Program-made: the position numbers and the translations under genes
The notes under the pieces: model-generated
What the model was told of the DNA's origin: nothing
Databases searched by the model: none
What the model saw: only the letters and a program-made list of their open reading frames with translations
NCBI GenBank assembly: GCA_031178625.1
Contig: JAPSIR010000004.1
Span: 1-48,736, forward strand
Origin: Cellulomonas sp.
GTDB taxonomy: Bacteria; Actinomycetota; Actinomycetes; Actinomycetales; Cellulomonadaceae
Reading direction: 5' to 3'
Length of the DNA stretch: 48,736 nt
Shown: positions 1-48,736 of the stretch, one piece after another
Layout: each line of letters opens with the position of its first letter
Position numbering within the stretch: the stretch's first letter is position 1

Positions 1-11
1 CGTCAGGCACG

Positions 12-1016
12 TCAGGGCGCGACCGTGCCACCCGTCAGGCGGCGGAACGCGTACGCCGAGATGAGGATGGCCACCGGCGTGCCCACGAGGGCGCCCACCC
101 CGCACAGCGCCGCGCCCACGGCCGACACGAGCCACGCCACGAGCACGACGAGGATCGACGTGCCGACCTCGCGCGTCTGCACGGTCGCGCTCGAGCGGAT
201 CGCGTCGATCGCGCCCTGCCCGCGGTCCACCACGAAGTGCACGGCGAAGAAGACGAAGTACACGACCGCGAGCAGCAGCAGCGGCCCGAGCAGCGGCACC
301 CAGCTCACCAGCAGGTACGCCACGGTGACGAGCAGGCCGACCACGAACACCGGCCCGGTGTGCGAGAGGTCGAACATGTCGGCGACGGTGACCTGCCGGC
401 CGTCCGCCACCTTGAGCGCCGCCCGGACGTACGCGGCCAGCCACAGCGCCGACAGCAGGACGGTCAGCGCGCCCAGCACGAGGCCGCCCACGCCGAAGCC
501 GATCGCCGAGAGCGCGCCGGCGGCGCCGTCCGCGCTCTGCGCGAGGGCACCGAAGCCGCCGAACGCGATGGAGGCGACCAGCACGACGAGGAGGATCCCC
601 ACCGCCCACGCGATCCCGCCGACCACGAAGGCGACCCAGTTCTGCCCGAACTTGGTGAACGCCCACGACAGGCTCGCGCCCACGTCCACCGCCGGCGGAC
701 GCGACGCACCCGCGTAGGGCTGGCCGTAGGGAGCACCGGGCTGGCCGTACGGCTGCCCGGGCGGCGGGTACGTGCCGCCGGGTGCGCCGTACCCCGGCTG
801 GCCCTGGCCGGGGCCCTGACCCGGTCCGCCCGGTCCCGGCTGCCCGTACGCCGGCGGCGGGGGGTACGCGCCGCCGGCCGGCGGGCCGTACGGCGACGCC
901 GGCGGCTGCCCCGGCGCGGGGGGCGGGTAGGCACCGCCCGGCTGTCCCTGACCGGGCGGCGGCGGCACGCTGCCGTCGTCGTCGCGCGGCGGCGTGCCGC
1001 CGGGGTTCTCGCTCAT
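12..1016 (-). CDS. Membrane protein with Pro/Gly/Gln-rich N-terminal segment
   Basis: ORF track frame; internal start MSENPGGTPPRDDDG preferred; PPPGQ/YGQP-rich N-terminus followed by several hydrophobic helices. Confidence 0.75.
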   Translation of the reverse strand: MSENPGGTPPRDDDGSVPPPPGQGQPGGAYPPPAPGQPPASPYGPPAGGAYPPPPAYGQPGPGGPGQGPGQGQPGYGAPGGTYPPPGQPYGQPGAPYGQPYAGASRPPAVDVGASLSWAFTKFGQNWVAFVVGGIAWAVGILLVVLVASIAFGGFGALAQSADGAAGALSAIGFGVGGLVLGALTVLLSALWLAAYVRAALKVADGRQVTVADMFDLSHTGPVFVVGLLVTVAYLLVSWVPLLGPLLLLAVVYFVFFAVHFVVDRGQGAIDAIRSSATVQTREVGTSILVVLVAWLVSAVGAALCGVGALVGTPVAILISAYAFRRLTGGTVAP

Positions 1017-1205
1017 GCGCGGGGGTCTCCTGTCCGACGGGCGCACCGTGCGCCCACGCAGGTCAGCGAACCGACACGCGGGAAGCGGTGTCAAGGCGGG
1101 GCACGGCCGCACGTCCGCGGCACCGCCCGCGCCGGTACGCTGCGACCCGGACGAAACGCCCGTCCGGCCGCACCCGTGCCGGGCGCCCCCACCTCAGGAG
1201 CACCC

Positions 1206-1583
1206 GTGTCGCACGACCCGTACGCCGCACCGCCGGCCCGCTCGACGCCCGCCGCGACGTGGGCCGTCCTCGCGCACCTCGGCGGGATCCTCGCCTACTT
1301 CTTCGTCGGCTGGGTCACGGCCCTGGCCGTGTGGCTCGCGCACCGCGGCAAGGACCACGGGGTCGCCCACCAGGCGCTCGTGGCGCTGAACTTCCAGCTC
1401 ACCGTCCTCGTCGCGCTGGTCGCCGCGCGGATCCTCGCCGAGTTCCCGCTCATCGGGTTCGTCGGCTGGATCGCGATGGTCGCGATCGGCGTCGCGAGCC
1501 TCGTGCTCTCGGTGCTCGCCGCGGTCGCGGTGAGCGGCGGCGGCACGTACCGGTACCCGGTGACGCTGGACCTGGTCCGGTGA
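1206..1583 (+). CDS. DUF4870 (Tic20-like) membrane protein
   Basis: GTG start, MSHDPYAAPPARSTPAATWAVLAHLGGILAYFF...VALNFQLT; DUF4870-like pattern. Confidence 0.8.
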   Translation: MSHDPYAAPPARSTPAATWAVLAHLGGILAYFFVGWVTALAVWLAHRGKDHGVAHQALVALNFQLTVLVALVAARILAEFPLIGFVGWIAMVAIGVASLVLSVLAAVAVSGGGTYRYPVTLDLVR

Positions 1584-1945
1584 CGGGCCACCCCGTCCCC
1601 CCGGTCGGCCCGCCGCTGCGGCCGGAGGAGGAGCGGACGTGGGCGGTGCTCGCGCACGCGCTGCCGCTCCTCGTGTCGTTCGTCGCCCCGCTCGTCATCT
1701 GGCTCGTGCTGCGCGGCCGCGGCCCGTTCGTCGAGCACCACGCCAAGGAGTCGCTGAACTTCCAGATCACGGTGCTCGGCGTGGCGGCGGGGACCGTCGT
1801 CGCGGCCGTGATCACGTTCGGCCTGCTCGCCTTCGTGCCGTACCTGGTCCTCGTCGCCGGGGCCGTGCTGCACGTGCTCGGCGCCGTCGCGGCGTCCCGC
1901 GGCGAGTGGTACCGATACCCGGTGTCGGTCCGCCTCGTCCGCTGA
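1580..1945 (+). CDS. DUF4870 (Tic20-like) membrane protein, second tandem copy
   Basis: GTGA overlap with previous stop; ERTWAVLAHALPLL...HHAKESLNFQIT. Confidence 0.8.
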   Translation: MTGHPVPPVGPPLRPEEERTWAVLAHALPLLVSFVAPLVIWLVLRGRGPFVEHHAKESLNFQITVLGVAAGTVVAAVITFGLLAFVPYLVLVAGAVLHVLGAVAASRGEWYRYPVSVRLVR

Positions 1946-1952
1946 CGGCGGC

Positions 1953-3191
1953 TCAGGCCGCGAGAGTGCGCACGACCGCGTCGGCCAGCAGCCGTCCGCG
2001 GCGCGTGAGCACGACGCGGCGCGTGCCGTCGAGCCCGAGCGCCGCCCGGGGGTCGACGAGCCCGTCCGCGACGAGGCCGGCCACCGCGGCGCGCGCGGTC
2101 GGCGCCAGCTCGCCGATGGGCAGCCCCTGCGCGATCCGCACGCCGAGCATGACGTGCTCGAGCTCGGCCGTCGTCTCGTCGACCACCTCGCGTCCCGCCG
2201 CCGGGCTGCGCCCCGCCGCGAGGCGGTCGGCGTACGCGCGCGGGTGCTTGACGTTCCACCACCGCACGCCGCCGACGTGGCTGTGCGCGCCGGGGCCGAT
2301 CCCCCACCAGTCGTCGCCCCGCCAGTAGCCGAGGTTGTGCCGGGAGGCGTCGGCGGGCGTGCGTGCCCAGTTGCTGACCTCGTACCAGTGCAGCCCCGCC
2401 GCCGTCAGCAGGTCGTCGGCGAGCTCGTACTTGGCCGCCTGGTCGTCCTCGTCCGGGAGCGTGAGCTCGCCGCGGCGCACCTGCACCGCCATGCGCGTCC
2501 CCGCCTCGACCACCAGGGCGTACGCGCTCACGTGGTCGACGCCGGTCGCGAGCGCGGCCTCGAGGCTGCGCCGCCAGTCGTCGAGCGACTCCCCCGGCGT
2601 GCCGTAGATGAGGTCGAGCGACACCCGCAGCCCCGCGTCGCGCGCCCACCGCACGACGTCCGGCACCCGCCGCGGGTCGTGCGTGCGGTCGAGCGTCGCG
2701 AGGACGTGCGGCACGGCGGACTGCATGCCGAACGACACGCGCGTGAACCCGGCCGCGGCGAGCCGCCGCAGGCCGTCGGGCGTGACGGAGTCGGGGTTCG
2801 CCTCGGTGGTCACCTCGGCATCCGGTGCGAGCCGCCACGTGTCCTGCACGCCGCCGATCAGACGCACGAGGTCGTCGACGGGCAGCAGCGTCGGCGTGCC
2901 GCCGCCGACGAACACCGTCGACACCGGCCGATCCGGCAGCCCCGCGTCCCGCAGCACGCGGTCCGCCAGCGCGACCTCCTCCAGCGCCGTCGCGGCGTAG
3001 GCGGTCAGGCTGGCGCCGCCCCCGAGCTCGGTGGCGGTGTACGTGTTGAAGTCGCAGTAGCCGCAGCGCACCGCGCAGAACGGCACGTGCAGGTACACGC
3101 CGAACGCGCGCCCGGCCGACCGTGCCGCGACCGACGGCGGCAGCCCGCCGTCCTCGGGCGGGACGTCGCCGTCTGGCAGCGCCGGGCTCAT
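1953..3191 (-). CDS. hemW: Radical SAM heme chaperone HemW (coproporphyrinogen III oxidase-like)
   Basis: YLHVPFCAVRCGYCDFNTY CxxxCxxC motif; full-length similarity pattern. Confidence 0.93.
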   Translation of the reverse strand: MSPALPDGDVPPEDGGLPPSVAARSAGRAFGVYLHVPFCAVRCGYCDFNTYTATELGGGASLTAYAATALEEVALADRVLRDAGLPDRPVSTVFVGGGTPTLLPVDDLVRLIGGVQDTWRLAPDAEVTTEANPDSVTPDGLRRLAAAGFTRVSFGMQSAVPHVLATLDRTHDPRRVPDVVRWARDAGLRVSLDLIYGTPGESLDDWRRSLEAALATGVDHVSAYALVVEAGTRMAVQVRRGELTLPDEDDQAAKYELADDLLTAAGLHWYEVSNWARTPADASRHNLGYWRGDDWWGIGPGAHSHVGGVRWWNVKHPRAYADRLAAGRSPAAGREVVDETTAELEHVMLGVRIAQGLPIGELAPTARAAVAGLVADGLVDPRAALGLDGTRRVVLTRRGRLLADAVVRTLAA

Positions 3192-3201
3192 GCCCGCACC
3201 G

Positions 3202-5091
3202 TCACTTCTTCTTCGCGTCCTTCGCGTCCCGGCCGCCGCTCGAGCCGGCGCCCTCCGACGTCAGCGCGGCGATGAAGGCCTCCTGCGGCACGTCGACCCG
3301 GCCGATCGTCTTCATGCGCTTCTTGCCCTCCTTCTGCTTCTCCAGCAGCTTGCGCTTGCGGGTGATGTCACCGCCGTAGCACTTGGCCAGCACGTCCTTG
3401 CGGATCGCGCGGATCGTCTCGCGCGCGATGATCCGCGAGCCGATCGCGGCCTGGATGGGCACCTCGAACTGCTGGCGCGGGATGAGGTCCTTGAGCTTCG
3501 CCGTCATCATGACGCCGTACGCGTACGCCTTGTCCTTGTGCACGATCGCGCTGAACGCGTCGACCTGCTCGCCCTGCAGCAGGATGTCGACCTTGACCAG
3601 GTCGGCGACCTGGTCGCCGATGGGCTCGTAGTCGAGGCTCGCGTAGCCTCGCGTGCGCGACTTCAGCTGGTCGAAGAAGTCGTAGACGATCTCGGCGAGC
3701 GGCAGCACGTACCGCATCTCGACGCGGTCCTCGGACAGGTAGTCCATGCCCTGCAGGTCGCCGCGCTTGCCCTGGCAGAGCTCCATGATGGCGCCGATGA
3801 ACTCGCTGGGCGCGAGGATCGTCGCCTTCACGACCGGCTCGTGCACCTCGCGGATCTTGCCGCCGGGGAACTCGCTCGGGTTCGTGACGCGGACCTCCGT
3901 GCGGTCCTCGAGCACGACGTCGTAGACGACGTTCGGCGCCGTCGAGATGAGGTCGAGGTCGAACTCGCGCTCGAGGCGCTCGCGGATGATCTCGAGGTGC
4001 AGCAGGCCGAGGAACCCGACGCGGAAGCCGAAGCCGAGCGCGACCGACGTCTCGGGCTCGTAGTTCAGCGCGGCGTCGTTGAGCTTCAGCTTGTCGAGCG
4101 CGTCGCGCAGCACCGGGTAGTCGGTGCCGTCGATCGGGTACAGCCCCGAGAACACCATCGGCTTGGGGTCGGAGTAGCCGCCGAGCGCCTCCGAGGCCGG
4201 CTTGGCGGAGTTCGTCACCGTGTCGCCGACCTTCGACTGGCGCACGTCCTTCACGCCCGTGATGAGGTAGCCGACCTCACCGACGCCGAGCCCCTTGGTG
4301 GGCACGGGCTCGGGCGAGATCACGCCGATCTCGAGCAGCTCGTGCGTCGCCCGGGTCGACATCATCGCGATGCGCTCGCGCGGGTCGAGGTGGCCGTCGA
4401 CGACCCGCACGTAGGTGACGACGCCGCGGTAGGTGTCGTAGACGGAGTCGAAGATCATCGCGCGTGCCGGCGCAGCGGCGTCGCCGACGGGGGCCGGCAC
4501 GGTGCGCACGATGCGGTCCAGCAGCGCCTCGACGCCCTCGCCGGTCTTGCCGGAGACGCGCATGACGTCCTCCGGGTCGCCGCCGACCAGGCCCGCGAGC
4601 TCCTCGGCGTACTTCTCCGGCTGCGCCGCCGGCAGGTCGATCTTGTTGAGGACGGGGATGATCTGCAGGTCGTTCTCGAGCGCGAGGTACAGGTTCGCGA
4701 GCGTCTGCGCCTCGATGCCCTGCGCCGCGTCGACGAGCAGCACGGCCCCCTCGCACGCGGCGAGCGAGCGCGACACCTCGTACGTGAAGTCGACGTGCCC
4801 GGGGGTGTCGATCATGTTCAGCGCGTAGGGGGTGCCGTCGACCTCCCACGGCATGCGCACGGCCTGCGACTTGATCGTGATGCCGCGCTCGCGCTCGATG
4901 TCCATGCGGTCGAGGTACTGCGCGCGCATCGCCCGCGCCTCCACGACGCCCGTGAGCTGCAGCATGCGGTCGGCGAGGGTCGACTTCCCGTGGTCGATGT
5001 GCGCGATGATGCAGAAGTTGCGCAGCAGCTCGGGCGTCGTGGCCGCCGGGGCGATGCGTGCCGCGGCGGCGGCGCTCGGGATCGGGGACAC
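3202..5091 (-). CDS. lepA: Elongation factor 4 (LepA)
   Basis: [39 protein letters not shown]-terminal LepA signatures. Confidence 0.97.
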
Positions 5092-5255
5092 GCGCTCTCA
5101 GGCTCCCGGGTCGTGGGGGCGCCGGTGCGGCGCCGGAGGTCTGTCGGTCTCGGTCGGGTCCGACGGGGCGGCTCGGCCCTGGTGGGCGGTCGCGGGTCGG
5201 TACCACCATGCTCCCATGACGAGCGACGTGTCGGCCCCACCCGTCCCCGGGGGCG

Positions 5256-6095
5256 TCACGCCTCCCGCGTGATGCGGACCTCCACCACGAGGTCCTCCGT
5301 CTGCGGGCCGGCGTAGATGCCGCGGAGGGGCGGCACGTCGTCGTACGACCGCCCACGTCCCAGCACGACGTGCTGGTCACCCGCGGCCACCCGGTTGGTC
5401 GGGTCGAAGCCGTACCACTCGCCGGTCCACCACTCGACCCACGCGTGCGACTCGCCGCTCACCGTCCGGCCCACCTCGCCCCCGGCGTCCGGGTGCAGGT
5501 AGCCGGAGACGTACCGCGCGGGGATCCCGACCGACCGCAGCGCGCCGAGCGCCAGGTGCGCCATGTCCTGGCAGACGCCGGTCCGGGCCAGCCACGCCTC
5601 CGCGGCGGGCGTGTGCACCGTCGTGACGCCCGGGATGTACTCCAGCTCGTCCCGCACCGCCCGGCACACGGCCTCCGCGGCCGCCGCCGGCGACAGCCCG
5701 TCCGCCGCCGCGCGGGCGAGCGTCACGACGTCGTCCGGAACGGCCGTCGTCGCGGCGTCGGCGAGGAACTCCGCGAGCCGGTCGCGCACCTCGCCGCCCC
5801 GCAGCAGGTCCCAGCCGACGTCCGCGGACGGCGCGGAGCGGTCCGCGACCTCGACGACGTGCTCCGCGGTCAGCAGCAGCGACCGGTGCGGCGCGAGCAC
5901 CTCGAACGCCGTGACGTGCGTGCCCCAGTAGTCGCGGTAGTCGTGCGACCACGTCTGCGGCTGGACGTCGACGCGCGTCTCCAGGACCGACTGCCCGGGC
6001 TGCGACAGCGGGGTCACGCGGGCCTCGTTGTAGGAGGCCTGCACGGGCTCCGCGTACCGGAACGCCGACGTGTGCACGATCCGCAGCCGGCTCAC
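5256..6095 (-). CDS. Transglutaminase-like family protein
   Basis: GTG start at 6095 (MSRLRIVHTSAFRYAEPVQASYNEARVTPL); GVCQDMAHLALGALRSVGIPARYVSGY and SHAWVEWW, Cys-His-Asp core. Confidence 0.9.
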   Translation of the reverse strand: MSRLRIVHTSAFRYAEPVQASYNEARVTPLSQPGQSVLETRVDVQPQTWSHDYRDYWGTHVTAFEVLAPHRSLLLTAEHVVEVADRSAPSADVGWDLLRGGEVRDRLAEFLADAATTAVPDDVVTLARAAADGLSPAAAAEAVCRAVRDELEYIPGVTTVHTPAAEAWLARTGVCQDMAHLALGALRSVGIPARYVSGYLHPDAGGEVGRTVSGESHAWVEWWTGEWYGFDPTNRVAAGDQHVVLGRGRSYDDVPPLRGIYAGPQTEDLVVEVRITREA

Positions 6096-7021
6096 AGCGC
6101 CTCCCCCACCCACGTCAGCTCGGCACCGGACGGGAAGTAGCGGCCCCGGATCGCGTCGGAGGCGGCCGCGCACGCGCGCTGCACGAGCTCCATCTCCCGC
6201 GGCAGGTCGTCGAGGATCACCATGAGCGGGCGGTACTCCAGGTTCGAGCGGACGTGACCGAGGTGCCGGCGCGCGTCGTCGATGCCCGCACGGTCGCTGA
6301 CCGGCTCGAGCGCCGCCAGGCACGCCTCCGCCTGGTTCAGCGCCGACACGATCGAGCGCGGGAAGAGGCGGTCCAGCAGGAGGAAGCCGGCTGCGCGCTC
6401 GTCGGGCGCGGTGCCGCGGTACGTGCGCAGGAACGCCTCGTGCGCCCCGCAGGAGCGCAGCAGCGTGGTCCAGCCCGGGCCGGCCGAGCCCGCGAGCGCG
6501 CGCGTCGTCAGCAGGCGCGCGGTCATGTCCGCGCGCTCGATCGAGCGGCCGAGCACCATGAACGACCACGTCTCGTCGCGCGACGTCGTGCCGTCCATGA
6601 TCCCGGCGACGATCGCGGCCCGCTCACGCACCCAGGTGAAGTAGTCGTGCGGCCGCGTGGGCCGCATGTGGGTCGGCAGCTGGTTCCACGTCGCGTTGAG
6701 GCACTCCCACAGCTCGGTCGAGACGATCTCCCGCGCCCGGCGGGCGTTCTCCCGCGCCGACACGAGGGCGCCCGCGATCGCCGACGGCGAGAACCGGTCG
6801 TAGGCCAGCACGTCGAGGACGTGCTCGCGGCCCACCTCCACGTCCGGCGGCGGCGCCGGCCGGTCCATGACCGACAGCAGCGACCGGCACGCGGCGTCCT
6901 CCTCGGCCCACGGGTCCTCGAGGAGGATCTGCACGTGCACGTCGAGCAGGCGCGCGGTGTCGTCCGCGCGCTCGACGTACCGACCGATCCAGAACAGCGA
7001 CTCCGCGATGCGGCTCAGCAC
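6092..7021 (-). CDS. Alpha-E domain protein (DUF403)
   Basis: MLSRIAESLFWIGRYVERADDTARLLDVH; overlaps flanking ORFs. Confidence 0.9.
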   Translation of the reverse strand: MLSRIAESLFWIGRYVERADDTARLLDVHVQILLEDPWAEEDAACRSLLSVMDRPAPPPDVEVGREHVLDVLAYDRFSPSAIAGALVSARENARRAREIVSTELWECLNATWNQLPTHMRPTRPHDYFTWVRERAAIVAGIMDGTTSRDETWSFMVLGRSIERADMTARLLTTRALAGSAGPGWTTLLRSCGAHEAFLRTYRGTAPDERAAGFLLLDRLFPRSIVSALNQAEACLAALEPVSDRAGIDDARRHLGHVRSNLEYRPLMVILDDLPREMELVQRACAAASDAIRGRYFPSGAELTWVGEAL

Positions 7022-8598
7022 GTCGCACCCCCGGCCGCCCGCTGCTGCTGCTGCTGCTGCATGACCTGCACGCGCGCGTCCTGCGGGTTCGCGTCGATCG
7101 GCACGGACGCGTCCTGCGCGACCGCCGGGCGCTGGTGCTGCGCCTGCTGCTGCGAGCGCCGCGGGACGCGCCCGCCGAGCACCCAGGTGTCCTTCGACCC
7201 GCCGCCCTGCGACGAGTTCACGACGAGCTGCCCCTCCGGGAGCGCCACGCGGGTGAGGCCGCCCGGCAGCACGTAGACCTGGTCGCCGTCGTTGACGGCG
7301 AACGGCCGCAGGTCGACGTGGCGCGGGCGCAGGCCGGCGTCGACGAGCGTCGGCACGGTCGACAGCTGCACCACCGGCTGCGCGATCCACCCGCGCGGGT
7401 CCTCCCGCAGGCGCGCCCGCAGCGCGTCGAGCTCGGCCCGGGACGCCGTCGGCCCGACGACCAGGCCCTTGCCGCCCGACCCGTCGACGGGCTTCACCAC
7501 GAGCTCGTCCAGCCGGTCGAGGACCTCCTCGAGGGCGCCCGGGTCCTCCAGACGCCACGTGTCGACGTTCGGCAGCAGGGGCTCCTCGCCGAGGTGGTAG
7601 CGGATGAGGTCGGGCACGTACGTGTAGAGCAGCTTGTCGTCCGCGACGCCGTTGCCGACCGCGTTCGCGAGGGTCACCGTGCCGAGGCGCGCGCACGTCA
7701 TGAGACCCGGGCAGCCGAGCAGCGAGTCGGAGCGGAACACGACCGGGTCGAGGAACTCGTCGTCGACGCGGCGGTAGATGACGTCCACCCGGCGCCGGCC
7801 CTGCGTCGTGCGCATCCACACGCGCCCGCCGGAGCAGTACAGGTCGCGTCCCTCGACGAGCTCCACGCCCATCGTGCGGGCGAGCAGCGTGTGCTCGAAG
7901 TACGCGCTGTTGTAGACGCCGGGCGTGAGGACGACGACCGTGGGGTCGTCGACGCCCGCCGGGGCCGCGGCGATGAGGGCCGCCAGCAGCCGCCGCGAGT
8001 AGTCGACGACCGGCCGGATGCGCAGGGTCGCGAACAGCTCGGGGAACGTCTGCGCCATCGCGCGGCGGTTGCTCAGCACGTAGCTGACGCCGGACGGCAC
8101 GCGCACGTTGTCCTCGAGCACGCGCCAGCCGCCGAGGGAGTCGCGCACGAGGTCGATCCCGGACACGTGCACGCGCACCCCGTTCGGCGGCGCGATGCCG
8201 CGCGCCGCGCGGTGGAAGTGCGTCGAGGAGACGACGACCGAGCGGGGCACCACGCCGTCGGCGACCGCCTTCTGCGGTCCGTACACGTCCGCGAGGAACG
8301 CCTCCAGGGCACGCACCCGCTGCTGCACCCCGGGGGCGACGTGCTCCCACTCGTCGCCGCCGACCACGCGCGGGACGACGTCGAGCGGGAAGGGCCGTTC
8401 CTCGCCCGCGAAGTCGAAGGTGACGCCCTGCGTGAGGTACGAGCGGGCCAGCGTGTCGGCGCGCGCCCGCAGCTCGCCGTCGGACAGCTGCGCGAGCGCC
8501 GCGTGCACGTTGCGGTACGCCGTCCGGACCTCGCCGTCCGGGCCGATCATCTCGTCCCAGGCAGCCCCTGCCGGGTAGTCGTCGAACAGGTCCGCCAT
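7015..8598 (-). CDS. Circularly permuted ATP-grasp protein (DUF404/DUF407)
   Basis: MADLFDDYPAGAAWDEM; VVLTPGVYNSAYFEHTLLARTMGVELVEGRDL; KPVDGSGGKGLVVGP. Confidence 0.92.
   Translation of the reverse strand: MADLFDDYPAGAAWDEMIGPDGEVRTAYRNVHAALAQLSDGELRARADTLARSYLTQGVTFDFAGEERPFPLDVVPRVVGGDEWEHVAPGVQQRVRALEAFLADVYGPQKAVADGVVPRSVVVSSTHFHRAARGIAPPNGVRVHVSGIDLVRDSLGGWRVLEDNVRVPSGVSYVLSNRRAMAQTFPELFATLRIRPVVDYSRRLLAALIAAAPAGVDDPTVVVLTPGVYNSAYFEHTLLARTMGVELVEGRDLYCSGGRVWMRTTQGRRRVDVIYRRVDDEFLDPVVFRSDSLLGCPGLMTCARLGTVTLANAVGNGVADDKLLYTYVPDLIRYHLGEEPLLPNVDTWRLEDPGALEEVLDRLDELVVKPVDGSGGKGLVVGPTASRAELDALRARLREDPRGWIAQPVVQLSTVPTLVDAGLRPRHVDLRPFAVNDGDQVYVLPGGLTRVALPEGQLVVNSSQGGGSKDTWVLGGRVPRRSQQQAQHQRPAVAQDASVPIDANPQDARVQVMQQQQQQRAAGGATC
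7042..7059 (-). repeat. (CAG)6 trinucleotide tract encoding QQQQQQ near the ATP-grasp C-terminus
   Basis: ctg x6 on the + strand, read as CAG codons on the - strand. Confidence 0.9.
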
Positions 8599-8703
8599 GG
8601 CCGCGAATCTAGTCCTGCCGTGTCAACGACGCGTTACGTCCCGGACAGCGCTCGCCCGGACGCGTCGGCGCCGGGCGGCGACCGTGTCGTTACGCTCCCC
8701 CTC

Positions 8704-9204
8704 GTGCCCTCCGCCCGCTGGACGTCCGTGCTGCGCGCCGTCGCGGACGCCGTCCGGCCCGCCGGCCGGGCACGTCCCGGGCGCCCGGCCGCGGCCCGCC
8801 CGGCCGCCGTCCGCCCCACCGCCGTCCGCCCGACGTGGGCCCCGCGCGCCGACGGCGCCCCCGACCCCGGCGAGGTCGTCTGGGCGTGGGTGCCGTACGA
8901 GGACGACCCGTCCCGCGGCAAGGACCGGCCCGTGCTCGTGCTCGACCGCCGGGGCGGCACGCTCGTCGCCCTCATGCTCAGCAGCCGGGACCACGACCGC
9001 GACGCCGCCGACGAGGCCCGCCACGGGCGGGTGTGGACGGACGTCGGCACCGGCGGCTGGGACCCGCGCCGCAGGCCCAGCGAGGTGCGGCTCGACCGCG
9101 TCCTGCGCCTGCGCGTCGACGCGGTCCGGCGCGAGGGCGCCGCGCTCGACCGCGCGGTGTTCGACCGCGTCACGCGCGCCGCTGCGGACCTGCACGGCTG
9201 GTAG
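8704..9204 (+). CDS. PemK/MazF-like protein with basic N-terminal extension
   Basis: GTG start; GEVVWAWVPYEDDPSRGKDRPVLVLDRRGGTLVALMLSSRDH resembles the PemK-like fold pattern. Confidence 0.7.
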   Translation: MPSARWTSVLRAVADAVRPAGRARPGRPAAARPAAVRPTAVRPTWAPRADGAPDPGEVVWAWVPYEDDPSRGKDRPVLVLDRRGGTLVALMLSSRDHDRDAADEARHGRVWTDVGTGGWDPRRRPSEVRLDRVLRLRVDAVRREGAALDRAVFDRVTRAAADLHGW

Positions 9205-9217
9205 CATCGTGATCCGC

Positions 9218-9241
9218 GTGTCCGCCCGGGTCGGCGGACAC
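9218..9241 (+). terminator. Hairpin after the PemK-like gene
   Basis: gtgtccgcc-cgggtc-ggcggacac: 9-bp perfect stem, 6-nt loop, starts 13 nt after the stop. Confidence 0.5.
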
Positions 9242-9348
9242 CTGCGCAGGCCGTTCCCCGCGGGTATCCCCACGCCCCAGTCCCGGCGCTGCGCACGCCC
9301 TCTACGACCTGTCAGATCGCTTCGGCGACCACACCAGAGAGTCCACAC

Positions 9349-9609
9349 GTGGCGAACATCAAGTCCCAGATCAAGCGCATCACGACGAACGAGAAGGCGC
9401 GCCTGCGCAACAAGGCCGTCAAGTCGGAGCTGAAGACGTACGTGCGTCGCGTCCGCGAGGCCGTCGCCGGCGGCGACAAGGACGCGGCTGCCGCGGCCCT
9501 CGTGACGGCGTCGCGCAAGCTCGACAAGGCCGTGTCGAAGGGCGTCATCCACGCCAACCAGGCCGCCAACCGCAAGTCGGCGCTGGCGAAGGCCGTCAAC
9601 GGTCTCTGA
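9349..9609 (+). CDS. rpsT: 30S ribosomal protein S20
   Basis: [37 protein letters not shown] start. Confidence 0.97.
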
Positions 9610-9632
9610 CCGCGGCCGCTGACGGCCACGGC

Positions 9633-9656
9633 CGTCACCGCCCGCGGGCGGTGACG
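9633..9656 (+). terminator. Hairpin downstream of rpsT
   Basis: cgtcaccgcccgcgggcggtgacg, 24-nt perfect palindrome. Confidence 0.5.
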
Positions 9657-9689
9657 GTTCCGGCCGCGGCACCGCACGCTCCACCGAAC

Positions 9690-9723
9690 GAGGGCGTCAC
9701 CCCCCCTGCGGGGTGACGCCCTC
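9690..9723. terminator. Bidirectional terminator-like hairpin between convergent rpsT and the XRE-TPR gene
   Basis: gagggcgtcacccc-ccctgc-ggggtgacgccctc: 14-bp perfect stem, 6-nt loop. Confidence 0.7.
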
Positions 9724-9782
9724 GTCCGTGTCCCGCCGGCAGCGGACCGCGCGGCGGGGTCGGTCGCCCCACCGCGCGCCGG

Positions 9783-11108
9783 TCAGCCCAGCGACCAGGT
9801 CTGGTGCGGCGTGCCGGTCGGCACGGAGGGCTGGAAGCCCGCCTCCCGCAGCGCGCGGTCGTAGGCCTTGGCGGCCTCGTCGACGTCGCCGCGTCGCAGG
9901 TAGCGGTCGCCGAGCTCGCGCCACACGCCGGCCGAGTGCCGCGTCGCCGCCATCATCCCGAGCATGTCCGCACCCCAGCGGTAGGCTGCCGCGGCGCCGT
10001 CCTGGTCCCCGCGTGCCGCGAGGACGTCGCCCAGCGCCAGGTGCGCGGTCGCCGCCTCCAGCCGCGGGGCCTCCCCCAGCGCGGTCAGCGCGGCACGGGC
10101 GTCCGTCTCCGCCGCGGCCACGTCCCCGAGCAGCAGGTGCGCGCGCGAGCGCTCCACCTGCAGCCGCGCGACGTCGACCGTCGAGCCCGCGGCCGCCAGA
10201 CCCGGCTGCGCGAGGTCGATCTGCTCGAGCGCGCCCCGCGGGTCGGCGGGGTCGGAACGCAGCAGCAGCCACGCGTAGTTGACGCGCAGACGCGGCAGGT
10301 CGCGGTCCGGCTCACCCTCGGACAGCAGCGCGAGCGCGCGCTCGGTGTACCGCTGCGCCAGTTCGTAGTCGCGGCGCTGCTCGGCGACGAGCGCCGCGTT
10401 CCAGTAGACGGACCCCCGCCCGCGCGGCGTACCGAGCGACTCCGCGAGCCGGACGAGCTCCGAGGCGCGGTGCGTCGCGTAGAGCAGGTCGCCGCGCTCG
10501 ACGTACGCCCACAGCACGGTCGACGCGAGGCGCAGGTGCTCGTCCGTGCCGACGAGGTCCGCCGTGTCGAGGTCCGCGAGGGTGCGCTCCCCCACCTCGA
10601 CGGCGCGGTGCAGGTCGCCCGCCTCCAGGTAGCAGCCCACGAGCGCGGTGGTGAGCACCGCGGCGCGCAGCTGGTCGTTGCGCCCCTGCGTCTCGGCGAG
10701 CAGCGGCTCGAGGATGGTGATCGCCGCCTCGAGCTCACCCGTCATCTCGTGGGCGCGCGCGAGCGTGGTGAGCACCTCCGAGCGCAGGGCCGGCGTGATG
10801 ACCGACAGGTCGAGGCCCGAGATGCGGTGGACGGCGCCGGACGCGTCGCCGCTGGCGAGGTCGAGGCGGGCGTAGTCGAGCTCCAGCCGGGTGCGGGCCT
10901 CGTTCGGCCCGTCGTCCCCGTGCTTGAGGAACTCGAGCGTGGTGCCGAGCCGCTCCGCCAGCACCGTCAGCGCGGCGTCGGTCGGCTCCCGGTGCCCGGC
11001 CTCGATGAGGGAGATGTAGCTGGGTGAGAACGCGTTGCCGGCGAGGGCGGTCTGCGAGAGCCCTGCCGCCAGGCGCGCTTCGCGCACACGGTCACCGATG
11101 GTCGTCAT
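9783..11108 (-). CDS. XRE-family HTH regulator with TPR-like helical C-terminal domain
   Basis: MTTIGDRVREARLAAGLSQTALAGNAFSPSYISLIEAGHREPTDAALTVLAERL, then about 350 aa of helical repeats (ARAHEMTGELEAAITILEPLL; LGDRYLRRGDVDEAAKAYDRAL). Confidence 0.9.
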   Translation of the reverse strand: MTTIGDRVREARLAAGLSQTALAGNAFSPSYISLIEAGHREPTDAALTVLAERLGTTLEFLKHGDDGPNEARTRLELDYARLDLASGDASGAVHRISGLDLSVITPALRSEVLTTLARAHEMTGELEAAITILEPLLAETQGRNDQLRAAVLTTALVGCYLEAGDLHRAVEVGERTLADLDTADLVGTDEHLRLASTVLWAYVERGDLLYATHRASELVRLAESLGTPRGRGSVYWNAALVAEQRRDYELAQRYTERALALLSEGEPDRDLPRLRVNYAWLLLRSDPADPRGALEQIDLAQPGLAAAGSTVDVARLQVERSRAHLLLGDVAAAETDARAALTALGEAPRLEAATAHLALGDVLAARGDQDGAAAAYRWGADMLGMMAATRHSAGVWRELGDRYLRRGDVDEAAKAYDRALREAGFQPSVPTGTPHQTWSLG

Positions 11109-11113
11109 GAGAA

Positions 11114-11130
11114 GTCATTCTACGTATGAC
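11114..11130 (-). promoter_or_regulatory. Operator-like dyad GTCAT-N7-ATGAC over a putative -10 (TAGAAT), immediately upstream of the XRE-TPR ATG
   Basis: gtcattctacgtatgac; TAGAAT read on the - strand (11122..11117). Confidence 0.5.
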
Positions 11131-11209
11131 GCCCGTGTGCGCCAGCCCTTCACAGCGGCGAGTCGGGATCCGGTCCCGCGGGCTCGTCACCCGCGTCGGT
11201 CAGCGGGCG

Positions 11210-11248
11210 CGGTGGGACGCGCCGCGGTCACCCGCGGGCGTCCCACCG
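11210..11248 (-). terminator. Extended hairpin just 3' of the small peptide ORF (- strand)
   Basis: cggtgggacgc-g-ccgcgg-tcac-ccgcgg-gcgtcccaccg: 11+6 bp stem with a 1-nt bulge and 4-nt loop. Confidence 0.6.
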
Positions 11249-11261
11249 ACGGCTCACCGGG

Positions 11262-11393
11262 TCAGACCGCGTCCTTGCAGCAACCGGCGGCACCGCCGTT
11301 GAGCGAGACCGAGGCGGCCGTCACGGCCGGGACGCCGGCCGCCAGCGAACCGGTGAGGACGAGGGCGGCGAGGGCAGCGGCGACGGACTTCAT
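11262..11393 (-). CDS. Small secreted peptide, 43 aa, Cys-Cys near C-terminus (not in the supplied ORF track)
   Basis: MKSVAAALAALVLTGSLAAGVPAVTAASVSLNGGAAGCCKDAV*; AGGAG Shine-Dalgarno at 11404..11400 with 6-nt spacing; hydrophobic signal-peptide-like core. Confidence 0.7.
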   Translation of the reverse strand: MKSVAAALAALVLTGSLAAGVPAVTAASVSLNGGAAGCCKDAV

Positions 11394-11432
11394 GTCGTAC
11401 TCCTGTCAGGGCTCGGCGCCTGGGCGGGACAC

Positions 11433-11462
11433 GCGACGTCCTCGCCAGGCCGGGGACGTCGC
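11433..11462. promoter_or_regulatory. Inverted repeat upstream of the small peptide ORF
   Basis: gcgacgtcc-N12-ggacgtcgc. Confidence 0.35.
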
Positions 11463-11567
11463 GGCAAGGGTGACACACCGGGCGGCGCCACGGGAACCTC
11501 GGGTGCGCCCGGACGGGTCACCCGAGGATTCCACCCCCTCGCGACGAGTTCACAGGGCGCGACATGT

Positions 11568-11590
11568 GGTGTCATGGTCGCCATGACACC
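11568..11590 (+). promoter_or_regulatory. Perfect inverted repeat enclosing the start codon(s) of the EAL-like gene; contains GTCAT-N7-ATGAC
   Basis: ggtgtcatgg-tcg-ccatgacacc. Confidence 0.55.
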
Positions 11591-12311
11591 CGACGGGCGC
11601 GAGTCGACGCTGGCGCGGCTCGGCGCCGCGGTCGACGCCGCGATCCCGCAGGAGCTGCGGCGGGCGTGGGAGCAGCACGTCGCCCGGCAGCCCGTGCTCG
11701 TCGCGCGGCAGGGCATCTACTCGATGCACGGGCGCCCCTTCGGGTACCAGTTCAGCTACCGCGCGCCCGGCCACCACGCCGACGTCGCACGCGGATGGGG
11801 TCCGCGCGACCACGAGCGCGCCACCGAGCACGTGCTGCGCGCGACCTTCGGCCGCGCCGAGCTCGAGAGCGTGGCCCACGGTCGCCTGCTGTTCGTCCGG
11901 TGCCCGCGCGCGCACCTCGTCGGCGAGCTCGAGGTCCCCGCCCGCCCCGACCGCCTCGTCCTCGAGGTGAGCGGCACCACCGAGATCGACGCCCAGGTGC
12001 TCGCGGGGATCCGGCGGCTGCGGGAGCGCGGCTTCCGGGTCGCGCTGCCGTCGTTCGTGGACCGGGCCGACCAGCGCCGGCTGCTCCCGCACGCCGACTT
12101 CGTCAAGATCGACGTGCGGGACCTCGACGTCGAGGGGCATCCGGTGGTCGGCGTGGCGCGGTCGTTCGGCGCCATGCTCATCGCCGAGTACGTCGAGGCG
12201 CCCGAGACGCTGCGGCACGCGCGCGACCTCGGGCTCACGCTGTTCCAGGGCAACCTCATCGAGCGCGCGGGCGTCCTCGACCGTGCCGGCGCCCGGCTCG
12301 TCGGGCGCTGA
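11574..12311 (+). CDS. Degenerate EAL-domain-like protein (YuxH/EAL-HDOD N-terminal type)
   Basis: VLVARQGIYSMHGRPFGYQFSYR...FVKIDVRDLD...LIAEYVEAPETLRHARDLGLTLFQGNLI; start may be 11574 or 11583. Confidence 0.65.
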   Translation: MVAMTPDGRESTLARLGAAVDAAIPQELRRAWEQHVARQPVLVARQGIYSMHGRPFGYQFSYRAPGHHADVARGWGPRDHERATEHVLRATFGRAELESVAHGRLLFVRCPRAHLVGELEVPARPDRLVLEVSGTTEIDAQVLAGIRRLRERGFRVALPSFVDRADQRRLLPHADFVKIDVRDLDVEGHPVVGVARSFGAMLIAEYVEAPETLRHARDLGLTLFQGNLIERAGVLDRAGARLVGR

Positions 12312-12354
12312 CCACCGACGGGCGGCCACGGCCCCCGCACCGGCGGCTGCCCTG

Positions 12355-13419
12355 TCAGCGGTCGACCGAGCCGGCCACCCGCAGCACCGCGCGCTCGACC
12401 GCGAACCGCGGGTCACGCCCCTCGCCCTTGACCTCGGCGTCCGCCTGGGCGACGGCCGAGATCGCCGCGGCGAGCCCCTCGGGCGTCCACCGGCGCAGGT
12501 CCGCCGCCGCCCGGTCCACCTGCCACGGCGCCATGCCGAGCTCCCGCGCCGCGGCCGCGCCCCGACCGCGCACCGCCCCCACCTTGGCGAGCGTCCGCAG
12601 CCGCGCGGCGAGCGCCGCCACGACCGGCACGGGGTCCAACCCCGTCGCCAGGGCGTGCCGCAGCAGGGCGACGGCGCGACCGGCGTCCCCGGCGACGGCC
12701 GCGTCGGCGACCTGGAAGCCCGTCGCCTCGACCCGCCCGCCGTGGTAGCGCTGCACGACCTCCTCGCCGATGAGGCCGCTCGTGTCGGCCACCAGCTGGG
12801 CGCACGCCGCCGCGAGCTCGCGCAGGTCCGACCCCACGGCGTCCACGAGCGCACGGACCGCGCGGGCGTCGGCCCGGCGACCGGCGCGCGCGAGCTCGTC
12901 CTGGACGAACGACGCCTTGTCGGCGTCCGACTTGACCGCCTCGCACGACACCGTGGGGACCTGCGCGGCGCGGGCCGCGTCGAGCAGCCGCTTGCCCCGC
13001 ATGCCGCCGGCGTGCCGGAGCACGACGACGACGTCGGGCACGGGCCGCGCCACGTACGCCTCCGCGTCGAGCAGCAGCGCGTCACCCGAGTGCTCCACGC
13101 CCTCGACGAGCACGACCTTGCCGTCCGCGAACAGCGACGGGCTGGTGAGCACGGCGAGCTCCCCGGCGGCGTACTGGGCCGCGTCGACGCGGACCACCTC
13201 GACGTCCGGGTCCCGCTCGCGCACCCGGGCGACGACGCGCTCCGCCGCGCGTTCCGCGAGCAGCTCCTCCGGGCCCGACACCAGCACCACGGGCGCCGGC
13301 TCGGCCTGCGTCCACGGGACGCCGGCGGGTGCGCCGCCGCCCCGCCCCGATCGCGCCGAGGAGGACGGGCGTGCGGAGGACGAGCGCGCGGACGAGCGGG
13401 ACGCGGGGCGGGCGGGCAC
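12355..13419 (-). CDS. holA: DNA polymerase III subunit delta
   Basis: VVLVSGPEELLAERAAERV...SPSLFADGKVVLVEGVEH; conserved location next to comEC. Confidence 0.88.
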   Translation of the reverse strand: MPARPASRSSARSSSARPSSSARSGRGGGAPAGVPWTQAEPAPVVLVSGPEELLAERAAERVVARVRERDPDVEVVRVDAAQYAAGELAVLTSPSLFADGKVVLVEGVEHSGDALLLDAEAYVARPVPDVVVVLRHAGGMRGKRLLDAARAAQVPTVSCEAVKSDADKASFVQDELARAGRRADARAVRALVDAVGSDLRELAAACAQLVADTSGLIGEEVVQRYHGGRVEATGFQVADAAVAGDAGRAVALLRHALATGLDPVPVVAALAARLRTLAKVGAVRGRGAAAARELGMAPWQVDRAAADLRRWTPEGLAAAISAVAQADAEVKGEGRDPRFAVERAVLRVAGSVDR

Positions 13420-13554
13420 GGACCCAGTGTGCCGGACCCTGCCGACAGCGCGGCGGCACAAGCCCGGCGGACGGGCGGGCGAGCGCCGTCGTGCCGGTGC
13501 CGGCGCCGTGCGGTGGCGTCGGGGTCCGGCGCCGTGGCCGCGCCCCGCCGCACG

Positions 13555-15081
13555 TCAGTCGCGGCCCGCCCGTCCGGCGAGCAGCACGGCCGCAGCGACG
13601 GCCACGAGCAGCGCGCAGCCCGCACCCACCGGTCCGGCCAACCAGGCGACCGCCGCACCGGGCAACCCGGCGCAGACGCGCGCGACGGCGCCCGTCCACC
13701 AGCACGCGGCGCCCGCGACCGCCGCCAGGGCGGCCGCACCGGTGGGCCACCACCCGGCCAGCGCGACGGCCGCGAGGCCGAGCACCGTCGCGGGAGCCAC
13801 GACCGGGGCCGTGAGCAGGTTCGCCGGCACGGACCAGACGCCGAGGCTCGGCCACAGCGCCAGCACGACGGGCAGGCAGCCGAGCTGCGCGGCCACCGGC
13901 GCCACCAGCACGCCCGCGGCGGCGCGGCCGCACCGCGGGGCCCACCGCGCGACCAGCGGCGGGCCGAGCACGACGAGGCCGGCCGTCGCACCCACCGACA
14001 GCACGAAGCCAGGTGCCACCGCGAGCCACGGGTCGTGCAGGAGCAGCACGACCACGGCGGTGCACAGAGCCGCCGGGCCCAGCGACCGGCGGCCGGCGAG
14101 CAGGCCCACGAGGCCGACCGCGCCCATCACCGCGGCACGCACGACGCTCGGCTCGGGGCCGACGACGAGGACGAGGGCCCCGCTCACGAGGCCGACCGCC
14201 GCGGCGCGCACGACGCGCGGCGCACCGAGCGCGCCGGTGCAGGCCAGCGCCAGGGCGCCCAGCAGCGCGAAGTGCGCCCCCGAGACCGCCGTCAGGTGCG
14301 CGAGCCCGGACGTGCGCATGGCGTCGCGCAGGTCGTCCGGGACACCGCCCGTGTCACCGACCGTCACCCCCGGCAGCAGCGCGCCCGCGTCACCGGGCAG
14401 GGCGGCGGCCAGCTCGCGCGCGTGCCCGCGGGCGGCCGCCGACCACGCCGACCACGGCCGGGGGCCGTCGAGCACCCGCGGGGCGCCGCGCACGGCGACC
14501 ACCACCGCGGCGCGCTCGCCCGCCGGCCGCAGGGACGCGCGCCCACGGACCGCGACCTGCACGCCCACGTCGACGGACGGCACCGCGACCGCCCGTGCCC
14601 CGTCGGCCGAGGGGTCCACGGGCACGAGCAGCTCGACGTGGACGCGTCCGCCGAGGAGCTCGCCGGTGCGCGCGGACCGCACGGCTTCCGCCGCGACCGT
14701 CGTCGCGACGCGCCGCGGCACCACCCCGCCGCCGAGCGGCCGCGGCGGAGCGGCGACGCGTCCGACGACGTCGACGAGCGCACCCTCCTGGGCCGCCCGG
14801 ACGACGCCGGCCGGCGCGGCCGCCCCGCGCTGGAGCACTCCGGCCCCGAGCACGGAGATCCCGACGACCACGGCCAGCGCCGCCGCCGGGAGGACCCGGA
14901 GCCGCGCCCGACCGGAGCACGCCAGGAGGGCGGCGGCGCCCAGCAGGAGGGCCGCCACGCCGCACGCCGCCGCGAGCCGCGCCCGGTCGACGGGGACGAG
15001 CACGACGCACGCGGCGGCACCCCACGCCACCGCCGCGGACGGCAGCAGGCGCAGGTCGACGCGCGGCTGGACGGCGCTCAC
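13555..15081 (-). CDS. comEC: ComEC/Rec2-family DNA uptake channel protein
   Basis: GDTGGVPDDLRDAMRTSGLAHLTAVSGAHFALLGAL competence-domain motif; many TM segments. Confidence 0.85.
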   Translation of the reverse strand: MSAVQPRVDLRLLPSAAVAWGAAACVVLVPVDRARLAAACGVAALLLGAAALLACSGRARLRVLPAAALAVVVGISVLGAGVLQRGAAAPAGVVRAAQEGALVDVVGRVAAPPRPLGGGVVPRRVATTVAAEAVRSARTGELLGGRVHVELLVPVDPSADGARAVAVPSVDVGVQVAVRGRASLRPAGERAAVVVAVRGAPRVLDGPRPWSAWSAAARGHARELAAALPGDAGALLPGVTVGDTGGVPDDLRDAMRTSGLAHLTAVSGAHFALLGALALACTGALGAPRVVRAAAVGLVSGALVLVVGPEPSVVRAAVMGAVGLVGLLAGRRSLGPAALCTAVVVLLLHDPWLAVAPGFVLSVGATAGLVVLGPPLVARWAPRCGRAAAGVLVAPVAAQLGCLPVVLALWPSLGVWSVPANLLTAPVVAPATVLGLAAVALAGWWPTGAAALAAVAGAACWWTGAVARVCAGLPGAAVAWLAGPVGAGCALLVAVAAAVLLAGRAGRD

Positions 15082-16073
15082 ACCCGCACGTGCGGCCGCA
15101 GCCGCTCGAGGACCGCGGGACCGATGCCGCTGACCTCGTCGAGCTCGTCGACCGACGTGAACGGCGCCTCCTCACGGCGGTCCAGGATCCGCTGGGCGAG
15201 CACCGGGCCGACGCCCGGCAGCGCGTCGAGCGCGGCGAGGTCGGCGGTGTTGAGGTCGACGCCCGCAGGCCCCGGCGCGGCGCCGGCGGTGCCCGTCACC
15301 GCGCCGGGCTCCAAGGTCGCCGGCGCGGGCGCCGTGACGGCCTCGCCCGCCCGCGGCACGCGCAGCTGCTCGCCGTCGACGACCGTGCGCGCGAGGTTGA
15401 GCCCGGCCAGGTCGGCGTCGGGCGCCGCTCCGCCCGCCGCGGTGACCGCGTCGGCGACCCGCGCGTCCCCGGGCAGGGTCACGACCCCGGGCGCCGCGAC
15501 GGCGCCGACGACGTGCACGACCGCCGGCTGCACGGAGGGGGTCGGCACGGCGGCGGCCGCCGGCGGTCCCGTCGGGTCCGCCTGCACGCGCGGGCGCGGC
15601 ACGTCGACGGGCGCGCCGGCGGGCCCGGTCGAGGCGCGCAGGGCGACACCGCCCGCGAGCAGCGCGACCGCGAGGGCGGCGGCCGCGGCGGCACGCGGGG
15701 CGACGGCCCACCGCACGCGGGACCGTGCCGGCCGGGGCCGGTGCGCCGTCGCGACGGTGCCGTCGGCGTCCGGATCGGGTGTCCCGGGTGATCCGGCACG
15801 TCGTGCCGCGTCGGCCAGCGCGTCGAGCGTCGCCGCGCGTCGCTCCGGCGCCGGCGGGACGCCCTGCCGCGGCACCGAGCCGGACGACGCGGCTGCGGGC
15901 GAGCGCGGCGTCCAGCCCGTGGGCGCCGTCGGCGGCACGGGCGTCGACCGCTCCTCGGGCGTCGCCGCCCGTCCCGGTGCCGTCGGCCGTGCGCGCCGCG
16001 CCGCCGGGTCGCCGCCGGCCAGCGCGGCGAGACGGTGCGCCACGGCGGGCTCGGGTCGGTCGCGGGAGGGCAC
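15078..16073 (-). CDS. comEA: ComEA family helix-hairpin-helix DNA-binding protein
   Basis: SLBB-like VVHVVGAVAAPGVVTLPGDARVADAVTAAGG; VDLNTADLAALDALPGVGPVLAQRILDRRE. Confidence 0.9.
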   Translation of the reverse strand: MPSRDRPEPAVAHRLAALAGGDPAARRARPTAPGRAATPEERSTPVPPTAPTGWTPRSPAAASSGSVPRQGVPPAPERRAATLDALADAARRAGSPGTPDPDADGTVATAHRPRPARSRVRWAVAPRAAAAAALAVALLAGGVALRASTGPAGAPVDVPRPRVQADPTGPPAAAAVPTPSVQPAVVHVVGAVAAPGVVTLPGDARVADAVTAAGGAAPDADLAGLNLARTVVDGEQLRVPRAGEAVTAPAPATLEPGAVTGTAGAAPGPAGVDLNTADLAALDALPGVGPVLAQRILDRREEAPFTSVDELDEVSGIGPAVLERLRPHVRV

Positions 16074-16242
16074 GGCGGCACGCTAGGCAGCCGGACACCC
16101 GGCGCAGGCCCGCGGACGGGCGCCCGTGGACCGGCTGCCGACGCGGACGGGCTGGGGTCGGCTCGACGGCGGGCGCACCGGCCCGGCGGCGTCCCCACCC
16201 GGAAGAGACCCGGCGGGTCCCGCCGGGCGCGCCGTCGTCCGC

Positions 16243-17205
16243 TCAGGCGTCGGCGACGACCACCGCGAGCAGCCCGGGGCCCGCGTGGGCGCCGAGGACC
16301 GCACCCGCGCCGGCGACGACCACCTCGACCGCCTCGTGCGCACCGTCGGCCAGGCGCCCGGCCAGGTCCTGCGCGGGGCCGACGTCGCCGGCGTGGTGCA
16401 CGCCGATGCGGACCGCGCCGCGACCCGCGACGTCCGCGGCCGCCACCTGCTCGATCCGCTCGCGCGCCGCGCGCCGCGTGCGGACCTTGTCGGCCACGAC
16501 GACGCGGCCGTCCTGCACGGCCAGCAGCGGGCGCAGCCCGAGGACCGTGCCGAGCGCCGCCGCGGGCGCGCTGAGCCGTCCCCCGCGCCGCAGGTGCTCG
16601 AGCGACTCGACGAGGAACCACGTGCGCGTGCCCGCCGCCGTCGCGGCCGCCACCTCGGCGACGCGCGTGACGTCGGGCCACACGGGCGCGGGTCCGCGTC
16701 GTCGCCCGGGCCGGCCGCCGACGGGCCGGCGGCGCCGTGCCCGGGCGTCGTCCGGCGCGGCGTCCGGCACCGGTGCGCCGGCGCAGCGGGCCGCCGCGAG
16801 CGCCGCGAAGCCCAGGCCGAGCGCGACCGTGCCGGAGTCGACCACGCGCACCGGCACGGGGCTCACCGTGGCGGCGGTCCGGGCCGAGCGCACCGTGCCG
16901 GACATCTCCCCCGACAGGTGCACGGAGACGATCTCGCGCGCACCGGCCGCGGCGGCCCGCTCGTAGGCCGCGGCGAAGGCCGACGGCGGCGGCTGCGACG
17001 TCGTGACGCGGGCGCCGCGCTCGAGCGCGCGCAGCAGCTGGGCGGGCGTGACGTCGATGCCCTCGACGTGCCGCGCGCCGTCGATGGTCACGTCGAGCGG
17101 CACGACCGTCAGCCCCGCCGCCGCCGCGAGGTCGGGCGGCAGGGCCGACGTCGAGTCCGTGACGACCGCGACCCGGGGCGGGTGCGGCGCGGGCGCGCCG
17201 CTCAG
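16243..17205 (-). CDS. DegV family protein (fatty-acid-binding fold); start codon uncertain
   Basis: In-frame upstream translation [47 protein letters not shown]. First ATG/GTG/TTG in frame is 17103, inside the conserved domain; a CTG at 17205 overlaps the leuS stop. Confidence 0.8.
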
Positions 17206-20171
17206 GCGGGCACCACGTTGACGAGCTTGGGTGCCCGCACGATGACGGTGCGCACGCCGCGGCCGTCGAGCGCGCGCTGCACGCCCGCGTCGGCGAGTGC
17301 GATCTCACGGAGCTCGTCGTCGCCGACGGACGGGGACACCTCGGCCCGACCGCGGACCTTGCCGGCGACCTGGAGGACGCACGTCACCGTCTCCTCGACC
17401 AGGTACGCCGGGTCCGCCTCCGGGAACCGCGCGTGCACGACCGAGCGGTCGTGGCCCAGGCGCTGCCACAGCTCGTCGGCGATGTGCGGCGCGACGGGCG
17501 CCGTCATCACGACGAGCGCCTCGACCGCGGCGCGCGGCGCGCGGTCCAGCGTCGTCAGGTGGTTGTTGAGGACGATCAGCTTGGCGATGGCGGTGTTGAT
17601 GCGCATCGCCTCCATGTCGTCCCGCACGTCCGCGACCGTGCGGTGCAGCAGCCGGAGCGTCTCGGTCGACGGCGCGTCGTCGGACACGACGAGCTCGCCG
17701 GTCCGCTCGTCGACGACGTTGCGCCACAGCCGCTGCAGGAAGCGCTGCGCCCCGACGACCGCGCGCGTCTCCCACGGGCGCGACAGGTCCAGCGGGCCCA
17801 TCGACATCTCGTAGACGCGCAGGGTGTCGGCGCCGTACGCCTCGTACATCTCGTCGGGCGAGACGACGTTCTTCAGCGACTTGCCGATCTTCCCGTACTC
17901 GCGGTGCGCGGGCTCGCCCTGGTAGCTGAAGCCGGTCGGGGACGCCTCGTCCTCGACGACCTCCGCCGCCGGGACGTGCACGCCGCGGTCGTCGGTGTAC
18001 GCGTACGCCTGGATGTAGCCCTGGTTGAAGAGCTTGTGGAAGGGCTCCGCGCTGCGCACGTGCCCCAGGTCGTACAGCACCTTGTGCCAGAAGCGCGCGT
18101 ACAGCAGGTGCAGGACGGCGTGCTCGACGCCGCCCACGTACAGGTCGACGCCACCGACCGAGCCGGCCTGCTGGTGGCCGTGGCCCGGGCCGAGCCAGTA
18201 CTGCTCCAGCTCCGGGTCCACGACCGCGTCCGCGGACCGCGGGTCCAGGTAGCGCAGGTGGTACCAGCAGGAGCCCGCCCAGTTCGGCATGGTGTTGGCG
18301 TCGCGGCGGTAGCGCTTGCGGCCGTCGCCCAGGTCGAGCTCGACGTGCAGCCAGTCCTCGTTGCGCCCCAGCGGCGGCTCCGGCTCGGAGTCCGCGTCGT
18401 CGGGCGCGTAGGTGCGCGGCGAGAAGTCCGGTACGTCCGGCAGCTCGACGGGGAGGGCCGAGTCGGGCAGCGCGATGGGCGTGTCGTCCTCGTCGTAGAC
18501 GATCGGGAACGGCTCGCCCCAGTACCGCTGGCGGCTGAACAGCCAGTCGCGCAGGCGGTACGTGACCGTCTTCTCCCCCGCGCCGCGCTCCGCCAGCCAC
18601 GCGACGACGCGCTCCTTGGCGTCCGCGACGGTCAGGCCGTTCAGGTCGAGCTCGTCGTTCGCGGAGTTGACGACGACGCCGTCGCCGGTCCGCGCACCCT
18701 CCGGCGCGTCGTCGGGCGCGTCGATCGTGTGGACGACGGGCAGCTCGAACGCCTGGGCGAACGCGAAGTCGCGCTCGTCACCGCCGGGCACCGCCATGAT
18801 CGCGCCCGTGCCGTAGCCCATGAGCACGTAGTCGGCCGTGAACACCGGCAGCAGCGCGCCGTTGACGGGGTTGACGGCCAGGTGGCCGGTGAACACGCCG
18901 GTCTTGCGGCCCGCGTCCTGCTGGCGCTCGACGGCGGTCTTCGCGGCCGCCTCGGCCCGGTACGCCGCGACGGCGTCGGCGGGCGCGGCGTGGCCGCCGG
19001 TCCACACGTCGTGCGTGCCGTCGGGCCAGGCTGCGGGCACCTCGTCCAGCAGCGGGTGCTCGGGGGCGACGACCATGAACGTCGCGCCGAACAACGTGTC
19101 GGGGCGCGTCGTGAACACCTCGACGGCCTCGCCGCCCTGCACCGCGAAGCGCACGCGGGCACCCGTCGAGCGGCCGATCCAGTGCCGCTGCATCGAGCGG
19201 ACCTTCTCGGGCCAGTCGATGTGGTCGAGGTCGTCCGTCAGGCGGTCGGCGTACGCGGTGATGCGCATGTTCCACTGGCGCAGGTTGCGCTGGAACACCG
19301 GGAAGTTGCCGCGCTCGGACCGGCCGTCCGCGGTGACCTCCTCGTTCGCCAGCACGGTGCCCAGGCCGGGGGCCCAGTTGACGGGCGTCTCGGAGAGGTA
19401 CGCCAGGCGGCGGCTGTCGACGACGCGGCGGCGCGCCGTCGCGTCCAGCTCGGCCCACGTCGCGCCGGCGGGCACGCCCGGGATGCCGTCGGGCACGGGA
19501 CGCACGCCGCGCTCGAGCTCGTCGACCAGCTCCGCGACGGGGCGCGCGCGCCCGCGGCCGCCGTCCGGGCGGACCGCGTCCTCGTCGTACCAGGCGCCGA
19601 ACACCTGCAGGAAGATCCACTGCGTCCAGCGGACGTAGTCGGGGTCGATCGTCGCGAACGTCCGGCGCGGGTCGTGCGCCAGGCCCAGGCGGCGCAGCTG
19701 GCGCTGCATGATCGCGATGTTCGCCTCGGTGGTCGTGCGCGGGTGCTGCCCGGTCTGCACGGCGTACTGCTCGGCGGGCAGGCCGAACGCGTCGAAGCCC
19801 AGTGCGTGCAGGACGTTGTCCCCGCACATGCGCCGGTACCGGCCGACGACGTCGGTCGCGATGTACCCCAGCGGGTGGCCCACGTGCAGGCCCGCGCCCG
19901 AGGGGTACGGGAACATGTCCATCACGTAGAACGGCCGCGCCGCCGGGTCGGCGTGGTTGCCCTCGCCGTCGGTGAGGTCGCCGACGGGGTTCGGCGTGAA
20001 GTAGGTGCCGCGACGCTCCCACTCGTCCTGCCAGCGCAGCTCGATCTGCTCGGCCAGCGCGGCGGTGTACCGGAAGGGGACGTCGTCGGGGGTGCTGCCC
20101 GGGGTTGTCGTACCGGAAGTTGTCGTACCGGGAGTGGTCGTACCGGGGGTGGTGCTGGGGGCCTGGCTCAT
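17202..20171 (-). CDS. leuS: Leucyl-tRNA synthetase
   Basis: [40 protein letters not shown] (KMSKS-like). Confidence 0.97.
20091..20150. repeat. 15-bp tandem repeats in the leuS N-terminal coding region (GTTTP units)
   Basis: tgtcgtaccggaagt / tgtcgtaccgggagt / ggtcgtaccgggggt. Confidence 0.85.
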
Positions 20172-20352
20172 GGTCGTCCTTCGCCGCGGTCTCGTCGGGG
20201 GTCAGCCGGCACGGCGCACACCGCGACGAGTGACCGGCCTAGGGGGTCTCGCCGCGGCGTCGAAGGAGGAGCGTCCTCACCAGCACGGGACGACCTTACC
20301 CCCGCCCCCGCCGGCCCGGACAACCGAGCGGGGCCGCGGCCACCCGGGCGGC

Positions 20353-21684
20353 TCATGCCCGTGCGGGGACCGTGGCGCGGCGGTCCGGCACCTCGTCGGG
20401 CACGGCGTCCGGGACGGCGTCCGGCACCTCGTCGGGCACGCCGTCCGGCGCGGTGTCCTGCACAGCGCGCGGCACGGCACCCGGCACGGCACCCGGCGCA
20501 GGGCCGCGGCCCACGGTGAGGACGACCACCAGCCCGAGCGCCGTGAGCCCGGCGCCGACCCACGCGGGTGCGAGCAGGCCCCACCCGCCCGCGATGACGA
20601 GGCCGCCGAGGAACGCGCCGGCGGCGTTGCCGAGGTTGAGCGCCGAGTGGCACAGCGCCGCGCCGAGCGACGGCGCGGCGGGCGAGACGTCCATGAGCCG
20701 CGTCTGCAGCGCGAGGCCGAGCACCTGCGACGTGACGCCGAGCAGCACGAGCGCGGGCACGACCGCCGCCGGCCACGGCCCGACGAGCGCGATGACGACG
20801 AGCACGACGATGGTGGCGACCATGCCGCCGACGACGGTGCCGAGCACGGACCGGTCGGCGAGGCGCCCGCCGAGCAGCGTGCCGACCGTCATGCCGACGC
20901 CGTACAGCGCGAGCACGAACGGCACGGTCGTCACGGCGAGACCGCTCACGTCGGTGAGGAGCGGCTTGACGTAGGAGTAGACGGCGAACATGCCGCCGAA
21001 CCCGATCGCCCCCGCGCCGAACGCCACCCACAGCGGGCCGTTGCGCAGGGCGGCGAGCTCGCCGCGCACGGTCGCGTCGGCGGCCGCCGGGAGCGACGGC
21101 GTCCAGGCGCGCAGCGCGACGAGCGTCGCGAGGCCGATGCCGCCGACCGCGACGAACGCCCACCGCCAGCCGACGGCGTGCCCGACCACCGACGACAGCG
21201 GCACGCCGACCGCGCAGGCGACCGTGAGGCCGGCCATCATGGCCGACACCGCGCGGCCGCGGCGCTCGGGCCCGACGACGGCGGTGCCCACGACGGCCCC
21301 GACGCCGAAGAACGCGCCGTGCGGCAGCCCCGCCAGGAAGCGGGCGGCCACGAGCGTCTCGGCAGTGGGCGCGAACGCCGCGAGGACGTTGCCGACCGTG
21401 AACGCCGCCATGAGCAGGAGCAGGAGGCGACGGCGGTCGGTGCGGGCGCCGAGCGCGGCCAGCGTGGGGGCGCCGAGCACGACGCCGAGCGCGTACGCGG
21501 TGATCGCGTGGCCCGCGACCGGGATGGACACGTCGAGGTCCGTCGCGATCTCCGGCAGCAGGCCCATCGTGGCGAACTCGGTGGTGCCGATGCCGAAGCC
21601 GCCGAGGGCGAGCGCCAGCAGCGCCGTACGGGCACGCCGGGCGGAGGGGGCCGCGGCGGTGGCGGGCGGGGCGGTGACGGTCAC
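20353..21684 (-). CDS. MFS transporter (AraJ/Cmr-like drug or sugar efflux)
   Basis: LALGGFGIGTTEFATMGLLPEIATDLDVSIPVAGHAITAYALGVVLGAP; start GTG 21684 preferred over 21723. Confidence 0.85.
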   Translation of the reverse strand: MTVTAPPATAAAPSARRARTALLALALGGFGIGTTEFATMGLLPEIATDLDVSIPVAGHAITAYALGVVLGAPTLAALGARTDRRRLLLLLMAAFTVGNVLAAFAPTAETLVAARFLAGLPHGAFFGVGAVVGTAVVGPERRGRAVSAMMAGLTVACAVGVPLSSVVGHAVGWRWAFVAVGGIGLATLVALRAWTPSLPAAADATVRGELAALRNGPLWVAFGAGAIGFGGMFAVYSYVKPLLTDVSGLAVTTVPFVLALYGVGMTVGTLLGGRLADRSVLGTVVGGMVATIVVLVVIALVGPWPAAVVPALVLLGVTSQVLGLALQTRLMDVSPAAPSLGAALCHSALNLGNAAGAFLGGLVIAGGWGLLAPAWVGAGLTALGLVVVLTVGRGPAPGAVPGAVPRAVQDTAPDGVPDEVPDAVPDAVPDEVPDRRATVPARA

Positions 21685-21689
21685 GCGAC

Positions 21690-21705
21690 CTCGAATCGAT
21701 TCGAG
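21690..21705. promoter_or_regulatory. 16-bp perfect palindrome upstream of the MFS gene
   Basis: ctcgaatcgattcgag. Confidence 0.5.
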
Positions 21706-21751
21706 CACGGATCGAGGGGACACCGTCGGCCGCTCGGGGGATGAGGCCAGA

Positions 21752-22444
21752 CTACGCCGCGACCGGCGCGGCGAGCCAGATGGCGCTCGCCGCGACCTCG
21801 CCGAGCTCCACGCGCGCGGGCGGCACGCCGTCGATCTCGACGCTGACCACCCCGGTGACGGCTCGGCGCTCGTCGAGCCGCACCCGGGCGTCGAGGACCA
21901 GCCCCACGTCGTCGAGGTACCGCAGCAGCTCCGGGTCCGCGTCCGAGATCCGCGCCACGACGTACTCGCCGGGCTCGACCTCCCACATCACGCGAGCGTC
22001 CGGCAGGTGCACCGTGCCGTCCGGGCCCGGGATGGGGTCGCCGTGCGGGTCGCGGTCCGGGTGGCCGAGCAGCTCGGCGACGCGCTCGACGAACCGGTCG
22101 CTCACGGCGTGCTCCAGCACCTCGGCCTCGTCGTGGACCTCGTCCCACGCGTAGCCGAGCTTCTCGACGAGGTACGTCTCGATGAGCCGGTGGCGACGCA
22201 CCATCACGACCGCGTGCGCGCGGCCGACGTCCGTCAGCTCGACCGCGCCGTACGGCCGGTGGGTCACCAGCCCCGCGTCCGCGAGCCGGCGGACGGTCTC
22301 CGACACCGTGGAGGCGCCGACACCGAGGCGGCCCGCCAGGAGCTTGGTCGTCACCGGCGCGTCGGACCACTCCTGGGCACCCCAGATGACCTTGAGGTAG
22401 TCCTGGCCGACGGCCGTCAGCGGGGCGGGGCTGTCCGAGGTCAC
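21752..22444 (-). CDS. DtxR/MntR-family metal-dependent transcriptional regulator
   Basis: GQDYLKVIWGAQEWSDAPVTTKLLAGRLGVGASTVSETVRRLADAGLVTHRPYGAVELTDVGR; GTG start 22444. Confidence 0.92.
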   Translation of the reverse strand: MTSDSPAPLTAVGQDYLKVIWGAQEWSDAPVTTKLLAGRLGVGASTVSETVRRLADAGLVTHRPYGAVELTDVGRAHAVVMVRRHRLIETYLVEKLGYAWDEVHDEAEVLEHAVSDRFVERVAELLGHPDRDPHGDPIPGPDGTVHLPDARVMWEVEPGEYVVARISDADPELLRYLDDVGLVLDARVRLDERRAVTGVVSVEIDGVPPARVELGEVAASAIWLAAPVAA

Positions 22445-22487
22445 GGGCACCAGGGTAGGACCGTCCGCGGCACGTCGGCCGCGTCGC

Positions 22488-24050
22488 TCAGTGCCCGTCC
22501 ACGCTCCAGTGCCACGGCTCCCCGGGCAGGTTCTCGAGCCCGTACGCGGCGGCGTGCTCCGCGAGCCACACGTAGCCGGCCGACGTCGAGCCGAGCGTGC
22601 GGCCGCCGACGGTGAAGTCGATCGCCAGGCCGCGCTCGTGCCGCGACGAGCCGGGCCGGGCGGTGCTCGGCGAGCAGGACGACGCCGGCGCCTCGTACAC
22701 GTGCCAGTCCGTGGGGCCGCAGTGCGCCCGCCGCAGCGCCACCTGCTGGTCACCGCTGCGCCAGCCGCCGCCCCGCAGCTCGACGCCGTCCGCGCGCGCG
22801 GCCTCGACGAGCGCGTCGACGGTCTCCGCCAGGCACGGGTGCACCCGGATGCCGCTGCGCGTGACCACCGTGTCCGCCTGCGCGACGGGGCCGTCGACGA
22901 GGTCGCAGTCCGTGGGCTGCGCGCCGGTCGGCACCCGCGCCTCCGGCGCGGCGACCTGCCACAGCACCTCGCCTACAGGGCCGTGCAGCACCACCGCCGC
23001 CTCCTCGAGCACGAGCCGTGCACCCGCGCGCCCCGCCGTGGCGGTGCTCCACACGGGCGCACCGGCGGCGTCGAGGAGCACGAGGTCGCCGTCCTCCTGC
23101 AGGCGCGCCGTCACACCGGTGGTCGTCCCGGACGTCCACAGCGGCTCGCCGTCGAACGTCACCACGAGGGCGCCGTCCGCGACCTCGACGCGCAGGTGCC
23201 CGGACGGCGAGCCGAGGGACGCACCGGCACCGAGCTCGCCACCGGGCGCGAGCTCGGGGGGCCCGATCGGCGCCCCGGACGACCACACGGGAGCGCCGGC
23301 CGCGTCGAGCAGCACGAGCGTCCCGTCGTCCTGGACGGCCAGCGTCGTGCCGCCCTGCCCGGCCGTCCGGCTGCGCCACAGCCACGCGCCGTCCTCGTCG
23401 ACGGCGACGAGGTTCCCGTCGGGACGCAGCTCGAGCGCGACCGCCGGTGCGGCCGGCGCGGCCGACGTCGCCGCCCGGTCCGCCGCGCCGGGGGTCCAGC
23501 GCACCGTGCCGTCGGGACCCATGAGCTGCACGCCCACGTCCGGCAGCACGAAGAGGTTGTGCAGGCCGTCGGGCGACGACAGCACGTCGCCCGCGTCGAG
23601 GCGCACCGGGCCGGAGAGGCTGGCGGGCTCCTGGGCGGTGCCGCTCTGCCACGCGACGGCGCCCGCCGCGTCGACGACCACGAGGTCGCCGTCGTCCCGC
23701 ACCTGCAGCGCTCCGCCCGCCGCCGCGGTGCCGGTGCGCCACACCACGCCGCCGTCCGGCGCGACGAGCTCGACGTCGCCCGCCTCGGTCGCGCGCAGGG
23801 TCGAGCCCGGCACGCCCCGGCCCGACGACCAGCGGACCTTCCCGTCGACCCCGTAGAGGCCGAGCGCACCGTCCGGCTGGACCACCAGCGTGTGCGCGCC
23901 GCCCGGCGCGAGCAGCGCCTGCCCGGCGCTCAGCGTCTCGTTCGCGCGCAGGGCGTCCTCGCCGGCGACTGCCGTCGCGGGGCCGCCCAGGGCGACGAGG
24001 AGCGCCGCGGCGAGCGGCACGGCCAGGACGACGACGGACGCACGGCGCAC
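22488..24050 (-). CDS. Secreted bulb-type lectin repeats fused to M15-type D-Ala-D-Ala carboxypeptidase-like domain
   Basis: Repeated (L/V)xxDGxLVLLDAAGAPVWSSG units; C-terminal LRGGGWRSGDQQVALRRAHCG...SRHERGLAIDF...PWHWSV. Confidence 0.8.
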   Translation of the reverse strand: MRRASVVVLAVPLAAALLVALGGPATAVAGEDALRANETLSAGQALLAPGGAHTLVVQPDGALGLYGVDGKVRWSSGRGVPGSTLRATEAGDVELVAPDGGVVWRTGTAAAGGALQVRDDGDLVVVDAAGAVAWQSGTAQEPASLSGPVRLDAGDVLSSPDGLHNLFVLPDVGVQLMGPDGTVRWTPGAADRAATSAAPAAPAVALELRPDGNLVAVDEDGAWLWRSRTAGQGGTTLAVQDDGTLVLLDAAGAPVWSSGAPIGPPELAPGGELGAGASLGSPSGHLRVEVADGALVVTFDGEPLWTSGTTTGVTARLQEDGDLVLLDAAGAPVWSTATAGRAGARLVLEEAAVVLHGPVGEVLWQVAAPEARVPTGAQPTDCDLVDGPVAQADTVVTRSGIRVHPCLAETVDALVEAARADGVELRGGGWRSGDQQVALRRAHCGPTDWHVYEAPASSCSPSTARPGSSRHERGLAIDFTVGGRTLGSTSAGYVWLAEHAAAYGLENLPGEPWHWSVDGH

Positions 24051-24163
24051 GCGGTTCCCTCCCCCGAGGTCACCGGCGGCCACCCCCTGCGGCCGTCGGC
24101 TGCACCAGGGCAGCACCTCCGTCGCCGATGCGCAAGACCCCGTCCGCCCCTGGGGTCAGGTGT

Positions 24164-26182
24164 TCACCCGCCGTCGACGGCGCCGTCGCCGTCGACGGGC
24201 ACGTCGCCCGCGCCGGTGCCCTCCGTGGCCGGCTCGTCGGCGCCCGGCTCGTCCGCGCCCGGCTCGTCCGCGCCCGGCTCGTCGCCGTCAGGCTCCACGA
24301 CGTCCGGCCACGGCTGCCGGTCCTCGACCGTCACCGTCGCGTCGGGCGCCACGCGCACGACCTGCACGTCGAGGAAGCGGCGGTCCCGCGGGTCGAACCG
24401 CAGCAGCGTGAGCTCCGCGACGCCGCGCAGCGGGCCGACCGTCGGCTGCCCGAGCGTCGCGCCGGCCGTGCTCGAGCTGATGTACCGGATGCCGAGGCCG
24501 ACCTGCTCGGGACCGACGCGGCGGTGGTAGTGACCGGACACCTGTGCCGGCACACAGCCTTCCTCGAGCGCCTCGTCGCCGGCGGTCGGGGTGTGCACGA
24601 GCAGCAGGTCGACGTCGCCGTCGTCGCACGCCGTCTCCGCGAGCCGGCGGGCCTGCTCGCCCGGCGTCTCCTGCGCCGCCGTCGTGCCGCCGCCGACGCG
24701 CGTCTCGTTGGCGTCCCGGTCGCCGAGCACGCGCAGGCCCGCGACGTCGACCACGGACCCGTCCAGCACGGTCGCGCCCGCACGGGCGTACCGGCGCGTC
24801 GTGTCGCGCGAGTCGTGGTTGCCGGGCGACGTGACGAGCGGGACGCCCGACGGGACCGTGCGCGCGAACGAGGTCACGCAGTACTGCTCGACCGACGTGC
24901 CGTTCATCGTGGTGTCGCCCGCGTCGAGGACCGCGTCGACGCCGGCCAGGTCGGCGAGCGTGCCGACCAGGGGCGCCATGCCGACGTTGCAGTGCAGGTC
25001 CGAGATGACGAGCAGCGTGACCGGCTCCACCGGCTCCTCGTCGTCGCCGCCGCGCGTGGCGTCGGCCGTGGGCGTCGGGTCCGACGGAGCGCCCGGACCC
25101 TGGCGGGCGGGCGCGTCGTCGGCGCCGTCCGCCCCACCACCCGGCGGCGCGTCGCCGGCGGCGGCGCCGTCGGCACCGGCCCCCGCGTCCTGCGCGCCCG
25201 CACCCTCTGCGCCCGCGCCGTCCGCGTCCGCGCCGTTCGGGTCCGCGCCGTCCGTGTCCGCGCCGCCGACGTCGGCGCCGTCCGCCCCCGCACCCTCCGC
25301 GCCCGCGCCGTCCGCGTCCGCGCCGTCCGCGGCCGCCTCCTCGGCGCGGCGCTCCTCGTCCTGCGCCCACTCGTCCCACGCCGACGCGAGCGCGACGTCC
25401 GCCCTCGCGTAGAAGTCCTGGTTGGCGCGCCACGCGTCGACGGCGTAGCCGCCGTACGTGTCGATGACGCCGCCGAGCCGCCCGGTGACGCGGGCGCCTG
25501 CGAGCGGGGTGCCGTCGAAGACGGCGGACGCGACGACGCGGGGCTGCGGCTGGTCGGTGGGGGCGACGCTCGAGGTGAGCAGCGTCGCCCCGAGGACGAG
25601 CGTGAGAGCGGCCGCGACCGCGGGACGCCGGTGCGGGCGCAGGGCTGCGGCGAGCTGTGCCCGCCGCTCGGCGCCGAGCAGCAGCCGTCCCGCCCACCAC
25701 ACGGCGGTCAGCACGAGCAGGGCGACGAGCGAGCGCGCCGCGGCGTCGGCCGCGATCGCGACCGCGACGTCCCGCACGGCCGCCTCGGGCCCGGAGAAGA
25801 ACTGCAGGTACGCGGTCAGGTCGTCGCCGAGCGCCTGCAGCGTCGTCGCCTCACCCAGCTCGGTGACCTGCGCCGGGATCTCCTGCACCGTCGCGCGGGC
25901 ACCGAGCGTCAGCGGCAGGGGCGAGTCGATCTGCAGCGTGCCCAGCGGGCCGAGGTCGATGGTCACCGTCGCGTCGGTGGTGACGTCGTACCGCGTGACG
26001 TGCGGGCCGAGCGACGCCTGCACCGACGCGGTCGTCACGCCGAAGACCAGGGACGCGACCACGGCCAGCAGTGCGAGGAGCACCGTCGACGGCCGGGGCG
26101 CGCGCAGCCGGACGGGTCGGCGCCACCACGGCGGGCCGACGGGTGCCCCGTCAGCCGGGGGTGCGCTGCGCGGGTCGTCCAT
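24164..26182 (-). CDS. Membrane-anchored metallophosphoesterase
   Basis: VTLLVISDLHCNVGMAPLVGTLADLAGVDAVLDAGDTTMNGT...SPGNHDSRDT...VSGHYHRR; hydrophobic N-terminal segments. Confidence 0.88.
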   Translation of the reverse strand: MDDPRSAPPADGAPVGPPWWRRPVRLRAPRPSTVLLALLAVVASLVFGVTTASVQASLGPHVTRYDVTTDATVTIDLGPLGTLQIDSPLPLTLGARATVQEIPAQVTELGEATTLQALGDDLTAYLQFFSGPEAAVRDVAVAIAADAAARSLVALLVLTAVWWAGRLLLGAERRAQLAAALRPHRRPAVAAALTLVLGATLLTSSVAPTDQPQPRVVASAVFDGTPLAGARVTGRLGGVIDTYGGYAVDAWRANQDFYARADVALASAWDEWAQDEERRAEEAAADGADADGAGAEGAGADGADVGGADTDGADPNGADADGAGAEGAGAQDAGAGADGAAAGDAPPGGGADGADDAPARQGPGAPSDPTPTADATRGGDDEEPVEPVTLLVISDLHCNVGMAPLVGTLADLAGVDAVLDAGDTTMNGTSVEQYCVTSFARTVPSGVPLVTSPGNHDSRDTTRRYARAGATVLDGSVVDVAGLRVLGDRDANETRVGGGTTAAQETPGEQARRLAETACDDGDVDLLLVHTPTAGDEALEEGCVPAQVSGHYHRRVGPEQVGLGIRYISSSTAGATLGQPTVGPLRGVAELTLLRFDPRDRRFLDVQVVRVAPDATVTVEDRQPWPDVVEPDGDEPGADEPGADEPGADEPATEGTGAGDVPVDGDGAVDGG
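25187..25330 (-). repeat. Low-complexity GAD/GAE(G) repeat region inside the metallophosphoesterase gene
   Basis: Protein ADGADADGAGAEGAGADGADVGGADTDGADPNGADADGAGAEGAGAQDAGAG. Confidence 0.8.
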
Positions 26183-26195
26183 CGGCGCCGAGCCT

Positions 26196-26699
26196 ATGCT
26201 CGGCCGGGTGCGCGCGCGTCCTTACGAGCTGACGTCGGTCTGGCACGTCCCGGCGCCGCCGCAGGAGTGCTGGGACGTCCTCGGCGACCCACGCATGACG
26301 TGGCCGCGGTGGTGGCGGGGCGTCGAGGCGCTCGACGTGCGGCCCGCCGCCGGGACGACCGGCTCCGCGGCCCGGCTGCGCTTCCGCTCCCCCGTCGGCT
26401 ACGCGCTCGTGCTCGACCTCGTCGTGGGCGCGGCCACGCCGCCCGAGCACGTGCGCCTGCACGTCGACGGCGACCTGCGCGGCCACGGCGACGTCCGGCT
26501 CACCGCGCCGGCGCCGGGCACGACGCGGGTCGACATCCGCTGGCACGTGCGCACGACGCGGCTCTGGATGAACGCCGTCGGCCCCGTCGCCGCGCCCGCC
26601 TTCGCGCTGGCGCACGCGGCGATGATGCGCAGCGGGGAGCGGGGGCTGCGCCGGCACCTCGCCGAGCGCAGCGGGACGGCCGGCCCGGCGGGGCCGTGA
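26196..26699 (+). CDS. SRPBCC (START-like/polyketide cyclase) family protein
   Basis: YELTSVWHVPAPPQECWDVLGDPRMTWPRWWRGVEALDV; alternative GTG start at 26208. Confidence 0.75.
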   Translation: MLGRVRARPYELTSVWHVPAPPQECWDVLGDPRMTWPRWWRGVEALDVRPAAGTTGSAARLRFRSPVGYALVLDLVVGAATPPEHVRLHVDGDLRGHGDVRLTAPAPGTTRVDIRWHVRTTRLWMNAVGPVAAPAFALAHAAMMRSGERGLRRHLAERSGTAGPAGP

Positions 26700-26702
26700 G
26701 GC

Positions 26703-26722
26703 GGCGCCGCCGGGCCGGCGCC
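26703..26722. terminator. GC hairpin between convergent SRPBCC and LLM genes
   Basis: ggcgccg-ccgggc-cggcgcc. Confidence 0.4.
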
Positions 26723-26727
26723 GAGGG

Positions 26728-27504
26728 TCAGAGCGCGTCGCGCCAGGCCAACCAGCGCTTCACGAGCGACAGGTCGTAGTCGGGCCCGCTCGTGCTCAGC
26801 GTCAGCAGCCGCACCCCCGCGTCGAGCCATTCCTGGGCCGTGTCGCCCGGCTCCTGCCCGTCGACGCCGATAGAGCGTGTGACGAGCGACGCCGTGTCGC
26901 GGCCGACCGCCGCGCCGTGCTCGTCGAGGATGCCGCTCTTGCGCCGCAGCGTCTCGACGTCGCCGAACGAGTGCCAGACGTCCGCGTGCTCCGCGACCAC
27001 GCGCAGCGTCTTACGCTCGCCGCCGCCGCCGATCATCACGGGGATCTTCCGCGTCGGGGCCGGGTTCATGGCCGCCCAGCGGGCCTTGATCCGCGGCATC
27101 GCCTGCGCCAGGTCGGCGATCCGCGCGCCGGCGGTGCCGAACTCGTAGCCGTACTCGTCGTAGTCCCGCTCGAACCAGCCCGCGCCGATGCCGAGGATCA
27201 GCCGCCCGCCGCTGATGTGGTCGACCGTGCGGGCCATGTCGGCCAGCAGGTCCGGGTTCCGGTAGGAGTTGCACGTGACGAGCGCGCCGATCTCGACGCG
27301 GCTCGTCTGCTCCGCCCACGCGCCCAGCATCGTCCAGCACTCGAAGTGCTTGCCGTCCGGGTCGCCGTACAGCGGGAAGAAGTGGTCCCAGTTGAAGATC
27401 ACGTCGACGCCGAGGTCCTCGGCGCGCAGCACGGCGTCGCGGATCTGCGCGTAGTCGGCGTGCTGCGGCTGCAGCTGGACGCCGATCCTGACGGGAGCGG
27501 TCAT
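26728..27504 (-). CDS. LLM-class F420-dependent oxidoreductase
   Basis: RIGVQLQPQHADYAQIRDAVLRAEDLGVDVIFNWDHFFPLYGDPDGKHFECWTMLGAWAEQTSRVEIGALVTCNSYRNPDLLADMA. Confidence 0.9.
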   Translation of the reverse strand: MTAPVRIGVQLQPQHADYAQIRDAVLRAEDLGVDVIFNWDHFFPLYGDPDGKHFECWTMLGAWAEQTSRVEIGALVTCNSYRNPDLLADMARTVDHISGGRLILGIGAGWFERDYDEYGYEFGTAGARIADLAQAMPRIKARWAAMNPAPTRKIPVMIGGGGERKTLRVVAEHADVWHSFGDVETLRRKSGILDEHGAAVGRDTASLVTRSIGVDGQEPGDTAQEWLDAGVRLLTLSTSGPDYDLSLVKRWLAWRDAL

Positions 27505-27601
27505 CGGGTCTCCTCGGCTCGGGCGGCGCTCGCCGCGCACGCCGGTGATGGTGCCACCTCGGGCGCGGGCGAGGCCCGGGCCCCGCGGCGCCCCTGACGG
27601 G

Positions 27602-28438
27602 TCAGAACTCCTCGTACTCCGCCGGGTCCTGGTCCTGCAGGCGGCCGTCGGGGCGGTCGAGCGCACTGATGGCCGTGACCTCCTCGTCCGTCAGCGTGAA
27701 GGACAGCACCTCCAGGTTGCGCCGCTGCCGGTCCGGGTCGGCGGCCTTGGGCAGCGGGACCGCGCCGAGCTGCGTCACCCACCGCAGGATCACCTCGCCC
27801 GGGCCCACGCCGTGCGCGCGGGCGATCTCGACGACGGTCCGGTCCTCCAGCACGTCGCTGCCGCGCCCGAGCGGGCTCCACGCCTCGGTCACCACACCCA
27901 GCAGCTCGTCGGCCGCGCGCTGCTCACGCTGCACGAACCGCGGGTGCAGCTCGACCTGGTTGACGCTCGGCACCCGCCCCGTCGCGTCGAGCAGCGCCTG
28001 CAGGTGCGCCGGGAGGAAGTTGGAGACGCCCACCGACCGGACCAGCCCCGCCTGCTGCAGCTCGAGCAGCGCGCCGAACGCCTCGACGAACAGGCCCTGC
28101 TTCGGGTTCGGCCAGTGGATCAGGTACAGGTCCCAGTGATCGAGCCCCGCCCGGTACAGCGACTCGTGCACGGCCCGCACGGCGTCGTCGTGCCGGTGGT
28201 AGCGGCCGGGCAGCTTCGAGGACAGCACCAGCTCGTCGCGCGGCACGCCGCTGCGGCGCACGGCCTCGCCGACCGCGCCCTCGTTCTCGTAGTTGTACGC
28301 GGAGTCGATCAGGCGGTAGCCGACGTCGATCGCGGAGCGGATCGCCTCCGCACCGTCGTGACCCTTGAGCGGGTAGGTGCCGAAGCCGATGACCGGCAGC
28401 TCGAGCCCGTCGACCAGCGTGCGCGTGGGGACCGTCAT
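27602..28438 (-). CDS. Aldo/keto reductase
   Basis: ELPVIGFGTYPLKGHDGAEAIRSAIDVGYRLIDSAYNYENEGAVGEAVRRSG; WDLYLIHWPNP. Confidence 0.93.
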   Translation of the reverse strand: MTVPTRTLVDGLELPVIGFGTYPLKGHDGAEAIRSAIDVGYRLIDSAYNYENEGAVGEAVRRSGVPRDELVLSSKLPGRYHRHDDAVRAVHESLYRAGLDHWDLYLIHWPNPKQGLFVEAFGALLELQQAGLVRSVGVSNFLPAHLQALLDATGRVPSVNQVELHPRFVQREQRAADELLGVVTEAWSPLGRGSDVLEDRTVVEIARAHGVGPGEVILRWVTQLGAVPLPKAADPDRQRRNLEVLSFTLTDEEVTAISALDRPDGRLQDQDPAEYEEF

Positions 28439-28501
28439 GCCCGCCACGCTAGGCAGGACGCGACCCGGTCCGCACGCCGACGGCGGCACGTCGCCGCCGG
28501 G

Positions 28502-30310
28502 TCACTGGTACGTCACCAGGTCCGGCACGGGCTGCACCTGGTACGTCTGCACCGGGTCCAGCATCGGCACGTCCTCGTCGTAGAAGTTCTTCCAGCCCCA
28601 GTGCACCGGCGGCGCGCCGTTGCGCAGGGTCGCCCACGTGCCCGCCTTCGCGGGCTGGCTGCCCTGCCCGTCGACGTGGATGACGGTGGCGAGCTCGTCG
28701 TGCGAGGTGTCGATGCGCTCCCGGTCGGTGAGCATGCGCAGCTGGAACTGGTGCAGCACGAACATCTTCTGGGGCAGGCCGCGGTCGCGCGTGAACTGCG
28801 CGAGCCACTGCGCCGTCGCGTTCACCTCGTCGGCGCCGACCGACCCGATCTGGCGCAGGTGCACCTGGTCGGGGGCCAGCCGCCACTCCGGGTCCAGCGC
28901 GAGGCCCACGTGCGGCAGCGCGAGCAGGTCGGCGTAGAGCTGCGCCTGCGTCACGAAGTCGGTGCGCCCGGGCTGCAGGTCGAGGACGACGTACGTGCCG
29001 GCGGCACCGGCGGCCTCGACGAGCGGACGCAGGTCCTCGACCGGGCGCTCGTTGGAGTAGTTGCCGTCGTCGCCCGGGCCGGCCGACGCGATCGTCGCGA
29101 TGATCTCGACGGCCGGGACGACCGTGTCGGTGGTCAGGCCCCGGTACGGCGCCGCGTGCTGCTCCGCGCGGGCGAGCGTGGCCGGCACGTCCTGCTCGCC
29201 GAGCACGCCGAGCGCGCCGGAGCCGGGCGTCCCGTACAGGGCGACGTACCGCTTGCCGGGCTGCCCCTCGGCCGCCGGGAACACGAGCTGGCCGCCGCCC
29301 GGCAGCTGCGCACCCGTGCGCGCCGCCGCGACGCGCGCCGCCAGCCGGTCCGGCGTGCCGAACGCCTCACCGAGCGCCACGACGGCCGCCGGCTGCGCGG
29401 CCGTGACCTGCTCGACCGCGGCGGACGTCGCGCGCGGGTCGGCGCCGGGCACGTCGACGACGCCGGCGCCCGCGGCCCGCAGCGTCGCCAGCGCGGCGAG
29501 CGGCTGCGGCCCGGAGACGAGGCCGAGCACCGCGGGCCCGGGCTCCGGCGACGCGGTCGCCGGGAGCCGCGCGGCACCCGCCCCGGCGTCCTGGGACGCC
29601 GTCGCGTCCTCCGCCGTCGCGTCCTCCGCCGGCTCGCCCGTCGCCTCGACCGCACCGCTCCCGCCGCCCTCGTCCGCCCCGGCGCCGCCCTCGGGACGCA
29701 GCACCGCCGCCGCGTCCGCCGCGAGGGCACGCACCGCGGCCGCCTCCCCGCCCGCGGGGACCGACGTGTCGGCGCCCGCCGTGCGGCCGGTCGCGTCCGC
29801 GACGGCGTCGGCGTCGGCGCCGGACGCGAGCGGGACGGCGTCGACGTCCTCGGGGAGCACCGACGCGTCCGCGGCGCCGACGACGAGCGCCGCCGCGGCA
29901 CCGAGCCGGTCGACCTCGCCCGCGACGTCCGCGTCGCCGCCCGTGAGCAGCACCGGCGCCCCGACCGCGACGGCGGCGGAGGCGGCGGTGAGCTGCCCCG
30001 GCACGTCCGCGGCGTCGGCGAGCACGACGACCGGCGCGGTCGCGAAGACCGCGGCCGAGACCTGGACGGCCGCGCTCGCGTCCGACCCCGCGGCGACCGT
30101 GGCCGGCGGCGGCGACGCCTGCAGCGTCGCCGCGACGGGCGTCGGCGACGGCGAGGCCTCGTCCGTCCGTCCGGAGCCGTCGGGGGTGCCGGCGGTGCAC
30201 GCGGTGAGCGCGGCGACGGCCGCGACGAGGCCCACCAGCCGGCGGCGGCGCACCGCCGGGGGGCGACGCCGGGTCGAAGGGTCGGACGGCTGGGGTCGGG
30301 CCGGCTGCAC
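28502..30310 (-). CDS. Lipoprotein with cell-wall-binding-repeat-2-like region and conserved C-terminal (glycosidase-like?) domain
   Basis: Lipobox-like VAALTACTAG; FATAPVVVLADAADVPGQLTAASAAVAVGAPVLLTGGDADVAGEVDRLGAAAALVVG; C-terminal YVVLDLQPGRTDFVTQAQLYADLLALPHVGLALDPEWRL. Confidence 0.65.
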   Translation of the reverse strand: MQPARPQPSDPSTRRRPPAVRRRRLVGLVAAVAALTACTAGTPDGSGRTDEASPSPTPVAATLQASPPPATVAAGSDASAAVQVSAAVFATAPVVVLADAADVPGQLTAASAAVAVGAPVLLTGGDADVAGEVDRLGAAAALVVGAADASVLPEDVDAVPLASGADADAVADATGRTAGADTSVPAGGEAAAVRALAADAAAVLRPEGGAGADEGGGSGAVEATGEPAEDATAEDATASQDAGAGAARLPATASPEPGPAVLGLVSGPQPLAALATLRAAGAGVVDVPGADPRATSAAVEQVTAAQPAAVVALGEAFGTPDRLAARVAAARTGAQLPGGGQLVFPAAEGQPGKRYVALYGTPGSGALGVLGEQDVPATLARAEQHAAPYRGLTTDTVVPAVEIIATIASAGPGDDGNYSNERPVEDLRPLVEAAGAAGTYVVLDLQPGRTDFVTQAQLYADLLALPHVGLALDPEWRLAPDQVHLRQIGSVGADEVNATAQWLAQFTRDRGLPQKMFVLHQFQLRMLTDRERIDTSHDELATVIHVDGQGSQPAKAGTWATLRNGAPPVHWGWKNFYDEDVPMLDPVQTYQVQPVPDLVTYQ

Positions 30311-30488
30311 GCGGTCCCCTCCCGGGTGTCGGGCGGCACGCGGCCGCGGGTGGCACGGCCGCGGCCGTGGCCGGCGTCCGCCGACGCCCAGCCACTGTAG
30401 GCGGCGGCACCGACGGCCGCAGGCGACGGCCGGCCTCCCGGCGCCCCTCCACCTGCGGCGCGCGCCCGCGCGGGGCATCATCGGGCGC

Positions 30489-31616
30489 GTGGACGACGAC
30501 GCGCAGACCACCGGCACCACCTCGACCGACGCCACCGGCACCGCCGCGGACGCCCCCGGCACCGCGGGGACGTCGGCACACGACCGGCCCGGCGTCTACG
30601 TGACCCCGGGCGCCGACTACGACCGCGACACCCGGTACATCACCACCCGGATCACCGCCGACGGCCGCGACGGCTGGCCCGTCGAGGCGGGCCGGTACCG
30701 GCTGGTCGTCTCGCGCGCGTGCCCGTGGGCGAGCCGCGCGATCGTGGTGCGCCGCCTGCTCGGCCTGGAGGACGCGCTGTCGATGGGAGTCTGCGGGCCG
30801 ACCCACGACGAGCGCTCGTGGACCTTCGACCTCGACCCGGGCGGCGTCGACCCGGTGCTCGGCATCGAACGCATCCGCGACGCCTACCTCGCGCGGGACC
30901 CGGAGTACCCGCGGGGGATCACGGTGCCCGCGATCGTCGACGTGCCGTCCGGCAAGGTGGTGACCAACGACTTCGGGCAGATCACGCTCGACCTCGAGAC
31001 CGAGTGGACGGCGCACCACCGCCCCGGCGCGCCGGACCTGTACCCCGAGGCGCTGCGCGACGAGATCCACGAGGTCGACGCGCGCGTCTACCGCGACGTG
31101 AACAACGGCGTGTACCGGTGCGGCTTCGCGGGCTCGCAGCGGTCGTACGAGCGCGCGTACGACCGGTTGTTCGCCGGCCTCGACTGGCTGTCCGAGCGCC
31201 TCGCCGACCGCCGCTACCTGGTCGGCGACGCGATCACCGAGGCGGACGTGCGCCTGTTCACGACGCTCGTCCGCTTCGACGCCGTCTACCACGGCCACTT
31301 CAAGTGCAACCGCTCCAAGCTCACCGAGATGCCGGTGCTGTGGGCGTACGCGCGGGACCTGTTCCAGACGCCGGGCTTCGGCGACACCGTGGACTTCGTC
31401 CACATCAAGCAGCACTACTACGAGGTCCACACGGACATCAACCCGTCGGGGGTGGTGCCACGAGGGCCGCTGGTCGGCGGGTGGCGCACGCCGCACGGCC
31501 GCGAGGCGCTGGGCGGCCGGCCGTTCGGGGACGGCACGCCGCCGGGCCCCGTCCGGGACGACGAGCGCGTCGCGGCCGGGCACGGCGCCGACGGCGACGA
31601 CGAGGGCGCGGCATGA
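30489..31616 (+). CDS. Glutathionyl-hydroquinone reductase-like (GST omega/ECM4 family)
   Basis: RYRLVVSRACPWASRAIVVRRLLGLEDALSMGVCGP; YPRGITVPAIVDVPSGKVVTNDFGQIT; RFDAVYHGHFKCN. Confidence 0.88.
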   Translation: MDDDAQTTGTTSTDATGTAADAPGTAGTSAHDRPGVYVTPGADYDRDTRYITTRITADGRDGWPVEAGRYRLVVSRACPWASRAIVVRRLLGLEDALSMGVCGPTHDERSWTFDLDPGGVDPVLGIERIRDAYLARDPEYPRGITVPAIVDVPSGKVVTNDFGQITLDLETEWTAHHRPGAPDLYPEALRDEIHEVDARVYRDVNNGVYRCGFAGSQRSYERAYDRLFAGLDWLSERLADRRYLVGDAITEADVRLFTTLVRFDAVYHGHFKCNRSKLTEMPVLWAYARDLFQTPGFGDTVDFVHIKQHYYEVHTDINPSGVVPRGPLVGGWRTPHGREALGGRPFGDGTPPGPVRDDERVAAGHGADGDDEGAA

Positions 31617-32551
31617 GCGGCACGTCGGACGCACCGTCGACGCCGCTGCCGCACGCGTCCGCCGAGCCGCGCGACGGCACGGCGCGCGAGCACGTCCGCG
31701 CCTACGTGGCCGCCGCCGTCGCGGCGCTCGTCGCCGCCGGGCCCGGGCTCGAGGCGGGCGAGGACGACGCCGTGCACGACGCCCGCGTCGCGACGCGGCG
31801 CCTGCGCACCGCCCTCGGGGTCTTCCGGCCCGTCCTGGACCGCGAGCGCGTCGAGCCCCTGCGGGACGACCTGCGGGCGCTGGGTCGGCTGCTCGGGGAC
31901 GTGCGCGACCCGGCGGTCGAGCGCGACGCCCTCCTGCGCGGCCTCGAGCGGGAGCCCGACGAGCTCGTCGTCGGACCGGTCCGCACGCGCGTGGACGACG
32001 ACCGGCGCGCCGCCCGCACCACGGCGCTCGACCCGCTGCGCACGCACCTGGCGTCCGGGGCGCACCGGCGCACGCTCGCCGCGCTCGCCGCGCTCGCCGA
32101 GGACCTCCCGGCCGGTCCGCGCGCCGACGAGCCGGCCGACCGCCTCCTCCCCCGCCGGGCGCGCCGCGCCTGGCGCCGCTTCGACGCGGCCGTGGGGCGC
32201 GCCCTCGCCCTGCCGCCCGGCGACGCGCGCGACCACGCGCTGCACGAGGCCCGCAAGGACGCGCGCCGCGCCCGGTACGCGAGCGAGGTCGCGGCGTCCG
32301 CCGTGGGCCGCCCCGCGCACCGGTCCGCAGGCCGCGCGAAGGACGTGCAGTCCGCGCTCGGCGACCACCACGACGCGCGCGTGCGGCAGGCGTCCCTGCG
32401 CCGGATGGCGATGGAGGCCCACCTCGACGGCCAGAACACCTTCACGCTGGGCCGCCTGCACGGGCTCGCCGAGGCGGCGGCGGACGCAGCCGAGCGCGAG
32501 GCGGTGACGGCGATCGACCGCGCCCGGCGCCGGCGGGGCTGGCTCGGCTGA
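31613..32551 (+). CDS. CHAD domain protein
   Basis: EDDAVHDARVATRRLRTALGVFRPVL; HALHEARKDARRARYASEV. Confidence 0.88.
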   Translation: MSGTSDAPSTPLPHASAEPRDGTAREHVRAYVAAAVAALVAAGPGLEAGEDDAVHDARVATRRLRTALGVFRPVLDRERVEPLRDDLRALGRLLGDVRDPAVERDALLRGLEREPDELVVGPVRTRVDDDRRAARTTALDPLRTHLASGAHRRTLAALAALAEDLPAGPRADEPADRLLPRRARRAWRRFDAAVGRALALPPGDARDHALHEARKDARRARYASEVAASAVGRPAHRSAGRAKDVQSALGDHHDARVRQASLRRMAMEAHLDGQNTFTLGRLHGLAEAAADAAEREAVTAIDRARRRRGWLG

Positions 32552-32632
32552 GGCGACGCAGGGCCGTCCTCGCGCGGCCCGGCGACCCCGTCCCGGGAGG
32601 CCGGTCCGACGCCCCGCCCGTAGCGTGGAGGG

Positions 32633-32992
32633 ATGACGGATCGTCCCGAGGTGGAGCAGTTCTTCGACGAGTACGCGCGCGGGCTGCTCGCCCGCGACGC
32701 CGCCGCGGTCGCCGGGCTGTACGCGGTGCCCGCGCTGATCGCGTTCCCCGCGCAGTCGCTGGCGGTGGCCGACCGGTCGCAGACCGAGGCGTTCTTCACG
32801 AGTGCGTGGGAGCAGTACGACGGGGTCGAGGACGTCTCGTCCGACGTGCGCGTCGTGGCGGAGACCGGCCACAGCGTCTGGGCCGACGTGACCTGGCGCT
32901 ACGGCGACGAGCGGACCGAGCGGTTCATCTACCAGCTGGTCGACGACGCGGGGACCTGGCGGATCGCCGTGCTGACGCCGATCACCGACTGA
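32633..32992 (+). CDS. SnoaL/DUF4440-like (NTF2 fold) protein
   Basis: EVEQFFDEYARGLLARDAAAVAGLYAVPALIAFP...WRYGDERTERFIYQLV. Confidence 0.65.
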   Translation: MTDRPEVEQFFDEYARGLLARDAAAVAGLYAVPALIAFPAQSLAVADRSQTEAFFTSAWEQYDGVEDVSSDVRVVAETGHSVWADVTWRYGDERTERFIYQLVDDAGTWRIAVLTPITD

Positions 32993-33112
32993 GCCGCGGG
33001 GCCGGGCGGCGTCCCGGGTCGCGCCTCTCGTGGAGGACGCCGAGCAGCGGGCGACCCGGTGCCACGGACGCCCTGGTGCCGCGGGCGCGGCGCGCGCTAG
33101 GGTCGGCGCACA

Positions 33113-33222
33113 CACGCCCCCGGGGAGCGCAGGAGCGCTGAGAGTGCCGGCCGGACGCCCGTCGTCCCACCGGCTGACCCGTGGAACCTGATCTGGTCAG
33201 CACCAGCGTAGGGAGCAGGGCT
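33113..33222 (+). ncRNA. TPP riboswitch (THI element)
   Basis: gcgctgagagtgccgg...ctgacccgtggaacctgatctggtcagcaccagcgtagggagc: THI-box consensus CTGAGA...ACC...GAACCTGATCTGG..A.TACCAGCGTAGGGA. Confidence 0.95.
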
Positions 33223-33369
33223 CGTGCCGCGGCGACCGCGGCGCGCCTCCTCCCCGTCGCGCGCCCCCGCGGCTGCGCGCCGGGGCTCGGCGCGCACGGG
33301 TGCCGGGTGCGTCGCGTCCTCCTGCCCCGGCTGCGTCCTCACCCGGGGGCCCGACCCCGGGGAGGACCC

Positions 33370-34128
33370 GTGACCCGCACGACCAGCAGCCCGCCCGCAC
33401 CGGCACCCGCGCCGCCGGCGACGTCCGCGGCGCAGACCACGGCCGGCTCCGCGGGGCCGACCGGCGACCCCGCCGGCCCCGACGGCGCGGCCCTCGCCCG
33501 CGACACCACCGCCGACGACCACGCGCACGCCCGCTCGCGGGCCGCCGCGCTGGGCGTGGGCGCCCGCGTGTCGGTGCACCCGCACCGCGACGACTTCGCC
33601 GACGTGCTCCTCGGCGCACTCGCCGCCCTCGACCGCACCGGCGTGGACGTCGTGACCGACGACGTGTCGACCCTCGTGCGCGGCCCCGAGGCCGACGTGC
33701 TGCGGGTCGTCGTGGACCTGGTCGCCGCGGTCGCGCGTGCCGGCGGGCACGTCGTCGCGCACGTCCACCTGTCACGCGGCTGCCCCGGCGAGGTCGCGTG
33801 CGACCTCGGCGACGACGTCGTCCTCGCGCCCGTCGACCTGGCGCCGCCGGCACCGGTGGGCGTGCCCGCGAGCGCGCACTGGGCGCTGTACCCGCTGGGT
33901 GTCGACGGACACCTCGACGCCGTGCTGACGGCGGTCGACGAGGCGGGGGTGCGCGTGCGCGTGACGCCCGAGCACTACGTCACGCGGCTCGACGGCGACC
34001 TCGCCGACGTGCTCGGGACCGTCGCCCTCGCGTGGGCGCGCACCGGCGAGCACGTGCGGCACGTCGTCACGCACGTGACCGTGTCCGTCGGGTCGCCGTC
34101 CGTCGCGTCGCCGGCGGGGGCGCCGTGA
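33370..34128 (+). CDS. ykoF: YkoF-family thiamine/HMP-binding protein
   Basis: ARVSVHPHRDDFADVLLGALAALDRTGVDVVTDDVSTLVRG; second copy HWALYPLGVDGHLDAVLTAVDEAGVRV; GTG start with GGAGG upstream. Confidence 0.85.
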   Translation: MTRTTSSPPAPAPAPPATSAAQTTAGSAGPTGDPAGPDGAALARDTTADDHAHARSRAAALGVGARVSVHPHRDDFADVLLGALAALDRTGVDVVTDDVSTLVRGPEADVLRVVVDLVAAVARAGGHVVAHVHLSRGCPGEVACDLGDDVVLAPVDLAPPAPVGVPASAHWALYPLGVDGHLDAVLTAVDEAGVRVRVTPEHYVTRLDGDLADVLGTVALAWARTGEHVRHVVTHVTVSVGSPSVASPAGAP

Positions 34129-34820
34129 CCGCGGCCGGGCGCGACGTCGCGCCGGACGCGGGGGCCGACCGCGTGGACGCCGACGGGCGCGCCGACGCGC
34201 CGGTCGTCGACGTGCGGGCACGGCGCGGGCTCACGCTCTCCGAGCTGGTGCTGCTGGCGGTGCTCGCGGTCCTCTTCGGGTTCCTGTACTGGGCCCTGGT
34301 GCAGGCGTGGGCGGCGCTGCAGATCGCGATGGGCCCGTTCGGCGACCTGGCGCAGCACGTGCTCATCGGCGGGTGGATGGTGGTCGCGCCCCTGGCGATC
34401 TACATCGTCCGCAAGCCCGGCGTCGGGGTCGTCGTCGAGCTGGTGGCCGCGCTCGTGGAGTTCGCGTTCCTCGCCTCGCCGGTCGGTCCGATGCTGCTGC
34501 TCGTCGGGCTCGTGCAGGGCGTGGGCGCCGAGCTCGCGTTCACGCTCACCCGGTACCGCCGGTACGGGTGGTGGGTCTTCGTCGCCAGCGGCGTCACCGC
34601 CGCGCTCGCCAGCACGCTGCTCGGGACCGTCCGGTACGGCTGGCACCTGCAGGACCTGTTCGCGCTGCGCGTGGGGCTGCAGGTCGTCAGCGGGATCGTG
34701 CTGTGCGGGCTGCTCGCGCGCGTCCTCGGTGACGCGCTCGCCCGCACGGGTGTGCTGGACGAGACGGCGCTGGGCCGCGAGCGGCGTGCGCGCCGGGCCG
34801 CCGCGGAGGTGCCCGCGTGA
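34125..34820 (+). CDS. ykoE: ECF transporter S component, thiamine/HMP (YkoE)
   Basis: LVLLAVLAVLFGFLYWALVQAWAALQIAMGPFGDLAQHVLIGGWMVVAPLAIYIVRKPGVGVVVELVAALVEF; TPP riboswitch operon. Confidence 0.9.
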   Translation: MTAAGRDVAPDAGADRVDADGRADAPVVDVRARRGLTLSELVLLAVLAVLFGFLYWALVQAWAALQIAMGPFGDLAQHVLIGGWMVVAPLAIYIVRKPGVGVVVELVAALVEFAFLASPVGPMLLLVGLVQGVGAELAFTLTRYRRYGWWVFVASGVTAALASTLLGTVRYGWHLQDLFALRVGLQVVSGIVLCGLLARVLGDALARTGVLDETALGRERRARRAAAEVPA

Positions 34821-36523
34821 TCGAGGCCACCGGCCTGCGGGTGCGCTGGCCGCACACCGCGGACGACGTGCTGGCCGGCGTGGACCTGCGCGTCGACGCC
34901 GGTGAGCGCGTCCTCCTGCTCGGCACGTCCGGGTCCGGCAAGAGCACGCTGCTGCGCGCCCTCGCCGGCGTCGTGCCGCAGCAGGTCGACGCGTCCACGT
35001 GGGGCGACGTGCGCGTCGCGGGGCACCGCGTGCTGAGCCCGACCGCCCCGGGTGCGCCCGCCGTGCCCACGACCACGACTGCCGTCCTGGCGCGCGACGT
35101 CGGCACCCTCACGCAGGACCCGTGGGCCCAGCTGTGCCTGCCGACCGTCGAGGACGAGGTCGCGTCGGGCCTGGAGCACCGCGGTGTCCCGCGGGCGCAG
35201 ATCGGTCGCCGCGTCCGGGAGGCGCTGCTGGCCGTGGGGGCGGCGCACCTGCGCGGCCGCCGCACGGCGGAGCTGTCGGGCGGCGAGGGGCAGCGCGTGG
35301 CGCTCGCGACCGTCCTGGCGGCGCGCCCGCGCGTGCTGCTGCTGGACGAGCCGACGGCGCTCCTCGACCCGGCGGCGGCCACGGCGGTCGCGCACGCGCT
35401 GCGCCGGGCCGCGACCGGCCGGGCGACGCTGCTCGTCGAGCACCGGCTGGACGAGCAGGGGGCCGACGAGCAGGGCGCGGACGAGCCCGCCAGGCGCGGC
35501 ACGGACGAGGCGCGGTCGGACGGAGGGGCGACGGACGGGCAGGACGCCGCCGCGGGTCTCCCCGGGCGCGTCGTCGTGCTGGGCCCGGCGGGTCGGGTGC
35601 TGGCCGACGGTCCCACGGCGGACGTCCTGCGCGACCTGGCGCACGACCTCGCGGCGCTCGGCACGTGGCTGCCGTGGTGGGCCGAGCTCGCCGCCGCGCG
35701 GGTGCGCGACCTGGCGGACCTGCCGGCGGTGGCTCCGGCCCGCGCCCCGGACGACGCACCGGTCCTGCTGCAGAGCCGGGACCTCGTGGTCCGCCGCGGG
35801 GACCGCACGGCCGTCGCCGGGGCGTCTCTCGACGTGCGTGCCGGACGCGTCACGGCCGTCGTGGGTCTCAACGGCTCGGGCAAGAGCTCGCTGCTGCTGG
35901 CGCTCGCCGGTCTGCTCCCCGCCGAGGGTGTCGTGCGCGGCGCTCGACCGGCCCTGGTCCTGCAGCGGCCCGAGCAGCAGCTCCTCGCCCGCACCGTGCG
36001 GGACGAGGTGGCCTGGGGGCCGCGCCGCGCCCGCCTCCCGGACGCCGACGCGCGCACGGACGCGGCTCTCGCGGCCCACGGCCTCACCGGGCTCGCCGGT
36101 GCGGACCCGTTCCGGCTGTCCGGGGGCCAGCAGCGCCGCCTCGCGGTCGCGGCGGTGACCGTCGGCGACCACGAGGTCGTCCTCGCGGACGAGCCGACGT
36201 TCGGCCAGGACCGGGCGACGTGGCGCACCTGCGCGCGCGCCCTGCGCGGCCTCGCGGACGCCGGGCGCGGCGTCGTCCTGGTGACGCACGACGTGCGGCT
36301 CGTCGCGGAGGTCGCGGACGACGTGCTCGTCCTGCGGGACGGACGGGTGCTCGCGCACGGCCCCGTGGACGCGGTGCTGCGCGCCGGCGCCCTGCCCCGT
36401 GCCGGCCTGCCCCTGCCGCCCGCCGTGCGTGCGGCGCTCGCGGACGGCCGGCCGGTCGCCGCCGTCCTCGGTGCGCTCGCCGCCCGCGTGGGCGAGCACG
36501 CCGTGGCCGGGGTGCCCGCATGA
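34817..36523 (+). CDS. ykoD: ECF transporter fused double ATP-binding protein (YkoD)
   Basis: Two Walker A motifs (GTSGSGKSTLL, GLNGSGKSSLL) and two LSGGE/LSGGQ signatures. Confidence 0.93.
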   Translation: MIEATGLRVRWPHTADDVLAGVDLRVDAGERVLLLGTSGSGKSTLLRALAGVVPQQVDASTWGDVRVAGHRVLSPTAPGAPAVPTTTTAVLARDVGTLTQDPWAQLCLPTVEDEVASGLEHRGVPRAQIGRRVREALLAVGAAHLRGRRTAELSGGEGQRVALATVLAARPRVLLLDEPTALLDPAAATAVAHALRRAATGRATLLVEHRLDEQGADEQGADEPARRGTDEARSDGGATDGQDAAAGLPGRVVVLGPAGRVLADGPTADVLRDLAHDLAALGTWLPWWAELAAARVRDLADLPAVAPARAPDDAPVLLQSRDLVVRRGDRTAVAGASLDVRAGRVTAVVGLNGSGKSSLLLALAGLLPAEGVVRGARPALVLQRPEQQLLARTVRDEVAWGPRRARLPDADARTDAALAAHGLTGLAGADPFRLSGGQQRRLAVAAVTVGDHEVVLADEPTFGQDRATWRTCARALRGLADAGRGVVLVTHDVRLVAEVADDVLVLRDGRVLAHGPVDAVLRAGALPRAGLPLPPAVRAALADGRPVAAVLGALAARVGEHAVAGVPA

Positions 36524-37329
36524 CGACCGCCGGGCGGACGGCGCCCGGGCCGACGGCGCTCGCGCGGCGCGACCCGACGGTGGTCCTCGGGACCCTGCTC
36601 GTGGTGTCTCTGCTGCTGCTCGTGCCCGTCGACCCGTGGACGCCGGGCGCGCTGCTGGTCGCGGCCGTCGCGGCGGCGCGCGCCGGCGGCGTGCCGTGGC
36701 GGACGCTGCTGCGGGGGGCGGCGACGTTCGGCCCGTTCGCCGTGTCCGTGCTCGCGGTGAATCTCGTGACCCGCCCCGGGGTGCCCGTCGCCCACGTGGC
36801 CGGCCTCACCGTCACGGACGTCGGCGCCCTCGTCGGCGCGGGCCTGGCCGTGCGCACGCTGCTCGTCGGGACGCTCGCGGTCGTGGTCGCGTCGTCGCTG
36901 GACCCCGTGCGGCTGGTGACGAGCCTGCACCAGCGGGTCGGGCTGACGTCGCGGGCCGCGGCGGCGCTGCTGGCGGGGCACCGTGTGCTCGAGCAGCTGC
37001 CCGCGCGCTGGGTCGCGGTCCGGCAGGCCCAGGCGGCGCGGCTGCCGGGACCGCGCCCGCGTCGGCCCGGTCGGCTGCCGGCGAGCCCTCGTCTGCTCGG
37101 CCGGGCGGCGTTCACGCTGCTCGTGGTGACGCTGCGGCAGGCGCAGCAGATGGCCGTGGCACTCGAGACCCGTGGGGTCGGGTCGGGTCCGCGGACCGTG
37201 CACCGGCCCGTGCCGCTCGGGCCGGGTGACGGCGTGCTCGCGGCCACGGCGCTCGGCGTCGTGCTGCTGGTCGGCCTGGTGACGTGGCGGCTCGGCCTGC
37301 TCGAGACGTGGGGCACCGTGGGTCGGTGA
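36520..37329 (+). CDS. ykoC: ECF transporter T component (YkoC)
   Basis: SSLDPVRLVTSLHQRVGLTSRAAAALLAGHRVLEQLPARWVAVRQAQAARL; QAQQMAVALETRGV. Confidence 0.9.
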   Translation: MTTAGRTAPGPTALARRDPTVVLGTLLVVSLLLLVPVDPWTPGALLVAAVAAARAGGVPWRTLLRGAATFGPFAVSVLAVNLVTRPGVPVAHVAGLTVTDVGALVGAGLAVRTLLVGTLAVVVASSLDPVRLVTSLHQRVGLTSRAAAALLAGHRVLEQLPARWVAVRQAQAARLPGPRPRRPGRLPASPRLLGRAAFTLLVVTLRQAQQMAVALETRGVGSGPRTVHRPVPLGPGDGVLAATALGVVLLVGLVTWRLGLLETWGTVGR

Positions 37330-37344
37330 CCCGGGCGGTCCCGG

Positions 37345-37377
37345 GGCGGACGGTCGCCCCGCGCCCGGCCGTCCGCC
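37345..37377. terminator. Hairpin between convergent ykoC and VOC gene
   Basis: ggcggacgg-N15-ccgtccgcc. Confidence 0.5.
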
Positions 37378-37380
37378 GGC

Positions 37381-38340
37381 TCAGGCGGCGTGCACCTCGC
37401 GCGCGCTGACGCGCACGACGTTGCGCCACGGGTCCGCGAAGCGGAGCGTCGCGCCGTCGTCGTCCGGCGTCACGCCCGCGGACCGGACCCGGTCACGCAG
37501 CGCCCCGAGGTCGTCGGCCGTCGGGACGACGACGCGCACCTCGCCCAGGCCGAGGGACGACGCCCGCGGCCCCGCCCCAGCGGTGCCCCACGTGTTCATC
37601 GCGAGGTGGTGGTGGTAGCCGCCGGCCGACACGAACAGCGCTCCCTGCCACTCGGCCTGCACCTCGAAGCCGAGCGCGTCCACGTAGAAGGCGCGCGCGC
37701 CGGCGACGTCCCCCACCTGGAGGTGGACGTGACCGACCACCGTCGCGTCGTCGTGGGACGGCTCCGGGTGGGCCAGGTGCTCGCCGAGGAACGCGTGCGG
37801 GTCCAGGCGCAGCGAGTCCATGGCGATGCCGCCCCGCGCGGTGCGCCGCCACAGCTCACGGCCGCGGTCCCAGTACAGCTCGACGCCGTTGCCCTCGGGG
37901 TCCGTGAGGTAGAAGGCCAGCGAGACGAGGTGGTCCGCGGACCCCACGTAGGTGTGCGGGGCGTGCCGCGCCACCGAGGCGAGGGTCGCGGCGAGCCCGG
38001 CACGGTCGTCGAAGAGCAGGGCCGTGTGGAACAGGCCTGCAGACCCGCGTGCACGGGGCGGCAGGTCGGGTGCGTGCTGCAGCACCACGAGCGGGACGCC
38101 GCGGCGGCCGAGCACCACGCGCGTCGGCCCCGCACCCCCGGCCTCGCCGCCGAACCGGTCCCCGGGTCGGTCGAGCGGCTCCAGGCCGAGCACGTCCCGG
38201 TAGTAGGTCAGCTGCCCGTCGAGGTCGCCGACGAGGAGCGTGACGGCGTCCATCGCGGTGCCGGCGGCGATGGGCTCGGGCGCGCGGTGACGGGCGAGCG
38301 ACCGGTCGCTGCCGGCTCCGGGGACGGGTGCGGTGGGCAT
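37381..38340 (-). CDS. VOC-family protein (two glyoxalase/catechol-2,3-dioxygenase-like modules)
   Basis: MDAVTLLVGDLDGQLTYYRDVLGLEPLDR; VGHVHLQVGDVAGARAFYVDALGFEVQAEWQGALFVSAGGYHHHLAMNTW. Confidence 0.88.
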   Translation of the reverse strand: MPTAPVPGAGSDRSLARHRAPEPIAAGTAMDAVTLLVGDLDGQLTYYRDVLGLEPLDRPGDRFGGEAGGAGPTRVVLGRRGVPLVVLQHAPDLPPRARGSAGLFHTALLFDDRAGLAATLASVARHAPHTYVGSADHLVSLAFYLTDPEGNGVELYWDRGRELWRRTARGGIAMDSLRLDPHAFLGEHLAHPEPSHDDATVVGHVHLQVGDVAGARAFYVDALGFEVQAEWQGALFVSAGGYHHHLAMNTWGTAGAGPRASSLGLGEVRVVVPTADDLGALRDRVRSAGVTPDDDGATLRFADPWRNVVRVSAREVHAA

Positions 38341-38354
38341 GCCACCACCGTACG

Positions 38355-38383
38355 GTTGACCGTTCAATAGTTCAACTGTCAAC
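38355..38383. promoter_or_regulatory. 29-bp near-palindrome upstream of the VOC gene (MarR-type operator candidate)
   Basis: gttgaccgttcaa-tag-ttcaactgtcaac, 11/13 arm match. Confidence 0.6.
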
Positions 38384-39027
38384 TAGCGATCGTACGCACC
38401 CGACATGCGGTGGTCACGCCCGAACCCGGGCAGGAACCGGGGCCCCGCCGCGGCGAGCTCCGCGGCGTACGCGTCCGCCCAGGCGCCGAACGGCGCGTGC
38501 GCGAGCGCGTCGTTCGCGAACCGCGCGTCCTCCGTCAGCTCCGTCACGCAGAAGCCCGGGATGGCGAGGTCCGTCACCGGACCGCCACGCTCCACCTCTG
38601 CGACGACGAGCGGCGCGTTGGCACCCGCGAAGACGTCGATGACCCAGCCGTCGTCGCCCAGCCACACCGAGTGCCGCAGCTTGGCCACGCGCGCACCGCC
38701 CCGGCGGACCATCTCGACCCCGACCTGCGCGTCGATCTCCCGCTCGGCCTCGTACCGCGTGCCGCCCGCCATCGGACCCTTCACCGTGACGGCGCAGAAG
38801 TCGACCGCGCCCGCGAAGCGCTCGAGCAGCGCGGCCTCGTCCAGGCGCAGGTCGACGGGCACGTCGACCGAGGACGCCTGCGCCCGCACCCGGAGCGCGT
38901 AGCCGCCGTCGGCGAGGTAGTAGCTCTGGACGATCAGCGCCGGCGCGGTCTCCAGGAGCCGCGCCGGGACGTCGCGCGCGAGGAACCGTCGCTCGAACTC
39001 GAAGTCGCCGTACCCCGTGTCGCTCAT
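38383..39027 (-). CDS. CYTH-domain protein
   Basis: GDFEFERRFLARDVPARLLETAPALIVQSYYLADGGYALRVR; CAVTVKGP. Confidence 0.85.
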   Translation of the reverse strand: MSDTGYGDFEFERRFLARDVPARLLETAPALIVQSYYLADGGYALRVRAQASSVDVPVDLRLDEAALLERFAGAVDFCAVTVKGPMAGGTRYEAEREIDAQVGVEMVRRGGARVAKLRHSVWLGDDGWVIDVFAGANAPLVVAEVERGGPVTDLAIPGFCVTELTEDARFANDALAHAPFGAWADAYAAELAAAGPRFLPGFGRDHRMSGAYDR

Positions 39028-39354
39028 GGTCCGCCCGTCCGCCGCCGGGCCGCGCGGGACGCGCGGTCCTCGCACCCACGCTAGCGACAGCGCGGGCGGG
39101 CGCGCGGCAGCGCGCCCGTCCGCGCCAGCGCGCCGCGGCAGCACGCGGCGACGGAAGGCGGCGGCACCACCCGCCCGCGGGCGCACCGGCCGGATGCAGG
39201 GCGGCGCCCCGGCTGGGCGGGTCGGACGAGGCGGGCATCGAGGTGCGGTCGCGGAGTCGCGAGCAGGCCGGTCCGGCGGCTCGGTCGGACGCCGCAGGAC
39301 CGGCACTGGGGATTGCGCTTCCCGCCGTCCTCGTGCCACGGTGGGTGAGGTCGG

Positions 39355-39372
39355 CGAGAAACCGGTTTCTCG
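39355..39372. promoter_or_regulatory. 18-bp perfect palindrome upstream of the pectate lyase gene (LacI-type operator candidate)
   Basis: cgagaaaccggtttctcg. Confidence 0.55.
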
Positions 39373-39404
39373 TCGTCCTCGCCACCGAGACGAAGGAGTC
39401 CGGC

Positions 39405-41495
39405 ATGCGCGCCGCCCCTGCCCACACCCCTGCCCCCACCGCCCACGACCTCGCCGGCCCCGCGCGACGGACCCGCCTGCCCGGACGCCGTGCCGCCGTC
39501 GCCGCGCTGGCCGTCGCGGGCCTCACGCTGCCCCTCGCGGCCACCGCCCCCGCCACGGCCGCAGCGGCGGGCGGACCGACCGCCGGCCCGGCCGCCCGCG
39601 ACCTCGGCCGCGAGGTGCTCGCCGACGGTGACGGGTGGGCGTCGTGGTCCGGCACGACCCGCCCCGACGGCCGCGTCGTGGAGGCCACGGGCACGACCGG
39701 TGGCGCGGCCGCCGCGGCGTCCGAGGTGTACGTCGTCGACACGTGGACCGAGCTGCGGGACGCGCTCGCCGGACGTCCCGGCGGGTCGCAGACCGACGCC
39801 CGCCGCAGCACCACGCCACGGATCGTCTACGTCCGCGGCACGCTCGACGCCTTCGCCGCGGCCGACGGCACGCGCCTGACGTGCGACGACTTCGCCGCGC
39901 AGGTGACCGTCGCCGGCACGGGCGCGCCGTTCTCGATGGACGACTACGTCGCCCACTACGACCCCGCCGGCCCGTGGGGACGCGAGGACCCGTCCGGGCC
40001 GCTCGAGGACGCGCGCGCCGCGGCGGCCACCGTGCAGGCCCGCCAGACGCAGCAGCACGTCGGCTCGAACGTCACGATCGTCGGCGTCGGGGACGACGCG
40101 GGGATCGTCGGCGCGAACCTGCGCATCCGCGACGCCGCGAACGTCATCGTCCGCAACCTCACGCTCTCCGACGCGTACGACTGCTTCCCGCAGTGGGACC
40201 CGGGCGACGGCGAGACGGGCAACTGGAACTCCGCCTACGACAACGTGTCGGTCTGGACGTCGACCAGCGTGTGGGCCGACCACCTGACCCTCGACGACGG
40301 GGACAACCCGCCGGACTCGCTGCCGACCGTGTACGGGCGCCCCTTCGAGGTCCACGACGGCCTGCTCGACGTCACGCACGGCTCCGACCTCGTCACGGTG
40401 TCGTGGAGCCACTTCGACGACCACGACAAGACCAGCATCGTCGGGTCGTCGGACTCGCGGCTGCAGGACCGCGGCCAGCACCGCGTCACCTACCACCACA
40501 ACCGGTGGACCGACATCGGCCAGCGCGCGCCGCGCGTGCGGTTCGGCGACGTGCACGTCTACAACAACCTCTACGAGCAGACCCGTCCCGGGCTGTTCTC
40601 GTACTACTGGGGCGCCGGGATCGAGTCGAGCATCGTCGCGGAGAACAACGCGGTCGAGCTCGCCGAGGGCGTCGACCCCGCGCGCGTCGTCGCGGAGTGG
40701 AAGGGCACCCAGCTGCGCGAGACGGGCACGCTCGTGAACGGCGCGCCGGTGGACGTCGTCGCCGCGTTCAACGCGACCGCGCCGCGGCCGCTCGCGGACA
40801 CCGCGCGCTGGACCCCCGCGGACCACTACGACCCGGTCGTGCAGCCCACGGAGGAGGTCGCGGCCGCGGTCCGTGCCGGGGCCGGCGCGACCCTGCCGTC
40901 CGGGACGCCCGTGGCCACCGCCGCACCCGACGCACCGCGCCTGTCCCACGACAACGCGCACGGCACCGGCCTGCACGACGGCGACTACACCGTGACGTCC
41001 ACCCTGTACTGGGGCCAGAACGCCACGGTCGTGCGGTTCTACGAGAACGACGTGCTGGTGGACGCGCAGTGGGTCGACGGCCGCTCCCCGCGCCGGCAGA
41101 CCGCCACGCTCGACGTCACGGGTCGGACGAACGGCACGTACACCTACGTGGCGGAGGTGCTCAACCCGTGGGGCACGGCGCGCTCCGCCCCGCTGACGGT
41201 GACGGTCCGCGACGCGAACCCGTCGCGGCCGACCGTGACGGCGGGTCCGGTGCGGGACGGCGCCGTGACGGTCACGACGACGCTCTACTGGGGTACCAAC
41301 GCGACGTCGTACGCACTCCTCGTCGACGGCGTCGAGGTCGACCGTCAGGACCTCGTCGCGCAGACGCCGCGCCGCCAGCGGGCGACGACCACGCTCACGG
41401 GCCTGGCGCCCGGCACGCACACGGTCGTGGCGCGCCTGTCCAACGCCGCCGGCTCGACCGACAGCCACCCGCTGACGATCACCGTCCGCCGCTGA
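39405..41495 (+). CDS. Secreted pectate lyase (PL1-type) with two C-terminal LYWG/Ig-like repeats
   Basis: Signal peptide; NVTIVGVGDDAGIVGANLRIRDAANVIVRNLTLSD...DLVTVSWSHFDDHDKTSIVG...VTYHHNRWTDIGQRAPRVRFGDVHVYNNLY. Confidence 0.92.
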   Translation: MRAAPAHTPAPTAHDLAGPARRTRLPGRRAAVAALAVAGLTLPLAATAPATAAAAGGPTAGPAARDLGREVLADGDGWASWSGTTRPDGRVVEATGTTGGAAAAASEVYVVDTWTELRDALAGRPGGSQTDARRSTTPRIVYVRGTLDAFAAADGTRLTCDDFAAQVTVAGTGAPFSMDDYVAHYDPAGPWGREDPSGPLEDARAAAATVQARQTQQHVGSNVTIVGVGDDAGIVGANLRIRDAANVIVRNLTLSDAYDCFPQWDPGDGETGNWNSAYDNVSVWTSTSVWADHLTLDDGDNPPDSLPTVYGRPFEVHDGLLDVTHGSDLVTVSWSHFDDHDKTSIVGSSDSRLQDRGQHRVTYHHNRWTDIGQRAPRVRFGDVHVYNNLYEQTRPGLFSYYWGAGIESSIVAENNAVELAEGVDPARVVAEWKGTQLRETGTLVNGAPVDVVAAFNATAPRPLADTARWTPADHYDPVVQPTEEVAAAVRAGAGATLPSGTPVATAAPDAPRLSHDNAHGTGLHDGDYTVTSTLYWGQNATVVRFYENDVLVDAQWVDGRSPRRQTATLDVTGRTNGTYTYVAEVLNPWGTARSAPLTVTVRDANPSRPTVTAGPVRDGAVTVTTTLYWGTNATSYALLVDGVEVDRQDLVAQTPRRQRATTTLTGLAPGTHTVVARLSNAAGSTDSHPLTITVRR

Positions 41496-41509
41496 CGTCC
41501 GCGGCCACC

Positions 41510-41551
41510 GAGCGCCCTGCCTGCCCGGCACCACCGGGCGGCAGGGCGCTC
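41510..41551. terminator. Bidirectional terminator-like hairpin between pectate lyase and ECF sigma gene
   Basis: gagcgccctgcc...ggcagggcgctc, 12-bp perfect outer stem. Confidence 0.65.
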
Positions 41552-41564
41552 GTCGCTGCACCGA

Positions 41565-42659
41565 TCAGGCGCGGGCGGCGCCCCCCGCGCCGGCGTCGAG
41601 CTCCGCGGGCAGGCCGAACCGGGCGAACAGCTCCGCGCCGAACCACACGGTCACGTGCCGCACCCCGTCCTCGCCGAGCGTCACCTGCTGCAGCTGGAAC
41701 GCCCGGTGCACGCCGTCGGCACCGCGCATGTACAGCCCGTAGGCCGGCAGGCCGTTCGCGGCGGTCGGCAGCATCCGCATGGACCCGGGCCCCGTCGCCG
41801 GGCACCACGTCGCGATGAGGTGGCCCACGGCGGCCGGCCCCTGGTACCAGCCGGGAAAGGGCGGCATCTCCCAGACGACGTCGGCGGCGAGCAGCTCGAC
41901 GATCGCCGCGACGTCGTACGCCTCGAACGCGGCGACGTACCGCGCGAGGAGGGCACGGTGGCGCGGGTCCGTCGGCTCGAGGGGCGGCACGTCCTGCACG
42001 TTGGCCATGTGCGCACGGGCCCGCTGCAGCGTCGAGTTCACCGCGGCGACCGACAGGCCGAGGGCGTCGGCGACCTCGGCGGCCGACCACGCCAGGACGT
42101 CGCGCAGCAGCAGCACCGCCCGCTGCTGGGCGGTCAGGTGCTGCAGGGCCGCGACGAACGCGAGCCGGACCGTCTCCCGCCCGACGGCCGACTCGGCCGG
42201 GTCCACCGGCGCCGTCGACCACACGAGCTGGTCGGGCAGCGGCTCGAGCCACGGCACGCTCGTGTCCTCGCGCGGCTGGTCGCGCGGGTCCGCCGCCGCG
42301 GCGCCGATGCCCGTGGGCAGGGGCCGCCGCCTGCGCCCCTCCAGGTGGGTGAGGCACGTGTTGGTCGCGATGCGGAACATCCACGTCCGCAGCGACGACC
42401 GGTTCTCGAACCCGCGCATCGCCCGCCAGGCGCGCAGGTACGTCTCCTGCAGCATGTCCTCCGCGTCGTGCACGGACCCGGTCATGCGGTAGCAGTGCGC
42501 GAGGATCTCCCGCCGCAGCGGGGCCAGGCGCGCGGTGAACTCCTCCTCCGACAGGTCGCCACCGACGGCAGCGGGCGCGGCGGTGGCGGATCCGGCGGTG
42601 ACGGGCTCGGCGGTGACGGGCTCGGCCGGCGGTGGCTCCTGCGATGTGGTCGTGGTCAC
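41565..42659 (-). CDS. ECF-type sigma-70 factor with SnoaL-like C-terminal domain
   Basis: LRREILAHCYRMTGSVHDAEDMLQETYLRAWRAM; LTAQQRAVLLLRDVLAWSAAEVADALGLSVAAVNSTLQRAR; C-terminal ALLARYVAAFEAYDVAAIVELLAADVVWEMPPFPGWYQG. Confidence 0.93.
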   Translation of the reverse strand: MTTTTSQEPPPAEPVTAEPVTAGSATAAPAAVGGDLSEEEFTARLAPLRREILAHCYRMTGSVHDAEDMLQETYLRAWRAMRGFENRSSLRTWMFRIATNTCLTHLEGRRRRPLPTGIGAAAADPRDQPREDTSVPWLEPLPDQLVWSTAPVDPAESAVGRETVRLAFVAALQHLTAQQRAVLLLRDVLAWSAAEVADALGLSVAAVNSTLQRARAHMANVQDVPPLEPTDPRHRALLARYVAAFEAYDVAAIVELLAADVVWEMPPFPGWYQGPAAVGHLIATWCPATGPGSMRMLPTAANGLPAYGLYMRGADGVHRAFQLQQVTLGEDGVRHVTVWFGAELFARFGLPAELDAGAGGAARA

Positions 42660-42858
42660 ACGAGCGACGCTAGCGGCGACCACCGACACCCGGAACCCCG
42701 TCGGTCGGGCCCGGCCCGCCGCGCACGCACGACCCGCCCCGATGAGTCCGCCCCCGTGCGGAGGTCGGCACCGCTGACGCGACGGACGCACCGCGCGTCG
42801 CCACCGGACGGCGCCCCCGCCGCAGCCCGTCCGGCCGACCGCACCCAGGGAGCCCGCC

Positions 42859-43257
42859 GTGGACCGCATGATCTTCGTCAACCTGCCGGTGACCGACCTG
42901 GCTGCGGCCCGCGCGTTCTACGAGGGCCTCGGCTTCGGCGTCAACGACATGTTCTCCGACGAGCACGTCGTCAGCGTCGTCGTGTCCGAGACCATCTGCG
43001 TGATGCTGCTCGAGCAGGAGCGCTTCGCCGCGTTCACGCCCCTGCCCGTGTCCGACGCCCGCACGAGCACGCAGGTGCTGCACTGCCTGTCCGCGTCCTC
43101 GCGCGCGGAGGTCGACGACCTGGTCGCACGCGCGCTGTCCGTCGGGGGCACCGAGTTCCGCGGCGTGCAGGAGGACGGGCCGATGTACGGGCGGGCGGTC
43201 GCCGACCCCGACGGGCACGTCTGGGAGATCCTGCACATGGACCTCCTCGACGCCTGA
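42859..43257 (+). CDS. VOC-family (glyoxalase-like) protein
   Basis: MIFVNLPVTDLAAARAFYEGLGFGVNDMFSDEHVVSVVVSETICVMLL; DPDGHVWEILHMD. Confidence 0.9.
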   Translation: MDRMIFVNLPVTDLAAARAFYEGLGFGVNDMFSDEHVVSVVVSETICVMLLEQERFAAFTPLPVSDARTSTQVLHCLSASSRAEVDDLVARALSVGGTEFRGVQEDGPMYGRAVADPDGHVWEILHMDLLDA

Positions 43258-43299
43258 GCGCGCGCCCGGGGCCGCGACGCCCGTGCCAGACTCCCCCGC

Positions 43300-43854
43300 A
43301 TGCCCACCGCCCCCGACGCCGCGCCGCAGCGCGCGGACGACCACGGTGCCGCCCCGGACCCGGAGCGGTACGCGCCCGACGACCACCTCGGCAGCCGTTC
43401 GCTCCTCGTGGCGGCCGCGTACGTGGTGCTGCGCCGGCGCGTCGACGGCCGCGACGAGGTGCTCCTCCAGCTGCGGCGCGGCACCGGGTACATGGACGGG
43501 TGCTGGGCCACGCTCGCCGGCCACGTCGACCCGGGCGAGAGCGTGCACGAGGCCGCCGTGCGCGAGGCTGCGGAGGAGGCGGGGGTCGTCGTCGCGCCCG
43601 GCGCGCTGGTGCCGCTCACGGCGCTGCACCGGTTCGAGCGCGGCGGCCCCGCGGTCGAGCAGCGGCTCGACGCGTTCTTCGAGGTCACGACGTGGTCGGG
43701 CGACCCGACCCCGCGCGAGCCGGACAAGACCGCGGCGATGGGGTGGTTCCCGCTCGACGCGCTGCCGGACCCCGTGGTCCCGCACGAGCGGCTCGTGCTC
43801 GGCATGCTGGCCGGCGGCGTGCCGCTGCCCGCGGTCCTCTCGCTGCCCACCTGA
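43300..43854 (+). CDS. NUDIX hydrolase
   Basis: GHVDPGESVHEAAVREAAEEAGVVV Nudix box. Confidence 0.92.
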   Translation: MPTAPDAAPQRADDHGAAPDPERYAPDDHLGSRSLLVAAAYVVLRRRVDGRDEVLLQLRRGTGYMDGCWATLAGHVDPGESVHEAAVREAAEEAGVVVAPGALVPLTALHRFERGGPAVEQRLDAFFEVTTWSGDPTPREPDKTAAMGWFPLDALPDPVVPHERLVLGMLAGGVPLPAVLSLPT

Positions 43855-43934
43855 CGCGCGGCCCGCCGGCGCACGGAGGGCGGGTCACACCCCCGGCGGT
43901 GCCCCGCCGCCGCCCCGGCCGCTACGGTGCGCCC

Positions 43935-45437
43935 ATGCTCCACGTCCCGACGCCCACCGTCTCGCGGGACGACCTCAGCGCCCTCGTGGCGGCACGGTCC
44001 CCGCTGGTGGTGCTCGAGACGGACGACGAGGCGGGTGCCGTCGCCCTCGTCACGGCGTCGGCGACGCGGGTGGCGGGACCGCCGCGGCCGGTGTTCCGGT
44101 GGAGCGTCACCGAGGGCCTGTCGCGCGCCGACGTGCCCGGCGCCGCGCCGCAGCGGCACAACGCCGAGGCGGTCGCCGTGCTCCGGTCGGTGGTCGACAG
44201 CACCGTGCCGGGCGTCTACGTGCTGCTCGACCTGCACCCCTTCCTCGACGACCCGGTCGTCGTCCGCCTCCTCAAGGACGCGGCACACGTGCCCGTCGCG
44301 CGCCGCAGCACGGTCGTCCTCGTGTCGCGGACGCTGCGGGTGCCACCCGACCTCGAGCACCTGGCGGTGCGCCTGCCCACCCACCTGCCGACGGCCGAGG
44401 AGCGCGCACGCATCGTCGACGGCGTCGTCGCCGCCTGGGCCACGACGACCGGCACGCCCCCGCCCGTGGACCCGCACGCGCGCGACCTGCTCGTCGCGCG
44501 CCTGGCCGGGCTCTCGCACGGCGACGTCGCCCGCCTCGCCCACGGCGCCGTGGTGACGGACGGCGCGCTGACCATGCGCGACGTCCCCGAGGTCGAGCGC
44601 GCGCGTGTGGAGGCCCTCGCGGGCGACGGGATCCTGTCCTACGAGTACGCCACGGCGGCACCGGAGGACGTCGTCGGGCTCGACGGCGTGCTGCGCTGGC
44701 TGCACGTGCGCCGTGCCGCGCTCGACGGCAGCGCGCCGCACCTGCCGGCACCGCGCGGCATGCTCCTGCTCGGCGTGCAGGGCTGCGGGAAGTCGCTGGC
44801 CGCGCGCGCGGCCGCCGCGCTGCTCGGTGTGCCGCTGCTGCGCCTGGACCTCGCCGGGGTGCACGACAAGTACGTCGGCGAGTCGGAGCGGCGGCTGCGC
44901 GAGGCCCTGGCCGCGGCCGAGGCCCTGGCGCCGTGCGTGGTGTGGGTGGACGAGATCGAGAAGGCGCTCGCCGCGTCCGACGGCGACGGCGGGGCGTCCC
45001 GCCGCGTGCTGGGCACGCTGCTGACGTGGCTCGCCGACCGGCGCGCACCCGTGTTCGTCGCGGCCACCGCGAACGACATCTCCGCGCTCCCCCCGGAGCT
45101 CGTGCGCAAGGGCCGCTTCGACGAGCTGTTCTTCGTCGACCTGCCCGACGCGCCGGTGCGCGCCGCGCTCGTGCGCTTGCACGCCCGCCGCCACGGCGCC
45201 GACCCGACGGACGCCGAGCTCGCGGCACTCGCCGCCGAGACGGAGGGCTTCTCCGGCGCGGAGATCGAGCAGGCGGTCGTGGCCGCGACGTACGCGGCGC
45301 ACGCCCGCCGGGGCCCGCTCGACGCCGCGGCCGTGCTCGCCGAGGTCCGCGCGACACGCCCGCTCGCCGTCGTCATGCACGAGCGGGTCGCGGCGCTGCG
45401 GGCCTGGGCGGCCGGCCGGACGGTGCCGGCACGCTGA
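43935..45437 (+). CDS. Ycf46-like AAA+ ATPase
   Basis: GMLLLGVQGCGKSLAARAAAALLGVPLLRLDLAGVHDKYVGESERRLREAL; CVVWVDEIEKAL; FVAATANDISALPPELVRKGRFDELFFVDLPD. Confidence 0.9.
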   Translation: MLHVPTPTVSRDDLSALVAARSPLVVLETDDEAGAVALVTASATRVAGPPRPVFRWSVTEGLSRADVPGAAPQRHNAEAVAVLRSVVDSTVPGVYVLLDLHPFLDDPVVVRLLKDAAHVPVARRSTVVLVSRTLRVPPDLEHLAVRLPTHLPTAEERARIVDGVVAAWATTTGTPPPVDPHARDLLVARLAGLSHGDVARLAHGAVVTDGALTMRDVPEVERARVEALAGDGILSYEYATAAPEDVVGLDGVLRWLHVRRAALDGSAPHLPAPRGMLLLGVQGCGKSLAARAAAALLGVPLLRLDLAGVHDKYVGESERRLREALAAAEALAPCVVWVDEIEKALAASDGDGGASRRVLGTLLTWLADRRAPVFVAATANDISALPPELVRKGRFDELFFVDLPDAPVRAALVRLHARRHGADPTDAELAALAAETEGFSGAEIEQAVVAATYAAHARRGPLDAAAVLAEVRATRPLAVVMHERVAALRAWAAGRTVPAR

Positions 45438-45551
45438 CGGGCGCGCCGGCCGGCGGGCGCCGGGGCGCGGCCGGCCCAGCAGGGCGCGCGGGACGACGAC
45501 GACCCCGGCGCGGACGAGCCGCACCGGGGCCGGGACGCCGGACCGGACCGG

Positions 45552-48227
45552 TCAGCCCGTGTTCTGCAGACCCGCGGCGACGCCGTTGACGGTCAGCAGG
45601 AGGAGCCGGCGCAGCTCGTCGGCCTGCTCGGGCGCCGCCCCGGTGCGCAGGCCGTGCAGCGCCCGCAGCTGCAGCAGCGACAGGGCGTCCACGTACGGGC
45701 TGCGCAGCTGCACGGCCCGGCCGAGGATGCGGCGCCGGCCCAGGATCGCGTCGGAGCCGGTCGTCGCGAGCACCCAGCGACGGGTGAGCGCCATCTCGGA
45801 CAGCACGAGCTCGGCGAGGTCCTGCCGGTCGCCGAGTGCGAGGTAGCGGGCGGCGATCCGCTCGTCCGTCTTGGCGAGCGACATCTCGACGTTGTCGATG
45901 ATCGTCGCGAAGAGCGGCCACTCGGCGTAGGCCGTGCGCAGCTCGTCGAGGTCGCCCACGGCGTCCATCGCCGTGCCCAGCCCGTACCAGCCGGCGAGGT
46001 TGATCCGCGCCTGCGACCAGGAGAACACCCACGGGATCGCCCGCAGGTCGTCGAGCGACGACACGGACAGGCCGCGGCGCGCCGGGCGCGACCCGATGGG
46101 CAGCAGCCCGAGCTCCTCGAGCGGCGTCACCTCGGCGAACCAGGCCGGGAACCCCTCGGCGCGCACGAGCTGGTGGAACCGGTCGCGCGACGCGGCGTCG
46201 AGCCGGCGCGCGAGGTCGGCGAACCGTGCCGCGGCGTCGTCGTTGCGCCGCACCACGCTGGGCGCGTCCGCGAGCAGCGTGGCTGCCGTGACCTGCTCGA
46301 TGTGGCGGGTCGCGATGTCCGGGTCGCCGTACCGGGCGAAGATGACCTCGCCCTGCTCGGTGAGCTTGAACCGGCCGTCGACCGAGCCCGGCGGCTGCGC
46401 GAGCACGGCCCGGTTGGCGGGGCCGCCGCCGCGCCCGAGGGCGCCGCCCCGCCCGTGGAAGAGGGTGAGCGCGATGTCGTGGCGGCGCGCCCAGTCGGCG
46501 ATGCGGCGCTGCGCGTCGTCGAGGGCGAGCGTCGCGGAGACCGGGCCGACGTCCTTCGACGAGTCGGAGTAGCCGAGCATGACCTCGACGCGGCGGCCGT
46601 TGACCGCGAGCCGCTCCTGCACCCGCGGGTGCGCGAGCGCCTCCTCGAGGATGTCGACGCTGGCCTGCAGGTCGGCGAACGTCTCGAACAGCGGGATCGC
46701 GTCGATGACCGGGGCGTCGTCGGCGCCGCCGAACGCGAGCTCGGCGAGGCGGTAGACGGCCGCCAGGTGCTCGGCCGACTGCGTGAACGACACGATGTAG
46801 CGCCGCGCGGCCGCCACGCCGAACCGGCGCTGCACGGCGCCGAGCGCCCGGAACGTGTCGAGGACCTCGACCGTCTGCGGCTGGAGGTCGCCGTCCACGC
46901 CGTTCGCCTCGATGTCGGCGAGGGCCGCGGCGTGCACCTGCGAGTGCTGACGGACCTCGAGCTCGGCGAGGTGGAAGCCGAACGTCTGCACCTGCCACAG
47001 CAGCCGCTGCAGGTCCCCGTAGGCGGCGCGCCGGGCACCGGCGGCGACGAGCGAGTCCTGCACGACCCGCAGGTCCGCCTCGAGCTCCTCGGCGTTCGCG
47101 TAGGCCAGGTCCGCGTCGCGGCGCCGCGTGGCCGCGATCCGCTCCGCGACGACGAGCATCGCGCGGTGGTGCGGCTCGTTCGGGGCGTCGTTCGCCGCAC
47201 GCGTCGCGATCGCCTCGTCGAGCGACCGCTGGCGCTGCCAGAGCGCGCTCAGGCCGGGCGACGGCGGCGTGCCGACGCCGTCGAGCGTGAGCCCGGACGC
47301 CGTCCGGCGCGCCGAGACCAGCAGCGCGTCGAGCGCGTGCTCCGACGCCGCCACCGCGGCCGCGCGGGTCACCTCCGCCGTCACGTTCGGGTTGCCGTCG
47401 CGGTCGCCGCCGATCCACGTGCCCAGCCGGGCGAACGGCTGCACCACGGGCGCCGTGGTGCCGGCGTCGGTCGCCAGCAGCCAGTCGTCGAGGCGCCGGT
47501 AGACCTGCGGCAGCACGTCCGCGAGCGTCGCGTCGACGATCGACAGGACGGTCTCGACCTCGTCCAGGACGGTCGGCTTCTCGGCGCGCAGCGGGGACGT
47601 GCGCCACAGCGTGTCGATCTCGGCGAGCAGCCGGCGCTCGTTCTCGGCGAGCGTCGTGCCCCCGATGTGCATCGTGTCGCGCTCGGCGACGAGCTCGGCC
47701 ACCCGGCGGATCGAGCGGGCGACCGCGCGCCGGCGGGCCTCCGTCGGGTGGGCCGTGAACACGGGCCGGAACTCGAGCGCGGCCAGGCGCTCGCGCGCGG
47801 CCTCGGCGCCGATCTCCTCCTCGAGGCGCTGGTACGCCGCGGGCAGGGAGTCGTCGGGCGCGAGCTCGTGCGGCGCGAGGCGGGACTCGCGGTCGCGCAG
47901 CACGCGGACGCGGTGGTACTCCTCCGCCAGGTTCGCGAGGTGGAAGTAGCACGTGAACGCACGGGCCACCTGCTCGGCGCGCTCCGGCGAGAACCCGGCG
48001 ACGAGGCGCTCCGCCTCGGCCATCGCGTCACCGTCGGGCTCGCCGTGCGAGCGGATCGTCAGCTCGCGCAGCCGCTCGACGTCCGCCAGCAGGTCGTCCC
48101 CGCCGGCGTCGCGCAGCACGCGCCCGAGCAGCTCACCGAGCAGCCGGACGTCGTTGCGCAGGGGCTCGGGGACCTCGTGGCTGGCCACGCCGCGCGGGAC
48201 CTCGGTCGCGTTCTCCGCTGCACTCAC
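45552..48227 (-). CDS. ppc: Phosphoenolpyruvate carboxylase
   Basis: VFTAHPTEARRRAV; GTWIGGDRDGNPNVTAEVT; MLGYSDSSKDVG; LFHGRGGALGRGGGP. Confidence 0.97.
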   Translation of the reverse strand: MSAAENATEVPRGVASHEVPEPLRNDVRLLGELLGRVLRDAGGDDLLADVERLRELTIRSHGEPDGDAMAEAERLVAGFSPERAEQVARAFTCYFHLANLAEEYHRVRVLRDRESRLAPHELAPDDSLPAAYQRLEEEIGAEAARERLAALEFRPVFTAHPTEARRRAVARSIRRVAELVAERDTMHIGGTTLAENERRLLAEIDTLWRTSPLRAEKPTVLDEVETVLSIVDATLADVLPQVYRRLDDWLLATDAGTTAPVVQPFARLGTWIGGDRDGNPNVTAEVTRAAAVAASEHALDALLVSARRTASGLTLDGVGTPPSPGLSALWQRQRSLDEAIATRAANDAPNEPHHRAMLVVAERIAATRRRDADLAYANAEELEADLRVVQDSLVAAGARRAAYGDLQRLLWQVQTFGFHLAELEVRQHSQVHAAALADIEANGVDGDLQPQTVEVLDTFRALGAVQRRFGVAAARRYIVSFTQSAEHLAAVYRLAELAFGGADDAPVIDAIPLFETFADLQASVDILEEALAHPRVQERLAVNGRRVEVMLGYSDSSKDVGPVSATLALDDAQRRIADWARRHDIALTLFHGRGGALGRGGGPANRAVLAQPPGSVDGRFKLTEQGEVIFARYGDPDIATRHIEQVTAATLLADAPSVVRRNDDAAARFADLARRLDAASRDRFHQLVRAEGFPAWFAEVTPLEELGLLPIGSRPARRGLSVSSLDDLRAIPWVFSWSQARINLAGWYGLGTAMDAVGDLDELRTAYAEWPLFATIIDNVEMSLAKTDERIAARYLALGDRQDLAELVLSEMALTRRWVLATTGSDAILGRRRILGRAVQLRSPYVDALSLLQLRALHGLRTGAAPEQADELRRLLLLTVNGVAAGLQNTG

Positions 48228-48306
48228 GGCGCCAAAGGTAGACGACGCGGGGCCGTCGCCGTCCACGCGCCCGGGCCGTGGGCACCCGAGGGGACTGTCG
48301 CGCGGG

Positions 48307-48736
48307 TCACAGCCGGTCGTCGGCGGCGGCGGCCTCGGGGACCTCGTCGCGGGCGGCCACGGCCCACGGGCGGCGGTACCGGCGGAGCGGCGCCCCGGCG
48401 CGCTGCGCGGGCCGCGCGAGCCGGCGCGCGCCGGTGCGCAGGGGCCGTCCGAGCAGCCCGCCGAGGGTCACGCCCGCCGCGAGGCCGAGCGCGACCATCG
48501 CGGCACCCAGCAGCACGGCGCCGCCCTGCCCGGCGCCGCCGGCCTCGACGAGGTCGAACAGCCCGCGGTAGATCGCCAGGCCGGGGAGCAGCGGCACGAT
48601 GCCGCAGACCGAGGTGACGACGGGCGGCACCCGCAGGCGGCCGCCGAACAGCTCGGCGGCGAGGCCGACGACGAGGGCGGCGCCCGCGCCCGCGACCGCA
48701 GGGCCGACGCCGACGGCCCCGAGGGCGGCCTGGACC
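48307..48736 (-). CDS. Threonine/serine exporter (ThrE) family protein, 5' end outside the window
   Basis: In-frame translation ...LVVGLAAELFGGRLRVPPVVTSVCGIVPLLPGLAIYRGLFDLVE; runs off the window edge. Confidence 0.8.
   Translation of the reverse strand, partial: VQAALGAVGVGPAVAGAGAALVVGLAAELFGGRLRVPPVVTSVCGIVPLLPGLAIYRGLFDLVEAGGAGQGGAVLLGAAMVALGLAAGVTLGGLLGRPLRTGARRLARPAQRAGAPLRRYRRPWAVAARDEVPEAAAADDRL

Follow-up and report, generated by a model that had tools for sequence, protein, structure and literature searches.

The locus examined here raises the question of whether a 43-codon open reading frame (ORF), lying upstream of an XRE-type regulator with TPR-like repeats, encodes a secreted signal that this regulator reads, as in the RRNPP systems of Firmicutes. 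It lies in a window of 48,736 nucleotides from Cellulomonas sp., the window being the whole stretch of DNA that was analysed. A preliminary description had proposed an RRNPP-like communication module in an actinobacterium or, alternatively, a regulator of a secreted Cys-Cys peptide with another role. Comparison with related genomes favors the module: the two genes probably constitute an RRNPP-like peptide-receptor pair in Actinomycetota. The core features are as follows.

11262..11393, minus strand: Cys-Cys propeptide gene, 43 aa, MKSVAAALAALVLTGSLAAGVPAVTA followed by ASVSLNGGAAGCCKDAV, with the predicted cut between the two
11400..11404, minus strand: Shine-Dalgarno sequence AGGAG of the peptide gene, read in the sequence; a similar '(t)gacaggag' precedes most orthologous peptides
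9783..11108, minus strand: XRE-HTH and TPR regulator, 441 aa, candidate peptide receptor, from Pfam, an AF2 model and PDB matches

The short ORF begins with ATG, translates as MKSVAAALAALVLTGSLAAGVPAVTAASVSLNGGAAGCCKDAV and was found exactly as first described, with the AGGAG directly readable at 6-base spacing from the ATG; its stop codon lies 153 bp from the regulator ATG, on the same strand, with the peptide upstream. Searches of Pfam and NCBIfam returned no match for the 43-aa ORF. Related loci were scanned with a CC-peptide rule, requiring an ORF of 30-60 aa with a hydrophobic leader, a Shine-Dalgarno sequence and CC within the last 14 residues. A match was present within 600 bp upstream of the regulator in 68 of 71 related loci, compared with a single match in 595 kb elsewhere in those loci, and the lone background match adjoins a second regulator of the same family. 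Within the 48.7-kb window, ORF 11262..11393 is the only match. The frequency of upstream CC-peptide ORFs is thus far beyond chance expectation. Comparison of 15 disjoint close pairs gave a pN/pS of 0.25 for the peptide gene, and the substitutions in close disjoint pairs (46/20/120 by codon position) were dominated by the third position; these pairs were used in place of all pairs, for which the ratio was saturated (1.03). The comparison indicates purifying selection, on which the preliminary description had made its proposal depend, and the sequence data indicate that the 43-codon ORF is a real gene.

All the peptides have a basic and hydrophobic leader and, close to the C-terminal end, an invariant Cys-Cys; the propeptides are 36-48 aa long in the related loci compared. 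Apart from the initiator Met, only two Gly and the vicinal Cys pair are invariant. The tail retains G-x-x-G-C-C-[KR], and in the signal part hydrophobic residues replace one another freely. A net-positive N region and a hydrophobic core were found in all 70 peptides, and an AXA-type site before the tail in 65 of the 70, the other five having no clear AXA site. The cleavage site initially placed near AVTAA is retained as the prediction for this peptide, in which a cut after VTA or TAA would leave 16-17 residues, while the length of about 16 aa has to be widened across relatives, where 9-25 residues (median 21; 65/70 relatives) are left after the first AXA-type site. A lipoprotein, with the Cys serving as lipobox, was considered and rejected: the CC pair lies 10-20 residues past the hydrophobic core and, in our judgement of the lipobox rule, the SPCC- or GPCC-type contexts in relatives also speak against it.

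Pfam analysis of the regulator revealed an HTH_3/HTH_31 domain at residues 4-61, followed by TPRs (TPR_2, E 1e-13; TPR_12, E 2e-11), all above the cut-offs, in agreement with its original annotation as an XRE-HTH protein with TPR-like repeats. The AlphaFold2 model, built with 44 relatives, has a mean pLDDT of 91.9 and a pTM of 0.83, and shows an N-terminal HTH bundle followed by paired helices up to residue 422 that form an all-helical superhelix. Across relatives, a central block at about residues 184-277 is conserved and includes the invariant W236-N237. A Foldseek search with this model returned eukaryotic peptide-binding TPR superhelices (LGN, kinesin light chain) as the best matches; its matches also included the PlcR-PapR7-DNA complex (3u3w, E 4.3e-7), apo NprR (5dbk, TMq 0.50) and RapJ-CSF (4gyo, TMq 0.51), the alignments to NprR and Rap being at a low level of sequence identity, 12%. 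The C-terminal domain is thus modeled as a TPR fold, as had been supposed. In a sequence profile search, PlcR was the best natural match across HTH and TPR (E 9e-9, residues 1-180), with generic TPR and HTH proteins scoring about the same, and the ComR HTH and RapJ were also matched. The regulator is confidently modeled to resemble a peptide receptor, with an HTH and a TPR superhelix like those of PlcR, NprR and Rap. The TPR-like regulators of the NsdA family and RamB gave weak NCBIfam matches to the HTH and TPR regions, and the regulator is a member of neither, scoring 20.4 bits for NsdA (NF053720; cut-off 75) and 21.9 bits for RamB, far below its cut-off of 700.

On either side, the pair is flanked by resident genes.

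9349..9609, plus strand: rpsT (ribosomal protein S20), resident gene on the other flank, from Pfam Ribosomal_S20p
11574..12311, plus strand: EAL-type neighbor, resident, a possible target outside the cassette, from Pfam EAL (E 6e-11)

A search of 82 genomes of the genus with one profile identified a regulator orthologue in 65, and the peptide was present alongside it in those same 65; neither was found by the same profile in the other 17. The expected co-occurrence of peptide and regulator in relatives is therefore borne out, at 65/65 against 0/17. Twelve of the 17 profile-negative genomes have no regulator at all, three (G253, G424 and G453) carry more divergent CC peptides, and in the remaining two (G425 and G432) the regulator next to the EAL gene has diverged, its promoter lacks an operator of the kind described below, and no CC peptide was found at these loci. 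In eight genomes that lack the cassette, rpsT and the EAL gene lie 155-263 bp apart, and the gap contains no CC ORF and no operator. Because the flanking genes are adjacent in genomes with neither gene, peptide and regulator behave as a single unit of gain or loss, and genome comparison indicates that they were gained or lost together between resident genes. In two genomes (G429, C1:2481910-2483218; G442, C1:1505595-1506913), the regulator is split into two adjacent frames beside an intact peptide ORF, which we attribute to decay or sequencing error.

The EAL gene was rejected as part of the system, being present in 82/82 genomes with or without the cassette. It encodes a short protein whose EAL match covers residues 122-231 only, and in which YQFSYR takes the place of the EALxR-like motif usual in catalytic EAL proteins; this protein is probably not an active phosphodiesterase. 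In many relatives, a second, more divergent EAL-type copy (about 40% identity) adjoins the first. Elsewhere in the window, ORF 7015..8598 on the minus strand terminates in a CTG/CAG-type trinucleotide run at about 7015-7070 (translation end MQQQQQQRAAGGATC). The run sits at the overlap with an alternative frame, and repeat-length variation between the two ORFs is possible.

Inspection of the intergenic regions revealed a 17-bp inverted repeat, GTCAY-N7-RTGAC, that is common to the regulator and peptide promoters and recurs at a third site upstream.

11114..11130, minus strand: Operator R, GTCATACGTAGAATGAC, an exact match ending five bases before the regulator ATG
11458..11474, minus strand: Operator P, GTCACCCTTGCCGCGAC, one mismatch, upstream of the peptide gene
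11571..11587, minus strand: Operator U, GTCATGGCGACCATGAC, 178 bp upstream of the peptide ATG, overlapping the divergent EAL start codon

Operator R overlaps a TAGAAT -10-like element (11117-11122). Of 70 loci, 55 have an exact motif no more than 60 bp from the regulator start, compared with 2 of 6468 background windows, and 38 have one within 110 bp of the peptide start (background 6/6468); allowing up to one mismatch, the count upstream of the peptide rises to 58/70 (background 89/6468). In 52 of the 70 loci there is also an exact third site, 110-450 bp upstream of the peptide. Operator U is assigned to the cassette, since the Actinotalea loci that have no linked EAL gene retain it and all eight cassette-less genomes lack it. 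These shared sites suggest that the regulator binds GTCAY-N7-RTGAC, and predict that it controls its own peptide gene.

A wider regulon was sought and rejected, the regulator-promoter form of the site being confined to the cassette: 58 genomes of the genus each have a single copy of the stricter GTCAYN3TANARTGAC, adjoining the regulator start, and no other copy was found. Beyond the cassette, the peptide-promoter form gave scattered matches that were found in cassette-less genomes too, and the loose GTCAYN7RTGAC counted 15-35 sites per genome, mostly G+C-centered. Because recognizable operator sites are nearly confined to the cassette, no regulon of community behaviors is visible, and the only outputs apparent in the sequence are the regulator and its peptide, with the EAL gene as a possible third.

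Comparison of divergence between the proteins of the locus showed that the peptide C terminus follows the TPR domain when the HTH is controlled for (partial r 0.52; HTH given TPR, -0.12), and likewise when the EAL protein is controlled for (0.42; EAL given TPR, -0.03; permutation p 0.001), in permutation tests that leave in some shared ancestry and are further weakened by linkage. The result offers supportive evidence that changes in the peptide C terminus go with those in the TPR domain, and not with those in the HTH or the neighboring gene.

CC peptides also stand beside related regulators in Actinotalea, Pengzhenrongella, Longispora albida, Actinoplanes sp. KI2 and several MAG lineages. For a paralogous regulator (37-41% identity), they lie downstream and end in SPCCK or similar. 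A separate conserved palindrome, GTGCCGGAMAGTCCGGCAC-like, separates the promoter from the start of the peptide gene in this paralogous group. At two of the paralogous loci (L071 and L073, in G011 and G006), four tandem CC-peptide genes follow one regulator, spaced by CCCGTCC-type repetitive spacers. In other lineages the CC peptide is divergent from the regulator, and in Longispora it is convergent. Between two and four regulators of this family stand in tandem at L081 (G253), L247 (G453), L085 (G184) and L086 (G115), and some of them have a CC peptide to themselves. At three Streptosporangiaceae or actinomycete MAG loci, the peptide lies about 2 kb downstream, past a gene for an S9 prolyl-oligopeptidase that is a candidate processing enzyme.

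L163 4835-6643, L165 6334-8133 and L167 2899-4698: S9 prolyl-oligopeptidase genes, between regulator and CC peptide

Relatives at a still greater distance, from elsewhere in the phylum, were scanned at 18 loci, of which 17 gave no plausible CC peptide, so the CC-peptide rule does not match everywhere. The sole plausible match, a 33-aa ORF (L186 3944-4045, G594; MSRFRAVLLLVMGVLVAGAIWIGGAAPFPGCCG) divergent from a distant regulator, is possibly an outlying member of the peptide family. A match at L172 was left out of the count, having no Shine-Dalgarno sequence and an internal CC. The distribution of these loci indicates that the cassette predates the genus and extends beyond it.

Among the nearest known counterparts is the PlcR-PapR system of the Bacillus cereus group, in which a receptor with an N-terminal XRE-type HTH and TPRs likewise lies beside a short propeptide of secreted type, and which gave the best natural HTH-plus-TPR profile match and structural matches here (PDB 2qfc, 3u3w). 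The C-terminal end of the propeptide is the signal in PlcR-PapR, and the same is proposed for the present peptide. The pair differs in belonging to Actinomycetota, in its regulator, which at about 440 aa has a larger number of TPR hairpins than PlcR, in a peptide gene that is usually upstream, and in the invariant Cys-Cys of the peptide; to our knowledge, PapR has no Cys-Cys. The NprR-NprX and Rap-Phr systems share a long TPR superhelix of similar extent and have Sec-type propeptides, as is predicted for the present peptide, while Rap proteins lack a DNA-binding HTH. Rgg-SHP, ComR-ComS and PrgX-cCF10/iCF10 are alike in their XRE-HTH regulators, the ComR HTH having been matched by the profile. 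Rgg, ComR and PrgX control the promoter of their own peptide gene, often with a small local regulon, and we know of no CC motif in the SHP, ComS or cCF10/iCF10 peptides. SHP-type peptides leave by the PptAB exporter and not by Sec (PMC10075063).

In a published survey, RRNPP systems were defined by a propeptide of 10-100 aa with a Sec/SPI signal (SignalP), a receptor of 250-500 aa matched by TPR HMMs, and adjacent genes separated by -60 to 400 bp (PMC10075063). The corresponding values here are 43 aa, 441 aa with TPR HMM matches, and a gap of 153 bp; the Sec signal was judged by proxy rather than by SignalP, from the N region and core (70/70) and the AXA site (65/70). With moderate confidence, the pair may be said to work like an RRNPP system, a comparison drawn from features rather than from a tree with RRNPP members. 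Conservation in 65/65 genomes, purifying selection and the TPR superhelix support this reading, as do lines of evidence that the preliminary description had not foreseen, namely the shared operator, joint loss, tandem peptide duplications and covariation with the TPR domain; multiple propeptide copies are known in RRNPP systems (PMC9765709).

In the proposed pathway, the propeptide would be exported by Sec and cut by signal peptidase, and perhaps by further proteases too, after which its C-terminal 10-20 residues would be taken back into the cytoplasm, an oligopeptide ABC transporter being one possible route. The genome encodes three SBP_bac_5 oligopeptide-binding proteins, which are candidate importer components. 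The peptide tail would then bind the concave face of the TPR superhelix, where it would be read through the vicinal cysteines and their neighbors, and binding would alter HTH occupancy of the R, P and U/EAL sites. In the simplest version, repression would be relieved by the peptide, giving feedback on peptide production; repression with the peptide as inducer is taken as simplest because the R site overlaps the -10-like element.

Much of the same evidence can be read differently. The peptide could be the output of the system, a secreted Cys-Cys peptide with antimicrobial, surface-active, or metal- or thiol-reactive properties, produced under a regulator that senses something else. The confined distribution of the operator keeps this explanation alive, since sites found almost only at the cassette make the peptide the main visible target; the small set of invariant residues would suit it as well, and tandem gene copies would fit effector dosage. 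TPR superhelices bind many things, which counts against assuming a receptor. Nevertheless, the cassette consists of two genes, with no immunity, modification or export gene accompanying the pair, the mature part of the peptide is very short, and a mere target would not need a C terminus that tracks the TPR domain more closely than the HTH or the neighbor. We regard an effector as unlikely, while giving it real weight. A smaller probability is assigned to self-sensing feedback, in which an exported or membrane-held peptide would report secretion, envelope redox or metals via its vicinal cysteines, and the regulator would read the returned or retained form. Invariance of Cys-Cys in otherwise divergent peptides, the five peptides without a clear AXA site and the local confinement of the operator, which suits homeostasis, all fit such a role; yet an AXA-type site is present in the great majority of peptides (65/70), the loci examined show no recurrent metal- or redox-related genes, and sequence alone does not distinguish self-sensing from signaling.

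Two further explanations are much less probable. The cassette has two genes, a patchy distribution and an XRE regulator, as might a small hydrophobic toxin with an XRE antitoxin-like repressor, but the partner is a 441-aa TPR protein and no small antitoxin, PADLOC matched only the generic HTH, and the peptides have cleavable-type signal sequences with a conserved hydrophilic tail, making a toxin-antitoxin pair very improbable. Cys-rich leader ORFs are known as attenuators in mycobacteria, and in the window the ORF does lie upstream of the regulator on the same strand, where translation through its two Cys codons might control the regulator gene in cis. Such an attenuator scarcely seems credible: the regulator has a promoter-like element of its own and an operator a few bases from its ATG, the signal-peptide shape is left unexplained, and cis attenuation is impossible in those relatives whose CC peptides are downstream, divergent or convergent. 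For the same reason, the class of Cys-responsive attenuators, with an ORF in cis upstream on one transcript, was rejected on the arrangements in relatives.

The RRNPP-like module is thus the reading carried forward. The RRNPP_detector survey was confined to Firmicutes and viruses (PMC10075063), so that actinobacterial pairs fell outside its scope, and a survey of RRNPPA evolution does not mention actinobacteria (PMC9765709). A literature search that covered few subscription journals and no preprints found nothing on actinobacterial CC peptides or HTH-TPR peptide receptors. We tentatively propose, as an extension that may or may not hold, that these loci represent an undescribed, widespread family of vicinal-cysteine pheromone-receptor pairs in Actinomycetota, of RRNPP type outside Firmicutes, spanning Cellulomonadaceae, scattered Micromonosporaceae and others, in which redox or metal state may gate recognition. 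The invariant Cys-Cys would be a new recognition chemistry for HTH-TPR receptors. Actinobacterial signals are described as typically small molecules (PMC10075063), and the cassette suggests peptide signaling in a phylum thought to use mainly these. It is a self-contained and directly testable case with defined parts, namely the 43-codon gene, a single receptor and a single operator, and at this locus some natural strains carry the cassette and others lack it. If it is a pheromone system, it would change the reading of regulation in many actinobacterial genomes, where such short ORFs easily go unannotated.
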